A stretch of DNA of 64,000 nt from Pannonibacter carbonis (GTDB lineage Bacteria; Pseudomonadota; Alphaproteobacteria; Rhizobiales; Stappiaceae): contig NZ_PUDR01000006.1 in the NCBI RefSeq assembly GCF_003012935.1, positions 124,001 through 188,000 on the forward strand. Reading direction: 5' to 3'. Positions within the stretch are counted from its first letter, which is position 1, and each line of letters begins with the position of its first letter. The notes beneath the pieces were generated by a model. It saw only the letters and a list, made by a program, of their open reading frames with translations. It was not told the origin of the DNA and searched no databases. Positions 1 through 64,000 of this stretch are shown here, in pieces. Position numbers and translations under genes: made by a program.

Positions 1-861
1 CGGATCATTGTCCGGCAGCTTGTCGGCCACCAGAAGGGCAGCGGCCGGCAGACGGACGCCTTCAGCGGCATCCCCTGCCAGTTCGATGAAGCTCTTCGAG
101 GCAACGCCATGCGACTGGTACAGCGGCACCTGGATGTTCAGCTGGCGGAAGTTGCGGGTGACGATGGCCGGGCCCTGGCCGAAGCCCGGGTTGACGACCG
201 CCTGCAGCCCGGCGACGCCGGCGATCTTGGTCAGCTGCGGCGTCATGTCGGCGTCCTTCGGGCCGTAGCTTTCGTCCGCCACGATCTCCATGCCGAACTC
301 CGGCGCCAGCTTCAGGCACTGCTCGCGCATCGACATTTCGAAACCGCCGGTGCCGGAAATGAGGCCGATCTTGGTGAGGCCGCGCGCCTTCAGGTCGCCG
401 AAAATCTTGGCGCAGGCCATCTTGTCGGTGTGCGGGGTCTTGAACACCCACTTCTTCACCGGATCGATGATCACCACGGCGCCGGCCAGCGAGATGAACG
501 GCACTTCCGCCTCTTCCATCACCGGGATCATTGCCATGGTCGTGCCGGTCGTGGTGCCGCCGATGACAGCCACGACTTCATCGTCTTCAATGAGGCGAGT
601 GGCGAAGGTGCGGGCATTGTTGGCATCGCCCGCGTCATCATACATGACGAGCTCGATCTTCTCGCCCTTGATGCCGCCCTTGGCGTTGATCTCGTCGACC
701 AGCATCTTCAGGGTCTTGGCTTCCGGATCGCCCAGGAAGGACGCCGGGCCCGTCTGGGACAGGGATGCACCGATCTTGATGTCGGCAAGGGCCGGCGAAC
801 TCGCCAGACCAATAAGCGCCAGCACAGCCGTCGCCTGCTTCAGGCTCGTCAGAAACGTCAT
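1..861 (-). CDS. ABC transporter substrate-binding protein, branched-chain amino acid (LivK) type, partial
   Basis: The gene runs off the left edge; 287 codons from the N-terminus are present without a stop. The start at 861 is preceded by a strong GGGAGG ribosome site. An N-terminal signal peptide ending near ...SSPALA is followed by the mature start DIKIGASLSQTGPASFLGD, the typical opening of periplasmic type-1 binding proteins (Peripla_BP_6). A GTTTGTTMAMIPV stretch and ISLAGA follow, as in LivK/AmiC-like proteins. It should bind a ligand in the periplasm for an ABC permease whose genes would lie left of the window. The neighbouring phenylacetate genes suggest an aromatic acid ligand, but this is inference from position only. 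The operator at 1069-1080 lies in the shared divergent promoter region. Confidence 0.85.
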   Translation of the reverse strand, partial: MTFLTSLKQATAVLALIGLASSPALADIKIGASLSQTGPASFLGDPEAKTLKMLVDEINAKGGIKGEKIELVMYDDAGDANNARTFATRLIEDDEVVAVIGGTTTGTTMAMIPVMEEAEVPFISLAGAVVIIDPVKKWVFKTPHTDKMACAKIFGDLKARGLTKIGLISGTGGFEMSMREQCLKLAPEFGMEIVADESYGPKDADMTPQLTKIAGVAGLQAVVNPGFGQGPAIVTRNFRQLNIQVPLYQSHGVASKSFIELAGDAAEGVRLPAAALLVADKLPDNDP

Positions 862-1234
862 GATTTTCCTCCCATCGCAATGTCGTCTAGGCAGATCCGA
901 AAGGCTGCTCCCCTGCCCGGCTCGTCCGGTCATCAGACCGGCACACCGCCCGGGCCAGCACGTCCCGTGGCATCAAGCCACCGGGGCGGATCCGGTCCTC
1001 ACTCCGGGCCCGCAGGCTGTCGTCTCTCTCCCCGTTCTTGCTGCGCCATCGGGCGCTTCAGTTATATTGACCGACCGGTTGGTTTATGCAACATCTTTCT
1101 TCAACGACCAAGGTCGCATTCCAGATGTTGCGGCACTTGGCGCTCAGACGGCCTGTTCCTGCTTGCCGGGAGGTCACAGGCACGTCAGCCTGCCGGGGGA
1201 CCCATCCCGACCGGCAGTCCGAGGGAGGATCGAC
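862..1234. other. Divergent intergenic region, ABC transporter / paaG
   Basis: This 373-bp stretch holds no gene I can support. It separates the minus-strand binding-protein gene from plus-strand paaG. It contains the TetR-type operator at 1069-1080. A possible minus-strand promoter reads TTGCAT (complement of 1086-1091), a 19-bp spacer, and TATAAC (complement of 1061-1066). Its spacer would be covered by the operator. The spacer is longer than ideal, so the promoter is tentative. Confidence 0.5.
1069..1080. promoter_or_regulatory. Candidate TetR-family (PaaR) operator, site 1
   Basis: GACCGACCGGTT fits the pattern GACCG-NN-CGGTY and sits in a wider near-palindrome, ACCGACCGGTTGGT at 1070-1083, with 6 of 7 pairs matched. 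A second copy of the pattern lies upstream of the paaJ operon at 12668-12679. Actinobacterial PaaR, from memory, recognises a palindrome built on ACCG...CGGT, so the TetR protein encoded at 3971-4567 is the natural candidate. Binding has not been tested. Confidence 0.5.
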
Positions 1235-2044
1235 ATGACAGGTGATGTTGCAGGCGAAACGCCTGTGCTTGTGGACCGCCGCGGCGGCGTTCTGGTGCTG
1301 ACGCTGAACCGGCCTGACCGGCTCAATTCCTTCAACGAGGCCCAGCACCTCGCCCTGCGCGCCGGCTTCGAAACCGCGCGCGACGATGCGGATGTGCGGG
1401 CCGTGCTGCTGACCGGCGCCGGCCGCGGCTTCTGCGCCGGCCAGGATCTGGGCGACCGCGATCCGGCGAAGATGACCGGTGCGCCGGATCTCGGCGAGAC
1501 CATCGAGCGCTTCTACAATCCGCTTATCCGGCTGATCCGCAGCCTTGAAAAGCCAGTCATCTGCGCCGTCAACGGCGTGGCCGCCGGCGCGGGGGCAAAC
1601 ATCGCGCTGGCCTGCGACATTGTCATTGCCGCCCGCTCGGCCAAGTTCATCCAGGCCTTCGCCAAGATCGGCCTCGTGCCCGATTCGGGCGGCACCTGGT
1701 CCCTGCCCCATCTCCTCGGCGAAGCCCGGGCCAAGGGCCTTGCCCTCACCGGCCAGCCGCTCCCCGCAGAAACAGCGCTGGCATGGGGCCTGATCTGGCA
1801 GATCTGCGACGATGACAAACTGATGGACGAGGCTTTCGCGCTCGCCGACAGCTTTGCTAGCGGCCCGACGGTCGGCCTTGGCCTGACCAAACAGGCCATC
1901 CAGGCCGCGGCCACCAACAGTCTCGATGCGCAGCTCGATCTGGAACGCGACCTGCAGCGGCAAGCCGGTCGTACCCCGGACTATGCCGAAGGCGTTGCCG
2001 CCTTCCTTGCCAAACGTCCCCCCGTCTACAGCGGGAGGCGCTGA
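1235..2044 (+). CDS. paaG: 1,2-epoxyphenylacetyl-CoA isomerase (enoyl-CoA hydratase/isomerase family)
   Basis: This 269-residue crotonase-fold protein should convert ring-1,2-epoxyphenylacetyl-CoA to oxepin-CoA in the aerobic hybrid phenylacetate pathway. The start at 1235 is preceded by GAGGGAGGAT. The N-terminal strand VLVLTLNRPDRLNSFN, the first oxyanion-hole region GRGFCAGQDLGDRD and the second, VNGVAAGAGANIALACD, are all intact. The FIQAFAKIGLVPDSGGTW block is typical of PaaG rather than of generic enoyl-CoA hydratases. The next gene, paaI, starts one base after the stop, so the two are translationally linked. The other crotonase of the pathway, PaaF, is absent here, and this protein could in principle serve both roles. 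The PaaG assignment rests on sequence character plus context. Confidence 0.88.
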   Translation: MTGDVAGETPVLVDRRGGVLVLTLNRPDRLNSFNEAQHLALRAGFETARDDADVRAVLLTGAGRGFCAGQDLGDRDPAKMTGAPDLGETIERFYNPLIRLIRSLEKPVICAVNGVAAGAGANIALACDIVIAARSAKFIQAFAKIGLVPDSGGTWSLPHLLGEARAKGLALTGQPLPAETALAWGLIWQICDDDKLMDEAFALADSFASGPTVGLGLTKQAIQAAATNSLDAQLDLERDLQRQAGRTPDYAEGVAAFLAKRPPVYSGRR

Positions 2045-2045
2045 G

Positions 2046-2513
2046 ATGACGGCCTCCCTGACGCCCCAGCAGCTGGCTGAAGCCAGCGCCGCCGCCATGT
2101 GGAACGGCGACAACGCCAGCGCCGGCCTCGGAATGGTCCTCGACCACGTCGCCCCGGGCGAGGCCACGCTCAGCATGACGCTGACTGACGCCATGACCAA
2201 CGGCCACAAGACCGGCCACGGCGGCTTCATCTTCGCGCTGGCCGATTCGGCCTTTGCCTTTGCCTGCAACAGCCACAACCAGCGCGCCGTCGCCCAGCAT
2301 TGCTCGATCACCTACATCGCCCCGGCCTTTGCCGGCGACGTTCTGACGGCCACCGCCCGGGAGATCTCGCGCGCTGGCCGTTCCGGCATCTACGACGTGC
2401 AGGTCACGAACCAGACCGGCGCGATCCTGGCCGAATTCCGCGGCCATTCGCGGACGGTGAAGGGCACCCACGTGCCGCTCGCCGGGGAGACCGACACGGG
2501 CCCGGCCGGCTGA
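2046..2513 (+). CDS. paaI: Phenylacetate pathway thioesterase PaaI (hotdog fold)
   Basis: The 155-residue protein is a single hotdog-fold thioesterase of the PaaI type. It hydrolyses ring-hydroxylated or dead-end phenylacetyl-CoA esters and so prevents CoA depletion. The family core is visible as the HGGFIFALADSAFAFACNS helix, with the catalytic Asp in LADSAFA, followed by the QHCSITYIAPAFAGDVLTATA strand block. Its ATG at 2046 lies one base after the paaG stop, which argues for coupled translation. Length matches the family (about 140-155 residues). Nothing is unusual apart from a slightly Gly/Thr-rich C-terminal tail. Confidence 0.87.
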   Translation: MTASLTPQQLAEASAAAMWNGDNASAGLGMVLDHVAPGEATLSMTLTDAMTNGHKTGHGGFIFALADSAFAFACNSHNQRAVAQHCSITYIAPAFAGDVLTATAREISRAGRSGIYDVQVTNQTGAILAEFRGHSRTVKGTHVPLAGETDTGPAG

Positions 2514-2567
2514 GACCCAGCCCAGACCGCCAGCCCCACAAGAACATTGTTTTCGGGAGGAAACACC

Positions 2568-3878
2568 ATGGAAGACCTGAGCCCGCGCCCCGGGGATCTC
2601 GAGCCGATCGAAACCGCGTCCCGCGATGAAATCTCCGCGCTGCAGCTGACGCGTCTGAAGACGACGCTCGCCCATGCCTATGCCAATTCCCCGTTCTACC
2701 GGGCGAAGTTCGATGCCCATGGCGTGCATCCGGACGACCTGAAGACCCTCGCCGACCTGTCGAAGTTCCCCTTCACGGTGAAGACGGACCTGCGCGACAC
2801 CTATCCCTTCGGCATGTTCGCCGTGCCGCAGAAGGACATCGTCCGCATCCACGCCTCCTCTGGCACCACCGGCAAGCCGACCGTCGTGGGCTACACCAAG
2901 AAGGACATCGACACCTGGGCCGGCGTCGTCGCCCGTTCGATCCGCGCCTCCGGCGGCCGCCCCGGTGACATCGTGCATGTGGCCTATGGCTACGGCCTCT
3001 TCACCGGCGGCCTCGGCGCCCATTACGGTGCGGAAAAGCTCGGCTGCACCGTCGTGCCGATTTCCGGCGGCATGACCGAGCGCCAGATCACCCTGATCGA
3101 GGATTTCAAGCCGCGCATCATCATGGTGACGCCGTCCTACATGCTCTCGATCCTCGACGAGTTCCGCCGCGCCGGCATCGACCCGCGCGAGACCTCGCTT
3201 GCTGTCGGCATCTTCGGCGCCGAGCCCTGGACCAACGCCATGCGTCAGGAAATCGAGCAGGCCTTCGACATGCACGCGGTCGACATCTACGGCCTATCCG
3301 AGGTGATGGGTCCGGGCGTTGCCAATGAATGCGTCGAGACCAAGGACGGGCTGCACATCTGGGAGGATCACTTCTATCCCGAGATCATCGACCCGGTGAC
3401 GGGCGAGGTCCTGCCCGACGGCAGCGAGGGCGAGCTGGTGTTTACCTCGCTCACCAAGGAAGCCCTGCCGATCATCCGCTACCGCACCCGCGACCTGACC
3501 CGCCTGCTGCCGGGCACCGCGCGCTCCATGCGGCGGATGGAAAAGATCACCGGCCGCTCCGACGACATGATCATCCTGCGCGGCGTCAACGTGTTCCCGA
3601 CCCAGGTCGAGGAACAGATCCTGAAATGCAAGGGCCTCGCACCGCATTTCCAGATCGAGCTGACCCGCTCCGGCCGCATGGACGCCATGACGGTGAAGGT
3701 GGAAGCCGCCTCCGGCCACGAGACCGACGAGGCCCGCGCTCACGCCGCCAAGGAACTGGCGCATCACATCAAGAGCGTGATCGGCGTCAGCACAAGGATC
3801 GATGTCGGCGATCCCGGCAGCGTCGAGCGCTCGGCCGGCAAGGCCCGCCGCGTCATCGACAACCGGCCGAAAGGCTGA
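2568..3878 (+). CDS. paaK: Phenylacetate-CoA ligase
   Basis: This 436-residue cytosolic enzyme activates phenylacetate with ATP and CoA to phenylacetyl-CoA, the entry step of the pathway. The adenylate-forming P-loop is seen as HASSGTTGKPTVVGYT near residues 103-118, the aromatic-motif segment as IYGLSEVMGPGVANEC, and the hinge region as KITGRSDDMIILRGVNVFPTQVEE. These are signatures of the PaaK family rather than of the AMP-ligase superfamily in general. The start at 2568 follows a good GGGAGGAAA site. It is the third gene of the paaG-paaI-paaK-paaR cluster, with only 54 bp separating it from paaI. Full length for the family. Confidence 0.93.
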   Translation: MEDLSPRPGDLEPIETASRDEISALQLTRLKTTLAHAYANSPFYRAKFDAHGVHPDDLKTLADLSKFPFTVKTDLRDTYPFGMFAVPQKDIVRIHASSGTTGKPTVVGYTKKDIDTWAGVVARSIRASGGRPGDIVHVAYGYGLFTGGLGAHYGAEKLGCTVVPISGGMTERQITLIEDFKPRIIMVTPSYMLSILDEFRRAGIDPRETSLAVGIFGAEPWTNAMRQEIEQAFDMHAVDIYGLSEVMGPGVANECVETKDGLHIWEDHFYPEIIDPVTGEVLPDGSEGELVFTSLTKEALPIIRYRTRDLTRLLPGTARSMRRMEKITGRSDDMIILRGVNVFPTQVEEQILKCKGLAPHFQIELTRSGRMDAMTVKVEAASGHETDEARAHAAKELAHHIKSVIGVSTRIDVGDPGSVERSAGKARRVIDNRPKG

Positions 3879-3970
3879 AGCTCCCGCACTTTGCCCCGCA
3901 TGGACGCATTTGACCTTCCCCGGCAATGCGGCTATGCGGGGCCCCGTTGCACCGTGAAGGACAACCGGAT

Positions 3971-4567
3971 ATGGCACGCACCCGCGCCGCAGACTATGAC
4001 GACAAACGCAAGGCGATCCTGGACCGCTCAGCCAGCCTGTTTGCGGAGATGGGCGTCGACCGGGCGTCGATGTCGGCCATCGCCAGCGCCTGCGGCGTGT
4101 CGAAGGCGCTGCTGTATCACTATTATTCCAGCAAGGAAGACATCCTTTTCGATGTGATCCATTCGCATCTGGAGGATCTCGACGAAACCCTGGCCGAAGC
4201 GGATGATCTTTCGTTAGCGCCAGAGGACAGGCTCCGCGCACTGGTGCACAAGACGCTGGAAGCCTACCGGGATGCCAACGACACCCACAAGGTCCAGCTT
4301 TCGGGCCTGCCCTTGCTGCCGCCCGACAAGGCCGACCGGATCAAGGAGCTGGAACGGCGGATCGTGCGGCGGTATTCGGACGCGCTGCTGGCAGTCAATC
4401 CGGACCTCAACACCGGCCGCCCGCTCCTGAAGCCGGTGACCATGTCCCTGCTCGGCATGCTGAACTGGGTCTACATGTGGTTCCGCCCCGGCGGCCCGGT
4501 TTCCCGCGAAGACTATGCCGATCTCGCCACAACGCTGATCCTGGAAGGCGTCAAGGCGGTCAAGTAA
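3971..4567 (+). CDS. paaR: TetR/AcrR-family transcriptional regulator, probable phenylacetate regulator
   Basis: The protein has 198 residues and an N-terminal TetR helix-turn-helix: KAILDRSASLFAEMGVDRAS, then MSAIASACGVSKALLYHYYSSKEDILFDVI at roughly residues 36-65. The C-terminal ligand domain is variable, as usual. It follows paaK by 92 bp on the same strand, and TetR regulators of phenylacetate genes that respond to phenylacetyl-CoA are known in betaproteobacteria, Thermus and actinobacteria. I infer the same job here. Its likely targets are the two GACCG-NN-CGGTY sites at 1069-1080 and 12668-12679. A PaaX-type regulator is also encoded in the cluster, so the division of labour is unclear. 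The gene symbol is by context. Confidence 0.75.
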   Translation: MARTRAADYDDKRKAILDRSASLFAEMGVDRASMSAIASACGVSKALLYHYYSSKEDILFDVIHSHLEDLDETLAEADDLSLAPEDRLRALVHKTLEAYRDANDTHKVQLSGLPLLPPDKADRIKELERRIVRRYSDALLAVNPDLNTGRPLLKPVTMSLLGMLNWVYMWFRPGGPVSREDYADLATTLILEGVKAVK

Positions 4568-4593
4568 CCCCGGACGCCAACGTCCCCCACGCC

Positions 4594-4666
4594 GTCCCGG
4601 CCCTGTGCCGGGACCCGTCAGGCGCGCACCGCGACACCCCACCAGGTCCCGGCCTTGAGCCGGGAC
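4594..4666. repeat. Two copies of a palindromic hairpin between convergent paaR and paaZ
   Basis: Two hairpins share identical 8-bp stems, GTCCCGGC and GCCGGGAC. The first is at 4594-4614 with loop CCTGT, the second at 4646-4666 with loop CTTGA. They lie between the stops of convergent genes and probably act as bidirectional transcription end or mRNA-stabilising structures. The same GTCCCGG-type palindrome is scattered through many Hyphomicrobiales genomes as a REP-like element, from memory. A third small stem (CGAGCG / CGCTCG) lies just after, near 4684-4703. Confidence 0.7.
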
Positions 4667-4711
4667 AGCGCGGAGGATGTATCGAGCGCCCGTGGACGCT
4701 CGACCTACCTA

Positions 4712-6778
4712 TCAGGCGGCCATCGGCCAGACCTTCGCCACCATGGTCAGCACGTCATACTGGGCCACCACTTCGCTGCGCTGGTTGGTCACCGTGGTGT
4801 CCCACCGCACCTCACCATAGTCAGCGCCCTCACGCGGGTTGATTTCCTTGCAGGTGAGCGAGACCTGCAGCGTGTCGCCCGGATAGACCGGCGTCAGGAA
4901 ACGCAGCGCGTCGACGCCGTAATTGGCCAGCACCGGCCCCGGATCGGGCTGCACGAACAGGCCTGCCGCCGCCGAGACGATGTAGTAGCCATGCGCGACG
5001 CGTCCCTCGAAGAACGGATTGGCCTTGGCCGCCGCCTCGTCCATGTGGGCGTAGAACGTATCGCCGGTGAACTCGGCGAAATGCTCGATGTCCTCCAGCG
5101 TCACGGTGCGGGTGCCGGTCACCAGCGTGTCGCCAATCTCCAGTTCGGCAAGAGACTTGCGGAACGGATGCACGTTGCCCGTCCGCGTGGCGGATCCGCG
5201 CACCCATTTGCCCGCCACTGCGGTCAGCATGTCCGGAGAGCCCTGCACGGCTGTGCGCTGCAGGTAGTGATGCACGCCGCGCAGGCCGCCCATTTCCTCC
5301 CCGCCACCGGCGCGGCCGGGACCACCGTGGATCATCTGCGGCAATGGCGAGCCATGGCCCGTCGAGGACTTGGCCGTGGTCCGGTTGCCGATCAGCACGC
5401 GGCCATGCCAGGGCGCCAGGCCCAGCACCGCCTCGCGGGCGAAGTCGCCATCATTGGTGAAGACGGACGAGACCAGGCTGCCCTCACCGCGCGCAGCCAG
5501 TTCGATGGCCTCATCGGTGCTGCGATAGGGCATCACCGTGGCCACCGGACCAAAGGCCTCGACGGAATGCAGGATGGCCGCGTCCAGCGGGCGCCCGCAG
5601 TACAGCAGCACCGGCGACTGGAACGCGCCCTTGTCCGGGTCGCCGGCGATCGGATCAACCGCGTCCGGCGTGCCATAGGCCAGTTCGGCCTCGCGGCAGA
5701 GATCCTTGATCCGGCCCCGTACTTCCTCGCGCTGCGACAGGCTGGCCAGCGGCCCCATGCGCACGCCCTCGGCGCGCGGATCGCCAATCGTGGTCTTGGC
5801 GAGCTTCTCGCCAATCGCCTTGATCACCGCTTCCGACAAGGCTTCCGGTACGATGACGCGGCGGATGGCCGTGCATTTCTGGCCCGACTTCACCGTCATC
5901 TCGCGGACGACCTCGCGCACGAACAGGTCGAACTCCTCCGTGCCCGGCACCGCATCCGGGCCAAGCACCGACGCGTTCAGACTGTCGGCCTCCATGGTGA
6001 AGCGCACCGAATTGGCGATGATTTCGGGGTGCGAGCGCAGCATCCGGCCGGTTGACGCCGAGCCGGTGAAGGTCACGACATCCTGCGCCGTGACATGGTC
6101 CAGCATCGAGCCGACCGAACCGGAGACCAGCTGCAACGCGCCTTCGGGCAGTAAGCCGCTGTCGATGATGCGCCGGACCATCAGCTCGGTGAGGTAAGCG
6201 GTCTGGCTCGCCGGCTTGACGATGGCCGGCATGCCCGCAAGCCAAGTCGGCGCGAGCTTTTCCAGCATGCCCCAGCACGGGAAGTTGTAGGCGTTGATGT
6301 GCACCGCCACGCCCTCGAGCGGGCTGAGGATGTGCTGGCCAGCAAAGCTTCCGTCCTTGGACAAGACCTCCGGTTCGCCATCGATCAGCAGATGCGTGTT
6401 GGGCAGCTGGCGGCGGCCGATCGAGGAATAGGCAAACAGCGTGCCGATGCCGCCTTCGATGTCGACCCAGCCATCGGTCCGGGTGGCGCCGGTGGCGCTC
6501 GACAGGGCGTAGAACTCTTCCTTCACCTCCATCAGATGCTTGGCGAGCTCTTTCAGCAGACCGGCGCGCTGATGATAGGTCATCGCGCGCAAGGCCTTGC
6601 CACCGGTTTTACGGCCATAGGCCAGCATTGCAGCGGTATCGAGACCGGCGGCATCGATGACGGCCACCGGTGCCCCGGTCGAGGCATCGGCCAGCACCTG
6701 GCCCTTGCCTGTCCCGGACACCCAGGCGCCGCAGGCGTAGCTCTGGAGGCGGCGCGGCGCATCGCTCATAAGGGTCAT
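4712..6778 (-). CDS. paaZ: Bifunctional oxepin-CoA hydrolase / 3-oxo-5,6-dehydrosuberyl-CoA semialdehyde dehydrogenase
   Basis: This 688-residue fusion opens the oxepin ring with its C-terminal MaoC (R-hydratase) domain and oxidises the resulting aldehyde with its N-terminal aldehyde dehydrogenase domain. The ALDH part spans about residues 1-520, with VTFTGSASTGRML (NAD-binding), a MEADSLNAS segment and the nucleophile in VKSGQKCTAIRRV. The hydratase domain starts near LEIGDTLVTGTRTVTLEDI and carries the dyad in FTGDTFYAHMD and VAHGYYIVSA. I chose ATG at 6778, preceded by GAGAGAG. An in-frame TTG at 6808 overlaps the upstream stop but is a weaker choice. It is the last gene of the paaJ-paaZ operon. 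Confidence 0.93.
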   Translation of the reverse strand: MTLMSDAPRRLQSYACGAWVSGTGKGQVLADASTGAPVAVIDAAGLDTAAMLAYGRKTGGKALRAMTYHQRAGLLKELAKHLMEVKEEFYALSSATGATRTDGWVDIEGGIGTLFAYSSIGRRQLPNTHLLIDGEPEVLSKDGSFAGQHILSPLEGVAVHINAYNFPCWGMLEKLAPTWLAGMPAIVKPASQTAYLTELMVRRIIDSGLLPEGALQLVSGSVGSMLDHVTAQDVVTFTGSASTGRMLRSHPEIIANSVRFTMEADSLNASVLGPDAVPGTEEFDLFVREVVREMTVKSGQKCTAIRRVIVPEALSEAVIKAIGEKLAKTTIGDPRAEGVRMGPLASLSQREEVRGRIKDLCREAELAYGTPDAVDPIAGDPDKGAFQSPVLLYCGRPLDAAILHSVEAFGPVATVMPYRSTDEAIELAARGEGSLVSSVFTNDGDFAREAVLGLAPWHGRVLIGNRTTAKSSTGHGSPLPQMIHGGPGRAGGGEEMGGLRGVHHYLQRTAVQGSPDMLTAVAGKWVRGSATRTGNVHPFRKSLAELEIGDTLVTGTRTVTLEDIEHFAEFTGDTFYAHMDEAAAKANPFFEGRVAHGYYIVSAAAGLFVQPDPGPVLANYGVDALRFLTPVYPGDTLQVSLTCKEINPREGADYGEVRWDTTVTNQRSEVVAQYDVLTMVAKVWPMAA

Positions 6779-6804
6779 GTCGTCTCTCTCTTGCAATTCG
6801 ATGG

Positions 6805-7572
6805 TCAACCGGCGGCCTGCGCCTGACCGAGCTCCGTGAAAAGATCAGCCACATCCTGCTGCCAGCGGGCCGCGAGCGCCTCGTTGGGGGTATGGCGCAG
6901 GCCAAGGCGAGCCAGGGCCTCAAACCGGCTGGACCGCGCCGCACCAAAGCTGGCGGCGACGCGCGGGTGCCAATAGGCATAGGCCGTCTGGATCGCCGCC
7001 ATCGCTCCGGGCTCTGCCGCCAGCACCTTCAGCGCCACAATGCCTGAGGTCGCGTGCCGGGTCTCGACAGCCAGGATCTCCCGCATCACCTCGGCCAGCG
7101 GCTGGTAGGACGCGCGCGCCAGCTCCTCGATCTGCAACAGGCTCGCCTTGCCCATCAGCACGTTCATGACGACGCTGTCGGTCCAGTCGGTGATCGGGGA
7201 ATGGAACACCGACAGGCGCATGTCGCCGCCCTGACGGGTCTGTCCGATATCGGCCTCGCGGGACATGCGCGCGGCCCAGGGGTGCTGCGCGGCATAGCGC
7301 CGGGTGTCGGCGCCAAAGTCGCCCATGACTGCCAGAACCTTGGCCGCATTCTCGAATTTTTCCGCGACAATGCGGGCTGCTGCCGCACGTTGGGACAGGC
7401 CCGGCGCCTCATTGATCCGGTCGGCAAAGCCGGCGGCCCCCGCCAGCTCGCTGTCGACGAAGCTCGCCATCAGCCGCATCAGCTCGGCCCGGTAGCGCGC
7501 AGGCACATTGGCCGGCGACGTCAGCTTGCCACCCTTGGCCAGATAATCGGCCAGTTCCATGTCTTCGCTCAT
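6805..7572 (-). CDS. Phenylacetate catabolism PaaA/PaaC-family protein (extra oxygenase-like subunit)
   Basis: The 255-residue protein resembles the ferritin-like PaaA/PaaC family (Pfam Phenylacetic acid catabolic protein) and lies between paaE and paaZ. ATG 7572 has a GGGAGGAGGG site. By eye alignment with PaaA encoded upstream, SELAG matches the helix SEIVG, and ETRHATSG matches ESFHQRQG, so one E-x-x-H is kept. The other expected metal motif, DEAGHG in PaaA, reads EKFENA here, so Glu and His ligands appear replaced by Lys and Asn. It therefore looks like a structural, PaaC-like or regulatory paralogue rather than a second catalytic subunit. I do not know an established name or function for it. 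Confidence 0.72.
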   Translation of the reverse strand: MSEDMELADYLAKGGKLTSPANVPARYRAELMRLMASFVDSELAGAAGFADRINEAPGLSQRAAAARIVAEKFENAAKVLAVMGDFGADTRRYAAQHPWAARMSREADIGQTRQGGDMRLSVFHSPITDWTDSVVMNVLMGKASLLQIEELARASYQPLAEVMREILAVETRHATSGIVALKVLAAEPGAMAAIQTAYAYWHPRVAASFGAARSSRFEALARLGLRHTPNEALAARWQQDVADLFTELGQAQAAG

Positions 7573-7606
7573 GCTGCCCTCCTCCCGAGGTCCAAGGCCG
7601 GATCGC

Positions 7607-8686
7607 TCACTGGTCGTAATCCACGACCACATGGTCGCTGACGGGGTAGCACTGGCAGGTCAGCACGTAGCCGCGCCGCACCTCGTAGTCCTCCAGCGCA
7701 TAGTTCGCCTCCATCTCCACCTCGCCCTCGGTGACAAGGGCACGGCAGGTGGAGCAGACCCCCGCCTTGCAGGCGTAAGGCGCATCAAGGCTTGCCCCGA
7801 GTGCGGCATCGAGCAGGCTCTGGCCCTTGCGCGGCATCTCGATCTCGCGGGTCGCCCCGTCGACCGTGATGGTGGCGTGGCAGATGTCACCGGCGGCGCG
7901 AGCAGCATCAGCTGCCTCCGCGCGCTGCTTCGCCCGTCCCGGCTGGCCGGAGGCAAACAGTTCGAACTTGATCCGGTCCTCAGGCAGCCCGTTCTCCTTC
8001 AGGGCGGCCGAGACGGCCAGCATCATCGGTTCAGGACCGCAGATGAAGGCCAAGTCGGCCTTGGCAACGTTCACCCAGGTGCCGAACAGCGTCTTGCATT
8101 TCTGCGCATCCAGCCGGCCGGAAAACAGGTCAATGTCTTGCGACTCGCTCTCCAGGATATGGATGATGTTGAGCCGTCCGAGATAGGTGTTCTTGAGATC
8201 CTCAAGCTCCTCGCGGAACATGATCGCGTTGATCGACCGGTTGCCGTAAACGAGCGTGAAGTCCGACTTTGGCTCCTCCGCCAGCACCGTCTTCAGGATG
8301 CCGAGCACCGGCGTGATGCCGGAGCCGCCGGCAAAGCCGAGATAGGATTTCGGCCGCGCCGGCTCGATCGGCGCATGGAACGTGCCCATCGGCGGCATGG
8401 CCTCAAGCACGGTGCCGGCCGTCAGCTCGTCATTGACCCAGGAAGAGAAGGCCCCGCCATCGACCCGCTTGATGCCGACCTTCAAGGCCCCCTCTCCGCG
8501 TGCGGCGCAGATGGAATAGGAGCGGCGCAGCTCTTCCCCGTCAAAGTCGCGGCGGAAGGTGAGATATTGCCCGGCAAGGAAATCGAAGGCCGCGCGGTCC
8601 TCCTCACGCGGCACCAGCGTCAGCACCACGGCGTCGCGCGTTTCGCGCCGCACCTCGGTCACGCTCAGGGGATAGAACTGCGCCAT
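7607..8686 (-). CDS. paaE: Phenylacetyl-CoA 1,2-epoxidase reductase subunit
   Basis: This 359-residue flavoprotein passes electrons from NAD(P)H to the PaaABCD oxygenase. The N-terminal FAD domain carries the RRSYSICAA flavin motif near residue 53, the NAD domain has GFAGGSGITPVLGILKTV, and the C-terminal domain is a plant-type [2Fe-2S] ferredoxin with YACKAGVCSTCRALV and a fourth cysteine in VLTCQCYP. Order and length match PaaE. It ends in DYDQ, 34 bp before the next gene of the same operon. The start at 8686 follows GGAGGAGCG. Confidence 0.93.
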   Translation of the reverse strand: MAQFYPLSVTEVRRETRDAVVLTLVPREEDRAAFDFLAGQYLTFRRDFDGEELRRSYSICAARGEGALKVGIKRVDGGAFSSWVNDELTAGTVLEAMPPMGTFHAPIEPARPKSYLGFAGGSGITPVLGILKTVLAEEPKSDFTLVYGNRSINAIMFREELEDLKNTYLGRLNIIHILESESQDIDLFSGRLDAQKCKTLFGTWVNVAKADLAFICGPEPMMLAVSAALKENGLPEDRIKFELFASGQPGRAKQRAEAADAARAAGDICHATITVDGATREIEMPRKGQSLLDAALGASLDAPYACKAGVCSTCRALVTEGEVEMEANYALEDYEVRRGYVLTCQCYPVSDHVVVDYDQ

Positions 8687-8745
8687 GTCGCGCTCCTCCT
8701 AAAGTCCGCTCGTCAGGCCTGTTGCACGGGGCCCGGCTGAGCCGG

Positions 8746-9246
8746 TCAGATGCACTTGAAGTAATCGAAGGGTTCCAGGCAGTCGCGGCAGCGGTATCCG
8801 GCCTTGCAGGGCGTGGAGCCGAAGCGGCTGACCATTTCCGTGTTGGCCGAACCGCAGCGCGGGCAGGCAACGACCGGGTTCGACAGCACGCCGCCGCCAC
8901 AGGACGAGCCTGCCACCGGCGGGGCAATGCCGTAATCCGTCAGCTTCGCCCGCCCCTCGGCGCTGATCCAGTCCGTGGTCCAGGCCGGGGACAGCTGGCG
9001 CTCGAGGCGGAGATCGGCGATGCCGTGGTCGCGCAGCGCCCTCTCGATCTCGAAGTTGATGACGCTGGTCGCCGGGCAGCCGGAATAGGTCGGCGTCACC
9101 TTCACCACCAGCGTCCCGTCCTGCCAGCGGACATCGCGGATGATGCCGAGATCGACCAGCGAGATGACCGGGATTTCCGGATCCGGCACGTCAGACAGCC
9201 AGCTCCAGATCTCCTCGACAGCAGGATGAAACGGCGCTGTTGTCAT
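8746..9246 (-). CDS. paaD: Phenylacetyl-CoA epoxidase assembly protein PaaD (DUF59 plus zinc ribbon)
   Basis: The 166-residue protein starts with a MIP18/DUF59-type domain (EIWSWLSDVPDPEIPVISLV, then TYSGCPATSVI) and ends in a four-cysteine zinc-ribbon-like region, ACPRCGSANTE followed by CKAGYRCRDC. PaaD is required for a functional epoxidase, probably for iron-sulfur or di-iron centre maturation. The ATG at 9246 begins seven bases after the paaC stop, consistent with tight coupling inside the paaABCDE block. Confidence 0.92.
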   Translation of the reverse strand: MTTAPFHPAVEEIWSWLSDVPDPEIPVISLVDLGIIRDVRWQDGTLVVKVTPTYSGCPATSVINFEIERALRDHGIADLRLERQLSPAWTTDWISAEGRAKLTDYGIAPPVAGSSCGGGVLSNPVVACPRCGSANTEMVSRFGSTPCKAGYRCRDCLEPFDYFKCI

Positions 9247-9253
9247 CGCTGCC

Positions 9254-10009
9254 TCACCAGGTCGCGGTCGGATAGGCCCGCTGCAGGAACTGCATTTCGG
9301 CCAGGATGTAGCCCAGGTGTTCGCTGTGCAGCCCGCGCTTGCCGCCCTTGTGCATGTAGCCGGAGGCCGGCTTGGCAAGGGTTGCCTGCGTCAAGGTTGC
9401 CTCCACATGGGCGTGCCAGGCGGCCGCAACGGGTTCAAGGTCAGGGGCAAGCCCTGCCTCGCAAAGCGCGGCATCGACCTCGTCCGCGATCAGCATCTCG
9501 CCCGTGTAGGGCCACAGATCGTTCAGCGCGGCCTGCATGCGGGCATGGCTTTCCGGCGTGCCGTCGCCGAGCGAGATCACCAGATCGGCGCTGCGGGCGA
9601 TGTGATAGGACACTTCCTTCAGCGCCTTTTCGGCAATCCCGGCCACGCGGCTGTCGCTGGAGGCGGTCAGCCCCTGCAGCATCGGATAGTGCCAGGCGTC
9701 AAACAAATACTGCCGCATCAGGGTGTGGCCGAAGTCGCCGTTCGGGCGTTCAGCAATCAGCAGATTGCGATAGGCTCCCTGATCGCGGCGGTAAGCCAGT
9801 TCGTCAGCAGAACGGCCCTTGCCCTCAACCTCGGCGGCAAGTCCCAGCCAGAGCTGGGTCTGGCCAACCAGATCCAGCGCGATGTTGGCAAGGCCGATGT
9901 CCTCTTCCAGCACCGGCGCATGGCCGATCCATTCCGAGGTGCGCTGCGCCAGGACAAGGCACGTGTCGCCCATCCTGAGGCACAGATCGAAAAGCGGCAG
10001 GTCGCTCAT
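9254..10009 (-). CDS. paaC: Phenylacetyl-CoA 1,2-epoxidase structural subunit PaaC
   Basis: This 251-residue, all-helical ferritin-like protein pairs with PaaA to form the epoxidase core but does not itself carry the active di-iron centre. The start MSDLPLFDLCLRMGDTCLVLAQR is followed by the family segment EWIGHAPVLEEDIGLANIALDLVGQ. Its ATG at 10009 shares one base with the paaB stop (TGATG), and a GTG one codon earlier is a less likely alternative. The C-terminus KGGKRGLHSEHLGYILAEMQF is also typical of PaaC. Confidence 0.92.
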   Translation of the reverse strand: MSDLPLFDLCLRMGDTCLVLAQRTSEWIGHAPVLEEDIGLANIALDLVGQTQLWLGLAAEVEGKGRSADELAYRRDQGAYRNLLIAERPNGDFGHTLMRQYLFDAWHYPMLQGLTASSDSRVAGIAEKALKEVSYHIARSADLVISLGDGTPESHARMQAALNDLWPYTGEMLIADEVDAALCEAGLAPDLEPVAAAWHAHVEATLTQATLAKPASGYMHKGGKRGLHSEHLGYILAEMQFLQRAYPTATW

Positions 10010-10290
10010 CACATCGCTCCGACTTCTTCGGGAATGTCAAAGAAGGTCGGATGGCGATAGGCCTTGCTGTTCGAGGGATCGAACAACGGGCCCTTGTCGC
10101 CCGGCGCGCTGGCGGCGATGTGGCGGGTTTCCACCACCCAGATGCTGACGCCCTCGTTGCGGCGGGTGTAGACATCCCGCGCCGCCATGATCGCCTTTTC
10201 GGCGTCCGGCGCATGCAGGCTGCCGACGTGACGGTGCGACAGGCCATGCTGTCCGCGGATGAAGACTTCCCAGAGCGGCCACTCGTTCAT
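10009..10290 (-). CDS. paaB: Phenylacetyl-CoA 1,2-epoxidase subunit PaaB
   Basis: This is a 93-residue small subunit that bridges PaaAC dimers in the epoxidase complex. It shows the PaaB signatures WPLWEVFIRGQHGLSHRHVGSLHA and ARDVYTRRNEGVSIWVV. Length is normal (about 93-95). A GGGAGAAACG ribosome site precedes ATG 10290, and the stop overlaps paaC. Confidence 0.93.
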   Translation of the reverse strand: MNEWPLWEVFIRGQHGLSHRHVGSLHAPDAEKAIMAARDVYTRRNEGVSIWVVETRHIAASAPGDKGPLFDPSNSKAYRHPTFFDIPEEVGAM

Positions 10291-10319
10291 GGACGTTTCT
10301 CCCTCGTATGCGCGTCGGT

Positions 10320-11312
10320 TCAGGCTGCGGCTTTTGCGGCATTCTTCTTGCGGGCATGGGCCAGCAGGCCTTCCCGGTACCAGGCGCCGTCGTCCCAGGC
10401 CTTGACCCGGGCGGCGAGCCGTTCCTTGTTGCAAGGACCGTTGCCCTTGATCACTTCGTAAAACTCGGTCCAGTCGATCTCGCCGAAGTCGTAGCCGCCC
10501 TTTTCCTCGTTCCACTTCAGGTCCGGATCAGGGATCTTCAGGCCAAGGTATTCGGCCTGCGGCACGGTCTGGTCGACGAACTTCTGGCGCAGCTCGTCAT
10601 TGGAGTTGATCTTGATCTTCCAGGCCATGGACTGGGCGGAATGCACCGAGTCCGCGTCGGAGGGCCCGAACATCATCAGCGCCGGCCACCACCAGCGATT
10701 GATTGAATCCTGCGCCATTTCCAACTGTTCCGGCGTTCCCTGCCGGCACATCTTCACCAGCGCGTCATAGCCCTGGCGCTGATGGAAGCTCTCTTCCTTG
10801 CAGATTCGGATCATCGCCCGGCTGTAGGGACCGAAGGAGCAGCGCTGCAGCGGCACCTGGTTCATGATCGCCGCGCCATCCACCAGCCAGCCGATCATGC
10901 CGACATCGGCCCAGTTCAGCGTCGGATAGTTGAAGATCGAGGAATACTTGGCCTTGCCCGAATGCAGCTGCTCCAGCAGCTCGTCACGCGACACGCCAAG
11001 CGTCTCGGCAGCGCAGTAAAGGTAAAGGCCATGCCCCGCCTCGTCCTGCACCTTGGCCAGCAGGATCGCCTTGCGCTCCAGCGTCGGCGCGCGGCTGATC
11101 CAGTTGGCTTCCGGCAGCTGGCCGACGATTTCCGAATGGGCATGCTGCGAGATCTGCCGGATCAGCGTCTTGCGGTAGCCCTCCGGCATCCATTCCTTCG
11201 GCTCGATCTTGATGCCTGCGTCGATCCGCTGCTGGAAGGCGCGCTCGTCGGCGTCCATCTCATCCAGTGTCTTCACGCTGTTGGCGTCGGTCTTCACCAT
11301 CTGTGCGTACAT
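10320..11312 (-). CDS. paaA: Phenylacetyl-CoA 1,2-epoxidase catalytic subunit PaaA
   Basis: The 330-residue catalytic oxygenase subunit carries the di-iron site that inserts one oxygen atom into phenylacetyl-CoA. The ferritin-like ligand motifs are intact: SEIVG, then [12 protein letters not shown], and [11 protein letters not shown]. The N-terminal [15 protein letters not shown] is close to that of characterised PaaA proteins. Start 11312 follows GGAGGACG. It is the second gene of the operon, 55 bp after paaJ and 29 bp before paaB. Confidence 0.95.
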
Positions 11313-11367
11313 GTGCGTCCTCCAGAAGCCTGAATTGACCTTTCGGGGCCGGACTGGCCCCCTTTGC

Positions 11368-12573
11368 TCACACCCGTTCGAGGATCAGGGCGATGCCCTG
11401 CCCGACACCGATACACATGGTGCAGAGCGCATAGCGTCCCTGCACGCGCTGCAACTGATAGGCGGCCGTCGTCACCAGCCGCGCGCCGCTCATGCCGAGC
11501 GGATGGCCAAGCGCAATGGCCCCGCCGTTCGGATTGACATGGGGCGCTTCGTCGGCAAGTCCAAGCTGGCGCAGCACCGCCAGCGCCTGCGCCGCGAAAG
11601 CCTCATTCAGCTCGATTACGTCCATCTGGTCCAGCGTCAGACCCGCCTTGGCCAGAACCCGGCGCACCGCCGGCACGGGGCCGATGCCCATGACGCGCGG
11701 CTCGACACCGGCCGCTGCCATCGCGACAACCCGCGCCATCGGCGTCAGACCGTGACGGGCCACCGCTGCCTCGCTCGCCAGCATCAGCGCGGCAGCGCCA
11801 TCATTGACGCCGGAGGCATTGCCCGCCGTCACGGTCAGCTCCGGACCATTGACGCCCTTGAGCTTGGCAAGCTGCTCGGCCGTCGTGCCCGGACGCGGAT
11901 GCTCGTCAACAGCAACCAAGACGGTCTCGCCCTTGGGACGCTTCACCTCGACCGGCGCAATCTCCTGCGCAAAGAGCCCATGCGCCTGCGCAGTGGCCCA
12001 GCGGGCCTGGCTGCGGGCCGCAAAAGCGTCCTGATCCGCGCGGGATACGCCAAAATCTGCCGCAACATTCTCCGCCGTTTCCGGCATGGAGTCGATGCCG
12101 AAGGCAGCCTTCATCTTCGGGTTGACGAAGCGCCAGCCGATGGTGGTGTCGTAAATTGCGGAACTGCGGGAAAAGGCTGCATCAGCCTTCGGCATCACGA
12201 AAGGCGCCCGCGACATGCTCTCGACGCCGCCAGCCAGCACGAAATCATAGTCGCCAGCCCGGATGCCGCGTGCAGCCATGCCGACCGCATCCATGCCCGA
12301 GCCGCAGAGACGGTTGACCGTGGTGCCGGGAACCGAAACGGGCAGCCCGGCCAGCAGCCCGGCCATGCGGGCAACGTTGCGATTGTCTTCGCCGGCCTGG
12401 TTGGCACAGCCGTAAATGATGTCCTCGACCGCACTCCAGTCGAGACCCGGATGGCGGGACACGAGGGCGGCCAGCGGCGCGGCGGCCAGATCGTCGGCGC
12501 GGACGGACGACAAAGCCCCGCCATAGCGGCCAATCGGCGTGCGGACTGCGTCGCAGATAAAGGCGTCGGACAT
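11368..12573 (-). CDS. paaJ: 3-oxoadipyl-CoA / 3-oxo-5,6-dehydrosuberyl-CoA thiolase
   Basis: The 401-residue thiolase catalyses the two CoA-dependent cleavages of the phenylacetate pathway, yielding acetyl-CoA and finally succinyl-CoA. The acyl-accepting Cys90 lies in [12 protein letters not shown], His357 in [10 protein letters not shown] and the proton-shuttling Cys387 in [10 protein letters not shown], so all catalytic residues are present. PaaJ and PcaF are hard to tell apart by eye. The position as first gene of the paa operon decides the name. The start at 12573 follows a GAGGGAGGAAG site. The probable promoter and operator lie at 12668-12710. Confidence 0.9.
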
Positions 12574-13012
12574 CCACTTCCTCCCTCAGAAGCGTCCCCA
12601 GAAACTGTCATGCGGGTCTGTTCAGACCAGCCGGCGTTCGAGAGCTGAGCCTCACCCCCAATTCATCGACCGCACGGTCACCATATGCATTCTCGCATCA
12701 CGCCGCAACAGCTATTTTGGAAATTCTTGTGACACGTTGCAGCATGGCTGTGCCCTTTTGGCCCTCCTCCAGAGCCCCCCCCTCCAAATGAACGAGGCCC
12801 GCGGACTTGAACCGGCCGTTCAGTCCACCCATCTTAGGCGTGTGGTTTCCAAGGTCAGAAACCTCCCGGACAGGCGATCCCGCTCCCCGCAACCCTCGGC
12901 GGGATTGCCTGCCTCCCTTTTCCCAAGTCTCGCTCTCAAGAAAAATACGCCGACGGCCACCCATGCCGACGCGCGTCGCGGCACGGCAGACCTGACTCAA
13001 CCGGTCTTCACG
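12574..13012. other. Regulatory gap between paaX and paaJ
   Basis: About 440 bp with no credible gene. It contains a candidate promoter and operator for the paaJ operon (see 12668-12679). A short inverted repeat, GGTTTC and GAAACC around 12844-12866, has no T-run and may be incidental. A fragment near 12803-12813 resembles a tRNA T-loop but does not fold into a tRNA. Confidence 0.5.
12668..12679. promoter_or_regulatory. Candidate TetR-family operator, site 2, just after a paaJ promoter
   Basis: GACCGCACGGTC is a perfect inverted repeat with 5-bp arms around CA and shares the pattern GACCG-NN-CGGTY with the site at 1069-1080. Immediately upstream on the minus strand, TTGCGG, a 17-bp spacer and TATGGT form a plausible sigma-70 promoter, so the site would cover the transcription start of the paaJABCDE...Z operon. 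Repression by the neighbouring TetR protein is inferred. Confidence 0.5.
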
Positions 13013-13963
13013 TCAGGATGAGACGCCCGCAAGCCGCGCCTGTCGCTCCAGCACCTCAGGCGGTGTTGCCGTCAGCGCGCCGCCAAGGCCGGCAAAGCTG
13101 GCGACATGCGCATCAGCGGCGGCACTCAGCGCAAGATAGGTTCGGGCAAACAGGGCCCTCGCCCGCTCGCCGGCCCAGTCCTCCGGCAACGCCGGCCGTG
13201 CAAGCCCCGGATCACGCAAGGCCAGGGCACGGAAGCCATGCACCAGCAACAGCCTCGCCGATAGGGCACTCAGTCCGTCCGTCAGTCGCTCCCCTTGGGC
13301 GAGCAGCTGCGCCAGCGGCGAGAACCGGGCCATGAACGCCTCGTATCCCGCTTCCAGCTCGCCAAGGTTCCAGACCCTGCGCATGGCCGCGCGCAGCGCC
13401 GCGCCGTCCGTCAGATCACCGGGCGAAACCGCAAGCCGGGCCCATCCGGCGGGCACTGGACGCTCACCGATGGCCATCGCCAGCCCGTCACCCAGGCGAA
13501 CGAAGCCTGCCGCCTCCAGCCCGGCGTCGACAGCGGCGGCATCACTTTCCGCACCGCGCAGGGCCAGGGTGAACCCAAGCTCACCTGCCCCTGCCGACAG
13601 CGTATAAAGCCGCGCTGCAGCGGCACTGAACTCGGCCCGCGCCGCATCGGTCAGGCCATAATAGCCAAGCCGCCCGACCCGGGTGCCCTCAAGCCGCCCG
13701 GTGGCGACAAGCCGCGAGGCGGCCGTGCGCACCAGCGTTTCGCTGATCCCGACCCGGGCGCAGGCCTCGATCACGTTGCCGACCCACAATGATCCACCGC
13801 GCGGCACCACCACATCGCCATACAGCGTGACGATGAAGGCCCCGGCGCGCAGAGGCCGCCGGCCAGCAAACTCCTCGACCAGACGGTCGACCGCGGCCGA
13901 CGCCGAACCCGGGGCGCCGGACGCAATTTGGGGCGTTGTGTTCATCTGCATCGGCTCGGGCAT
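13013..13963 (-). CDS. paaX: PaaX-family transcriptional regulator
   Basis: The 316-residue protein has the PaaX layout. A winged-helix N-terminal domain (AFIVTLYGDVVVPRGGSLWVGNVIEACARVGISETLVRTAASRL, about residues 40-85) is followed by a central domain with YTLSAGAGELGFTLAL and a helical C-terminal domain ending ...ERQARLAGVSS. PaaX represses phenylacetate genes and is released by phenylacetyl-CoA. It lies upstream of and parallel to the paaJ operon. The first of three in-frame ATGs (13963, 13951, 13945) was taken. None has a clear ribosome site, so the N-terminus is uncertain by up to six residues. No E. coli-type PaaX site was recognised. Confidence 0.85.
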   Translation of the reverse strand: MPEPMQMNTTPQIASGAPGSASAAVDRLVEEFAGRRPLRAGAFIVTLYGDVVVPRGGSLWVGNVIEACARVGISETLVRTAASRLVATGRLEGTRVGRLGYYGLTDAARAEFSAAAARLYTLSAGAGELGFTLALRGAESDAAAVDAGLEAAGFVRLGDGLAMAIGERPVPAGWARLAVSPGDLTDGAALRAAMRRVWNLGELEAGYEAFMARFSPLAQLLAQGERLTDGLSALSARLLLVHGFRALALRDPGLARPALPEDWAGERARALFARTYLALSAAADAHVASFAGLGGALTATPPEVLERQARLAGVSS

Positions 13964-14062
13964 GGCAACGGAGATCCGGTCATTTGCCCTTTCCTAGCCG
14001 CAGTTGGCCTCCCCGTCCATGACCCCATCACGCGGAACATCCCGCTAACTTCGCCTTAAGAC

Positions 14063-14091
14063 TTGTGGAACACAGTGAGAACGAGTAATCT
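14063..14091 (+). promoter_or_regulatory. lexA promoter
   Basis: A -35 element TTGTGG (14063-14068), a 17-bp spacer and a -10 element TAATCT (14086-14091) lie about 40 bp before the lexA start codon. The SOS box at 14068-14082 covers the spacer, so LexA would block its own transcription. Confidence 0.75.
14068..14082 (+). promoter_or_regulatory. SOS (LexA) box of lexA
   Basis: GAAC-ACAGTGA-GAAC is an exact match to the direct-repeat LexA box GAAC-N7-GAAC that is characteristic of alphaproteobacteria. It lies 51 bp before the lexA ATG and overlaps the promoter, indicating autoregulation. Confidence 0.9.
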
Positions 14092-14132
14092 GCGTTCATG
14101 ATTTGTACCGCCTCCCGCCACGGGGATTCGCC

Positions 14133-14849
14133 ATGCTGACCCGCAAGCAACACGAACTGCTCATGTTCATCCATGAGCGCCTGAAGGAAAGCGGCGTTCC
14201 GCCCTCCTTCGACGAGATGAAGGACGCGCTCGACCTCAGGTCGAAGTCCGGCATTCACCGGCTGATCACCGCGCTTGAGGAGCGTGGCTTCATCCGCCGC
14301 CTGCCCAACCGGGCCCGTGCCATGGAAGTGGTTCGCCTGCCGGACTCCATGTCTCCGGGCCTTGCTGCCCCGCGCGGCAAGGGCTTTGCCCCGTCCGTGA
14401 TCGAGGGATCGCTCGGCAAGACCCAGCCTCCCGCGCCCGCCCGTTCCGAGCCGGAGCCGGCCAGCGGCATCACCAGCATTCCGGTGATGGGCCGGATCGC
14501 GGCCGGTGTGCCGATCGAGGCGATCCAGACCCACAGCCATACCATCAACGTGCCGCAGGACATGCTGGGCCGCGGCGAGCATTTCGCGCTGGAAGTGCGC
14601 GGCGACTCGATGATCGAGGCCGGCATTCTCGACGGCGACACGGTGCTGATCCGGCGGACCGATGCGGCCGAGAGCGGTGACATTGTCGTCGCCCTTGTCG
14701 ATGACGAGGAAGCCACCCTGAAGCGCCTGCGCAAGAAGGGGGCCTCCATCGCGCTGGAAGCGGCCAACCCGGCCTACGAGACCCGTATCTTCGGCCCCGG
14801 CCGTGTGCGGGTCCAGGGCAAGCTGGTGGCATTGTTCCGCCAGTACTGA
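14133..14849 (+). CDS. lexA: LexA repressor (SOS response)
   Basis: This 238-residue repressor blocks SOS genes until it self-cleaves with RecA after DNA damage. The N-terminal winged helix ([20 protein letters not shown], then [18 protein letters not shown]) binds DNA. A linker (residues 70-110) leads to the peptidase domain with the Ala124-Gly125 cleavage bond in RIAAGVP and the Ser159 (RGDSM) and Lys197 (ATLKRL) dyad. Everything needed is intact. Its own SOS box lies upstream, and two more boxes occur at 39768-39782 and 39843-39857 in this window. The ATG at 14133 was preferred because LexA proteins start at the MLTRKQ helix. Confidence 0.96.
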
Positions 14850-15006
14850 GCCGGCCCATGGGCGCAGCGCCGGTGCAGATTGCGAACTGGCAGATAGCCG
14901 GACGCATCCGCTGCGTGGGAAGTGCGACGGCGTTGTCGCCGGCTTTGTTGGTCGGCATCGGTTGTGGGGTTGTCAGCGCTTCGGGCGCCCCCAATGCAGC
15001 AGATCA

Positions 15007-17364
15007 TCAGCGTGATGCTCCCGGTTCTGTGACCGGGAGTTGCCAGGGTCGCTTGCCGGCGGGGCGGGTGTAGCGAACCTGCGAAACCCTCGTTTCACCG
15101 GCGACAATCTCCAACCACAACGCGGCACCGCCGAGGCTGCGACTGGCACCGTCGAGGATCAGCGGAGCGGCGCAATCGGGAGGGGCCGTCAGCCCGGTCA
15201 CCAGGATGTCGGCGGCAAGGCAGTCGCTTTCAAGGGCATCCGGCTTGCGCGGCATGGCAATATGCAGCGGCAGCGGATCACCGGAAGGTGCGTGCCTTCG
15301 GCCTGGCCCGAGTTCAGGCGGGCGGCCATCGGGAGATCGGCTCTTGGCCGGCGGATAGGCCGCGACGACACAGCCGAGTGGATCACAGCTGGCTTGGTCA
15401 GCGCTTTGTCGATGGCTGGCGAAGCGGCGCTCAGACACGCCTTCGCCGGTGAGCCAGACTTCGGCGGTAAACCCGATGCGCCCGCCGGTGATGCGCAACG
15501 TGCCCTCGCTGTCCCGCGCCGCGATCTGGTTGCCGCGATCACTGACATAAATGTCAGGCGGACGGTCGAGGCCCCACAGGATCAGGCCCGCCAGTGCTGG
15601 ACCGGCTGCAAGCAGCCGCTGCGGACCTTCGGCGAGAAACGCCCAGAATACAGCCACTGTCAGCAACGGTCCGGCAAATGCTGGCAATTGGCCGATGACC
15701 CCGTCGCTGTCGCTGAGGCTGGCCGTGAAGCTGGCCGCAGCCAGCATGAAGGCGATCCCCTGCCCCATCACGCTGAGCGCCGGCGCTGCTAGACCGAGTG
15801 GCTGCAACAGGAAGGCAGCCACCCCGGCAGGCATGATGATCATGGAAACCGCCGGCATGGCCAGAAGATTGCCGAGAAGGCCGTATGGCGCCAGCCGGTC
15901 AAAATGGTGGGCCGCGATGATGCCGGTGGCAAGACCTGCGATCAGCGAGGTCGCGGAAATGCCGGCGACCCAGGTCCATGTGCGATGAAACAGATGGCGC
16001 AACAGCCCGTGATCGGACGGCTTGCGCTGCCTTGCCCGGCTGCGTGACCAGCGGCCATAGTCACCATAGGCCGCGATCAGGCAAATCACGGCGGCATAGG
16101 ACATCTGGAAGCCCGGCGCGAAAAGCTCCTCCGGCCTCAGGGCCAGCAGCAGCAGCGCCGACAGGGCGACACTCCTCAGGCTGAGCCCCCTGCGGCCGGT
16201 CATAAGGCCAATGAACACCAGGGCGATCATCACATAGGAGCGTTGGGTCGCGATGCTTGCGCCTGACAGAAGCAGGTAGCAGGTGGCGGCCAGCAGGGCG
16301 GCGGCGGCGGCAACCCGGGATAGTGGCAGGCGCAAGGCAAGTGCCGGAAACAAGGCAAGCCCGCCGAGGACGACGGCATACATGCCGCCAGCAAAAAGCA
16401 CCATATGCAGTCCGGAAATCGACAGGACGTGCGACAAGCCGGCCTCGCGCAGGTCGGCTTCGGCCTGACGTGAGATTTCACCGCGCAAGCCGACGAGCAG
16501 TGCCGCGGCGATGGCGCTCTCGTCCCCCTTGCCAAGGGCCGCATCCGCCTCCCGCGCCACATCGAGCCGCAGCTTCTGGATCGCGGCCATGAAGGTCAGC
16601 CAGGCGCCGGGGGGGCCCAGATCAACTCGCTCGGGTACCCCGAAGACAAAACCGGTGGCCCCTATGCCGCGAAAATAGGCCGCAAAGGCAAAATCATAGC
16701 CCCCTGGGCGCACCGGCCCGGAGGGAGGCTGCAGGCGTGCACGCAAGCGCACACCATCCCCCGGCAGGAGGTCGCCACCGCTTGTCCCCCGCAAGGACAG
16801 CCGAACGCGGTTCGGCATCGCCTGACGGCCGAGCCCCTCGGCGGAATACAGCGCCAGCACAAGCTGGCTGCCTGCAGCGGTCGGAACCCGCTCGATCACC
16901 CGGCCGGTGAGGGTCGCGCTGCGTGGCTGTTCCAGCACCGGCGCGGCAACGCTTGCCGTACGCCAGGCCCCGGCCGATACGCCGCAGAAGAGCGCAAGGG
17001 CGAGCACGGCCGCTCGCGGCAGGCGTCCACGGCGGTGGGCAAGAGTTGCAGCGACAAGCCCGCCGCCGGCAAGGCAAAGCACTAGGGCCAGCGAAGGCTC
17101 GGCCGGCAGCTGGAAATAGAGGGCAATGCCTGCGGCAAAGGCAAAGGCCACCTGCAAAAGCCGATGATCCTCGGCAACACGACCAGACGGGCGGCTTTCG
17201 TCGGCCCCCGTCGGCTGCCTTCGCGCTGCGAGCGTCGCCAACAGCCGATTCGCTGTTGCCGCTGCCCTGACGGGAGAGAGGGATGACCCGGACGGCGACA
17301 TGGTCCCGGGCGGGGCGTCATCCGCCGCCGCAACCCCTGTCGCGCTCCCGTCCCCGCGCTGCAT
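15007..17364 (-). CDS. comEC: ComEC/Rec2-family DNA uptake channel protein
   Basis: This 785-residue polytopic inner-membrane protein belongs to the family that moves single-stranded DNA across the membrane in competence. An N-terminal DUF4131-like region follows the first membrane segments (LLQVAFAFAAGIALYFQ). The competence domain is marked by LREAGLSHVLSISGLHMVLFAGG and many later transmembrane helices. The C-terminal lactamase-like part is poorly conserved, as in many alphaproteobacteria. Start 17364 was chosen for its GAGGG site. Open reading continues upstream to 17448 and another ATG lies at 17301. It is convergent with lexA and divergent from gltX, an arrangement common in Hyphomicrobiales. 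Whether the host is competent is unknown. Confidence 0.85.
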   Translation of the reverse strand: MQRGDGSATGVAAADDAPPGTMSPSGSSLSPVRAAATANRLLATLAARRQPTGADESRPSGRVAEDHRLLQVAFAFAAGIALYFQLPAEPSLALVLCLAGGGLVAATLAHRRGRLPRAAVLALALFCGVSAGAWRTASVAAPVLEQPRSATLTGRVIERVPTAAGSQLVLALYSAEGLGRQAMPNRVRLSLRGTSGGDLLPGDGVRLRARLQPPSGPVRPGGYDFAFAAYFRGIGATGFVFGVPERVDLGPPGAWLTFMAAIQKLRLDVAREADAALGKGDESAIAAALLVGLRGEISRQAEADLREAGLSHVLSISGLHMVLFAGGMYAVVLGGLALFPALALRLPLSRVAAAAALLAATCYLLLSGASIATQRSYVMIALVFIGLMTGRRGLSLRSVALSALLLLALRPEELFAPGFQMSYAAVICLIAAYGDYGRWSRSRARQRKPSDHGLLRHLFHRTWTWVAGISATSLIAGLATGIIAAHHFDRLAPYGLLGNLLAMPAVSMIIMPAGVAAFLLQPLGLAAPALSVMGQGIAFMLAAASFTASLSDSDGVIGQLPAFAGPLLTVAVFWAFLAEGPQRLLAAGPALAGLILWGLDRPPDIYVSDRGNQIAARDSEGTLRITGGRIGFTAEVWLTGEGVSERRFASHRQSADQASCDPLGCVVAAYPPAKSRSPDGRPPELGPGRRHAPSGDPLPLHIAMPRKPDALESDCLAADILVTGLTAPPDCAAPLILDGASRSLGGAALWLEIVAGETRVSQVRYTRPAGKRPWQLPVTEPGASR

Positions 17365-17481
17365 GGCAGCCCTCGAACCGGCCCGGTTTGCCCGCCCGCG
17401 CGCCTGTGCTAAACACCGCAGCAGCCTCGCGCTGGCCTCCGGGCCCACGCCTCACCTTGACAGAGAACCTTCCCCAAGACC

Positions 17482-18906
17482 ATGGCCGACCAGATCATCA
17501 CCCGCTTCGCGCCCTCGCCCACCGGCTACCTGCATATCGGCGGCGCCCGTACGGCCCTATTCAACTGGCTTTTCTCGCAGCGCCACGGCGGCAAGATGCT
17601 GCTGCGCATCGAGGATACCGACCGCGCCCGCTCCACCACGGCGGCGGTGGATGCCATTCTCGATGGCCTGACCTGGCTTGGCCTGTCCTGGGACGGGGAA
17701 CCGGTGTCGCAGTTTGGCCGCGTGTCGCGCCATCAGGAAGTGGTCGCGGAGATGCTGGCTCGCGGCACGGCCTACAAGTGCTACTGCACGCCGCAGGAGC
17801 TGGACGAGATGCGCGAGAAGGCCCGCGCCGAAGGCCGCCCGCCGCGCTATGACGGGCGCTGGCGCGACCGCGACGCCTCGGAAGCCCCCGCAGGCGTCGC
17901 CCCGGCCATCCGCCTGCGTGCACCGCTCGATGGCGAGACGGTGATCGACGATCAGGTGCAGGGCCGCGTCGTGTTCCCGAACAAGGACCTCGATGATCTC
18001 GTCCTGCTGCGCTCCGACGGCATTCCAACTTACATGCTGGCCGTGGTGGTCGATGACCACGACATGGGCGTCACCCATATCATCCGCGGCGATGATCATC
18101 TGACCAACGCCGCCCGCCAAAAGTTGATCTATGAGGCCATGGGCTGGGCCGTGCCGGTGATGGCGCATATCCCGCTCATCCACGGTCCGGACGGGGCGAA
18201 GCTGTCCAAGCGGCATGGGGCGCTGGGAGCAGAAGCCTACCGCGCGATGGGCTATCTGCCGGCGGCCATGCGCAACTATCTCGCACGTCTCGGCTGGAGC
18301 CATGGCGACAGCGAAATTATGTCCACTGACGAGATGATCGCCTGGTTCGGGCTGGAGTCTGTCGGCAAGTCGCCGTCGCGTTTCGATTTCAAGAAGCTTG
18401 AGAACCTCAACGGCCACTACATGCGTGCAACCCCGGATGCGGAGTTGCTGCTGCACTGGAAGGCCTGCCTTGCGCATGTTGACGGCGGCGAGAGTGTGCT
18501 GAACTGGATGGCCCTGCCCGGCAACGAGGCAAAGGTGCTTGCCGCCCTGCCCGGCCTCAAGGAACGCGCCAAGACCCTGGTCGAGTTGACCGAGAGTGCA
18601 TCCTACCTGTGGCGAGTGCGGCCGCTGGACATGGAAGAGAAGGCCGCAGCGCTGCTGGACGCCGACGGCAAGGCGATTCTTGCCGGTCTCCTGCCGCACC
18701 TGACAGCGGATACCGAATGGTCGCTCGCCAGCACGGAAGCCGTCATCAAGGCGTTTGCCGAGACCGAGGGCCTGAAACTCGGCAAAGTCGCGCAGCCGCT
18801 GCGGGCTGCCTTGACCGGCCGGGCAACCTCGCCCGGGATCTATGACGTGCTGGTTGTGCTGGGCAAGGATGAGGCATTGGGCCGCATCTCTGATCAAACC
18901 CGATAA
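17482..18906 (+). CDS. gltX: Glutamyl-tRNA synthetase
   Basis: The 474-residue class I synthetase charges tRNA-Glu (and in many alphaproteobacteria also tRNA-Gln, for later amidation). The HIGH-type motif is HIGG at residues 18-21 within [11 protein letters not shown], and the KMSKS-type motif is KLSKR at 240-244. A zinc-less [11 protein letters not shown] region follows the Rossmann core, and the C-terminal anticodon-binding domain ends in [18 protein letters not shown]. Length is normal. It lies directly upstream of gltA on the same strand, 234 bp away. Confidence 0.95.
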
Positions 18907-19140
18907 TCCACATCGGCAGAGTACTGCATACTTTCGTATACATTGATGGCAGGTTGCGGCATTTCCGGGCCGTGACCTGCCCCGGGCAGCGCAGCATGCG
19001 CTTGCGGCCCCCCCCCAAATGGGATACGCAATCCGAGGCTATTTCTCTGGCCGCGAGAGCATCGGTGCAGTTTCCAAGGACTGGCCAGGCGTACCCAACG
19101 CCAGGATGCAGCGGCAGTTCCAGACAAGGGGGTTACCTGA

Positions 19141-20433
19141 ATGGGCGACACGAAAGCCAACCTGACCATCGATGGCACCAGCCGCGAATATTCTGTGCTC
19201 GACGGCACGATCGGCCCGTCGGTCGTGGACATCTCGTCCCTGTACAAGGACACAGGGATGTTCACCTTCGATCCGGGCTTCACGTCCACGGCGTCGTGCG
19301 AATCAAAGATTACCTATATCGACGGCGATGAAGGCACCCTGCTCTATCGCGGTTATCCGATCGAACAGCTCGCCGACCATGGCGACTTCCTGGAATCCTG
19401 CTACCTGCTGCTGTATGGCGAGCTGCCGACCCGGCCGCAGAAGGAGGATTTCGTGAATCGTGTGACCAAGCACACGATGATCCACGAACAGATGAGCCGG
19501 TTCTTTACCGGCTTCCGCCGCGACGCGCACCCGATGGCGGTGATGGTCGGCGTGGTTGGCGCCCTGTCGGCGTTCTACCATGACTCGACCGACATCGCTG
19601 ATCCGCATCAGCGGATGGTCGCCTCGATCCGCATGATCGCAAAGATGCCGACCATTGCGGCGATGGCCTACAAGTATCACATCGGCCAGCCCTTCGTTTA
19701 CCCGAAGAACGACCTCGATTACTCGGCCAACTTCCTGCACATGTGCTTCGCGGTGCCTTGCGAGGAGTACAAGGTGAACCCGGTTCTGGCCCGCGCCATG
19801 GACCGCATCTTCATTCTGCATGCCGACCACGAGCAGAACGCCTCGACCTCGACCGTGCGTCTGGCCGGTTCCTCGGGCGCCAACCCGTTCGCCTGTATCG
19901 CAGCCGGCATTGCCTGCCTGTGGGGCCCGGCGCATGGCGGTGCCAACGAGGCGGCGCTCAACATGCTGACCGAGATCGGCTCCGTAGATCGCATCCCCGA
20001 GTTCATTGCCCGCGCCAAGGACAAGAACGATCCGTTCCGCCTGATGGGCTTCGGTCACCGGGTCTACAAGAACTACGACCCGCGTGCCCGCATCATGCAG
20101 AAGACCACGCATGAAGTGCTGGCCGAACTCGGCATCAAGGACGACCCGCTTTTGGACGTCGCGATGGAACTGGAGCGCATTGCGCTCAGCGACGAATATT
20201 TCGTCAGCAAGAAGCTCTATCCGAACATCGACTTCTACTCGGGCATCACCCTGCGCGCCCTCGGTTTCCCGCCGCACATGTTCACCGTGCTGTTCGCTCT
20301 TGCCCGCACCGTGGGCTGGATCGCACAGTGGAAGGAAATGGTGGAAGATCCGGGCCAGCGCATCGGTCGTCCGCGCCAGCTCTACACCGGCGCACCGAAG
20401 CGGGACTACGTTCCGGTTGAACAGCGTCGCTGA
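19141..20433 (+). CDS. gltA: Citrate synthase (type II, hexameric)
   Basis: The 430-residue enzyme condenses acetyl-CoA and oxaloacetate at the entrance of the TCA cycle. It shows CSY signatures: [58 protein letters not shown] with catalytic His residues, [15 protein letters not shown], and the catalytic Asp region [16 protein letters not shown]. The N-terminal beta-domain and the length are those of the NADH-sensitive Gram-negative type. ATG 19141 is preceded by GGGGGTTACCTGA. A terminator follows at 20472-20493. Confidence 0.96.
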
Positions 20434-20471
20434 TCGGCTTGCAAGAGCTGGAAACTGACCACAAGATGAAG

Positions 20472-20493
20472 GGGCGGCCAATGGCCGCCCTTT
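20472..20493 (+). terminator. Intrinsic terminator after gltA
   Basis: An 8-bp perfect stem GGGCGGCC / GGCCGCCC with loop AAT is followed by TTT. It lies 39 bp after the gltA stop. The T-run is short, but the stem is strong. Confidence 0.7.
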
Positions 20494-20522
20494 GAGCTTG
20501 ATGACAAACCTCGACCCTACCT

Positions 20523-20653
20523 GCGTCATCCCGGCCAAGCGAAGCGACGAGCCGGGACCGGTGAGCCGGGGCCTCTATCTTTCAAAGGGTTACCATAGGA
20601 GAAACCTTGGCTCTCCGGTCCCGGGTCTCCGCTCCGCTGCGCCCAGGATGACG
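20523..20653. repeat. Long REP-like inverted repeat between gltA and lpxB
   Basis: The left arm starts GTCATCCCGGCCAAGCG and the right arm ends GCGCCCAGGATGAC. Read as reverse complements, about 38 bases at the outer edge align with few mismatches, and an inner stretch around CCGGGACCGG continues the pairing. The whole unit could fold into one long hairpin of about 130 bases. This GTCATCC...GGATGAC palindrome is a common dispersed intergenic element in Hyphomicrobiales, from memory. It lies between the convergent stops of gltA and lpxB. The rest of the 372-bp gap holds only the gltA terminator. Confidence 0.75.
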
Positions 20654-20805
20654 ATAGAGGGTATGTCAGCAGTCTGAGGGGCGGCCACAGCCCCTTTACC
20701 GTTTGCCGATCACTCGTCAGCGCCTGCGCCAGAACCATCGCGGGCATAGCGCTGCGATGACACAGGTAAGTGCCGGCTTATCCAGGTTCCCCCGCATCAG
20801 ATTGG

Positions 20806-22014
20806 TCAGGCGCGGCCGATCAGATCCAGAACGAGGCGAGCCGCCGTGCTGCTCTGGCTGTGGCCATCTGGCAATCGCATGGCTGCGTCGAGATCCGAGA
20901 AGGCGTCAACCTGGGCCTGCCGCTCCGGCGATGAGGCAAGCAGGCGCTCCACCACATCGACAAGGCGCTCCGGTGCTGCCGCCTCATCCAGAAATTCCGG
21001 AACGACATTTCGCCCCAGAATGATGTTGGGCAACACCATTGAGGACACGGAAGCGATCGGGAAGATCCGGTGGATCTGCTTCAGGCGGCGATAGAACCAG
21101 TCGAGGCGGTAGCAGATCGCCATCGGAATGCCTGAGGCCGCCAGTTCAAGGGACACGGTGCCCGAGGCGGCCAGCGCAGCATGGGCGCGGCGGAATGCGG
21201 CGAACTTGGCCGCCTCGCCCTCGACCACCGTCACGTCAACCGGCCATGCGGCAACTGTGGACCGGATGCGGGCAGCCAGATGCGGCACAGCCGGCAACAA
21301 GATTTCCAGGCCAGGACGACGAGCCAGAAGCAGCTCCGCTGTCTTGCCGAAGTCCTCCAGCAGCATGTCGACTTCACTGCGGCGGCTGCCTGGCAGAAGC
21401 AGAAGCACATCGGAGCCTCTGCCGAGCTGTGCTCTTTCGCCAGGGCCGGGACGCAATTCCGCGACGCGCTCGATCAAGGGGTGTCCGACATAAAATGTCG
21501 GCGGCCCACCAAGACGGCGATGCGCCTCGGGCTCGAAGGGCAGCAGGGCAAGGAGACGGTCGACATAGACGCTCATCGTCTTGGCCCGGCCCGGGCGCCA
21601 GGCCCAGACCGAGGGAGACACATAGTCGACAATAGGGATATGCGCTGCGCGCTTGCGCACCCGCTTTGCGACATTGTGGGTAAAGTCAGGGCTGTCGATG
21701 ATCACCAGTACATCGGGATCTGCCGCGACTGCCGCATCCACCGTCTGATAGACGCGTTTGACGATGGTTGGCAGTCGGGCCAGCACCGCTGTCAGTCCCA
21801 TGACGGCAATGTCGGCCAGAGGAAACAGGCTGACCAGCCCTTGCTGCCCCATGCGCTCACCGCCGACACCCGCAAACTCGATCTTACCCGGGTACTGCTG
21901 CTTCAGGGCCTGCATCAGGTTGGCCCCGAGCGCGTCACCAGACTCCTCGCCCGCCACGAGAAACACGCGCAAAGCCCGATCCTGTCCGGCACCGGTCATA
22001 GGTGGGGTCGCCAT
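20806..22014 (-). CDS. lpxB: Lipid-A-disaccharide synthase
   Basis: This 402-residue peripheral membrane glycosyltransferase joins UDP-2,3-diacylglucosamine and lipid X to make the lipid A disaccharide. The N-terminal motif VFLVAGEESGDALGANLM, the central SPSVWAWRPGRAK and the C-terminal nucleotide region ASGTVSLELAASGIPMAICYR followed by NIILGRNVVPEFLD are diagnostic of GT19. The ATG at 22014 overlaps the lpxI stop (TGATG). An internal ATG 15 bases later is possible. It is the last gene of the lpxD-fabZ-lpxA-lpxI-lpxB run. Confidence 0.95.
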   Translation of the reverse strand: MATPPMTGAGQDRALRVFLVAGEESGDALGANLMQALKQQYPGKIEFAGVGGERMGQQGLVSLFPLADIAVMGLTAVLARLPTIVKRVYQTVDAAVAADPDVLVIIDSPDFTHNVAKRVRKRAAHIPIVDYVSPSVWAWRPGRAKTMSVYVDRLLALLPFEPEAHRRLGGPPTFYVGHPLIERVAELRPGPGERAQLGRGSDVLLLLPGSRRSEVDMLLEDFGKTAELLLARRPGLEILLPAVPHLAARIRSTVAAWPVDVTVVEGEAAKFAAFRRAHAALAASGTVSLELAASGIPMAICYRLDWFYRRLKQIHRIFPIASVSSMVLPNIILGRNVVPEFLDEAAAPERLVDVVERLLASSPERQAQVDAFSDLDAAMRLPDGHSQSSTAARLVLDLIGRA

Positions 22015-22898
22015 CACGCCTGCTCCTCAGGTTCCTGTGGCCGGGCAAGACCATAAACGAACAGGCCGGCAGCACGGGCGGCAGCAAGCGTCGCTGCCCG
22101 ATCAGCAATCAGCGACCGGCCCGCTTCAACTGCGATGCCGGCGAGACCGGCGGCGCGGGCCAGATCAATCGTACGCGGGCCTATTGCCGGAAGATCCACG
22201 CGCAGGTCCTGTCCCGGCTTGGCTGCCTTGACGAGGACACCAACCGCCCCTTTCGCCCGAACCCGCCCATTGGCACGCAGGTCGGCGCAGCGCTGCAGCA
22301 TTGCATCCGTGCCCTCCGCCCCTTCCAGAGCGATCACACGGCCACCAACTGCCACCGCTGCCTGGCCGATATCCAGCTCGCCCAGCATTCGGACGGCCTG
22401 ATAGGCCAGATGCATGTCTTCATTGCTGCCGGCCTCCAGCGCGCTGCCGTCTATCACGCCGCCGGGAGCCAGAAGCCCGGGGGCAACATCGGCAACGCCG
22501 ACAACCTGAAGGTTCTCACCCTCGAAAATGCGAATGACGCGGGTCAGAAGGCTGTCATCACCGCCGACCATCGCCTTCACGATGGTCGGCAGCCGGCGCA
22601 TGGTGCCGAGATCACCGAGGATCGAGGTAAAGTCCGGACGCCGTGTGATGCCGCCAATCAGGATCACCCGGTCACAGCCGGCTGTGTGCAATGCCTTGAA
22701 CAACTGGCCGATCTGCCCCCAGCCGAGCTCGTGGTCAGCCTGCGCCGCAAGAGCCGGTTCCGTCTCGCCCTTGATGGCGATGGTCAGCACCGGCTCACCC
22801 CGGGCCTTGAGGTCCGCGAGAATTTCCAACGGCAGTTGCCCCCCGCCGGCAATGAGGCCGAGCGGTGCGCGGTCGCCGGTGGCAGGGCCTGAGGTCAT
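22014..22898 (-). CDS. lpxI: UDP-2,3-diacylglucosamine pyrophosphatase LpxI
   Basis: The 294-residue enzyme hydrolyses UDP-2,3-diacylglucosamine to lipid X, replacing the unrelated LpxH of gammaproteobacteria. The N-terminal LGLIAGGGQLPLEIL and the C-terminal DUF1009-type core (KAAKPGQDLRVDLPAIGPRTIDLA, then GIAVEAGRSLI) are family hallmarks. It sits between lpxA (three bases apart) and lpxB (overlapping), as in Caulobacter and other alphaproteobacteria. Confidence 0.93.
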   Translation of the reverse strand: MTSGPATGDRAPLGLIAGGGQLPLEILADLKARGEPVLTIAIKGETEPALAAQADHELGWGQIGQLFKALHTAGCDRVILIGGITRRPDFTSILGDLGTMRRLPTIVKAMVGGDDSLLTRVIRIFEGENLQVVGVADVAPGLLAPGGVIDGSALEAGSNEDMHLAYQAVRMLGELDIGQAAVAVGGRVIALEGAEGTDAMLQRCADLRANGRVRAKGAVGVLVKAAKPGQDLRVDLPAIGPRTIDLARAAGLAGIAVEAGRSLIADRAATLAAARAAGLFVYGLARPQEPEEQA

Positions 22899-22901
22899 GG
22901 C

Positions 22902-23699
22902 TCAGTCGCCCTGCGGGCCGCGTGGGGTACAGAACCGCCGTTCGCCCTCGACCAGGATGAAGTCCAGTACCTGCCGGACCAAGGGCTCCTCGCCCGCGGT
23001 GGCAGCCAGTTTCTGGGCCCGGTCACGCAGGGTGCCTTCATCGCTCTCGAACAGGTCGCGGTAGGCGGAGCGCAGGGCATGGATCTGCTCGCGCGGGAAA
23101 TTGCGCCGCTTCAGACCGACAAGATTAAGGCCACCGAGACGGGCGCGGTTGCCGGTGACCATGCCATAGGGAATGAGGTCGTTCTCAAGGCCGGCAAGGC
23201 CGCCGATGAAGGCGTGATCGCCAATGCGGGTGAACTGGATTACGGCAGACCCGCCGCCGAAGATGACGTGGTCGCCGACGGTGACATGACCGGCAATCAT
23301 GACATTGTTCGACAACACCACATTGCTGCCAATGTGACTGTCATGGCCGACGTGGGAGTTGGCCAGGAAAGCGCAGCGGTCACCAACGGTCGTGGAATGT
23401 CCGCCTGCCGCCGTCCCGGGGTTCATCGTCACCCCTTCCCGGATCAGACAGTCGGACCCGATGCTCAAGGTCGCAGGCTCGCCGCGATACTTCAGATCCT
23501 GCGGCTGGTGCCCGAGCGAGGCAAAGGGAAAGACGACCGTGCGCGCGCCGATGGTCGTGTCACCGGCCACCACCACGTGGGACTTCATCTCGACGCCATC
23601 GCCGATCCTCGCGTCCTTGCCAATGTGACAGAACGGACCGATGCGGACACCTTCGCCAAGGCTTGCGCCGTCCTCGATCACTGCACTTGGATGGATCAC
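22902..23699 (-). CDS. lpxA: UDP-N-acetylglucosamine acyltransferase
   Basis: The 265-residue cytosolic acyltransferase starts lipid A synthesis by adding a 3-hydroxyacyl chain to UDP-GlcNAc. It is built of left-handed beta-helix hexapeptide repeats (IEDGASLGEGVRIGPFCHIG onward). The catalytic His region is SHVGHDSHIGSNVVLSNN, followed by the C-terminal helices LKRRNFPREQIHALRSAYR. The start is GTG at 23699 with GGGGAG about eight bases upstream. It follows fabZ by 69 bp. Confidence 0.94.
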   Translation of the reverse strand: MIHPSAVIEDGASLGEGVRIGPFCHIGKDARIGDGVEMKSHVVVAGDTTIGARTVVFPFASLGHQPQDLKYRGEPATLSIGSDCLIREGVTMNPGTAAGGHSTTVGDRCAFLANSHVGHDSHIGSNVVLSNNVMIAGHVTVGDHVIFGGGSAVIQFTRIGDHAFIGGLAGLENDLIPYGMVTGNRARLGGLNLVGLKRRNFPREQIHALRSAYRDLFESDEGTLRDRAQKLAATAGEEPLVRQVLDFILVEGERRFCTPRGPQGD

Positions 23700-23768
23700 A
23701 GTCTGAACTCCCCGGCACTTAAGCGGTACTGTTGATGCATTGCTTCAGGAGGGCATGGGCCCGCCCCG

Positions 23769-24233
23769 TCAGGCATCCACCAGCATCGCACTGATTTCGG
23801 CTTCAGCAACCTTGGCCCCGTCGACCATCGCAACGGCCTCGAAACGCCAGATGTTGGAGCGATTGCGGATCTTCTTCACATGAAAATGGACCTGGTCGCC
23901 CGGACCTACCGGCTTGCGGAACTTCGCCTTGTCGATGGTCATGAAATAGACCAGCTGCGGCGTGTGATCACTGCCCAGCGAATGCACGCACAAGGCGCCG
24001 GCGGTCTGTGCCATCGCCTCGATCAGGAGCACGCCCGGCATGACCGGACGCGTGGGGAAGTGCCCCTGGAAATGCGGCTCGTTGATCGTGACGTTCTTGA
24101 TGCCGATGCAGGACTCGTCGCCCTTCATCTCGATGATCCTGTCAATCAACAGGAACGGATAGCGATGCGGCAGAAGCTCCATCACCTTCATGATGTCGGC
24201 GGATGCCAGGGTCGTGGTGTCTTGATTTTCCAT
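23769..24233 (-). CDS. fabZ: 3-hydroxyacyl-[acyl-carrier-protein] dehydratase FabZ
   Basis: The 154-residue hotdog-fold dehydratase removes water from 3-hydroxyacyl-ACP in fatty-acid elongation, competing with LpxA and LpxD for the same substrate. The catalytic His is in [13 protein letters not shown] and the Glu in [22 protein letters not shown] took ATG 24233. A TTG codon at 24251 extends the frame by six residues but is less likely. It lies between lpxD and lpxA, the standard order. Confidence 0.95.
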
Positions 24234-24266
24234 GTTCTCTGCCCCCGTCAAGGGAAAATAGCCTTT

Positions 24267-24287
24267 GCTGCTCTTTAACCGAGCAGC
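24267..24287. other. Small hairpin between lpxD and fabZ
   Basis: GCTGCTC and GAGCAGC form a 7-bp stem with a 7-base loop in the 63-bp space after lpxD. There is no T-run on the minus strand, so it is more likely an mRNA structure than a terminator. Confidence 0.4.
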
Positions 24288-24296
24288 AGCGTCATG

Positions 24297-25340
24297 TCAG
24301 GTCCCGGAACCGCGTTCGGCCAGCTTTTTCAAAGCTGTCAGTTCACGGAACCATTGTTTTACGGGTTTTGCCGGCGTGCCGCCGTAGCGGCCGCCGGCCG
24401 GAACGCTGTCATTGACAACGCTGACAGCCGCAATCTGTGCCCCCATGCCGATCTCGACGTGGCCGGCAACGCCGGACTGGCCGCCGATGGCGACATAATC
24501 CGCGAGGGTCGAGGAGCCAGACAGGCCAACCTGCGAGACGATGATGCAATGCCGGCCGATGTTGACGTTGTGTCCGACCTGGACCTGATTGTCGATCCGG
24601 GTGCCCTCTCCGACTACGGTGTCGCGGTTGGCTCCGCGGTCGATGGTCGTATTGGCGCCGACCTCGACATCGTCCTGGATAATGACACGGCCGATCTGCG
24701 GCACCTTGAGATGGCCGCCCAGACCCATGGCATAGCCAAACCCGTCCTGGCCGATGGCGACGCCCGGATGCAGGATGACGCGATTGCCAAGCAAGGCATG
24801 CTGCACAACCGCATTGGCGCCGATATGGCAATCCCGGCCAATGCGCACATTCTGCCCGATCACGGCATTCGGCCCGACATGGCTGCCACTGCCGATCTCG
24901 GCGCCAGCCCCAACCACCGCGCCTGGTTCGATGGTCACGTCGTCCTCGAGCCGAGCTTCCGGGTGAACAACAGCGCGCGGCGAGATTCCGGCATCATTGC
25001 CATAGGCCGGCAGCGGCGCCATGGCTTGCGGATAGAGGCGCGCCAGAACCTTGGCCCAGGCGCGGTAAGGATCCTTTGAAACCAGCAGCGCGACGCCTTC
25101 CGGTACCTTTCCGGCGTGCTTGGGCGCGACGATGCAGGCCGTTGCACGGGTGGCAGCCAGTTGATCAAGGTAGCGCGTGTTGTCAAAAAACACCAACGCC
25201 CCCTCTCGAGCATCCTCCAGCGGCGCCACACAGCTGATCGTCAGGTCAGATGCACCGCGCTGCAGCTCTGCGCCACACACTTCGGCCAGTTCGGCAAGAG
25301 GCAGCACCGGCATCGGCGCGAAGAACACGGGATCAGCCAT
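24297..25340 (-). CDS. lpxD: UDP-3-O-(3-hydroxyacyl)glucosamine N-acyltransferase
   Basis: The 347-residue enzyme adds the second hydroxyacyl chain in lipid A synthesis. An N-terminal uridine-binding domain (residues 1-110, ending near [17 protein letters not shown]) leads into hexapeptide repeats ([29 protein letters not shown]), with the catalytic His in [24 protein letters not shown], and a C-terminal helix. Length is normal. It starts 92 bp after bamA. No skp/ompH gene lies between them, although many other proteobacteria have one there. Confidence 0.95.
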
Positions 25341-25375
25341 TCGACGGCTCCTTACAGCCGGCGCGACCGGCTCTC

Positions 25376-25411
25376 AAAAAGCAAACGGCCGCCGAGGCAA
25401 GCGGCGGCCGT
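25376..25411 (-). terminator. Hairpin with T-rich tail after bamA
   Basis: A 10-bp perfect stem, ACGGCCGCCG at 25385-25394 and CGGCGGCCGT at 25402-25411, is followed on the minus strand by TTTGCTTTTT. It looks like an intrinsic terminator that would uncouple lpxD from bamA, or attenuate read-through. Confidence 0.7.
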
Positions 25412-25432
25412 AGCTCAAACATGTGTACGACC

Positions 25433-27805
25433 TTAGAAGCGGGTACCGCCGGACAGGCGGAACACCTGGGTCTGGTCGCCCTTCTGCTTCATGATCGGCC
25501 AGGCGAAGTCCATGCGCAACGGACCGAACGGGGACACCCAACGGACGCCGAAGCCGGCAGATGCACGCAGGTCGAAGCCGTTCGAATTGACACCATTGGT
25601 GCCGACCGCCTTGATCAGCTTGGAATCGGCATCCCACAGCGAACCGGCATCGGCGAAGACTGCGCCGCTCAGGCCGAACTCTTCCGGGATGACCGGGAAG
25701 GGGAAAGTCGCTTCCAGCGTACCAGCAACATAGAAACGCCCGCCAATCGCATCGCCCGTCTTGCGGTCACGCGGACCGATGCCACCGTTCTCGAAGCCGC
25801 GAACCATGTCGCCGCCCATCATGAACTGGTCGGAAATGCGAAGACGCTTGCTGCCCAGGGCCTGGATATGACCACCACGCAGGGTGATGTTGCCGACGAT
25901 ACCAGCGTCCGGATAGATCTCCTTGTAGAGACGCCCTTCCGCAGTCGTGCGGATAAACTGAGCGTCACCACCGATACCGGCGAATTCCTGCTGGAACTTG
26001 CCATAGAGGCCGTCCGACGGATTCTGGTTGCTGTCGAGGGTGTTGTAGATCAGCGCGTAGCCGGCCAGCGACGTGAGGTAAGTACCAAGCGAGTCGCAAA
26101 CCGCCGGAGACAGATCCGGGTTCTTCGAGCAGTTAGACAGACCTGTCGCCAGCTTCTTCGGATCGGTGATCTTGGTCTCATAGATGTTGTAGAACAGCTT
26201 GAGAGCCAGCTCATCTTCCCGAAGCGGCAGAGTGAAGCCAAAGCCACCGCCGGTCACGTCTTCCTTGTAGCTGCGGTAGTCGTTCTTGTCCGAAACGCGG
26301 CGATATGCGTCAAGGTCGAGCGCGATACGACGACCGAGGAAGAACGGCTCACGGAACTGGAACTCGTAGTTCTGCGAAGACTTGCCGCCGCCGACACCAA
26401 CGCGAACATACTGGCCACGGCCAAGGAAGTTCTTCTCGCTGATCGAAACATCACCAATGATGCCATCGGATGTCGAGTAACCGATGCCGAACGAGACTTC
26501 GCCGGTTGCCTGTTCCTCGACATCAACGTTGATGATCACGCGATCGGGCGAGCTGCCGCGCTCGGACGTGATCCGCACTTCCTTGAAGAAGCCGGTGTTG
26601 CGCAGCCGGCGCTCGGCCTTGTCAAGCAGGACACGATTGAACGCATCGCCTTCGGCAAGATCAAACTCGCGGCGGATTACATACTCACGGGTGCGATCGT
26701 TGCCGCGGATGTTGATCCGCTCGACATAGGCACGCGGACCTTCCTCGATGTTGTACACGAGGTCGATCGTCTTGGTCTCGTAATTGCGGAGGGCGCGCGG
26801 GCGCACTTCCGCAAAGGCATACCCATCTTCAGACACCTTCAGAGTGATGTCTTCCAGCGTCTGCTCGACACGGCGCGAATTATACGTATCACCGGACCGG
26901 GTGCGTACGTTGCCCTTCAGCGCTTCCGGATCGATCGAGGACAGCGAGCTCTGGATCTCGACATTGCCGATTTCGTATTTCTCGCCTTCCTCAACGGTGA
27001 AGGTGACGAAGAACACGTTCTGTTCGCGATCAAGATCGGCGCTGGTGGCAACGATGCGGAAATCGGCGTAACCGTTCTGGTAGTAGAACTGGCGCAGCAG
27101 TTCCTGATCGGCAGCGAGGCGATCCGGGTCATAGGTGTCCGTGCTGCGCAGCCAGCTCAGCAGCCCGCTTTCACGGGTACGAATGACTTCCCGCAGACGA
27201 CGGTCACTGAAATTGCCGTTGCCGATGAAGGTGATGCGCTCGACACCGGTCTTTTCACCCTCTGAAATCTCGAACACGAGATCAACGCGGTTGTTACCGC
27301 GATCAATGATCTTCGGCTCCACGGACGCCCGATAGCGACCTGTGCGGCGATAGGCTTCCAGAATATTCTGAACGTCGGACTGCACCTTCGAGCGCGTCAG
27401 CATGGAGCGCTCGGTGGTCCGCACAGCCGTCTTGAGCTGGTCGTCGGAAACGCGGCGATTGCCTTCGAAAGAAACACGACCGATGACCGGGTTCTCTTTC
27501 ACGGTGACAACGAGCGTGCCGCCTTCGGAACTGATGCGGACGTCCTCAAACAGACCCGTCGCAAACAGCGCCTTCAGGGACTCATCAACATCAGCCGCAG
27601 AATAGGACCGGCCACGCTGGATTGTCAGGTAGCTGACAACCGTCTCGCCCTCGATGCGCGTATTGCCACGCACAACGATATTGCCGGCGACCGCGGCTTC
27701 AGCGCTCGTGACAGAAAGACCGAACGGGTCAGGAATGATCCCGCCAGCCACAAAGAGCGGTGCCGACAAAATAACGGCACGAGAAATTTTCCGCAGTCGC
27801 TGCAT
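25433..27805 (-). CDS. bamA: Outer membrane protein assembly factor BamA
   Basis: The 790-residue outer-membrane barrel folds and inserts other beta-barrel proteins. A signal peptide with a long n-region ends near TSAEA-AVAGN. Five POTRA repeats follow (NIVVRGNTRIEGETV, GRVSFEGNRRVSDDQL, GVERITFIGNGNFSDRRLREV, EIGNVEIQSSLSS, YVERINIRGNDRTREYVIRREF). The C-terminal barrel contains the MMGGDMVRGFENGGIGPRD loop with the RGF motif and ends in TQVFRLSGGTRF, a classical aromatic C-terminal signal. It follows rseP, the usual neighbour. Confidence 0.96.
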   Translation of the reverse strand: MQRLRKISRAVILSAPLFVAGGIIPDPFGLSVTSAEAAVAGNIVVRGNTRIEGETVVSYLTIQRGRSYSAADVDESLKALFATGLFEDVRISSEGGTLVVTVKENPVIGRVSFEGNRRVSDDQLKTAVRTTERSMLTRSKVQSDVQNILEAYRRTGRYRASVEPKIIDRGNNRVDLVFEISEGEKTGVERITFIGNGNFSDRRLREVIRTRESGLLSWLRSTDTYDPDRLAADQELLRQFYYQNGYADFRIVATSADLDREQNVFFVTFTVEEGEKYEIGNVEIQSSLSSIDPEALKGNVRTRSGDTYNSRRVEQTLEDITLKVSEDGYAFAEVRPRALRNYETKTIDLVYNIEEGPRAYVERINIRGNDRTREYVIRREFDLAEGDAFNRVLLDKAERRLRNTGFFKEVRITSERGSSPDRVIINVDVEEQATGEVSFGIGYSTSDGIIGDVSISEKNFLGRGQYVRVGVGGGKSSQNYEFQFREPFFLGRRIALDLDAYRRVSDKNDYRSYKEDVTGGGFGFTLPLREDELALKLFYNIYETKITDPKKLATGLSNCSKNPDLSPAVCDSLGTYLTSLAGYALIYNTLDSNQNPSDGLYGKFQQEFAGIGGDAQFIRTTAEGRLYKEIYPDAGIVGNITLRGGHIQALGSKRLRISDQFMMGGDMVRGFENGGIGPRDRKTGDAIGGRFYVAGTLEATFPFPVIPEEFGLSGAVFADAGSLWDADSKLIKAVGTNGVNSNGFDLRASAGFGVRWVSPFGPLRMDFAWPIMKQKGDQTQVFRLSGGTRF

Positions 27806-27963
27806 ATCCGAGCTATGCCTTTTTCAATTGAGACCGGATTAGGGCCTTCGTCAGATTCTCAGCATCCGGCATGGTTTTTACATCCTTTTGCCGAATACGC
27901 AACCGCAAGCCTCACCCGAAACGGATTTCATTTGAAGGCGTTGCGGCCATGTCACGCCTGCGG

Positions 27964-29100
27964 TCACCCGCCTGCGAGACGCGATACATCATTCCATGTC
28001 GCAAACACCATCAGCATCAGGACCAGGGCGATACCGATCCGGAAACCGACATCCTGAACCCGCTCGCTCAAGGGTTTGCCACGTACGGCTTCCACCGCGT
28101 AGTAGACCAGATGGCCACCATCCAGCATCGGGACGGGCATCAGGTTGAGAAGACCGATGGACACCGAGAGGACGGCCGCCAGTTGCAGGAGAGGAATGAT
28201 CCCCAGCTCCGCCACTTGTCCGGAGACCTGCGCCACCCGGATCGGGCCACCCAGTTGATCGGCCGACTCCCGGCCCGTCACCACCTTGGACAGATAATCG
28301 AGCGTGCGGGCGGCGATGAACCAAGTCTCGCGCGCGCCTTCGGCCACGGCCTCCACCGGTCCGTACTGGACCCGGGTCAGGTCCGCCTGGGCCGGCGACC
28401 GGGTAACACCGAGAAGACCAACCTTCTGGGTACCGCCGAAGCCGTCGGAGATTTCCTTGTACTGGGGCGTCACGACGACACGCACCACCTCCCCCTTGCG
28501 GTCGACATCCAGCGTCAGCGGGACATCGGCGCTCGCAGAGACGATCCGCTGCAGATCGGTGAAGGTGGTGATCTGCCGACCATCAACAGAAAGAACAAGA
28601 TCGCCGGGCTGCAGGCCGGCCTGTTCGGCGGCGCTGCCCGGATGGATCTCCTGCAGCAGCGGGGTCGTGACCACCTTGCCATAGATACCGAACACAAAGG
28701 CAAAGATCACGATGGAAAGAAGGAAGTTGGCAATGGGCCCGGCTGCAACGACTGCGGCCCGCTGCCAGACTGGCTTCGCCGGGAACGTCCCAGCCCGCTC
28801 GGCATCGGTCATACCGGCAAGCCCTGAGCGATCCGGCATGCTGGCCGCATTCTCGTCGCCCGCAAACTTTACATATCCACCGAGGGGAATCAGGCTGAGT
28901 TTCCAGCGCGTGCCGTGGCGGTCATTGAAACCGGCCAGTTCGCGGCCGAATCCGACCGAAAATGCATCCACCCGCACCCCGCACCAGCGGGCAACGAGAA
29001 AGTGGCCAAGCTCATGGAAAAACACGACAATCGTCAGGACAAACAAAAAGGCGGCGAGCATCGTCACCGACTGGGTCAGATAACCTGAAACAAGGTCCAT
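27964..29100 (-). CDS. rseP: RseP-type site-2 intramembrane metalloprotease
   Basis: This 378-residue inner-membrane zinc protease cleaves transmembrane anti-sigma factors or signal peptides within the membrane. The zinc motif HELGH lies at residues 29-33, a single PDZ domain covers about residues 120-215 (AGLQPGDLVLSVDGRQI), and the third ligand motif is NLMPVPMLDGGHLVYY. E. coli RseP has two PDZ domains; one is common in alphaproteobacteria. It is between dxr and bamA, as in most alphaproteobacteria. Confidence 0.92.
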   Translation of the reverse strand: MDLVSGYLTQSVTMLAAFLFVLTIVVFFHELGHFLVARWCGVRVDAFSVGFGRELAGFNDRHGTRWKLSLIPLGGYVKFAGDENAASMPDRSGLAGMTDAERAGTFPAKPVWQRAAVVAAGPIANFLLSIVIFAFVFGIYGKVVTTPLLQEIHPGSAAEQAGLQPGDLVLSVDGRQITTFTDLQRIVSASADVPLTLDVDRKGEVVRVVVTPQYKEISDGFGGTQKVGLLGVTRSPAQADLTRVQYGPVEAVAEGARETWFIAARTLDYLSKVVTGRESADQLGGPIRVAQVSGQVAELGIIPLLQLAAVLSVSIGLLNLMPVPMLDGGHLVYYAVEAVRGKPLSERVQDVGFRIGIALVLMLMVFATWNDVSRLAGG

Positions 29101-29272
29101 ACGCTTTTCCTACGCCGAGGGAGGCGGACCAGAGGGGCCTCCCCGTTACCAGAACCCTAAAGCTCAAATCGTAATTGTAGTTTAACATAGCGACACAGGT
29201 TCGCGCTGGCCAGCCCGGAACACATGACGCGCAAGATGCATGCGGGATAATTGCGGAGCATCGGCTGGCGTG

Positions 29273-30523
29273 TCAGGCGGCCCGGCGCGCAATCGCCTGC
29301 ATGGCCTGCCGCCGGGCGGCCGCATCCAGATCCAGAACTGCCTCGACCGAAGCCGGTGCCGTGAGCGCATGCGCGCCGGACATCACCTCCAGAACATCGG
29401 CAACCACTGCGGCAATATCGAGAAACCCGATGTGCCCGGAGAGGAAGGCGGCGACGGCTTCCTCATCAGCGGCATTGAGCGCGGCAGGCGCCCCGCCGCC
29501 ATTGCGCATGGCGGTCAGAGCCAGGCCAAGCGCTGGAAAGCGTTCCGGGTCCGGCGCCTCGAATGTCAGGGTTGCGAGCCGGGCGAGATCCAGCCGGGCG
29601 ACCGGCAGATCCAGGCGGTGCGGCCAGGCCAGGCAATGGGCGATGGGCGTGCGCATGTCGGGACTGCCCATCTGCGCCAGAAGCGAGCCATCCTTGTACT
29701 GCACCATGCCGTGGATCACGGACTGGGGATGCACCAGGACATCCAGTTGATCATGGGAAAGCGGGAACAGATGTGAGGCTTCGATCACCTCCAGTCCCTT
29801 GTTCATCAGTGTGGCGCTGTCGATCGTGATGCGGCTGCCCATGTCCCAGTTGGGGTGGCGCAGGGCCTCTGCCGGGGTAACGTGTCGCATTTCCTCAAGC
29901 GACGTGGTGCGGAACGGACCGCCGGACGCCGTCAGGACGACTTTCTCGACCTCGGCAAGGTTGCGGCTTTCCAGCACCTGGAAAATGGCATTGTGCTCGC
30001 TGTCCATCGGCAGGACGGCAACCTGCTGTCGCCGGGCTTCCGCCATGAACAGGTCGCCGGCGCAGACCAGGCACTCCTTGTTGGCAAGCGCGATGGTGCG
30101 TCCTGCCCGCAGGGCGGCGAAGGTCGGTGCAAGACCTGCGGCCCCGACGATGCCAGCGACGACGATATCGGCCGGATGGAGCGCGGCCTCGGCAACGGCG
30201 GACGGCCCTGCCCCGCTCGCGATCCCGCTTCCCGACAGCGCTTGCGCCAGACGGTCTTGCCCTTGCGGATCGGCAAGGGCCGCAAAACGCACCTTGAACT
30301 CGCGCGCCAGTGCCGCCAGTTCGTCGGCACGCCGGCCAGCGACCAGGGCGACCACCTCATAGCGGTCCGGATGATGGCGGACAATGTCGAGCGTGCTCTT
30401 GCCAATGGAGCCGGTGGCGCCGAGCACAACGAGACGGACAGGCTGTACGGATCGGGACAGACGCGATGCCGGATCAGCCTCAAGGCCCGGTGCCGCGGAA
30501 ACGAAACGGTTGCTGGGGGTCAC
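29273..30523 (-). CDS. dxr: 1-deoxy-D-xylulose 5-phosphate reductoisomerase
   Basis: The 416-residue NADPH enzyme makes 2-C-methyl-D-erythritol 4-phosphate, the committed step of the non-mevalonate isoprenoid pathway that feeds UppS in the same cluster. The NADPH motif VVLGATGSIGKSTLDIVRHH starts near residue 31, followed by metal and substrate motifs PMDSEHNAIFQVLE and LTASGGPFRTTSLEEM, and DMGSRITIDSATLMNKGLEVIEA. The start is a GTG at 30523 behind AAGGGAC, which gives a longer than usual N-terminal tail of about 28 residues. Confidence 0.94.
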   Translation of the reverse strand: MTPSNRFVSAAPGLEADPASRLSRSVQPVRLVVLGATGSIGKSTLDIVRHHPDRYEVVALVAGRRADELAALAREFKVRFAALADPQGQDRLAQALSGSGIASGAGPSAVAEAALHPADIVVAGIVGAAGLAPTFAALRAGRTIALANKECLVCAGDLFMAEARRQQVAVLPMDSEHNAIFQVLESRNLAEVEKVVLTASGGPFRTTSLEEMRHVTPAEALRHPNWDMGSRITIDSATLMNKGLEVIEASHLFPLSHDQLDVLVHPQSVIHGMVQYKDGSLLAQMGSPDMRTPIAHCLAWPHRLDLPVARLDLARLATLTFEAPDPERFPALGLALTAMRNGGGAPAALNAADEEAVAAFLSGHIGFLDIAAVVADVLEVMSGAHALTAPASVEAVLDLDAAARRQAMQAIARRAA

Positions 30524-30541
30524 GACAGTCCCTTGTTTGGG

Positions 30542-31402
30542 TCAGCCAAGGCCAAGGCCGGAGACCGGTTCATGCAGGGTGCCGCCCAGCAGAAGGCCCA
30601 TAAGCGCGGCGGCAACCGAGGCAGCGACAAGGCCGTCGACCCGGTCCATCATGCCGCCATGCCCTGGGATGAGAGCCCCGGAATCCTTGACGCCGAAGCG
30701 GCGCTTGACGGCGGATTCCGCAAGATCTCCGATCTGAGACACCACAGACAGTACGATGGCGAGGCCGAACCAGACCAGCAAGCCCTCACGGCCATAAAAG
30801 GCAGCGGCACCAACACCTGCCAGAGCGCCGGCAACCAGTCCGCCAATGGCTCCCGACCAGGTTTTCTTCGGCGAGATACGAGACCACAGTTTCGGTCCAC
30901 CGAACCGGCGACCGACAAAATAGGCGGCAATGTCGGTCACCCAGACAGTTGCAATGAGGAAGAAGCTGAAGGCCTCGCCGATCTCGCCGCGACGAACGAC
31001 CAGCAATGCGCCGACAGACAGGGTCGCGTAGAGCAAGCCTTCTGCGGCCCAGCGGCCGGGCCGCGCGCCGCCTGCGGCCGCATAAAGCGCTGCTGTCGCG
31101 CCGGCAAGGCCTGCCAAGGCAGCCAGTTCATAGGAGAGGTGTACCAGGATTGTGAAGGCCAGAACCGAAGCATAGCCGAGAAGCGGTACAAGACCGGTTT
31201 TCGGCGCACCGATGATCAGCAGCCATTCACGCAGGATCACCAACCCGCCAAAAGCAATCAAGACCGTATAGGGCTCCTCGCCCCACCAGACAACCGCCAG
31301 AACAAGCGGCCCGAGCACCAGGGCCGAAAGGACGCGGGCGCGCAAGTCCGACGCCGGACGCCGGGGTGCTCCGTCTCCGGAGCCAGTATCAGTTCCGCCC
31401 AT
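30542..31402 (-). CDS. cdsA: Phosphatidate cytidylyltransferase (CDP-diglyceride synthase)
   Basis: The 286-residue polytopic membrane enzyme makes CDP-diacylglycerol for phospholipid synthesis. About eight hydrophobic segments begin with VLSALVLGPLVLAVVWWG. The CTP_transf_1 signature lies in the C-terminal half, SAVKRRFGVKDSGALIPGHGGMMDRVDGL, and GRRFGGPKLWSRISPKKTWSGAIGG precedes it. Its ATG overlaps the uppS stop by one base (TGATG). Confidence 0.94.
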   Translation of the reverse strand: MGGTDTGSGDGAPRRPASDLRARVLSALVLGPLVLAVVWWGEEPYTVLIAFGGLVILREWLLIIGAPKTGLVPLLGYASVLAFTILVHLSYELAALAGLAGATAALYAAAGGARPGRWAAEGLLYATLSVGALLVVRRGEIGEAFSFFLIATVWVTDIAAYFVGRRFGGPKLWSRISPKKTWSGAIGGLVAGALAGVGAAAFYGREGLLVWFGLAIVLSVVSQIGDLAESAVKRRFGVKDSGALIPGHGGMMDRVDGLVAASVAAALMGLLLGGTLHEPVSGLGLG

Positions 31403-32181
31403 CAGCCCCCTCCCGCCGACACCGCACCAAACCGCCGCTCGCGCGCGGAAAACGCATCGAGAGCCGCGTCAAAGGCTGCAGCATCGAAATCCGGCCACAT
31501 GACCGGCGAGAATACGAATTCCGCATAGGCGGCCTGCCAGAGCAGGAAGTTCGACAGGCGCTGTTCGCCGCTGGTGCGGATGATGAGGTCCGGGTCGGGA
31601 ATGTCCGACGTATCGAGCCGGGACGAAATGTCCTGCTCGCTGAGGCTTGCCGGATCGAGTTGCCCGGCAGCCGCAGCTTCGGCCAACTGACGTGCTGCCC
31701 TGAGGATCTCGTCCCGCCCTCCGTAGTTGAAGGCCACAACGAGAGTCATGCCGGTGTTGGCGCGGGTCAGGGCCTCCGCCTCATCAAGCAGGGCGCAAAT
31801 GCCAGGCTCAAGGCCCGCGCGAGCGCCTATGACACGAACGCGTATGTTGGCCTGGTGCAATTCCGACAGGTCACGTTGAACGAAGCGGCGCAGCAACCCC
31901 ATCAGGAAGCTCACTTCGGTCGGCGGCCTGCTCCAGTTCTCGGAGGAGAAACTGTAGACTGTGACAAAGTCGATGCCGCGCTGCCCGGCATGCCGGATGG
32001 CACCGCGCAGGGCATCGAGACCTTGGCGATGACCTTCTGTCCGGGGGAGCCCACGCGCATTGGCCCAGCGACCGTTGCCATCCATGATGATGGCAACATG
32101 CCGCGGAACGCCATGTCGCTTGGCGGCCTCCCGAGGGATCTGACCGGGCTTCAGCAAACCGCTGTCAGGACTGGTTGTCAT
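31402..32181 (-). CDS. uppS: Undecaprenyl diphosphate synthase (cis-prenyltransferase)
   Basis: The 259-residue enzyme builds the C55 lipid carrier for peptidoglycan. The substrate P-loop [26 protein letters not shown] with catalytic Asp begins near residue 30, then [21 protein letters not shown] and the C-terminal [26 protein letters not shown]. All are intact. It is 31 bp after frr and overlaps cdsA. Confidence 0.95.
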
Positions 32182-32212
32182 TCACACCCTCGGCGCCGCG
32201 CGGGATCAGGTC

Positions 32213-32776
32213 TCAGACCTGGGAAATTTCCTGCTGCTTCTTGTCCAGCATGCTGTCGACTTCCGCGATGCGGCCATCCGTCAGCTTCTGGACGTCATCC
32301 GAGGCGACGCGCGCGTCATCCTGGCTGATCTTGCTGTCTTTTTCGAGTTTCTTGATCAGGTCCATGCCGTCGCGGCGGACATGGCGAATGGAAACCTTCG
32401 CCGCTTCCGCATACTTGTGCGCGACCTTGATGAGTTCCTGGCGCCGCTCCGCGTTCAGCTCCGGGATCGGCAGACGCAGCAGCTGGCCATCGATCACCGG
32501 GTTGAGACCGAGGCTCGATTCGCGGATTGCCTTTTCGACGGCGCTGACCATGCCCTTGTCCCAGACCTGGATCGCGACCATGCGCGGCTCGGGAACCGAT
32601 ACGGTGCCGACCTGGGCAATCGGCATGGTCTGGCCATAGGCGGTCACGACAATCGCATCAAGCATGCTGGAAGATGCGCGGCCGGTGCGCAGACCCGACA
32701 ATTCGGTTTTCAGTACGCCGAGTGCACCCTGCATCCGACGCTCAAGATCTCCAAGATCGACACCTTCTACCGGCAT
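32213..32776 (-). CDS. frr: Ribosome recycling factor
   Basis: The 187-residue factor splits post-termination ribosomes together with EF-G. Domain I helices carry [25 protein letters not shown] and the C-terminal helix ends [24 protein letters not shown]. It lies 182 bp after pyrH; that space shows no gene. Confidence 0.95.
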
Positions 32777-32958
32777 TTTGATCCTCGCAATTCATGTTTG
32801 TAGGGGCCCGGACGGGCCGGGGCGCAACGATGGCACAATCTTGTTCAAAGACAAGAATTACCGAACCATTGCAACGATAATCACACCCAGTCCCCATGCC
32901 TTTGCTCTCGCTCCGGCCACTGAACGGACGAACGGTGCGAAAGCCCGGCGGGACTGAT

Positions 32959-33681
32959 TCAGGCTGCGCTGACCACAGTATAGCGGCCACGCTGCAGAAG
33001 CACATCCACAAGCGAACCGGGCGTGTGGATGGAGAAGACAACAACAGGGATCCTGTTGTCCCGGGCGAGCGCGATGGCTGTCGTATCCATGACCTTGAGA
33101 TTGCGGTTGATCACATCGTCATAGGTCAGTTCGGTGTAGCGCTCGGCATGCGGATTGATCTTCGGATCCTCGGAATAGATGCCGTCGACCTGTGTGCCTT
33201 TCAGGAAGGCGTCGCACTTCATCTCGGCCGCACGCAGCGCCGCACCCGAATCGGTGGTGAAGAACGGGTTGCCCGTGCCGCCAGCGAAAACGATGACGTC
33301 ACCGTCTTCCATGTAGCGCTCGGCACCACGCTGGGTAAACGTCTCGCAGATCGAGGGCACAGGCACCGCAGACAGCACGCGAGCCGGCACTTCCTGGCGA
33401 CGCAGGGCATCGGCCAGGGTCAGGCTGTTCATGACGGTCGCCAGCATCCCCATGTGATCGCCGGTAACCCGGTTGCCGCCCTTTGCGGCAACGGCGACAC
33501 CGCGGAAGATGTTGCCGCCACCCACCACCAGGCCGACCTGCGCGCCGAGCTTGACCGCGTTGGCCACTTCCACCGCAATGCGCTCGACGACCGAGGGATC
33601 GATGCCGAAAGGCTGGCTGCCCATCAGGGCTTCACCGGAGAGTTTCAGCAGGACCCTGCGCCAGCGCAACGTGGTGGTCAT
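32959..33681 (-). CDS. pyrH: UMP kinase
   Basis: The 240-residue hexameric kinase phosphorylates UMP to UDP. It has the amino-acid-kinase fold: RVLLKLSGEALMG at the N-terminus, VGLVVGGGNIFRG, and DGIYSEDPKINPHAERYTELTYDD near the C-terminus. I chose ATG 33681 because GAAGG sits seven bases upstream; a GTG at 33687 is an alternative. A strong terminator separates it from tsf, so it probably has its own promoter. Confidence 0.95.
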   Translation of the reverse strand: MTTTLRWRRVLLKLSGEALMGSQPFGIDPSVVERIAVEVANAVKLGAQVGLVVGGGNIFRGVAVAAKGGNRVTGDHMGMLATVMNSLTLADALRRQEVPARVLSAVPVPSICETFTQRGAERYMEDGDVIVFAGGTGNPFFTTDSGAALRAAEMKCDAFLKGTQVDGIYSEDPKINPHAERYTELTYDDVINRNLKVMDTTAIALARDNRIPVVVFSIHTPGSLVDVLLQRGRYTVVSAA

Positions 33682-33733
33682 CGGCACACCTTCTTTTGTG
33701 TTTATGGAACGACGGAAATCAAACAGCAGTCAG

Positions 33734-33760
33734 AAAAAAGGCGCCGGGGTCGCCGGCGCC
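33734..33760 (-). terminator. Intrinsic terminator after tsf
   Basis: An 8-bp stem GGCGCCGG / CCGGCGCC with a 5-base loop is followed on the minus strand by six Ts (complement of 33734-33739). It ends the rpsB-tsf transcription unit 8 bp past the tsf stop. Confidence 0.88.
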
Positions 33761-33768
33761 TTTGGCAT

Positions 33769-34692
33769 TCAGTGGCCGGCGGCCGCGGCCACTTCGGCCG
33801 CGAAGTCCGTTTCTTCTTTCTCGATGCCTTCACCGAGAGCGAAGCGGACGAAGCCGGTGAGCTTCACAGGGGTGCCAAGATCCTTGGCCAGGGCCTCGAC
33901 GGCCTGTTCAACGGTCTTCTCCGGGTCGATGACAAACGCCTGCTTCACGAGGGTCACTTCCTCGTAGAACTTGCGGATGCGGCCTTCCACCATCTTCTCG
34001 ATGATGTTGTCCGGCTTGCCGGACTCGCGCGCCTGCTCGATGAACACGTTGCGCTCACGCTCGACAACGGCCGGATCCAGCTGGTCGACGTTCAGCGACA
34101 GCGGGCTGGTGGCGGCGATGTGCATGGCGATCTGGCGGCCGAGACCGTTCAGCTTGTCCTTGTCACCGGCCGATTCCAGCGCGACGAGCACGCCGATCTT
34201 GCCAAGACCGTCGGTCACAGCGCTGTGGATGTAGGTGGCGACAACGCCTTCCGACACGGCCAGTACGGCAGCACGGCGCAGGGTCATGTTCTCGCCGATG
34301 GTGGCGATGTTGTCCTTGATGACGGCATCAACGGACTTGTCGGCACCCGGGTAGGTCGCGGCAGAGATCGCCTCGACATCAGAACCGGTCTCGATTGCGA
34401 CGCTGACTACGTCGCGGACGAGCTTCTGGAAGCCATCGTTGCGCGCAACGAAGTCTGTCTCGGAATTCAGCTCGATCACTGCGGCCTTGATTCCGTGGGA
34501 GGCAACGCCAACCAGACCTTCAGCGGCAACACGGCCAGCCTTCTTGGCAGCCTTTGCAAGGCCTTTGGTGCGCAGCCAGTCGATTGCTGCTTCCATGTCG
34601 CCGCCCGTCTCGTTCAGGGCAGTCTTGCAGTCCATCATGCCCGCGCCGGTCTTCTCGCGGAGCTCTTTTACCATCGCTGCGGAAATGCTCAT
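33769..34692 (-). CDS. tsf: Elongation factor Ts
   Basis: The 307-residue nucleotide exchange factor recycles EF-Tu. The N-terminal UBA-like helix [22 protein letters not shown] and the Phe/Asp core motif [17 protein letters not shown] (here [14 protein letters not shown]) are present. It follows rpsB, the universal partner, after an unusually large 306-bp gap. Confidence 0.96.
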
Positions 34693-34998
34693 CGAACGCC
34701 TCGTGGATCGGGGGTTACAATTGTTGCCCGGTTTAGCGCATGCGCCACCGCGGCTTTATGACGATATGCATGGGTTATTCACACATATCGGGCCCTCGCT
34801 GATGCCGTCTGGCAAGCAGACAACCTGAGGGCCGGGCGAATTCTACGGACAGTCACGGAACGGGCCATTGGGCCCAGCGATCCCGGACTTGCCCAGGAGA
34901 CCTGCTCCCGAAAGACAGGAACAGGGCAGGAAACCGAATGACCGGCGGCCATTCGAGACAGGCGGCGCAGCGGAGGTCCGCTGCGCCTGCCGTCAAAC
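34693..34998. other. rpsB-tsf intergenic region with a long hairpin
   Basis: These 306 bp contain no gene. Directly after the rpsB stop lies a hairpin with arms GGCGCAGCGGA (34964-34974) and TCCGCTGCGCC (34977-34987). It has no T-run on the minus strand, so it may be a partial terminator or RNA processing site that sets the rpsB to tsf ratio. Confidence 0.5.
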
Positions 34999-35772
34999 TC
35001 AGGCGTCAGCCTGTTCGCCGTCGGCCAGGACCGGCTCGACCGGAGCGGCTTCCGAAGCGCCGACATCCATGCCCATGTTGCCCTGGGCGCGCGAGATGCC
35101 GTCGATGGCAGCGCGGGCGATCAGGTCGCAATAGAGCTGCAGCGCACGGCCGGCGTCGTCGTTGCCCGGGACCGGATAGGTGATGCCTTCCGGCGAGCAG
35201 TTCGAATCAAGGATCGCAGCGACCGGGATGCCCAGACGACGGGCTTCCTGGATGGCGATTGCCTCGCGGTTGGTGTCGATCACGAAGATCAGGTCCGGCA
35301 GGCCGCCCATGTCCTTGATGCCGCCCAGGTTCCGCTCGAGCTTCTCGCGCTCGCGGTCCATGAACAGCTTTTCCTTCTTGGTCAGGCCCGAGGTGTCCGT
35401 CGACAGGACTTCCTCAAGCTTGCGCAGGCGCTGGATCGAACCGGAAATGGTCTTCCAGTTGGTCAGCATGCCGCCGAGCCAGCGGGCGTTGACGAAATAC
35501 TGCGCGGAGTTGCGCGCGCATTCGGCAACAGCTTCCTGGGCCTGGCGCTTGGTGCCGACGAGCAGCACGCGGCCGCCATTGGCGACAGTGTCGCTGACGA
35601 CCTTCAGGGCCTGGTGCAGCAGCGGAACGGTCTGCGCGAGGTCGATGATGTGGATGTCGTTGCGAACGCCGAAGATGTACGGCGCCATGCGCGGGTTCCA
35701 GCGGTGCTTCTGGTGACCGAAGTGAACGCCTGCTTCCAGCAGCTGACGCATGGTGAAATCGGGCAAAGCCAT
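34999..35772 (-). CDS. rpsB: Small ribosomal subunit protein uS2
   Basis: This 257-residue ribosomal protein has uS2 signatures: [20 protein letters not shown] at the N-terminus, [14 protein letters not shown], and [32 protein letters not shown]. The C-terminal tail [17 protein letters not shown] is acidic. It is transcribed from the promoter at 35897-35925. Confidence 0.96.
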
Positions 35773-35896
35773 GGCCCTAAACTCCTGATTTTTCCGGTTA
35801 TGACCTCCACGGGGAGTGCAGCGACGGCATCAAGCCGCAACGGACACCGGACGGAACCGGGCATGCCGGATCCTTCCCCGTGTGTGGAATGGGCGC

Positions 35897-35925
35897 CTTA
35901 TAGGCGTCGAATTCTCGAAACACAA
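35897..35925 (-). promoter_or_regulatory. rpsB promoter
   Basis: On the minus strand TTGTGT (complement of 35920-35925), a 17-bp spacer and TATAAG (complement of 35897-35902) form a strong sigma-70-type promoter about 125 bp before the rpsB start. Confidence 0.72.
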
Positions 35926-35979
35926 GCCCTTAGGCTACTTCAGACACAAGACACCAGATCCCAACCCGGACGCAGGATC

Positions 35980-38900
35980 TCACGCCATCTGCACGTCAGT
36001 GACGCCCGGAACGGCCTTCAGGGCGCCGGCGATTTCCGGGGACAGGCGGTATTTGCCGGGCAACCTTACCTCGACCTCGCGCTTGCCCTCGTCCAGCAGC
36101 AGGACGACATTCACCTCGCCCTCCCCCTTGGTCGACAGATGACGGGCCAGGCTCTTCATCGGCCGGGCGTCGCGCAGGAACACCCGCAGGCTCTTCTGCA
36201 CGCGTGCGGCCATGGTCTCGATCGGATCAACCTGCTCGATTCGCACCGAGGGCTCGTCATCGCGCATATCAGAGCTGACGAGGACCACCATCGACTTGCC
36301 GACCTCGATCACATCGCGGAACTGGGCCAGCTTTTCGGAGAACAGCAGCGCCTCGAACTGGCCGGTGGCATCCGAGAAGCGGACAATGCCCATGCGATTT
36401 CCGGACTTGGTCTTGCGCTCCTGCTTGGAGACGACCGTGCCGGCGAGACGGCCGGCGGATGCGCCCCGTTTCACGGCCTCTGAGAACTGCGCCCATGGCT
36501 GCACCCGCATCCGTTCGAGCAGAGGCTGATATTCATCGAGCGGATGGGAGGACAGATAGAAGCCAATGGCCTGATGCTCCCGTTGCAAGCGCTCGGCCGG
36601 CAGCCAGCCCGAGACCTCGGCCAGTTGCAACTCATCCCCTGCCCCACCACCGCCGCCGCCGAACATGTCGTTCTGGCCGACCGTGGCATTGGCTTCCGTT
36701 CGCTGCGCCTGGCCGATGATTCGCTCAAGCCCTTCAAAGACGCGGGCGCGATTCGGCTCAAGGCAATCAAAGGCGCCAGCATTGACGAGACTTTCCAGGA
36801 CGCGCTTGTTCAGGAACTTCGGCGAAATGCGCGAGGCAAAATCGCCAAGGCTCTTGAAGGGCCTGTCGCCGCGCACATCGACGAGATGCTGGATCGCCTG
36901 TTCGCCCGCCCCCTTGATGGCGCCCATGGCATAGACGATGCGGCCGTTGTCGACGTCGAAGGGCACCATTGATCGGTTGATCGACGGCGCGAGCACCTCG
37001 ACGCCCATGCGCCGGGCCTCTTGGCGGAAGTCGCCCAGCTTGTCGGTGTTGCCCAGATCGAGCGTCATGGACGCGGCCAGGAACTCGACCGGATGGTTCG
37101 CCTTGAGCCAGGCCGTGTGGTAGGAGACCAGCGCATAGGCGGCAGCGTGTGACTTGTTGAAGCCGTAGTTGGCGAATTTCGCCACGAGGTCGAAAATCGT
37201 GCCGGCCTGGTCCTTGTCGACGCCGCGCTCGACGGCGCCATCGACGAAGCGGGCGCGCTGCACCTCCATTTCGGCGGCGATCTTCTTGCCCATGGCGCGG
37301 CGCAGCAGGTCAGCCTCGCCAAGCGAATAACCGGAGAGCACCTGCGCGATCTGCATCACCTGTTCCTGATAGACGATGATGCCGTTCGTCTCGGTCAGGA
37401 TCGGCTCCAGCAGCGGATGCAGGTAGTCCGGCTCCTGTTCGCCATGCTTGACGGCGTTATAGACCGGGATGTTCTCCATCGGACCCGGGCGATACAAGGC
37501 CACCAGAGCAATGATGTCCTCGAACCGGTCCGGCTTCATGCCGGCGATGGCCCGGCGCATGCCCTGGCTTTCCAGCTGGAACACGCCGACGGTCTCGCCT
37601 GCCGCCAGCAGCTTGTAGGTCTTCGGATCATCAAGCGGGACCGCTGCCATGTCGACATGTATGCCCTTGCGGGCGATCAGCTTTACTGCCGTGTCGATGA
37701 CGGTAAGGGTCTTCAGGCCCAGGAAGTCGAACTTCACCAGTCCGGCTTCCTCCACCATCTTCATGTTGAACTGCGCCACCGGCATGTCGGAACGCGGATC
37801 ACGATAGAGCGGGACAAGCTGCTCCAGCGGACGATCACCGATCACCACGCCTGCGGCGTGGGTCGAGGCGTGGCGATAGAGACCTTCAAGCTTCTGGGCC
37901 ATCGCCAGTAGCCGCTCGACGCTTTCCTCGTCGCGCGCGGCCTCACGCAGGCGCGGCTCCTCCGCGATGGCCTGGGCGAGGGTTACCGGATTGGCGGGAT
38001 TGGCCGGGACCAGCTTGCACAGACGGTCGACCTGGCCATAAGGCATCTGCAGCACGCGGCCGACGTCACGCAGCACCGCGCGGGCCTGTAGCGACCCGAA
38101 CGTGATGATCTGCGCCACCTGGCTGCGGCCGTATTTCTCCTGGACGTAGCGAATGACCTCTTCGCGCCGGTTCTGGCAGAAGTCGATGTCGAAGTCCGGC
38201 ATCGACACGCGTTCCGGATTGAGGAAGCGCTCGAACAGCAGCGAGAACCGCATCGGGTCGAGGTCGGTGATGGTCAGCGCCCAGGCGACCACGGACCCGG
38301 CACCCGAACCACGGCCCGGGCCAACAGGAATGTCATGCGCCTTGGCCCACTTGATGAAATCGGCCACGATCAGGAAGTAGCCGGGAAACTTCATCCGCTC
38401 GATGACCGACAGTTCGAAATCGAGGCGGTCCCAATAGTCCTTCTCGGTCAGGTCAGGGGCAAGGCCGTGGGCAGCCAGGCGCATGGCCAGACCTTCGCGG
38501 GCCTGGCGTCTCAATTCATCGGCTTCTGCCTTCTCCGCTTGCTCGGGATCGGCATCGGCACCGGCAAAGCGCGGCAGAATCGGATCGCGCTTCAGCGGCC
38601 GGTAGTGGCAGCGCCGCGCGATCTCGAGCGTGGCGTCGCAGGCCTCCGGCAGATCGGAGAACAGCGCAAGCATCTCGGCACGGGACTTGAAATAGTGTTC
38701 CGGCGTCAGCTTGCGCCGGTCATCATCAATGAGCACCCGGCCTTCCGAAATCGCGATGAGGGCATCATGGGCCTCATAGTCGTCGCGCTTGGGAAAGAAG
38801 GGCTCGTTGGTGGCAACGATGGGAAGGCCCTTGTCATAGGCCAGATCGAGAAAGCCCGGCTCGGTCTTCCGCTCCGCGGCCATGCCGTGACGCTGCAGTT

Positions 38901-39426
38901 CCACATAGCACCGCCCGTCGAAGGCTGCGGCCAGGCGGTCGAGGCGGGCTGCCGCAAGCTTGTGGTTGCCCGTTAGCAGCGCCTTGCCGACCGGGCCATG
39001 AACACCACCAGTCAGAAGGATCAGGCCGGCAGCACGCGATTCCAGCAATGCCAGCGGCACATGCGGGTGCTGGCCAGTCGGCGTCTCCAGGAACGCCCGG
39101 CTCGTCAGTTCCATGAGGTTCATGTAGCCCTGCTCGCTCATGGCAAGCACAACCACATCGCTCAAGGCGGGTTCACCGCGCCGATCATCGCCGGCTTCAT
39201 CGTCAAAGGCCACCGCGAGTTGGCAGCCGATGATCGGCTGGATACCGGAGCCCCAGGCCTTGCCGGCAAATTCCTGCGCCCCGAACAAGTTGCCGGTGTC
39301 CGTGATTGCCAGCGCGGGCTGACCGTCCGCCTTGGCAAGATCAAGCAGCTTCTTGATCGGCAGCGCCCCTTCCAGCAGGGAAAGGGCGGAGTGAACGCGA
39401 AGGTGGACGAAGCCGATCTCGGACAT
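35980..39426 (-). CDS. dnaE: DNA polymerase III alpha subunit
   Basis: The 1148-residue replicative polymerase starts MSEIGFVHLRVHSALSLLEGALP at ATG 39426. An N-terminal PHP domain is followed by the polymerase core with catalytic Asp residues in PDFDIDFCQNRREEVIRYVQ, fingers (GAGSVVAWALTITDLDP), a helix-hairpin-helix region (INRSMVPFDV, then FDCLEPNRARVFEGLE), and an OB fold (AGTVVSKQERKTKSGNRMGIVRFSD). Length is that of DnaE1, not of the SOS-type DnaE2/ImuC. The frame is open upstream but the N-terminal family motif fixes the start. No clear promoter was seen in the 157 bp before it, so it may be read from the small SOS-controlled gene upstream. Confidence 0.96.
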   Translation of the reverse strand: MSEIGFVHLRVHSALSLLEGALPIKKLLDLAKADGQPALAITDTGNLFGAQEFAGKAWGSGIQPIIGCQLAVAFDDEAGDDRRGEPALSDVVVLAMSEQGYMNLMELTSRAFLETPTGQHPHVPLALLESRAAGLILLTGGVHGPVGKALLTGNHKLAAARLDRLAAAFDGRCYVELQRHGMAAERKTEPGFLDLAYDKGLPIVATNEPFFPKRDDYEAHDALIAISEGRVLIDDDRRKLTPEHYFKSRAEMLALFSDLPEACDATLEIARRCHYRPLKRDPILPRFAGADADPEQAEKAEADELRRQAREGLAMRLAAHGLAPDLTEKDYWDRLDFELSVIERMKFPGYFLIVADFIKWAKAHDIPVGPGRGSGAGSVVAWALTITDLDPMRFSLLFERFLNPERVSMPDFDIDFCQNRREEVIRYVQEKYGRSQVAQIITFGSLQARAVLRDVGRVLQMPYGQVDRLCKLVPANPANPVTLAQAIAEEPRLREAARDEESVERLLAMAQKLEGLYRHASTHAAGVVIGDRPLEQLVPLYRDPRSDMPVAQFNMKMVEEAGLVKFDFLGLKTLTVIDTAVKLIARKGIHVDMAAVPLDDPKTYKLLAAGETVGVFQLESQGMRRAIAGMKPDRFEDIIALVALYRPGPMENIPVYNAVKHGEQEPDYLHPLLEPILTETNGIIVYQEQVMQIAQVLSGYSLGEADLLRRAMGKKIAAEMEVQRARFVDGAVERGVDKDQAGTIFDLVAKFANYGFNKSHAAAYALVSYHTAWLKANHPVEFLAASMTLDLGNTDKLGDFRQEARRMGVEVLAPSINRSMVPFDVDNGRIVYAMGAIKGAGEQAIQHLVDVRGDRPFKSLGDFASRISPKFLNKRVLESLVNAGAFDCLEPNRARVFEGLERIIGQAQRTEANATVGQNDMFGGGGGGAGDELQLAEVSGWLPAERLQREHQAIGFYLSSHPLDEYQPLLERMRVQPWAQFSEAVKRGASAGRLAGTVVSKQERKTKSGNRMGIVRFSDATGQFEALLFSEKLAQFRDVIEVGKSMVVLVSSDMRDDEPSVRIEQVDPIETMAARVQKSLRVFLRDARPMKSLARHLSTKGEGEVNVVLLLDEGKREVEVRLPGKYRLSPEIAGALKAVPGVTDVQMA

Positions 39427-39583
39427 GACAACGGGACCCGGTAAGAGAGAACCATCCTGTCCCGTAACCGGAGCCAGGATGATCAGCCGTTTGTCCCTTT
39501 GACATGCCCTGAAGCGGGGGGAGATGTCGAGCTGCGATCCGGCCGGAGACGACCCGATCCAGAGGTTCCTGCGCCGGCGGGCC

Positions 39584-39682
39584 TCAGTTGAACGCCAGCA
39601 GAACCTCTCCCCAGACAGCAATGGTGGCGGCGAAAACAACGAGCGAACCGAAAGCGGCGATATCGCGGGCCAGGAAAGTCAT
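39584..39682 (-). CDS. SOS-regulated 32-residue membrane peptide, candidate SidA-like cell division inhibitor
   Basis: A 32-codon gene with an excellent ribosome site (GAGAGGAG, six bases before ATG 39682). The product begins MTFLARDIAAFGS, with a positively charged N-terminus, and continues as one hydrophobic helix (about residues 9-31) containing a single Trp-Gly-Glu (WGE) before the end LLAFN. It is a single-pass inner-membrane peptide. The promoter (TTGTCA, 17 bp, CAATCT) is overlapped by a perfect LexA box at 39768-39782. In Caulobacter the 29-residue SidA, an SOS-induced inhibitor that binds FtsW, is encoded, as I recall, immediately beside dnaE, the same position as here. Homology is inferred from context and architecture, not from alignment. 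Confidence 0.75.
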   Translation of the reverse strand: MTFLARDIAAFGSLVVFAATIAVWGEVLLAFN

Positions 39683-39762
39683 GGCATGCTCCTCTCTTTC
39701 GAACCGGCAGCTCCGCTGCCTCGGGTTCCGTGGTCTGGGGCCGCAGCGGCCCCTTGGTCACC

Positions 39763-39791
39763 AGATTGTTCCCTTTTTGTTCTTTTGACAA
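39763..39791 (-). promoter_or_regulatory. SOS promoter of the 32-residue peptide gene
   Basis: Minus-strand -35 TTGTCA (complement of 39786-39791), 17-bp spacer, -10 CAATCT (complement of 39763-39768). The LexA box fills the spacer. Transcription would start near 39756 and give a leader of about 75 bases. Confidence 0.7.
39768..39782 (-). promoter_or_regulatory. SOS (LexA) box upstream of the 32-residue peptide gene
   Basis: On the minus strand the sequence is GAAC-AAAAAGG-GAAC, an exact GAAC-N7-GAAC match, the same type as the lexA box at 14068-14082. It overlaps the -35 to -10 spacer. Confidence 0.85.
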
Positions 39792-39824
39792 GCCTCTATC
39801 GGGTCCGAAGCATCGCGGGCCCCG

Positions 39825-39857
39825 TTGTTCTCATGTGAGGGTGAACAAATAATGAAC
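39825..39857 (+). promoter_or_regulatory. Second perfect LexA box on a plus-strand promoter without a recognised gene
   Basis: GAAC-AAATAAT-GAAC at 39843-39857 is an exact SOS box. It covers the -10 (AATAAT, 39848-39853) of a plus-strand promoter with -35 TTGTTC (39825-39830) and a 17-bp spacer. The transcript would run toward the 3' end of lolD. No open frame with a ribosome site is visible before lolD, so it would be a noncoding or antisense RNA, or the box may simply aid repression of the peptide gene 60 bp away. Between this box and lolD there is only a G/C-rich inverted repeat near 39891-39904. Confidence 0.6.
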
Positions 39858-39979
39858 GGCGCCTAGTCTGGGGCGACGCACGGCCCCTTCGCCCCCACGG
39901 GGGCGGCACATGCAAGGCGCTGTGCCCCCACCTGGACCACTGGGCATCAAGGATCAGGAAAACACGGTCGCAACTGGTC

Positions 39980-40660
39980 TCAGTAATCGAGGATCAACCC
40001 GTCCCGAAGCGTGATGACACGATCCATCCGTCCGGCCAGGTCCATGTTATGGGTGGCAAACAGGGCTGCAACGCCGGTCGCCCGCACCAGCGCCTGGAGA
40101 GCGTCGAAGACATAATGGGCCGTCTGCGGATCCAGATTGCCGGTCGGCTCGTCGAGCAAGAGCAGCCGCGGGGCATTGGCGACGGCACGTGCAATGGCGA
40201 CACGCTGCTGCTCGCCGCCGGACAATTCGGATGGACGATGTGTGCCTCTGGCCCCAAGCCGCATATAAGCAAGGAGCTGGCTGGCGCGTTCGGCCGCAGT
40301 CTTTTTCGGCAAACCCTGGATCATCTGCGGCATCATCACGTTTTCCAGAGCCGTGAATTCCGGCAGGAGGTGATGGAACTGGTAGACAAAACCGATGTCG
40401 TTACGCCGGATGGTCGTGCGCGCATCATCTCCGAGCGCACCGCAAGGCTTGCCATTGACATAGACCTCACCCGAATCGGGCTTTTCCAGCAGGCCAGCGA
40501 TGTGCAGCAACGTGGACTTGCCTGTGCCCGAGGGGGCGACCAGAGCAACCATCTGACCCGCTTCAAGCGTCAGATCAGCCCCTTTCAGGATCTCCAGCGT
40601 GCCGGAAGCTTCACTGAACACACGGGTAATACCGCTGAGGCGCAATACAGACGCGGACAT
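39980..40660 (-). CDS. lolD: Lipoprotein-releasing ABC transporter ATPase LolD
   Basis: The 226-residue ATPase powers release of outer-membrane lipoproteins from the inner membrane. Walker A is [12 protein letters not shown], the Q-loop region [20 protein letters not shown] is LolD-like, the signature is [14 protein letters not shown] and Walker B is [14 protein letters not shown] used ATG 40660 (CAGGAG upstream); an ATG at 40696 without a ribosome site adds 12 residues. It follows its permease gene. Confidence 0.93.
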
Positions 40661-40699
40661 GGACGAGGTCTCTCCTGAGGATCCGGCTAAGGCCATGGT

Positions 40700-42046
40700 T
40701 CACTCGTACCTGAGCGCTTCGACCGGATCGAGGCGCGCGGCACGCCAGGCCGGGTAGATCGTTGCCAGAAGGGACAGCACCAGCGCCATCACCAGCACCA
40801 TGATCGTTTCGCCCTGGTCCATCTCTGCCGGCAGACGCGAGAGGAAATAAAGGGTCGGATCAAACAGCTGCGTGCTGGTCAGCCAGGAAATGAACTGGCG
40901 GATGCTCTCGATGTTGAGGCAGACAACAAGGCCCAGAAGGAAACCCGCAAGCGTGCCGACAACACCGATGCTGGCACCGGTGATGACGAAGACACGCATG
41001 ACCGCCCCCCGCGTCGCCCCCATGGTGCGCAGGATGGCGATGTCGCGCCCCTTGTCCTTCACCAGCATGGTGAGGCCGGAAATGATGTTGAGTGCGGCAA
41101 CCAGCACGATCAGCGTCAGGATCAGGAACATGACGTTGCGCTCCACCTCGAGGGCAGAGAAGAACGTCATGTTGCGCTGGCGCCAGTCGCTGACGAATGC
41201 GGGGCGCCCTGCCCCTTCCTCGACGGCCGAGCGATAGGTGCCCACCTTGTCCGGATCGTCGGTATAGACCTCGACGCCCGTCGCCTTGCCGTCCATGCGG
41301 AAGAAGCCCTGGGCTTCTGGCAGCGGCATGAAGGCAATGGTTCCGTCGTATTCCGACATGCCGATCTCGAAGATGGCGCTGACCGGGTAGGCCTTGGTAC
41401 GCGGGGTCACGCCCATCGGGGTGACCGCCCCGCGCGGCGAGATGATGGTGATGCTGTCGCCGACCTGCAGGCCAAGTTGCTGCGCCATGCGTGTGCCAAT
41501 GGCAATGCCGCCGTCGGTGTCAAACCCCTCCAGCGAGCCCTGGCGAATGTTGCCGGCAACGAGGGGCAGCCGCTTGAGGTCGCTCTCATAAAGACCGCGC
41601 ACCAGCGCCCCGAGGTTTCCCGCCGGTCCGGCGACAAGGGCCTGGCCCTCGACAAAGGGAATGGCAGCCACGACACCGGACACCCCCTGCAGCCGTGAGG
41701 CCACGGCGTCATAGTCGGTGAGAGGTTGATCTATCGGCTGAACCAGCATGTGGCCATTGATGCCGAGGATCTTGCTGAGGAGTTCCGTGCGGAACCCGTT
41801 CATCACCGCCATGACGATGACAAGGGTCGCAACGCCAAGCATGATTCCGGCAAAGGAGAACCCGGCAATGATCGAGATGAAGCTGTCGCGACGGCGCGAG
41901 CGCAGGTACCGACCGGCGATCATCCACTCGAACGGGGCAAACGGGCGGACGGCGCCCGGACTGCTATCCCCCGGGGCCTTGCCGGCGCTTGCGGATTTCT
42001 CCGGCTTGGCATCCTTCGACTGCGGCGATGTGGTGCGTGCGCTCAT
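40700..42046 (-). CDS. lolC: Lipoprotein-releasing ABC transporter permease LolC/LolE
   Basis: The 448-residue permease partners LolD. One transmembrane helix (FISIIAGFSFAGIMLGVATLVIVMAVMNGF), a periplasmic MacB-like domain of about 220 residues and three C-terminal helices ending in PAWRAARLDPVEALRYE, the FtsX-type tail, are visible. Only one permease gene is present, as in the LolF-type arrangement of many alphaproteobacteria, so it probably forms a homodimer. ATG 42046 with AAGGCAG upstream was taken; the frame stays open to 42100. Confidence 0.9.
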   Translation of the reverse strand: MSARTTSPQSKDAKPEKSASAGKAPGDSSPGAVRPFAPFEWMIAGRYLRSRRRDSFISIIAGFSFAGIMLGVATLVIVMAVMNGFRTELLSKILGINGHMLVQPIDQPLTDYDAVASRLQGVSGVVAAIPFVEGQALVAGPAGNLGALVRGLYESDLKRLPLVAGNIRQGSLEGFDTDGGIAIGTRMAQQLGLQVGDSITIISPRGAVTPMGVTPRTKAYPVSAIFEIGMSEYDGTIAFMPLPEAQGFFRMDGKATGVEVYTDDPDKVGTYRSAVEEGAGRPAFVSDWRQRNMTFFSALEVERNVMFLILTLIVLVAALNIISGLTMLVKDKGRDIAILRTMGATRGAVMRVFVITGASIGVVGTLAGFLLGLVVCLNIESIRQFISWLTSTQLFDPTLYFLSRLPAEMDQGETIMVLVMALVLSLLATIYPAWRAARLDPVEALRYE

Positions 42047-42273
42047 GATCTGCCTTGAAGGTGGAGCAAGGGCTCGGCCCTGGTACCGGACGTCCTGCAC
42101 TGTCGCGAAAGCGTCCGGTTGCCTGCTTGTTCTGTTTCCCGAATCGGCCCGGACAATAAAGCGCGAGCCTACGATCGCGCTTTATTAGCCAAAGCAGGCA
42201 GGATTGCGAGCACATCGGCTGTTTCGGTCGCCAAGTGCACCGAATCCCCGGTCACAAGGATCCGCGAGTGGGA

Positions 42274-43602
42274 TCACGAGGTCAATGCGTCGCGGATCTT
42301 GTTGAAGGCTGCCTCGACAGTCAGCGTTTCCCGGGCCCCGGTGGCGCGTTCCTTGACCTCAACCACGCCATCCTTGAGGCCGCGCGGACCGGCGATCAGT
42401 TGGAACGGCAGACCGATGAGGTCCATCGTGGCGAACTTGGCACCAGCGCGGGTATCTGCGTCGTCGTAGAGCACTTCAATGCCGGCATTCTCGAACCGCT
42501 GGTAGAGCGCCTCGCAGGCCTGGTCCGTCTCGGCGTCGCCCGGCTTCAGGTTGATCAGGCCGACATGGAACGGCGCGACCGAGGCCGGCCAGATGATGCC
42601 TTCCTCGTCATGGCTCGCCTCGATCAAGGCCCCCATCAGGCGCGACACACCGACACCATAGGAGCCCATGTGCACGGGCACTTCCGTGCCTTCAGATGTC
42701 ATCACCTTGGCTCCCATCGGCTCGGAATACTTTGTACCGAAGTAGAAGATGTGTCCCACCTCGATGCCACGGGCCGAGACGCGGGCGTCTTCCGGGATCG
42801 CGTTGAAGGCTGCCTCGTCGTGCATTTCCTCGGTCGCTGCGTAAGGCGTCGTCCAGCTGTCGACGATCGGCGTCAGGTCAGAGGCAAAATCGGTATCGAG
42901 GCCGGGGGTTGCCATGTCCAGGAGGCTCTTGTCGCAGAACACGGCGCTTTCGCCGGTGGCGGCAAGGATGATGAACTCGTGGCTCATGTCACCGCCGATC
43001 GGGCCGGTGTCGGCGCGCATCGGGATCGCCTTCAGCCCCATGCGGGCAAAGGTCCGCAGGTAAGCGACGAACATGCGGTTGTAGGCGTGGCGCGCGGCTT
43101 CCTTGTCGATGTCGAAGGAATAGGCATCCTTCATCAGGAACTCACGGCCGCGCATGATGCCGAAGCGCGGACGGACCTCGTCACGGAACTTCCACTGGAT
43201 GTGGTAGAGGTTCAGCGGCAGGTCCTTGTAGGAGCGCACATAGCCGCGGAAGATGTCGGTGATCATCTCCTCGTTGGTCGGGCCGAACAGCATCTCGCGC
43301 TCGTGGCGGTCCTCGATGCGCAGCATCTCCTTGCCATAGGCATCATAGCGCCCGCTTTCGCGCCACAGGTCCGCCGACTGGATCGTCGGCATCAGCAGTT
43401 GAACGGCGCCAGCGCGGTTCTGCTCTTCCTCGACGATCTTCTCGATCTTGCGCAGCACGCGGAAGCCCAGCGGCAGCCAGGAATAGATGCCGGCCGACTG
43501 CTGGCGGATCATGCCGGCACGCAGCATCAACCGGTGCGAGACGATCTCGGCTTCCTTGGGGGTTTCCTTCAGGATGGGCAGAAAAAAGCGGGACAGTCGC
43601 AT
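42274..43602 (-). CDS. proS: Prolyl-tRNA synthetase, short alphaproteobacterial form
   Basis: The 442-residue class II synthetase charges tRNA-Pro. It has motif 1 ([23 protein letters not shown]), motif 2 ([25 protein letters not shown]) and motif 3 ([17 protein letters not shown]), then the anticodon domain. It lacks the roughly 180-residue editing insertion found in E. coli ProS (572 residues), as usual in alphaproteobacteria, so proofreading of Ala-tRNA-Pro would need a separate deacylase. Start [10 protein letters not shown] at 43602. Confidence 0.95.
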
Positions 43603-43856
43603 GTCAGGTTCCTGAATATCGCGGGCACCCACCACCGGGCCGCGCCGCAGTCAAACCGCATGCATCCCGAAAACACAAGTCCCTTGCAGAAATGCTTCGG
43701 GAAAAGCTTGGGATTCCAGGGTCCGGACCACATTCCGGAGGGGCATCCCCTTGAGGAATAAGGCTTTCCGAAACGCCGCCGGAAGCAGCATGCAAAAATT
43801 TTGGGCTTATGCGCTCAAAATAGTGACAAGTTTGTGTCAATGCGCTAGTTTGCCTC

Positions 43857-44062
43857 TCCATAAGAACAGAGGCAAAGAGCGGCAACGTTCTAAGCCTTTC
43901 ATAACAGGCATCGCGGTCTGAGTCTTGGGAGGAAGATCCCCCTGGCGCACCCACAAGGTTCGCAGCCGACACAGTGAAGTTTCCAAAAGGAACGCACTGA
44001 TGTATTGGGGGAGTTTTGGACGCGGAACTAAAAAAGCAGGGCAATTGCCCTGCTTTTTTTTC
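43857..44062 (+). ncRNA. Probable trans-acting small RNA, alpha-r9-like
   Basis: A plus-strand transcript would end at the perfect terminator 44036-44062. A tentative promoter is GTGACA (43823-43828), a 16-bp spacer and CTAGTT (43845-43850), which places the start near 43857; a later start near 43910 is possible. Internal pairing is visible: GTTTCC-AAAA-GGAAC at about 43979-43993, and CCCCC near 43939 can pair with GGGGG near 44007. From memory, rhizobial alpha-r9 sRNAs lie next to proS, the same context. No reading frame with a ribosome site fits. Family membership is a guess from location. Confidence 0.55.
44030..44062 (+). terminator. Strong bidirectional terminator of the small RNA
   Basis: The 18-bp perfect palindrome GCAGGGCAATTGCCCTGC (44036-44053) is followed by nine Ts and preceded by six As, so it would work in both directions but best on the plus strand. 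Confidence 0.9.
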
Positions 44063-44181
44063 GTCCCCGCACTGCTTCCACTCTGTCGGATTTCGTCTGG
44101 CGCCTGCCACTGGGCATTATCTCAATGGCCGCTCGCAGAAGCTGCGTTCACGGGCTCCCGCATAAAGTACAGACCCCCGAC

Positions 44182-44442
44182 TCAGCGCGGGCCGGGCAGC
44201 GGGATGTCATCCAGGGTGATGCCGGACTGACGCAACCAGACAAAGCCCGCGAACAGGACCGTTGTGACGATGGTCGTCCAGATCGCCGTGCGCAGCATGC
44301 GGAACCTGGCCGGAGCGCTGGCTTCGGTACCGGGCACCACTTCGCCTTCTTCTGCCTGGGTCCTGACGCCGAAGGGCAGGATCGCAAACAGCACGATCCA
44401 CCACATCATGAAATAGATGGCGAGTGCAAAAGGAAGTGACAT
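44182..44442 (-). CDS. DUF1467-family small membrane protein
   Basis: The 86-residue protein has two membrane helices: residues about 3-24 (LPFALAIYFMMWWIVLFAIL) and about 50-70 (IWTTIVTTVLFAGFVWLRQ), joined by the segment PFGVRTQAEEGEVVPGTEASAPA. The MWW-LPFGVR core is the mark of the DUF1467 family found across alphaproteobacteria near proS and mce. Function is unknown. It lies between the methylmalonyl-CoA epimerase gene and the sRNA locus. Confidence 0.85.
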   Translation of the reverse strand: MSLPFALAIYFMMWWIVLFAILPFGVRTQAEEGEVVPGTEASAPARFRMLRTAIWTTIVTTVLFAGFVWLRQSGITLDDIPLPGPR

Positions 44443-44542
44443 GTCGCAAGGGTCCTAAGGTTCAACCGCCTGGCAAGGCTGCCAGGGTCAAGCATGCGGG
44501 GGCGGAGCCAACCGGCAAGCCAGCCGGCTCCAACTGGCGTGA

Positions 44543-44947
44543 TCAGGCCTGCTCGAGTTCGGTCAAGGTGCCGAGAAAGTCCTTCGGGTGCAGGAACAGC
44601 ACCGGCTTGCCGTGAGCTCCGATCTTCGGCTCTCCGTCACCCAGGACGCGGGCACCGCGCGCAACCAGCTGATCCCGAGCGGCCAGGATATCCTCGACCT
44701 CGTAGCAGACATGGTGGATGCCACCGGTCGGGTTCTTTTCAAGGAACCTGGCGATCGGAGAGCCGGCGCCCAGCGGCTCCAGCAACTCGATCTTCGTGTT
44801 CGGCAGGTTGATGAACACGGTTGTCACACCGTGCTCGGTCTGCGCCACCTTGGCCGAGACCTCCGCGCCGAGCGTATCGCGATAGACGGCGGTTGCCGCG
44901 TCAATGTCAGACACGGCAATCGCCACATGGTTCAAACGTCCGATCAT
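44543..44947 (-). CDS. mce: Methylmalonyl-CoA epimerase
   Basis: This 134-residue vicinal-oxygen-chelate enzyme interconverts (2R)- and (2S)-methylmalonyl-CoA in propionyl-CoA metabolism. The metal ligands are seen in LNHVAIAVSDI (His near residue 6), GGIHHVCYEVEDI (His about 80) and the C-terminal Glu in KDFLGTLTELEQA. ATG 44947 matches the family N-terminus. It is 61 bp past the RNase J gene. Confidence 0.92.
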   Translation of the reverse strand: MIGRLNHVAIAVSDIDAATAVYRDTLGAEVSAKVAQTEHGVTTVFINLPNTKIELLEPLGAGSPIARFLEKNPTGGIHHVCYEVEDILAARDQLVARGARVLGDGEPKIGAHGKPVLFLHPKDFLGTLTELEQA

Positions 44948-45007
44948 GCACACTCCCCCAGGGGTCGGGGGTGCGGTCTTTTCGGGAACCAAGCACCCAC
45001 CGGGTTG

Positions 45008-46675
45008 TCAAACTCGGGTGACGAGCGCCTTGCAGAGCGCCTTCTTGCCCCACACGGATGTCACCGACGCACGCGCCGCACGCCGCAGAGCCTCCGCGAC
45101 CATATCGTCATCCTTGCGGCGGGCTTTCGGGATGCCGGACAAGGCCCCTGTAACCGCCTTACGGACAATTTCCTCCATCGGATCGCCCTCGGTATCCGTT
45201 TCCGGAATGCCGAACAGGGCAACGGCCGGATCGTCCATCATGTCACCGGCCCGGTTCAACACGACAGACACGACCAGAGCGCCGGCGATGGCCAGCTTGC
45301 GCCGTTCCTTGACCCCGGTCATCTCCGGGTCGCCCATGACATTGCCATCGACAACCATGAGACCGAAGGGGGCCTCGTCGATCACCTTGGCATCACCCGG
45401 GAACAACCGGATGATGTCGCCATTGCCGGCTATCACGACCGAGCGGATGCCTTGGCTGCACGCAAACTCGCCATGAGCGGCAAGATGGAACGGTTCGCCG
45501 TGCACGGGAACCACCACCTTTGGCTGAACCAGCTTGTAGAGTTCCGCCAGCTCGCCGCGGCGCGGATGGCCCGAGACATGGACCAGAGCATCCCGGTCCG
45601 TGACGATCTGCACACCGGTCTTGGCAAGGCCGTTGACGACGGCGCCGACTTCCTTCTCGTTGCCCGGAATGGTGCGCGCGGAGAAGATCACCATGTCTCC
45701 CTTGGCCAGGGCGATGTTGCGATGGGCCCCTGCCGCAATCCGGGACAGCGCTGCGCGTTCCTCGCCCTGGGATCCGGTGCAAAGCAGCACTGTCTTCTCC
45801 CGCGGCAGGAAGCCGTAGCTGTCCTCGTCGAGGAACGGCGGCAACCCGTCGAGATAGCCCAGTTCACCCGCAACATCGATGACGCGGCGCATGGAGCGAC
45901 CAACGACCACCAGATTGCGATCCGCAGCTGCTGCCGCCTCCGCGATGGCCCGAATACGGGCCACATTGGAGGAAAACGTTGTTACGGCAACACGCTGCTT
46001 GGCTTCCCTCATGATCCGGGTGAGCTCGGCTCCGACATCCGACTCACTCGGGCTGAAGCCGTCGCGATAGGCATTGGTGCTGTCGCAGACCAGCGCCGTG
46101 ACGCCCTCGTTGCCCAGTTCCTCCAGCCGCTTCAGATCTATCGGCAGGCCAAGACCCGGCTTCAGGTCGATCTTCCAGTCGCCCGTATGCAGCACCATGC
46201 CTTCCTTGAACCGCAGCGCCAGCGCGCAAGGTTCAGGGATTGAGTGCGACATGGCGACGAACTCGACATCGAAGGGTCCGATATTCAGCCGCTGACCCTG
46301 CTGGACCACGGTGACCGGGATCTCTTCCGCGCCGGGCTCCCCTTCCACCTTGGCCTCGATCAGGCCTGCGGTGAACGGCGTTGCATAGACCGGCGCACGC
46401 AACAGCGGCCACAGATGCACGAGACCGCCATAATGGTCCTCATGCGCGTGGGTGATGACGATGCCGGCAATGCGGTTCTTCTCGGACTCCAGGAAGCTGA
46501 TATCGGGCAGAACCAGATCAATGCCCGGCAGTTCCGGTCCGGCAAAGGTCACGCCGACGTCCACCACCAGCCAGGTGCGATCATCTTCAGGCCCATAGCC
46601 GTAGAGGCCCAGATTCATGCCGATTTCGCCAACGCCGCCGAGCGGCAGGAAGACGATTTCGTTGGCCTCAGCCAT
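45008..46675 (-). CDS. rnj: Ribonuclease J
   Basis: The 555-residue metallo-beta-lactamase-fold RNase (5'-exonuclease and endonuclease) takes part in RNA maturation and decay. The N-terminal FLPLGGVGEIGMNLGLYGYG, zinc motif VITHAHEDHYGGL, the CASP-domain region STNAYRDGFSPSESDVG, and HVSGHPRRGELAELYKLVQPKVVVPVHGEPFHL are diagnostic. Size matches alphaproteobacterial RNase J. It lies 40 bp downstream of birA. Confidence 0.95.
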   Translation of the reverse strand: MAEANEIVFLPLGGVGEIGMNLGLYGYGPEDDRTWLVVDVGVTFAGPELPGIDLVLPDISFLESEKNRIAGIVITHAHEDHYGGLVHLWPLLRAPVYATPFTAGLIEAKVEGEPGAEEIPVTVVQQGQRLNIGPFDVEFVAMSHSIPEPCALALRFKEGMVLHTGDWKIDLKPGLGLPIDLKRLEELGNEGVTALVCDSTNAYRDGFSPSESDVGAELTRIMREAKQRVAVTTFSSNVARIRAIAEAAAAADRNLVVVGRSMRRVIDVAGELGYLDGLPPFLDEDSYGFLPREKTVLLCTGSQGEERAALSRIAAGAHRNIALAKGDMVIFSARTIPGNEKEVGAVVNGLAKTGVQIVTDRDALVHVSGHPRRGELAELYKLVQPKVVVPVHGEPFHLAAHGEFACSQGIRSVVIAGNGDIIRLFPGDAKVIDEAPFGLMVVDGNVMGDPEMTGVKERRKLAIAGALVVSVVLNRAGDMMDDPAVALFGIPETDTEGDPMEEIVRKAVTGALSGIPKARRKDDDMVAEALRRAARASVTSVWGKKALCKALVTRV

Positions 46676-46715
46676 GCGTTCAAACTCCTTCTGTCGTCAT
46701 GCGCGGCAGGCTGGA

Positions 46716-47495
46716 TCAGCCCTTTGACCGCGCGCCGAAGAACACGTCTCCGGCCGAAATAATGCGTCTTGTCCCGTCCTCTAGCTCAAGAACGAGTTGT
46801 CCGCGCGGATCGATATCCCGAAAGCACCCGATCAGGTCCTCTTCGGGCAGGCGAACGGTGATGGTCTCACCCAATTTCAATGCCCGCTCCAGCCAGGCGC
46901 GCCGGGCAGGCTCAAAGCCGTCCTCGCGCCAGTTGTCCAGCCGGCGGGCTACGCTGGCCGACAGGCAGCGGAACATCGTCGCGGCATCGACGCGGTAGCC
47001 AAGCGAAGCCAGATCCGTCGCCGGATAGTTTTCAGGCTCCGGGTGGCTGGCGCAATTGACCCCGAAGCCACAAACCACCGCCAGATGGCCATCAGCCAGG
47101 GGCTCAGCCTCCAGAAGGATGCCGGAAAGCTTGGCGCCGCCAACGAGCAGGTCGTTGGGCCATTTGAGCCGCGCGAGGCCGAAGGCTCCAACGGCCGCAT
47201 CCACTGCCTCTGCCAGAGCGACTGCCGCGACCAGCGGCAGTTCCCCGATGCGCTCACGCGGGCCTGCATCGACCAGCAGCAGGCTGGCAAACAGATTGCC
47301 GACGGGCGACACCCAGTTGCGGCCACGCCGGCCACGCCCCTGCGTCTGCACATCGGCGAGAACCCAGAGCCCACTCGCCTGCCCCGCCCGCGCCGCCGCC
47401 ATGGCGGTGCTGTTCGTCGACGGCAGACTGGCGTGCCTTTCAAAGCGGAAGCCCGGCGCCTGAGGCACCGGGCCGAAAGTCAGATCTGCTGACAT
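46716..47495 (-). CDS. birA: Biotin-[acetyl-CoA-carboxylase] ligase
   Basis: The 259-residue ligase attaches biotin to carboxylases. It consists of the catalytic domain (ERHASLPSTNSTAM, the nucleotide motif GRGRRGRNWVSPVGNLFASLLL, LKWPNDLLVGGAKLSGILLE) and a short C-terminal SH3-like domain. The N-terminal repressor helix-turn-helix of E. coli BirA is missing, so it is a group I, non-regulatory enzyme. It starts 7 bp after nuoN, as in many alphaproteobacteria. Confidence 0.94.
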   Translation of the reverse strand: MSADLTFGPVPQAPGFRFERHASLPSTNSTAMAAARAGQASGLWVLADVQTQGRGRRGRNWVSPVGNLFASLLLVDAGPRERIGELPLVAAVALAEAVDAAVGAFGLARLKWPNDLLVGGAKLSGILLEAEPLADGHLAVVCGFGVNCASHPEPENYPATDLASLGYRVDAATMFRCLSASVARRLDNWREDGFEPARRAWLERALKLGETITVRLPEEDLIGCFRDIDPRGQLVLELEDGTRRIISAGDVFFGARSKG

Positions 47496-47502
47496 CCGCG
47501 TC

Positions 47503-48945
47503 TCAGAACAGGCTCTTGGCCGCGAGCGCCGTTGCCGTCGTGATCGGCTGCGGCAGCACGATGTAGAAGATCACGAAGATGCTCGACAGACCGAGGACCA
47601 CCTTCAGTTCAACGGGCATGGCCTCGAACTTCTCGGCCGGCTCGTCGAACAGCATCACCTTGATGATGCGAAGGTAGTAATAGGCACCAACGACCGAGGC
47701 GACCACACCGATGATCGCCAGCGGATAGAGCCCGGCCTGGACAGCGGCCGAGAACACATACCACTTGCCCCAGAACCCGACGAAGGGCGGGATACCGGCC
47801 AGCGACACCAGGATCACCGACAGCAGCATGGCCATCGGCAGGTTGGTGCGCCACAGTCCGGACAGGTCCGCGATCTCTTCGACCATGCCGTCCTTGCGGC
47901 GCATGGAGAGGATACAGGCGAAGGCGCCGAGCGTCATGCCGAGATAGGCGGTCATGTAGAACAGCACACCTTCGACACCGGTCTGCGTGCCAGCCGCAAG
48001 ACCGACAAGGGCATAGCCCATATGGCCGATTGAGGAATAGGCCATCAGACGCTTGATGTTGCTCTGGCCGATCGCCGCAAAGGCACCCAGAACCATCGAG
48101 GCGATGGAGACAAAGACGATAATCTGCTGCCATTCATGCGTCACCGGCTGGAACACGTCGATGACGACGCGAACCAGAAGACCCATGGCGGCAACCTTCG
48201 GCGCGGCGGCGAAGAAGGCGGTGACCGGCGTCGGAGCGCCTTCATAGACGTCCGGTGTCCACATGTGGAACGGTACGGCCGAGATCTTGAAGGCGAGGCC
48301 TGCCAGCATGAACACCAGGCCGAAGATCAGCCCGAGCGAGGCACCATCCCGGGTCAGGACTTCGGCGATCTGCGGAAAGCCGACGTTGCCGGTGAAACCA
48401 TAGACCAGCGACATGCCATAGAGCAGCATGCCGGAGGACAGCGCGCCGAGCACGAAATACTTCAGGCCGGCTTCCGTCGAGCGGACACTGTCACGGTTGA
48501 TCGCGGCAATGACGTAAAGCGACAGGCTCTGCAGCTCGAGGCCAAGATACAGCGCGATCATGTCATTGGCCGACAGCATGAGCATCATGCCGACGGTCGC
48601 CAGCAGGATCAGCACCGGATACTCGAACTTGTCGAAGTTCTGGCTGCGCGCATAGGCCCAGGACATGGCAATGGCGAAGAACGAGCCGATCAGCACGAGC
48701 TGCTTCAGGTAGTAGGCGAAGCTGTCGAGCACGAAGGCGCCCTGGAACGTGGTTCCAAGCTGCGCACCATAGGGCATCACGAACAGGGCCGTGGCGGCGA
48801 TGAGGCCCATCGCCATGCCATTGACCAGGAAGCTGATGCGCTGACCGCCGAAGACGCCGATCATCAGCAGGGCGAGCGCCCCCACGGCCAGAAAGATCTC
48901 CGGCAGCACGGGCAGAAGGTCGGGCAACTGGGTGAGTTCAGTCAT
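47503..48945 (-). CDS. nuoN: NADH-quinone oxidoreductase subunit N
   Basis: The 480-residue antiporter-like subunit of complex I has about 14 transmembrane helices and forms one of the proton channels. The family core [33 protein letters not shown] carries the key Lys and helix-breaking Pro, and [23 protein letters not shown] follows. It is the last nuo gene in the operon. Confidence 0.95.
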
Positions 48946-48972
48946 TGCACGCGTCTTTCGTCCTGTCGGGGA

Positions 48973-50498
48973 TCAGTGGGCAACCGCCGGGGCGCCGGCC
49001 TGGACCGTATGTCCTGCCGCCTCGATGGCTGCCTGATAGTTGGTGATGAGCGCATCCACGGAGCCCTGCGTCACATCCAGGATCGGTGCCGGATAGAAGC
49101 CGAACAGGATCGTCAGGATGATCAGCGGAACCAGGATCACCTGCTCGCGGAGCGACAGGTCGGTGATCGACTTGAGGCTTTCCTTGTCCAGCGCGCCGAA
49201 GACAACGCGGCGGTAGAGGAAGAGGGCATAGGCAGCCGAGAGAATGACCCCCGTTGCGGCAAAGAGCGCAACCCAGGTGTTGACCTCGAACGCCCCCATC
49301 AGCGTCAGGAACTCGCCGACAAAGCCGCTGGTGCCCGGAAGACCGACATTCGCCATCGTGAAGATGAGGAAGGCCACTGCGTAGAACGGCATCCGGTTCA
49401 CGAGGCCGCCGTAGGCCGCGATGTCACGCGTGTGCATGCGGTCGTAGATCACGCCGACGCAGAGGAACAGCGCGCCGGAGACGATGCCATGCGACAGCAT
49501 CTGGAACAGGGCGCCCTGGATGCCTTGCTCCGTCATCGTGAAGATGCCCATGGTCACGTAGCCCATGTGAGCGACGGACGAGTAGGCGATGAGCTTCTTG
49601 ATGTCTTCCTGAACCAGTGCCACCAGCGAGGTGTAGATGATGGCGATGATCGACAGGGTGAAGACCATCGGTGCGAACATCTCGCTCGCTTCCGGGAACA
49701 TCGGCACCGAGAAGCGCAGGAAGCCGTAGCCACCCATTTTCAGGAGGATCGCAGCGAGCAGGACCGAACCGGCTGTCGGGGCTTCCACGTGTGCATCTGG
49801 CAGCCAGGTGTGCACCGGCCACATCGGCATCTTCACCGCAAAGCTGGCGAAGAAGGCAAGCCACAGCCACGTCTGCACATCGGAGGCAAAGGGATACTTG
49901 GCCAGTGCCGTGATGTCAGTGGTGCCGGCGCTCCAGTACATGGTCATGATGGCAATGAGCATCAGGACCGAGCCAAGCAGCGTGTAGAGGAAGAACTTGT
50001 AGCTGGCGTAGACGCGGCGCTTGCCACCCCACACGCCGATGATCAGGAACATCGGCAGCAGGCTGGCCTCGAAGAACACGTAGAACAGCACCAGATCCTG
50101 GGCACAGAACACGCCGATCATCAGCGTCTCGAGCACCAGGAAGGCGATCATGTATTCCTTGACGCGCTTCTGGACGCTCTCCCAGGAGGCGAGAATGCAG
50201 AAAGGCATCAGGAACGTGGTCAGGATCACGAACAGCATCGAGATGCCGTCGATGCCCATCTTGTAGCCGATGTTGCCGCCGAGCCATTCCTGGGTCTCGA
50301 CGAGCTGCAGGCCCGGGTTGGCGTAGTCGAACGCGCCCCAGATGAACAGGGACAGCACAAAGGTGAAGAGGGTCGTCACCAGCGCAACCATGCGGATGTT
50401 GCGCTTGGCGCCCTCGTCTTCCCCCGGCACCAGGAGAATGGCCAGCACACCTGCCAGCGGCAGGAAGGTGGTGGTCGTCAGGATCGGCCAGTCGATCA

Positions 50499-50499
<1 letters not shown>
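48973..50499 (-). CDS. nuoM: NADH-quinone oxidoreductase subunit M
   Basis: The 508-residue antiporter-like proton channel subunit has [41 protein letters not shown] and [21 protein letters not shown]. Its ATG 50499 shares one base with the nuoL stop (TGATG). Full length. Confidence 0.95.
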
Positions 50500-52526
<2,027 letters not shown>

Positions 52527-52532
52527 CTCTCC

Positions 52533-52841
52533 TCACCCCTTCATCATGTTGACGTCTTCCACGGCAATGGAGCCGCGGTTACGATGGAACACGACGAGGA
52601 TGGCCAGACCGATGGCCGCCTCGGCGGCGGCAACGGTCAGGACGAGCATCGTGAAGATCTGGCCCATCAGGTCGCCGAGGAACGACGAGAAGGCGACGAA
52701 GTTGATGTTGACTGCGAGCAGGATCAGCTCGATCGACATCAGGATGACAATGACGTTCTTCCTGTTCAGGAAGATCCCGAAGATCCCGATCGTGAACAGG
52801 ATGGCCGCGACCGACAGGTAGTGCGACAGACCGATTTCCAT
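52533..52841 (-). CDS. nuoK: NADH-quinone oxidoreductase subunit K
   Basis: The 102-residue subunit has three helices with conserved Glu residues in [13 protein letters not shown] and [28 protein letters not shown]. Length is exact for the family. Confidence 0.95.
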
Positions 52842-52931
52842 GGGCGCCGCTCCGTGCTCCCTCGTTTAACCTGATCCGGCCGATGGCGGCTTAAAGGGCC
52901 GCCGGGCCGGGTTTCGTGCGCGTTGCCGCGC

Positions 52932-53546
52932 TTAGATGCCTTTGCCCGGCTCCACCTTGCGGATCTCGATCGCGCTCGCCTTGTTGCGGGCAACCTGAGT
53001 AGCAATGTCCTGACGCTTGACGCCTTCCTTGTGGCGCAGGGTCAGAACGATCGCTCCGATCATGGCGACCAGCAGGACAAGGCCAGCCGCCTGGAAGAAG
53101 AAGATGTACTTGGTGTAGAGCACCTGGCCGATGGCCTCGATGTTGCTCACCTGATCGATCGGCGGTGTCGGCTCAGACCCGTGACCCAGCATCTCGGGTG
53201 CGATCACCCAGGCGCCGATGCCCATCAGCAGTTCCACAAGCATGATGAGCCCGACAAGGCCGCCGATCGGCATGTACTGCAGGAAGCCCTGGCGCAGTTC
53301 GACGAAATCCACGTCGAGCATCATGACGACGAACAGGAACAGCACCGCCACCGCGCCGACATAGACCACAATCAGCAGCATCGCCAGATATTCGGCACCG
53401 AGCAGGATGAACAGGCCGGACGCATTGACGAAGGCGAGAATGAGGAACAGCACCGAGTGAACCGGATTGCGCGAGGCAATGACCATCAAGGCCGATGCCA
53501 CCGTCACGCCGGCAAACAGATAGAAGAAGAGGGCTTTCAGGATCAT
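52932..53546 (-). CDS. nuoJ: NADH-quinone oxidoreductase subunit J
   Basis: The 204-residue subunit has five helices. The NPVHSVLFLILAFVNASGLFILLGAEYLAMLLIVVYVGAVAVLFLFVVMML block, with the pi-bulge helix 3, is diagnostic. The start ATG 53546 was chosen from the family N-terminus MILKALFFYLFA. Confidence 0.94.
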   Translation of the reverse strand: MILKALFFYLFAGVTVASALMVIASRNPVHSVLFLILAFVNASGLFILLGAEYLAMLLIVVYVGAVAVLFLFVVMMLDVDFVELRQGFLQYMPIGGLVGLIMLVELLMGIGAWVIAPEMLGHGSEPTPPIDQVSNIEAIGQVLYTKYIFFFQAAGLVLLVAMIGAIVLTLRHKEGVKRQDIATQVARNKASAIEIRKVEPGKGI

Positions 53547-53669
53547 GTCAGGACCTGCCTGTCTCGGTCTCATGCCTCGGGGCAACTGCCCCTGTCGGTA
53601 GCTGGCATCTGGGTGCGGCCCCTGCCCGGCTCGGATCAGCCGGCCAAGGACCCTGGATCTGGGCGCGCC

Positions 53670-54158
53670 TCAGCGGTAAGGCGCGTCCATTGCGATGTTG
53701 CGTGCGATCTCGCGTTCCCAGCGGTCGCCGTTGGCCAGGAGCTTTTCCTTGGAGTAGTAGAGCTCTTCGCGCGTCTCAGTGGCGAACTCGAAGTTCGGTC
53801 CCTCGACAATGGCATCCACCGGGCAGGCTTCCTGGCAGAAGCCGCAGTAAATGCACTTGACCATGTCAATGTCATAACGGGTCGTGCGGCGGGTGCCATC
53901 GTTGCGGCGCGGACCGGCCTCGATAGTGATCGCCTGTGCCGGGCAGATCGCTTCGCACAGCTTGCAGGCGATGCAGCGCTCTTCCCCGTTGGGGTAGCGC
54001 CGCAGGGCATGCTCGCCGCGGAAGCGCGGGCTCACCGGTCCCTTTTCGAAGGGATAGTTCACCGTCGGTTTCGGCTTGAAGAAGTACCGCATGGCGAGAA
54101 AGAACGCCGACACGAATTCCTTCAAGAAGAGCGATTTAGCGGCCTGATCAAGTCCCAT
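53670..54158 (-). CDS. nuoI: NADH-quinone oxidoreductase subunit I
   Basis: The 162-residue iron-sulfur subunit carries clusters N6a and N6b: [12 protein letters not shown] and [12 protein letters not shown], both complete. The N-terminal amphipathic helix [19 protein letters not shown] attaches it to the membrane arm. ATG 54158 gives the usual [14 protein letters not shown] start. Confidence 0.96.
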
Positions 54159-54180
54159 CGCCGTTGCCTTCCTCTCGCGT

Positions 54181-54411
54181 TCAGCCAACCAGCTGCCACG
54201 CGGCCAGATACCCGATCACCGGAAAACCGAAGACCGGGAGAATGAACACCAGTTTGCGCAGGGCGGGTTCGAACCGGACGGCGAAACCGCCGCCCTTGCG
54301 CTTTTGCTTTTCCACCATCGCCGACAGCAACCCGTTGAGGATGCCGTAGTCGATCCAGCCGATGTAGAGACCGATACCAGCCCCGATCAGCCCGGCGATG
54401 GAAAACTCCAT
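54181..54411 (-). CDS. Small membrane protein embedded in the nuo operon, unknown function
   Basis: The 76-residue protein has two hydrophobic segments: residues about 4-21, glycine-rich ([18 protein letters not shown]), and about 52-74, the C-terminal helix after RKLVFIL. A basic loop EKQKRKGGG lies between them. It starts four bases after the nuoH stop and ends 22 bp before nuoI, so it is translated with complex I. It is not one of the 14 core subunits and I do not recognise the family. An accessory or assembly role is possible but unproven. Confidence 0.75.
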
Positions 54412-54415
54412 CGCC

Positions 54416-55465
54416 TTACGGAGCCCAGCCCATCAGCTGCAGCACGCCGGCCACCAGGACCACCATGAACAGCGACAGCGGCAGGAACACCTTCCAGCCA
54501 AGACGCATCAGCTGGTCGTAGCGATAGCGCGGGACCATTGCCTTCACCATGGCGAACATGAAGAAGACCAGCAGTGCCTTGAGCGAGAACCAGACAATCC
54601 CCGGCACCCAGGTGAAGGGCGCGATGTCGAGCGGCGGCAGCCAGCCGCCCATGAACAGGATGGTCATCATCGCGCACATCAGGGCGATGGCGACATACTC
54701 ACCGAGCATGAACATCATGTACGGGGTCGAGCCGTATTCCACCATGAAGCCGGCGACCAGCTCGGACTCTGCCTCGGCAAGGTCGAACGGCGGACGGTTC
54801 GTCTCGGCGAGCGCCGAGATGAAGAACACGACGAACATCGGGAACAGCGGCAGCCAGTACCAGTTCAGGATCGACAGCCACGGCAGACCGACATAGCTCG
54901 CCAGACCCGTCTTCTGGGCATGGACGATCTCGGTCAGGTTCAGCGAACCGGCGCAGAGCAGGACCGTGACGATGACGAAGCCGATGGAGACTTCGTAGGA
55001 CACCATCTGAGCGGCTGAGCGCAGGGCCGACAGGAACGGGTATTTAGAGTTCGACGCCCAGCCACCCATGATGATGCCATAGACGCCGAGTGACGAGATC
55101 GCGAAGATGTAGAGAATGCCGACATTGATGTCGGCAATGACCCAACCTTCAGCCACCGGCATGACTGCCCAGGCGCTCAATGCGAGGAGCACGCTGAGCA
55201 GCGGGGCCAGCAGGAACAGGCCCTTGTTCGAGCCTGCCGGGATCACCGGCTCCTTTAGCACGAACTTCAGAAGATCGGCGAAGGACTGGAAAAGCCCCCA
55301 GGGGCCAACCACGTTAGGGCCACGGCGGATCTGCACGGCCGCCCAGATCTTGCGGTCGGCGTAGAGGATGTAGGCGATGACCACCAGGAGCACCACGAGC
55401 ATCACCACGCTCTGCAGCGCCATCCAGAGGAAAGGCCAGCCGTAGGTCGTCATAAACTCCGACAT
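54416..55465 (-). CDS. nuoH: NADH-quinone oxidoreductase subunit H
   Basis: The 349-residue membrane subunit lies at the quinone chamber. The hallmark [27 protein letters not shown] and the loop [29 protein letters not shown] with conserved acidic residues are present. ATG 55465 was selected on the family N-terminus. Confidence 0.96.
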
Positions 55466-55481
55466 GTCTGTCCCCTGCCCC

Positions 55482-57551
55482 TTATTCCGCTGCCGCTGCC
55501 ATGCGCGCCTTGGCCAGGGCGGAGCATTCCGCCATGACCTTCGACGCACGGGCAATCGGGTTGGTCAGATAGAAATCGCTGATGACGTTGTGGAACGCCG
55601 CCGAGTTGGCCTTGCCACCGGCAGCAGCCAGCTTCGCCACGTCCGCCGGATCACCGGCGGCAATGCTGTCGATCGCGGCCAGATGCGGATGGGCCTCGAA
55701 CAGCTTGGCGCGCAGCTGCGCCAGCGTGTCGAACGGCAGCGCCTTGCCCAGAACCGCCGAGAGCGCACGCAGGATGGCCCAGTCTTCACGGGCTTCGCCA
55801 AGCGGGAAGCCGGCGCGCTCGCCGAGCTGCACACGGCCTTCCGTGTTGACGTAGAGCGCCGACTTTTCCGTGTAGGCCGCACCCGGCAGGATGACGTCGG
55901 CGCGGTGTGCGCCCTTGTCGCCGTGGGTGCCCTGGTAGACGACAAAAGCGCCTGCCGGGATCTGGATCTCATCCACGCCGAGCAGGAACAGAACATCGAG
56001 GCTGTTCTCGGCGAGGATCTGACCGGTGGTCAGACCGCCCTCGCCCGGCACGAAACCGATGTCGAGTGCACCAACCTGGGCAGCTTCCGTGTGCAGGACA
56101 CTGAACCCGTTCCAGTCGGCACGGACCGCACCGCGGCTCTCGGCAAGCTTGGCGGCCAGCGCCAGGACAGCCGCGCCATCCGGACGGTTGATCGCGCCCT
56201 GACCAACGATGATCAGCGGCTTCTTGGCGCCTGCGAGGAACGACGCGTCATCAATCAGGGCTGCCAGCGTGTCCGGGCCAGCACCGCGATAGGTCGCCGG
56301 GTAGGTCAAATCCGCGTTCTGGCCGATGATGTTGACCTCGACCGGACCCTTGACCCAACGCTTGCGCAGACGGGCGTTCAGCACCGGGGCTTCGACGCGC
56401 GGGTTGGTGCCGATCAGGACGATGGCATCTGCCTCGTCGATGCCGGCAACCGTTGCGTTGAACAGGTAGCTGGCGCGACCGTTCTTCGGATGCAGCGGCG
56501 AGCCGGGGAAGCGGCTGTCGAGGTTCTTCACGCCGAGGCTGTCCATGAGCAGCTTCAGCGCAAACATTTCTTCAACGCCCGACAACTGACCGACGAGCGC
56601 GCCGATCTTGTCGGCGCTCGTTGCCTTCACCTTGTCGGCGATGATCTGGAACGCCTCGGCCCAAGAGACCGGGACGATCTTGCCGTCCTTGCGGGCATAG
56701 GGGCGATCAAGGCGCTGGGTCTTCAGACCATCCCAGATGTAGCGGGACTTGTCCGAGATCCACTCCTCGTTAACCTCTTCATTGAGGCGCGGCATGACGC
56801 GCATGACTTCGCGGCCACGGGTGTCGACGCGAATGGCCGAGCCGAGCGCATCCATCACGTCGATGCTTTCGGTCTTCACCAGTTCCCAGGGACGGGCCTT
56901 GAACTCGTAAGGCTTGTGCGTGAGCGCGCCCACCGGGCACAGGTCAGCGGCGTTGCCCTGCATTTCGGACGACAGCGCGGCTTCCAGGTAGGTGGTGATC
57001 TCGGCATCCTCGCCGCGGCCGATCAGGCCCATGTCGGCGACGCCGCACACTTCCGTCGTGAAACGGACGCAGCGCGTGCAGTGGATGCAACGGGTCATGA
57101 TCGTCTTGATCAGCGGACCGATGTTCTTGTTCTCGACCGCGCGCTTGTTCTCCTGGAACCGCGAGCCGTCGACGCCATAGGCCATCGCCTGGTCCTGCAG
57201 GTCACACTCGCCGCCCTGATCGCAGATCGGGCAATCCAGCGGGTGGTTGATCAGCAGGAACTCCATCACGCCTTCGCGTGCCTTCTTGACCATCGGGCTT
57301 TTGGTCAGGACGACGGGGGGCTCGCCATTCGGGCCCGGACGCAGATCCTTGACGCCCATGGCGCAGGAGGCGGTCGGCTTCGGGGGGCCGCCCTTCACTT
57401 CGACGAGGCACATGCGGCAGTTGCCGGCAATGGACAGACGGTCATGGTAGCAGAAGCGCGGCACTTCAGCGCCGGCCTCTTCGCAGGCCTGCAGCAGGGT
57501 GTAGTCCGCCGGAACGTCTACTTCATTGCCGTCGATGATCAGTTTTGTCAT
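55482..57551 (-). CDS. nuoG: NADH-quinone oxidoreductase subunit G
   Basis: The 689-residue peripheral subunit carries three N-terminal clusters: [2Fe-2S] ligands in [20 protein letters not shown], the His/Cys cluster in [20 protein letters not shown], and [18 protein letters not shown] molybdopterin-oxidoreductase-like, metal-free domain follows ([15 protein letters not shown] onward). It ends 16 bp before nuoH. Confidence 0.95.
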
Positions 57552-57579
57552 CGCGTGTCTCCGAATCCTCGTTCCCGGT

Positions 57580-58881
57580 TCACTCGGCCGCAACCAGCGT
57601 CTTGGGCGCACGGGTCTTGGCGACATAGTCGTCAATCCGCGCCTCGATCACCGGACGGAAGTTCTTGATCAGGCCCTGGATCGGCCAGGCAGCCGCATCG
57701 CCAAGGGCACAGATCGTGTGGCCTTCGACCTGCTTGGTCACGTTGAACAGCATGTCGATCTCCTCGCGCGAGGACTGACCCTTGACCATGCGTTCCATGA
57801 CGCGCCACATCCAGCCCGTGCCTTCACGGCACGGCGTGCACTGGCCGCAGCTCTCATGCTTGTAGAAGTAGCTGAGACGGGCAATCGCCTTGATGATGTC
57901 GGTCGACTTGTCCATCACGATCACCGCCGCCGTGCCAAGGCCGGAGCCAAGGCCGCGCAGGGTGTCGAAGTCCATGGCGACGTCCTTCATCTGCTCGCCG
58001 GTAATGCAGGGGACGGACGAACCGCCCGGGATCACCGCCAGGAGATTGTCCCAGCCGCCACGGATGCCACCGCAGTGGCGTTCGATCAGTTCGCGGAACG
58101 GAATGCCCAGCTCTTCTTCCACGGTGCACGGCTTGTTGACGTGACCGGAGATGCAGAACAGCTTGGTGCCGGTGTTGTTCGGCTTGCCGAGACTGGCGAA
58201 CCAGGCACCGCCACGACGCAGGATGGTCGGAGCGACAGCGATGGATTCGACGTTGTTCACAGTCGTCGGGCAGCCGTAGAGGCCGACGTTGGCCGGGAAC
58301 GGCGGCTTCAGGCGCGGCTGGCCCTTCTTGCCTTCCAGGCTTTCGAGCAGCGCGGTTTCCTCACCGCAGATGTAGGCCCCTGCGCCGTGATGGACGTAGA
58401 TGTCGAAATCGTAGCCGTTCTTGTTGTTCTTGCCGATCAGGCCAGCCTCGTAGGCCTGATCGATGGCACCCTGAAGGCGCTCACGCTCGCGGATGAACTC
58501 GCCGCGGACATAGATGTAAGCCGCAATGGCGCCCATGGCGAAGCCGGCAACGAGGCAGCCTTCGACCAGCGTATGCGGGTCGTGGCGCAGGATCTCGCGG
58601 TCCTTGCAGGTGCCCGGCTCGGACTCGTCGGCGTTGACGACGAGGTAGGACGGACGGCCATCGCTGGCCTTCGGCATGAAGGACCACTTGAGACCGGTCG
58701 GGAAGCCTGCACCGCCACGGCCGCGCAGCCCCGACCCCTTCATCTCGTCGATGATCCAGTCACGGCCCTTTTCAATCAACGCCTTGGTGTTATCCCAATG
58801 GCCACGCTTGCGCGCACCCTCAAGACCCCAGTCGTGCAGGCCGTAAATATTGGTGAAGATCCGATCCTGATCCTTCAGCAT
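57580..58881 (-). CDS. nuoF: NADH-quinone oxidoreductase subunit F
   Basis: The 433-residue subunit binds NADH, FMN and cluster N3. The FMN/NADH glycine motif [50 protein letters not shown], and the cluster ligands [15 protein letters not shown] are all intact. It follows nuoE by 9 bp. Confidence 0.96.
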
Positions 58882-58890
58882 CTCGCCAAC

Positions 58891-60063
58891 TCACCCCTCA
58901 CTCTTGCTGGACGGCACATCGCCACTGTCCACGCGCTTGGAGAATTCCGTTTCACCGCCGCTTGCCAGCGTCTTGGCCTGAACGATCCACTCTTCACGGT
59001 CAATCCGACCCTTGAAGTTCAGAATGCTCTCGACCCAGGCCTTGTTGGCTTCGCTCCAGCCGGCGATCTGGTCAAAATGATAGACACCGAGTTCATGAAG
59101 CGTCGCTTCAATCTTCGGACCAATCCCCTTGATCCGCTTGAGATCATCCGCCTTGCCTTCACGGGCCGCCGTCAGCAGGCCAGGCTTCTCGCCCTCGACA
59201 ACCGGGCTTGCAGCCTCCTGCTTGGCGGGTGCGGCAGCAGCAGCGGGAGCCGGCGCAGCAGCCGGCGCAGGCGCTGCAGCAGCTGCCGCCTTGCGGGCTG
59301 CAACTTCGGCCTTGACGCGGGCGACCGCATCCTCAGCCGGCGTCGGAACGCCGTTGTAGTCATGTCCGCCGCCGTTGATCGACGCGCCGGCGAAGGCATG
59401 CGATGCCTTGGCGTTGCCGTCGACAACATGAGCGAAGGGCAGCGCGCCGACCGTATCGTCGCTCAGCGAGGTCAGGGTCGTTGCCCCGCCCTCAGGAGCG
59501 CCAAAGCGGCGGTCAATCTGCGGACCCGGGGTGATTTCGCGGCCTGCGGCGATGTCCTCGATCAGCTTCTCGAGGCTCTCAGGTGTCAGGTCTTCGTAGG
59601 TGTCCTTGAAGATCTGGACCATTGGCGCGTTGACGCAGGCACCAAGGCACTCGACCTCTTCCCATGAGAAGTTGCCGTCAGCCGACAGTTCGTGCGAATG
59701 CGCCGCGATCTTCGACTTGCAGACGCGGATCAGGTCCTCAGCGCCCCGCAGCTGGCACGGCGTGGTGCCGCAGACCTGGATATGCGCCTTCTTGCCGACC
59801 GGCTGGAGCTGGAACATCGTGTAGAACGTTGCCACTTCCAGCACGCGGATGTGGGGCATGCCAAGCATGTCCGCCACACAGCGGATTGCCGGCTCGCTCA
59901 CCCAGCCCTCGTTCTGCTCCTGTGCACGCCACAACAACGGGATCACCGCCGAGGCCTGGCGACCCGCCGGATAGCGATCGATCACCTTCTGTGCCCAGGC
60001 GAGATTCTCCGCCGTGAAGGCGAAGCTCTCCGGTTGTTCCGCGGCAAGTCTGCGAACCGCCAT
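58891..60063 (-). CDS. nuoE: NADH-quinone oxidoreductase subunit E with C-terminal HhH extension
   Basis: The 390-residue protein is about twice the size of E. coli NuoE (166). Residues 1-190 are the thioredoxin-like [2Fe-2S] domain (N1a), with ligands in [11 protein letters not shown] and [11 protein letters not shown] low-complexity Ala/Pro linker (about residues 243-280) leads to a C-terminal domain with a helix-hairpin-helix-like segment, [25 protein letters not shown], followed by [16 protein letters not shown]. Such extensions are known in Hyphomicrobiales NuoE. The tail may anchor the subunit to the rest of complex I; its role is not established. Confidence 0.93.
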
Positions 60064-60287
60064 GGTCTAATCCCCGTTCCGTATGTCTCAGCCGTCCGGA
60101 CGATCCCTCTGAAGCCTGCAATCAGGCCGATCCAGATGATCCGCTCCGCAGCGGTTGCGGGTTGCACCGGGACAAGTCCCTGTGCCGATTGAAATTCTGC
60201 CGACAGGGCACACGGCCCTGCCCGGCTCCAGATCACAGTCTCGCGACAGCAGCGCGTCAGGGCGCTGATATCAGCACAAAGCCCGGC

Positions 60288-61472
60288 CTAACGGTCGACC
60301 TCGCCGAACACGATGTCGAGCGATCCAAGGATCGCCGAGACGTCGGCCAGCTGATGGCCACGGCACAGGTAATCCATCGCCTGCAGGTGAGCGTAGCCCG
60401 GAGCCTTGATCTTGCAGCGGTACGGCTTGTTGGTGCCGTCAGCCACAAGATAGACGCCGAATTCGCCCTTCGGCGCCTCGACAGCGGCATACACTTCGCC
60501 GGCCGGGACATGGTAGCCCTCGGTGTAGAGCTTGAAGTGATGGATCAAGGCTTCCATCGACCGCTTCATCTCGCCGCGCTTCGGCGGAACGATTTTGCCG
60601 TCGGTCGACGAGATCGGACCCGTCTCCTTGGTCAGGCGCTCCAGGCACTGCTTCATGATGCGGATCGACTGGCGCATCTCTTCCATGCGGATGAGATAGC
60701 GGTCGTAGCAGTCGCCGTTCTTGCCGATCGGAATGTCGAAATCGAGATCGCCATAAACCTCATAGGGCTGCGACTTGCGCAGGTCCCACGCCGCCCCAGA
60801 ACCGCGCACCATGACGCCGGAGAAGCCCCAGGCCCAGGCCTCCTCAAGCGTCACGACGCCGATGTCGACGTTGCGCTGCTTGAAGATGCGGTTTTCGGTC
60901 AGCAGGCCTTCGATGTCGTCCAGTGTCTTCAGGAACGGGTCACAGAAGTCCCAGATGTCGTCCAGCAGCGCACGCGGCAGGTCCTGGTGCACGCCACCCG
61001 GACGAACATAGGCTGCGTGCATGCGGGCGCCGCAGGCGCGCTCATAGAACACCATCAGCTCTTCACGCGGCTCGAAGCCCCACAGTGGCGGGGTCAGCGC
61101 ACCAACGTCCATGGCCTGCGTGGTCACGTTCAGGAGATGCGACAGGATGCGGCCGATTTCCGAGAAGAGAACGCGGATCAGTTGGCCACGTATCGGCACG
61201 GTGATGCCGAGCATCTTTTCCACGGCCAGCGCGAAGGCATGTTCCTGGTTCATCGGCGCCACGTAATCGAGGCGGTCGAAATACGGAACGGCCTGCAGAT
61301 AGGTCTTCTGCTCGATCAGCTTCTCGGTGCCGCGATGCAGCAGGCCGATATGCGGATCGACGCGCGTGACAACTTCGCCGTCCAGTTCCAGCACGAGGCG
61401 CAACACGCCGTGCGCCGCCGGATGCTGCGGACCGAAGTTGATGTTGAAATTGCGAACCTGAGCCTCAGCCAT
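60288..61472 (-). CDS. nuoD: NADH-quinone oxidoreductase subunit D
   Basis: The 394-residue subunit forms the quinone site with Nuo[27 protein letters not shown] holds the conserved His, followed by [16 protein letters not shown] and the C-terminal DIVFGEVDR with its terminal Arg. ATG 61472. A 224-bp gap separates it from nuoE; no gene is evident in that gap. Confidence 0.96.
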
Positions 61473-61482
61473 CTCGCCCGCC

Positions 61483-62088
61483 TTAATTCGTCGTTGCCTT
61501 CTCATCGCCCGGCAGCACGTAGTCCGTGCCTTCCCAGGGCGAGAGGAAGTCGAAGTTGCGGAATTCCTGGTTCAGACGCACGGGCTCGTAAACCACGCGC
61601 TTCTTCTCGTCGTCGTAACGCACTTCGACGTAACCGGTGACGGGAAAGTCCTTGCGCAGCGGGTGACCGTCGAAGCCGTAGTCAGTCAGGATGCGGCGCA
61701 GATCCGGGTGCCCGGAGAACAGGATGCCGTACATGTCGTAGGCTTCGCGCTCGAACCACTCGGCCGACGGGAACACGGCGATCAGCGAGGGCACCGGCGT
61801 GTCCTCATCGGTCGCGACCTTCACACGGATGCGCTGGTTCTGGACCGGGGACATCAGATGGTAGACCACGTCGAACCGCTTTTCGCGGGCCGGATAGTCC
61901 ACACCGCAGATGTCCGTCAGGTTGAGGAACTTGCAACTTGCGTCGTCCCGCAGATAGCGGATCGCATCCACGATTGCCGGCGCCGCGACCACAAGGGTTA
62001 GTTCGCCATAGGCAACGGACCAGGACAGAAGCTTGTCCTGGAGCCCTTGCTGGATGTGCTCGCCGAGTTCCTTGAGCGTCTCGTCCAT
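61483..62088 (-). CDS. nuoC: NADH-quinone oxidoreductase subunit C
   Basis: The 201-residue peripheral subunit has the Complex1_30kDa signature [37 protein letters not shown] and ends with [17 protein letters not shown]. It is separate from nuoD, unlike the CD fusion of E. coli. Confidence 0.95.
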
Positions 62089-62214
62089 CGTATCGACCTC
62101 GACAATGTCCCCGTGTGCGTCACGCGGGGCTCTCCCTCAAGGCACCGTCGCCGGTGCCGCTGGCAGGTTGCCCCCGCCCGTCCTGCCCGGCCAGACTTGC
62201 GCCTGGCCCGAGCC

Positions 62215-62796
62215 TTAGCGTTCGATCGTGCCGGTGCGGCGGATCTTCTTCTGCAGCATCAGCACGCCATAGAGCAGCGCTTCAGCCGTCGGCGGGCAGC
62301 CCGGGACATAGATGTCGACCGGAACGATGCGGTCACAGCCGCGCACCACCGAGTAGGAATAGTGATAATAGCCGCCGCCGTTGGCGCAGGAGCCCATGGA
62401 GATGACATAGCGCGGCTCCGGCATCTGGTCATAGACCTTGCGCAGGGCCGGGGCCATCTTGTTGGTCAGCGTGCCGGCGACGATCATCACGTCGGACTGG
62501 CGTGGGCTGGCGCGCGGAGCAAAGCCGAACCGCTCGGCGTCATACCGCGGCATCGACATCTGCATCATTTCGACTGCGCAGCAGGCCAGACCAAAGGTCA
62601 TCCACATCAGCGAGCCGGTGCGGGCCCACTGGATCAGGCTGTCGGTCGAGGTTACGAGAAAGCCCTTGTCGGCCAGTTCGTCATTCACCTGCGAGAAGAA
62701 TGCATCGTTCGAGCCAATCGGCTTGCCGGTGGCAGGATCGATCAGGCCCTTGGGCTGCGGTGCCACAAGCGGGCCGGAAGATGTGGTCAGTCCCAT
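62215..62796 (-). CDS. nuoB: NADH-quinone oxidoreductase subunit B
   Basis: The 193-residue subunit holds cluster N2. Ligands are in [11 protein letters not shown] (adjacent cysteines), [18 protein letters not shown] and [15 protein letters not shown]. Its ATG 62796 overlaps the end of nuoA by 10 bp. A GC-rich inverted repeat (GGCACCG / CGGTGCC) lies in the 126-bp space before nuoC, near 62142-62159. Confidence 0.96.
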
Positions 62797-63152
62797 TCCA
62801 GAGCCCCCTTCTTCCATTCGTAGATGAAGCCGATCGTCAGCACGCCGAGGAAGACCATCATCGACCAGAAGCCGTACCAGCCCAGATCACCGAACACGAC
62901 GGCCCAGGGGAACAGGAAGGCAACTTCCAGATCGAAGATGATGAAGAGGATCGAGACGAGGTAGAAGCGCACATCGAACTTCATGCGCGCGTCGTCAAAA
63001 GCATTGAATCCGCACTCATAGGCGGACAGCTTTTCAGGATCCGGCTTCGAATAGGCCAGCAAAAACGGCGACACCAGCAACGCCAGGCCGATGACCAGCG
63101 AGATGCCGATGAAGACGGCAATCGGGATGTAATCCCGCAACAGATCTTCCAT
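62787..63152 (-). CDS. nuoA: NADH-quinone oxidoreductase subunit A
   Basis: The 121-residue three-helix subunit is the first gene of the operon. [43 protein letters not shown] contains the conserved Cys and Glu/Asp loop. ATG 63152 follows GAAAGAC-type purines; the promoter region lies upstream at 63271-63299. Confidence 0.95.
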
Positions 63153-63543
63153 GTCTTTCGCGTCCTTGCATCTGGCGGGCCGGATCGGGAGGAGATCCAG
63201 TCGCAACGGACAGGCGCGATGACGCGACTCATGCCCGCAGCGGCCCCGGTTTAACCAATATGCGAGCGCACGCTTAGCCCACGTACATGGGCAACGCAAG
63301 AGCCCAGACCGGTCAAACACAAGCACAATTCGTTCCGCCTGCTGCCTGGGGACGGCATTTTACGGCTCTGACGCCTTGCAAGCGGCTGAAATCCGCCCAC
63401 AAGCCGCCGCAATTCAAGCCCTGCCCTGCCCGGGCGCGGCGGCACCTCGACGCAGGACAGCTTGCGGCGATGGTTATTGGCTGGCAAACGAGAGGGAGAG
63501 AGGAAGCAAACGATCCGGCGCAGCGCAAACCGCCGGCGATAAA
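63153..63543. other. Leader and promoter region of the nuo operon
   Basis: About 390 bp between nuoA and the tRNA terminator with no gene. It contains a candidate nuo promoter with a palindrome (63271-63299). The remainder, 63300-63543, shows nothing I can name. Confidence 0.5.
63271..63299 (-). promoter_or_regulatory. Candidate nuoA promoter with palindromic operator in its spacer
   Basis: Minus-strand TTGCGT (complement of 63294-63299) and TAAGCG (complement of 63271-63276) are 17 bp apart. The spacer contains the near-perfect 16-bp palindrome GCCCACGTACATGGGC at 63277-63292 (one mismatched pair). The -10 is weak, which fits an activated or repressed promoter. The regulator is unknown. Confidence 0.45.
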
Positions 63544-63567
63544 GAAAAAGGCCCCACGAGGGGGCCT
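63541..63567 (-). terminator. Terminator of the tRNA-Asp operon
   Basis: On the minus strand the 7-bp stem AGGCCCC / GGGGCCT (arms 63561-63567 and 63549-63555, 5-base loop) is followed by TTTTCTTT. It lies 15 bp after the second tRNA. Confidence 0.85.
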
Positions 63568-63581
63568 GTTCTTTTCGTGAG

Positions 63582-63658
63582 TGGCGCGAGTGACGGGGCT
63601 CGAACCCGCGACCTCCGGCGTGACAGGCCGGCACTCTAACCAACTGAGCTACACCCGC
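63582..63658 (-). tRNA. tRNA-Asp (GTC), second copy
   Basis: The 77-nt gene has acceptor arms GCGGGTG and CACTCGC, D-arm GCTCAGTTGGTTAGAGT, anticodon arm CCGGCCTGTCACGCCGG with anticodon GTC, T-loop GGGTTCGAGCCCC, discriminator G and an encoded CCA. It is identical to the copy at 63704-63780. Confidence 0.97.
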
Positions 63659-63703
63659 ACATCTCACGAAGCGGTCGCCATATCCCCAAGAGACTTGAGA
63701 AAA

Positions 63704-63780
63704 TGGCGCGAGTGACGGGGCTCGAACCCGCGACCTCCGGCGTGACAGGCCGGCACTCTAACCAACTGAGCTACACCCGC
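63704..63780 (-). tRNA. tRNA-Asp (GTC), first copy
   Basis: Identical in sequence to the copy 45 bp downstream, with encoded CCA. It is the promoter-proximal gene of the pair; transcription would start near 63814. Confidence 0.97.
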
Positions 63781-63820
63781 TTCGTTCCCGCAAGCCATGT
63801 GGCCCGCAAGAAGTGGGCGT

Positions 63821-63849
63821 GGTGTACGGCGCTGAGAGCGGGAAGTCAA
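63821..63849 (-). promoter_or_regulatory. Promoter of the tRNA-Asp operon
   Basis: Minus-strand TTGACT (complement of 63844-63849), a 17-bp spacer and TACACC (complement of 63821-63826) lie 40 bp before the first tRNA. This is close to the typical stable-RNA promoter of Hyphomicrobiales. The remaining bases to 64000 contain no recognised feature. Confidence 0.8.
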
Positions 63850-64000
63850 GCACCTGAAACAGCCTTCCGTGCGGTTTTTCGGCGAGGGCAAAAACATGCG
63901 CCGATCCCCTGCGGAACCCCTCGTTTTCCCTTGTGAATAACCGTCGTTTCCGCAGCCAACTAAAAACTTCGACCGGCGAAAATCTCTTCTCCGGCAAAAG

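Follow-up and report, generated by a model that had tools for sequence, protein, structure and literature searches.

SidA of Caulobacter is an SOS division inhibitor of 29 amino acids that resides in the inner membrane and interacts with FtsW; mutations in ftsW suppress its action (PMC4211646). At 29 residues it is a very small cell-cycle checkpoint protein. A 2026 study placed another inhibitor, YneA, on FtsW and modelled SidA on TM7 of FtsW, the latter without high confidence (PMC13396833). The LexA motif of Caulobacter, GTTC-N7-GTTC, is GAAC-N7-GAAC when read from the other strand (PMC12700426). Among the open-access literature matches listed, none described SidA in bacteria other than Caulobacter or linked it to dnaE, and an earlier mention may exist.

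The window, by which we mean the whole 64 kb stretch of DNA analysed here, contains a small SidA-like gene next to dnaE, and also lexA:

14068..14082, plus strand: LexA-type box GAACACAGTGAGAAC before lexA
14133..14843, plus strand: lexA (TIGR00498, 181 bits; at E <= 0.001 the LexA model has no other match in this genome)
35980..39426, minus strand: dnaE, DNA polymerase III alpha subunit, downstream neighbour of the peptide gene (NCBIfam NF004226, 1495.6 bits; start taken from a sequence match)
39584..39682, minus strand, stop codon included: SidA-like gene for a 32-residue single-helix membrane peptide (open reading frame, frame conserved in relatives, purifying selection)
39693-39689, minus strand: ribosome-binding site AGGAG, 6 bases 5' of the ATG (by sequence; kept in six close loci)
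39763..39768, minus strand: putative -10-like CAATCT, weak, 17 bases after the -35-like element
39768..39782, minus strand: inner LexA-type box GAACAAAAAGGGAAC, a perfect GAAC-N7-GAAC (GAAC-AAAAAGG-GAAC)
39786..39791, minus strand: -35-like TTGTCA (by sequence; TTG invariant in six close loci)
39843..39857, plus strand: outer LexA-type box GAACAAATAATGAAC, 75 bp from the inner box
39980..40696, minus strand: gene for a LolD-like ABC transporter ATPase, upstream neighbour of the peptide gene

The 32-codon gene with a good ribosome site that the earlier note had described is present, and its product is MTFLARDIAAFGSLVVFAATIAVWGEVLLAFN. The single hydrophobic helix with one tryptophan claimed for this product was also borne out: the peptide has one hydrophobic stretch (maximal 15-residue Kyte-Doolittle mean 2.26), and its only Trp is residue 24. 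None of the five peptides tried had a Pfam match. Like sidA, the gene directly precedes dnaE and shares its strand, at a distance of 157 bp (39427-39583), and no terminator-like site was found between the two on their strand; dnaE may be partly under SOS control. In the Caulobacteraceae loci read through CtrA-selected genomes (see below) the corresponding gap is mostly about 25-70 bp. The best NCBIfam match of the gene on the other side was TIGR02211 LolD (249.3 bits, below the cut-off of 307.75).

The earlier note had further proposed a sigma-70 promoter with a LexA box in its spacer, and this held in part. The inner box is perfect and is contained in the 17-base spacer between TTGTCA and CAATCT, and both the box and the TTG of the -35 are conserved in the six closest loci; since the -10 is poor and a mechanical scan of 39380-40000 found no sigma-70 promoter, we infer the promoter itself from the layout alone. 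The outer box, which had been overlooked, is also perfect and conserved in six close loci. Its distance from the inner box is 75 bp in all six closest loci (L001-L006) even though the inner box lies anywhere from 59 to 100 bp from the ATG, and this constancy suggests joint binding by LexA or a second promoter. Paired LexA-type boxes, 18-31 bp apart, were also seen before the SidA-like gene in several families (L080, L109, L154, L165, L270, L280).

A GAAC-N7-GAAC motif by itself is weak evidence in 64 kb, where four were seen against 1.63 expected and 8 of 100 shuffles had as many. Over the whole genome (4.78 Mb) there are 12 copies of the AT-rich form GAACWWWWNNNGAAC, as compared with three for a reversed control, and two of the 12 lie at this locus. 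The box before lexA sits in the spacer of TTGTGG-N17-TAATCT, a layout that matches that of the peptide gene, whose putative promoter carries its GAAC-N7-GAAC box (39768-39782), of the type also present at sidA, in the same way. It may be mentioned that lexA, with its own box, and the SidA-like gene both fall inside this one window of 64 kb. Elsewhere in this genome, perfect AT-rich LexA-type boxes stand 29-57 bp before three frames (L251, L252, L253) resembling, by eye, a glyoxalase/VOC-type protein, a DNA methyltransferase and a radical-SAM protein, which are possible further SOS genes.

Searching the window genome and 60 relatives with the peptide (tblastn, E <= 10) gave matches in 41 of the 61 genomes, several of which, lying within long frames, are probably due to chance. 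In all 30 loci fetched from this search the frame was open and preceded dnaE in the same orientation, the gap between the two reaching about 480 bp (L025), and in 27 of them a perfect box occurred no more than 250 bp upstream of the start (the exceptions being L007, L009 and L010). All but one of these loci belong to the window's own family (f1), the remaining one, L029, being from f13. With six further genomes added to the 29, inspection of the locus covered 35 of the 37 f1 genomes sampled, and all 35 have the gene upstream of dnaE; the other two, G023 and G031, gave weak matches only (with an internal stop in G023).

The substitutions in this frame follow codon structure. The six close loci make 15 pairs, of which 14 had a pN/pS of 0.07-0.34 and the last one 0.00 (two synonymous changes, zero amino-acid changes), and the differences were distributed over the codon positions as 78/16/195. 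When the window gene was mutated at random, each of five comparisons gave a probability of about 0.0005 for amino-acid changes this few, a value that represents the floor of the 2000 random-mutation trials. The ATG and the ribosome site are conserved in the same six loci, and all of 26 peptides compared (25 from f1 and one from f13) share Met1, Ala10 and Trp24. Conservation of the frame in relatives and codon-aware substitution, both of which had been set out in advance as checks on the gene, thus came out in its favor, and the frame evolves as a protein.

That SidA itself is encoded beside dnaE had been stated in the earlier note, and the Caulobacter genomes confirm it. Both in C. vibrioides DSM 9893 (L206) and in OR37 (L212), the gene immediately before dnaE encodes a 29-amino-acid peptide and follows a GAAC-N7-GAAC box; a match to the NCBIfam model NF033228, 'cell division inhibitor SidA' (72.4 bits; cut-off 35), identifies the L206 peptide as SidA. 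The same model matched 4 of 14 controls, C. vibrioides included, and exceeded its cut-off in one. To cover the family more broadly, Caulobacteraceae genomes were picked out via a CtrA query sequence and 30 dnaE upstream regions were read, one of which (L204) was cut by a contig end. A 29-residue peptide was present in 28 of the 29 readable loci, being absent from L194, and 19 of the 29 had a perfect box. Among named Caulobacter, Phenylobacterium and Brevundimonas genomes (L205-L233), a 29-30-residue peptide was seen in 28/28 readable loci (L214 was cut), the reading nearest to this length having been chosen.

The curated SidA model does not reach the window peptide: NF033228 gave no match to it at E <= 10 and none in the window genome at E <= 0.1. 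Across 385 genomes of the class it matched 27 at E <= 0.1, exceeding its cut-off only in G416, a member of the Caulobacteraceae; two other Caulobacteraceae genomes had weak matches, which in G123 fell at the dnaE locus, and of the 27 these three were the ones inspected. With five peptides tried, the model matched just the Caulobacter one, and in alignment A3 it matched 5 of 34 rows, a count equal to that of the Caulobacteraceae rows, although the matching rows were not named.

An hhalign comparison of 25 window-family peptides plus L029 (A1) with 21 Caulobacteraceae peptides (A2) returned a probability of 86.8% (E 4.3e-6) over 18 ungapped columns starting from Met1. With the 95th percentile of shuffled decoys as threshold, the window-family profile scored higher for 17 of the 22 Caulobacteraceae peptides and for 13 of the 20 other peptides linked to dnaE, and the Caulobacteraceae profile did so for 20 of 25 f1 peptides. 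Both groups begin with M-x3-A-R-[DE], and Ala10, Ser13 and Phe17 are the commonest residues at matching positions. The conserved tryptophan differs: it is Trp24 in 27/27 distinct f1 peptides and Trp19 in 21/21 Caulobacteraceae peptides with the acidic anchor, which one more peptide lacks. Peptides of other families carry both, at 19 and 24 by the automatic anchor in L068, L092, L103, L109 and L165, at 18 and 24 in L121, and again at 19 and 24 in L067 and L071, where the anchor was placed by eye (the automatic anchor had chosen another acidic residue in L067, L071, L069, L088 and L287, which were re-anchored by eye). We regard these two-Trp peptides as the best argument from sequence for common descent.

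A conserved helical face shared by the two groups was not supported, the per-position information correlating at 0.22 (P 0.14) among the 20 of 25 window-family and 21 of 22 Caulobacteraceae peptides that passed a length filter; their helical moments point 147 degrees apart, which was not significant. In the best register the mean identity between the groups is 21%, as compared with 17% for the runner-up, and the likeness of two short hydrophobic helices alone is weak evidence. The homology to SidA that the earlier note had raised is accordingly argued from synteny, the LexA-type box, size, the M-x3-A-R-[DE] start, the profile comparison by hhalign and shuffled decoys, and the intermediates with Trp19 and Trp24; on the other side stand the unmatched NF033228, the different place of the Trp, the unsupported common helical face, the narrow lead of the best register and a similarity that is modest in strength.

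To follow the gene through the Alphaproteobacteria, a class-wide search with the window-family profile was tried and set aside: at E <= 1 there were matches in 227 of 385 genomes, but most were short and lay within long frames, and only G069, G203 and G421 stood out beside G000. For this reason, dnaE was used as the anchor for inspection instead. Of 153 class genomes drawn, 119 gave dnaE (E <= 1e-60), and 110 of the upstream regions were read. A mechanical rule, asking for a perfect box and then a short hydrophobic ATG-started open reading frame before dnaE, picked out 19 of the 110, against one hit in 20 rounds of dinucleotide shuffling and two on the opposite strand. Counting L067, which has a non-ATG start, the gene occurs in 20 of these regions, spread over 16 family codes, and is absent from 90. 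Thirty further genomes, 29 of them with dnaE, added the gene in 6/6 from f1 and in 11/23 from other families of the order (L286 without a perfect box, L269 without one nearby), giving a total of 29 family codes when L029 (f13) and L036 (f27) are counted. It was seen at none of ten named loci, from Dongia, Cypionkella, Pseudorhodobacter, Elioraea and relatives (L234-L243).

Eleven peptides outside f1 and the Caulobacteraceae lack a Trp after the anchor (L099, L129, L133, L140, L145, L147, L269, L271, L280, L281 and L284). Several of these are assigned mainly by place, box and anchor, and several do not outscore shuffled decoys when compared with the SidA profiles; L269 and L281 resemble the family closely, and the others may be far-diverged members or replacements at the same site. 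The separation of dnaE-linked peptides by profile is circular for the listed hits apart from L269, as these peptides, or near copies of them, had gone into the profile. A DnaE tree was made for 83 loci, a selection in which the Caulobacteraceae had been thinned by hand to 14; on it the presence of the gene needs nine changes as compared with a shuffled mean of 27.9, and carriers lie on both sides of the midpoint root. This pattern fits an old gene that was often lost, and is compatible with several origins. The window's order is not that of the Caulobacteraceae (their kinship label is 'same class'), and the suggestion that a SidA-like gene exists in another order is thus supported, with homology evidence that is modest.

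Our preferred reading, to which we give a probability of roughly 0.75, is that the 32-residue peptide is an orthologue of SidA, much diverged, and acts through FtsW to block septal wall synthesis. The 90 of 110 class-wide dnaE regions that lack such a gene count against it. Other explanations share part of the evidence. An SOS-controlled membrane peptide of the TisB/DinQ type would depolarise the membrane and slow growth or favor persistence, with no specific target in the divisome; the size class, the one hydrophobic helix and the LexA control are as in DinQ, a depolariser (PMC3567139), and the eleven dnaE-linked peptides without Trp after the anchor, several of them at the level of shuffled decoys with the SidA profiles, would sit comfortably with such a function. 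However, the synteny with authentic SidA at dnaE, together with the M-x3-A-R-[DE] start and the Trp spacing, ties the window peptide to SidA, and we consider a toxin of this type unlikely. A dnaE regulatory leader or small RNA, in which the frame is open by chance and makes no functional protein, would agree with the position on the strand of dnaE, 157 bp ahead of it, and with the lack of a detected terminator-like site between them, but synonymous changes far outnumber amino-acid changes (the 14 pairs at pN/pS 0.07-0.34 and the 78/16/195 codon-position counts) and the ATG and ribosome site are conserved, which makes this explanation highly improbable.

A subtler alternative accepts descent from SidA and supposes that the target has shifted to another protein of the divisome or envelope, such as FtsN, or to a different surface of FtsW. 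It is proposed because the conserved Trp is displaced by five residues, from 19 in all 21 anchored Caulobacteraceae peptides to 24 in all 27 of the window family, and no conserved helical face is common to the two groups; moreover, DidA, a second damage-induced inhibitor of Caulobacter, binds FtsN (PMC4211646), and targets of such inhibitors can therefore differ. The families that have both tryptophans are, on the other hand, what would be expected from drift of a single contact surface, and we rate a shifted target as doubtful, slightly more so than a TisB/DinQ-type peptide.

If the peptide is indeed an FtsW-directed SidA orthologue, DNA damage would lead RecA to trigger self-cleavage of LexA, which would leave the box in the promoter spacer and allow transcription of an mRNA for a one-helix inner-membrane peptide of 32 residues. 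This would insert with its N-terminal R6-D7 at the cytoplasmic edge of the membrane and bind FtsW of the late divisome, as does SidA in Caulobacter, holding the FtsW/FtsI/FtsN complex inactive and delaying septation until LexA re-accumulates. The later steps are carried over from Caulobacter SidA; damage induction, membrane topology, division arrest and the FtsW target are all inferred for the window peptide.

On a wider scale, we lean somewhat towards the idea that SidA is an alphaproteobacterial checkpoint micro-gene of deep ancestry beside dnaE. The ancestor would have had two tryptophans, of which the Caulobacteraceae kept Trp19 and the window's family Trp24, with the gene being lost elsewhere and the curated model seeing just the Caulobacteraceae branch. 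Should the dnaE-linked peptides be SidA orthologues, the SOS division brake of many Alphaproteobacteria could be named at once, and their diverged helices, with Trp19, Trp24 or both, would form a natural set for mapping how a helix of 30 residues stops FtsW. The link to dnaE also raises the question of whether cells induce their replicative polymerase together with the division block.

Several described systems resemble the window gene in part. TisB and DinQ are likewise SOS-induced small inner-membrane peptides, but they are type I toxins with antisense RNAs, DinQ depolarises the membrane, and we saw no dnaE linkage described for them (PMC3567139). YneA, SosA and ChiZ are small membrane division inhibitors of other bacteria; ChiZ differs in having a LysM domain, with a topology that resembles that of YneA, and SidA was modelled on the opposite side of TM7 (PMC13396833). 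DidA of Caulobacter is also a small single-helix division inhibitor responding to DNA damage, but has 71 residues, is SOS-independent and binds FtsN (PMC4211646). Caulobacter SidA (NF033228) differs from the window peptide in its length (29 residues in C. vibrioides vs 32), in having Trp19 rather than Trp24, and in matching its model, which the window peptide, with its acidic residue at 26, does not; the two agree in being peptides of about 30 residues with one membrane helix and an M-x3-A-R-[DE] start, encoded behind a GAAC-N7-GAAC box upstream of dnaE on the same strand.
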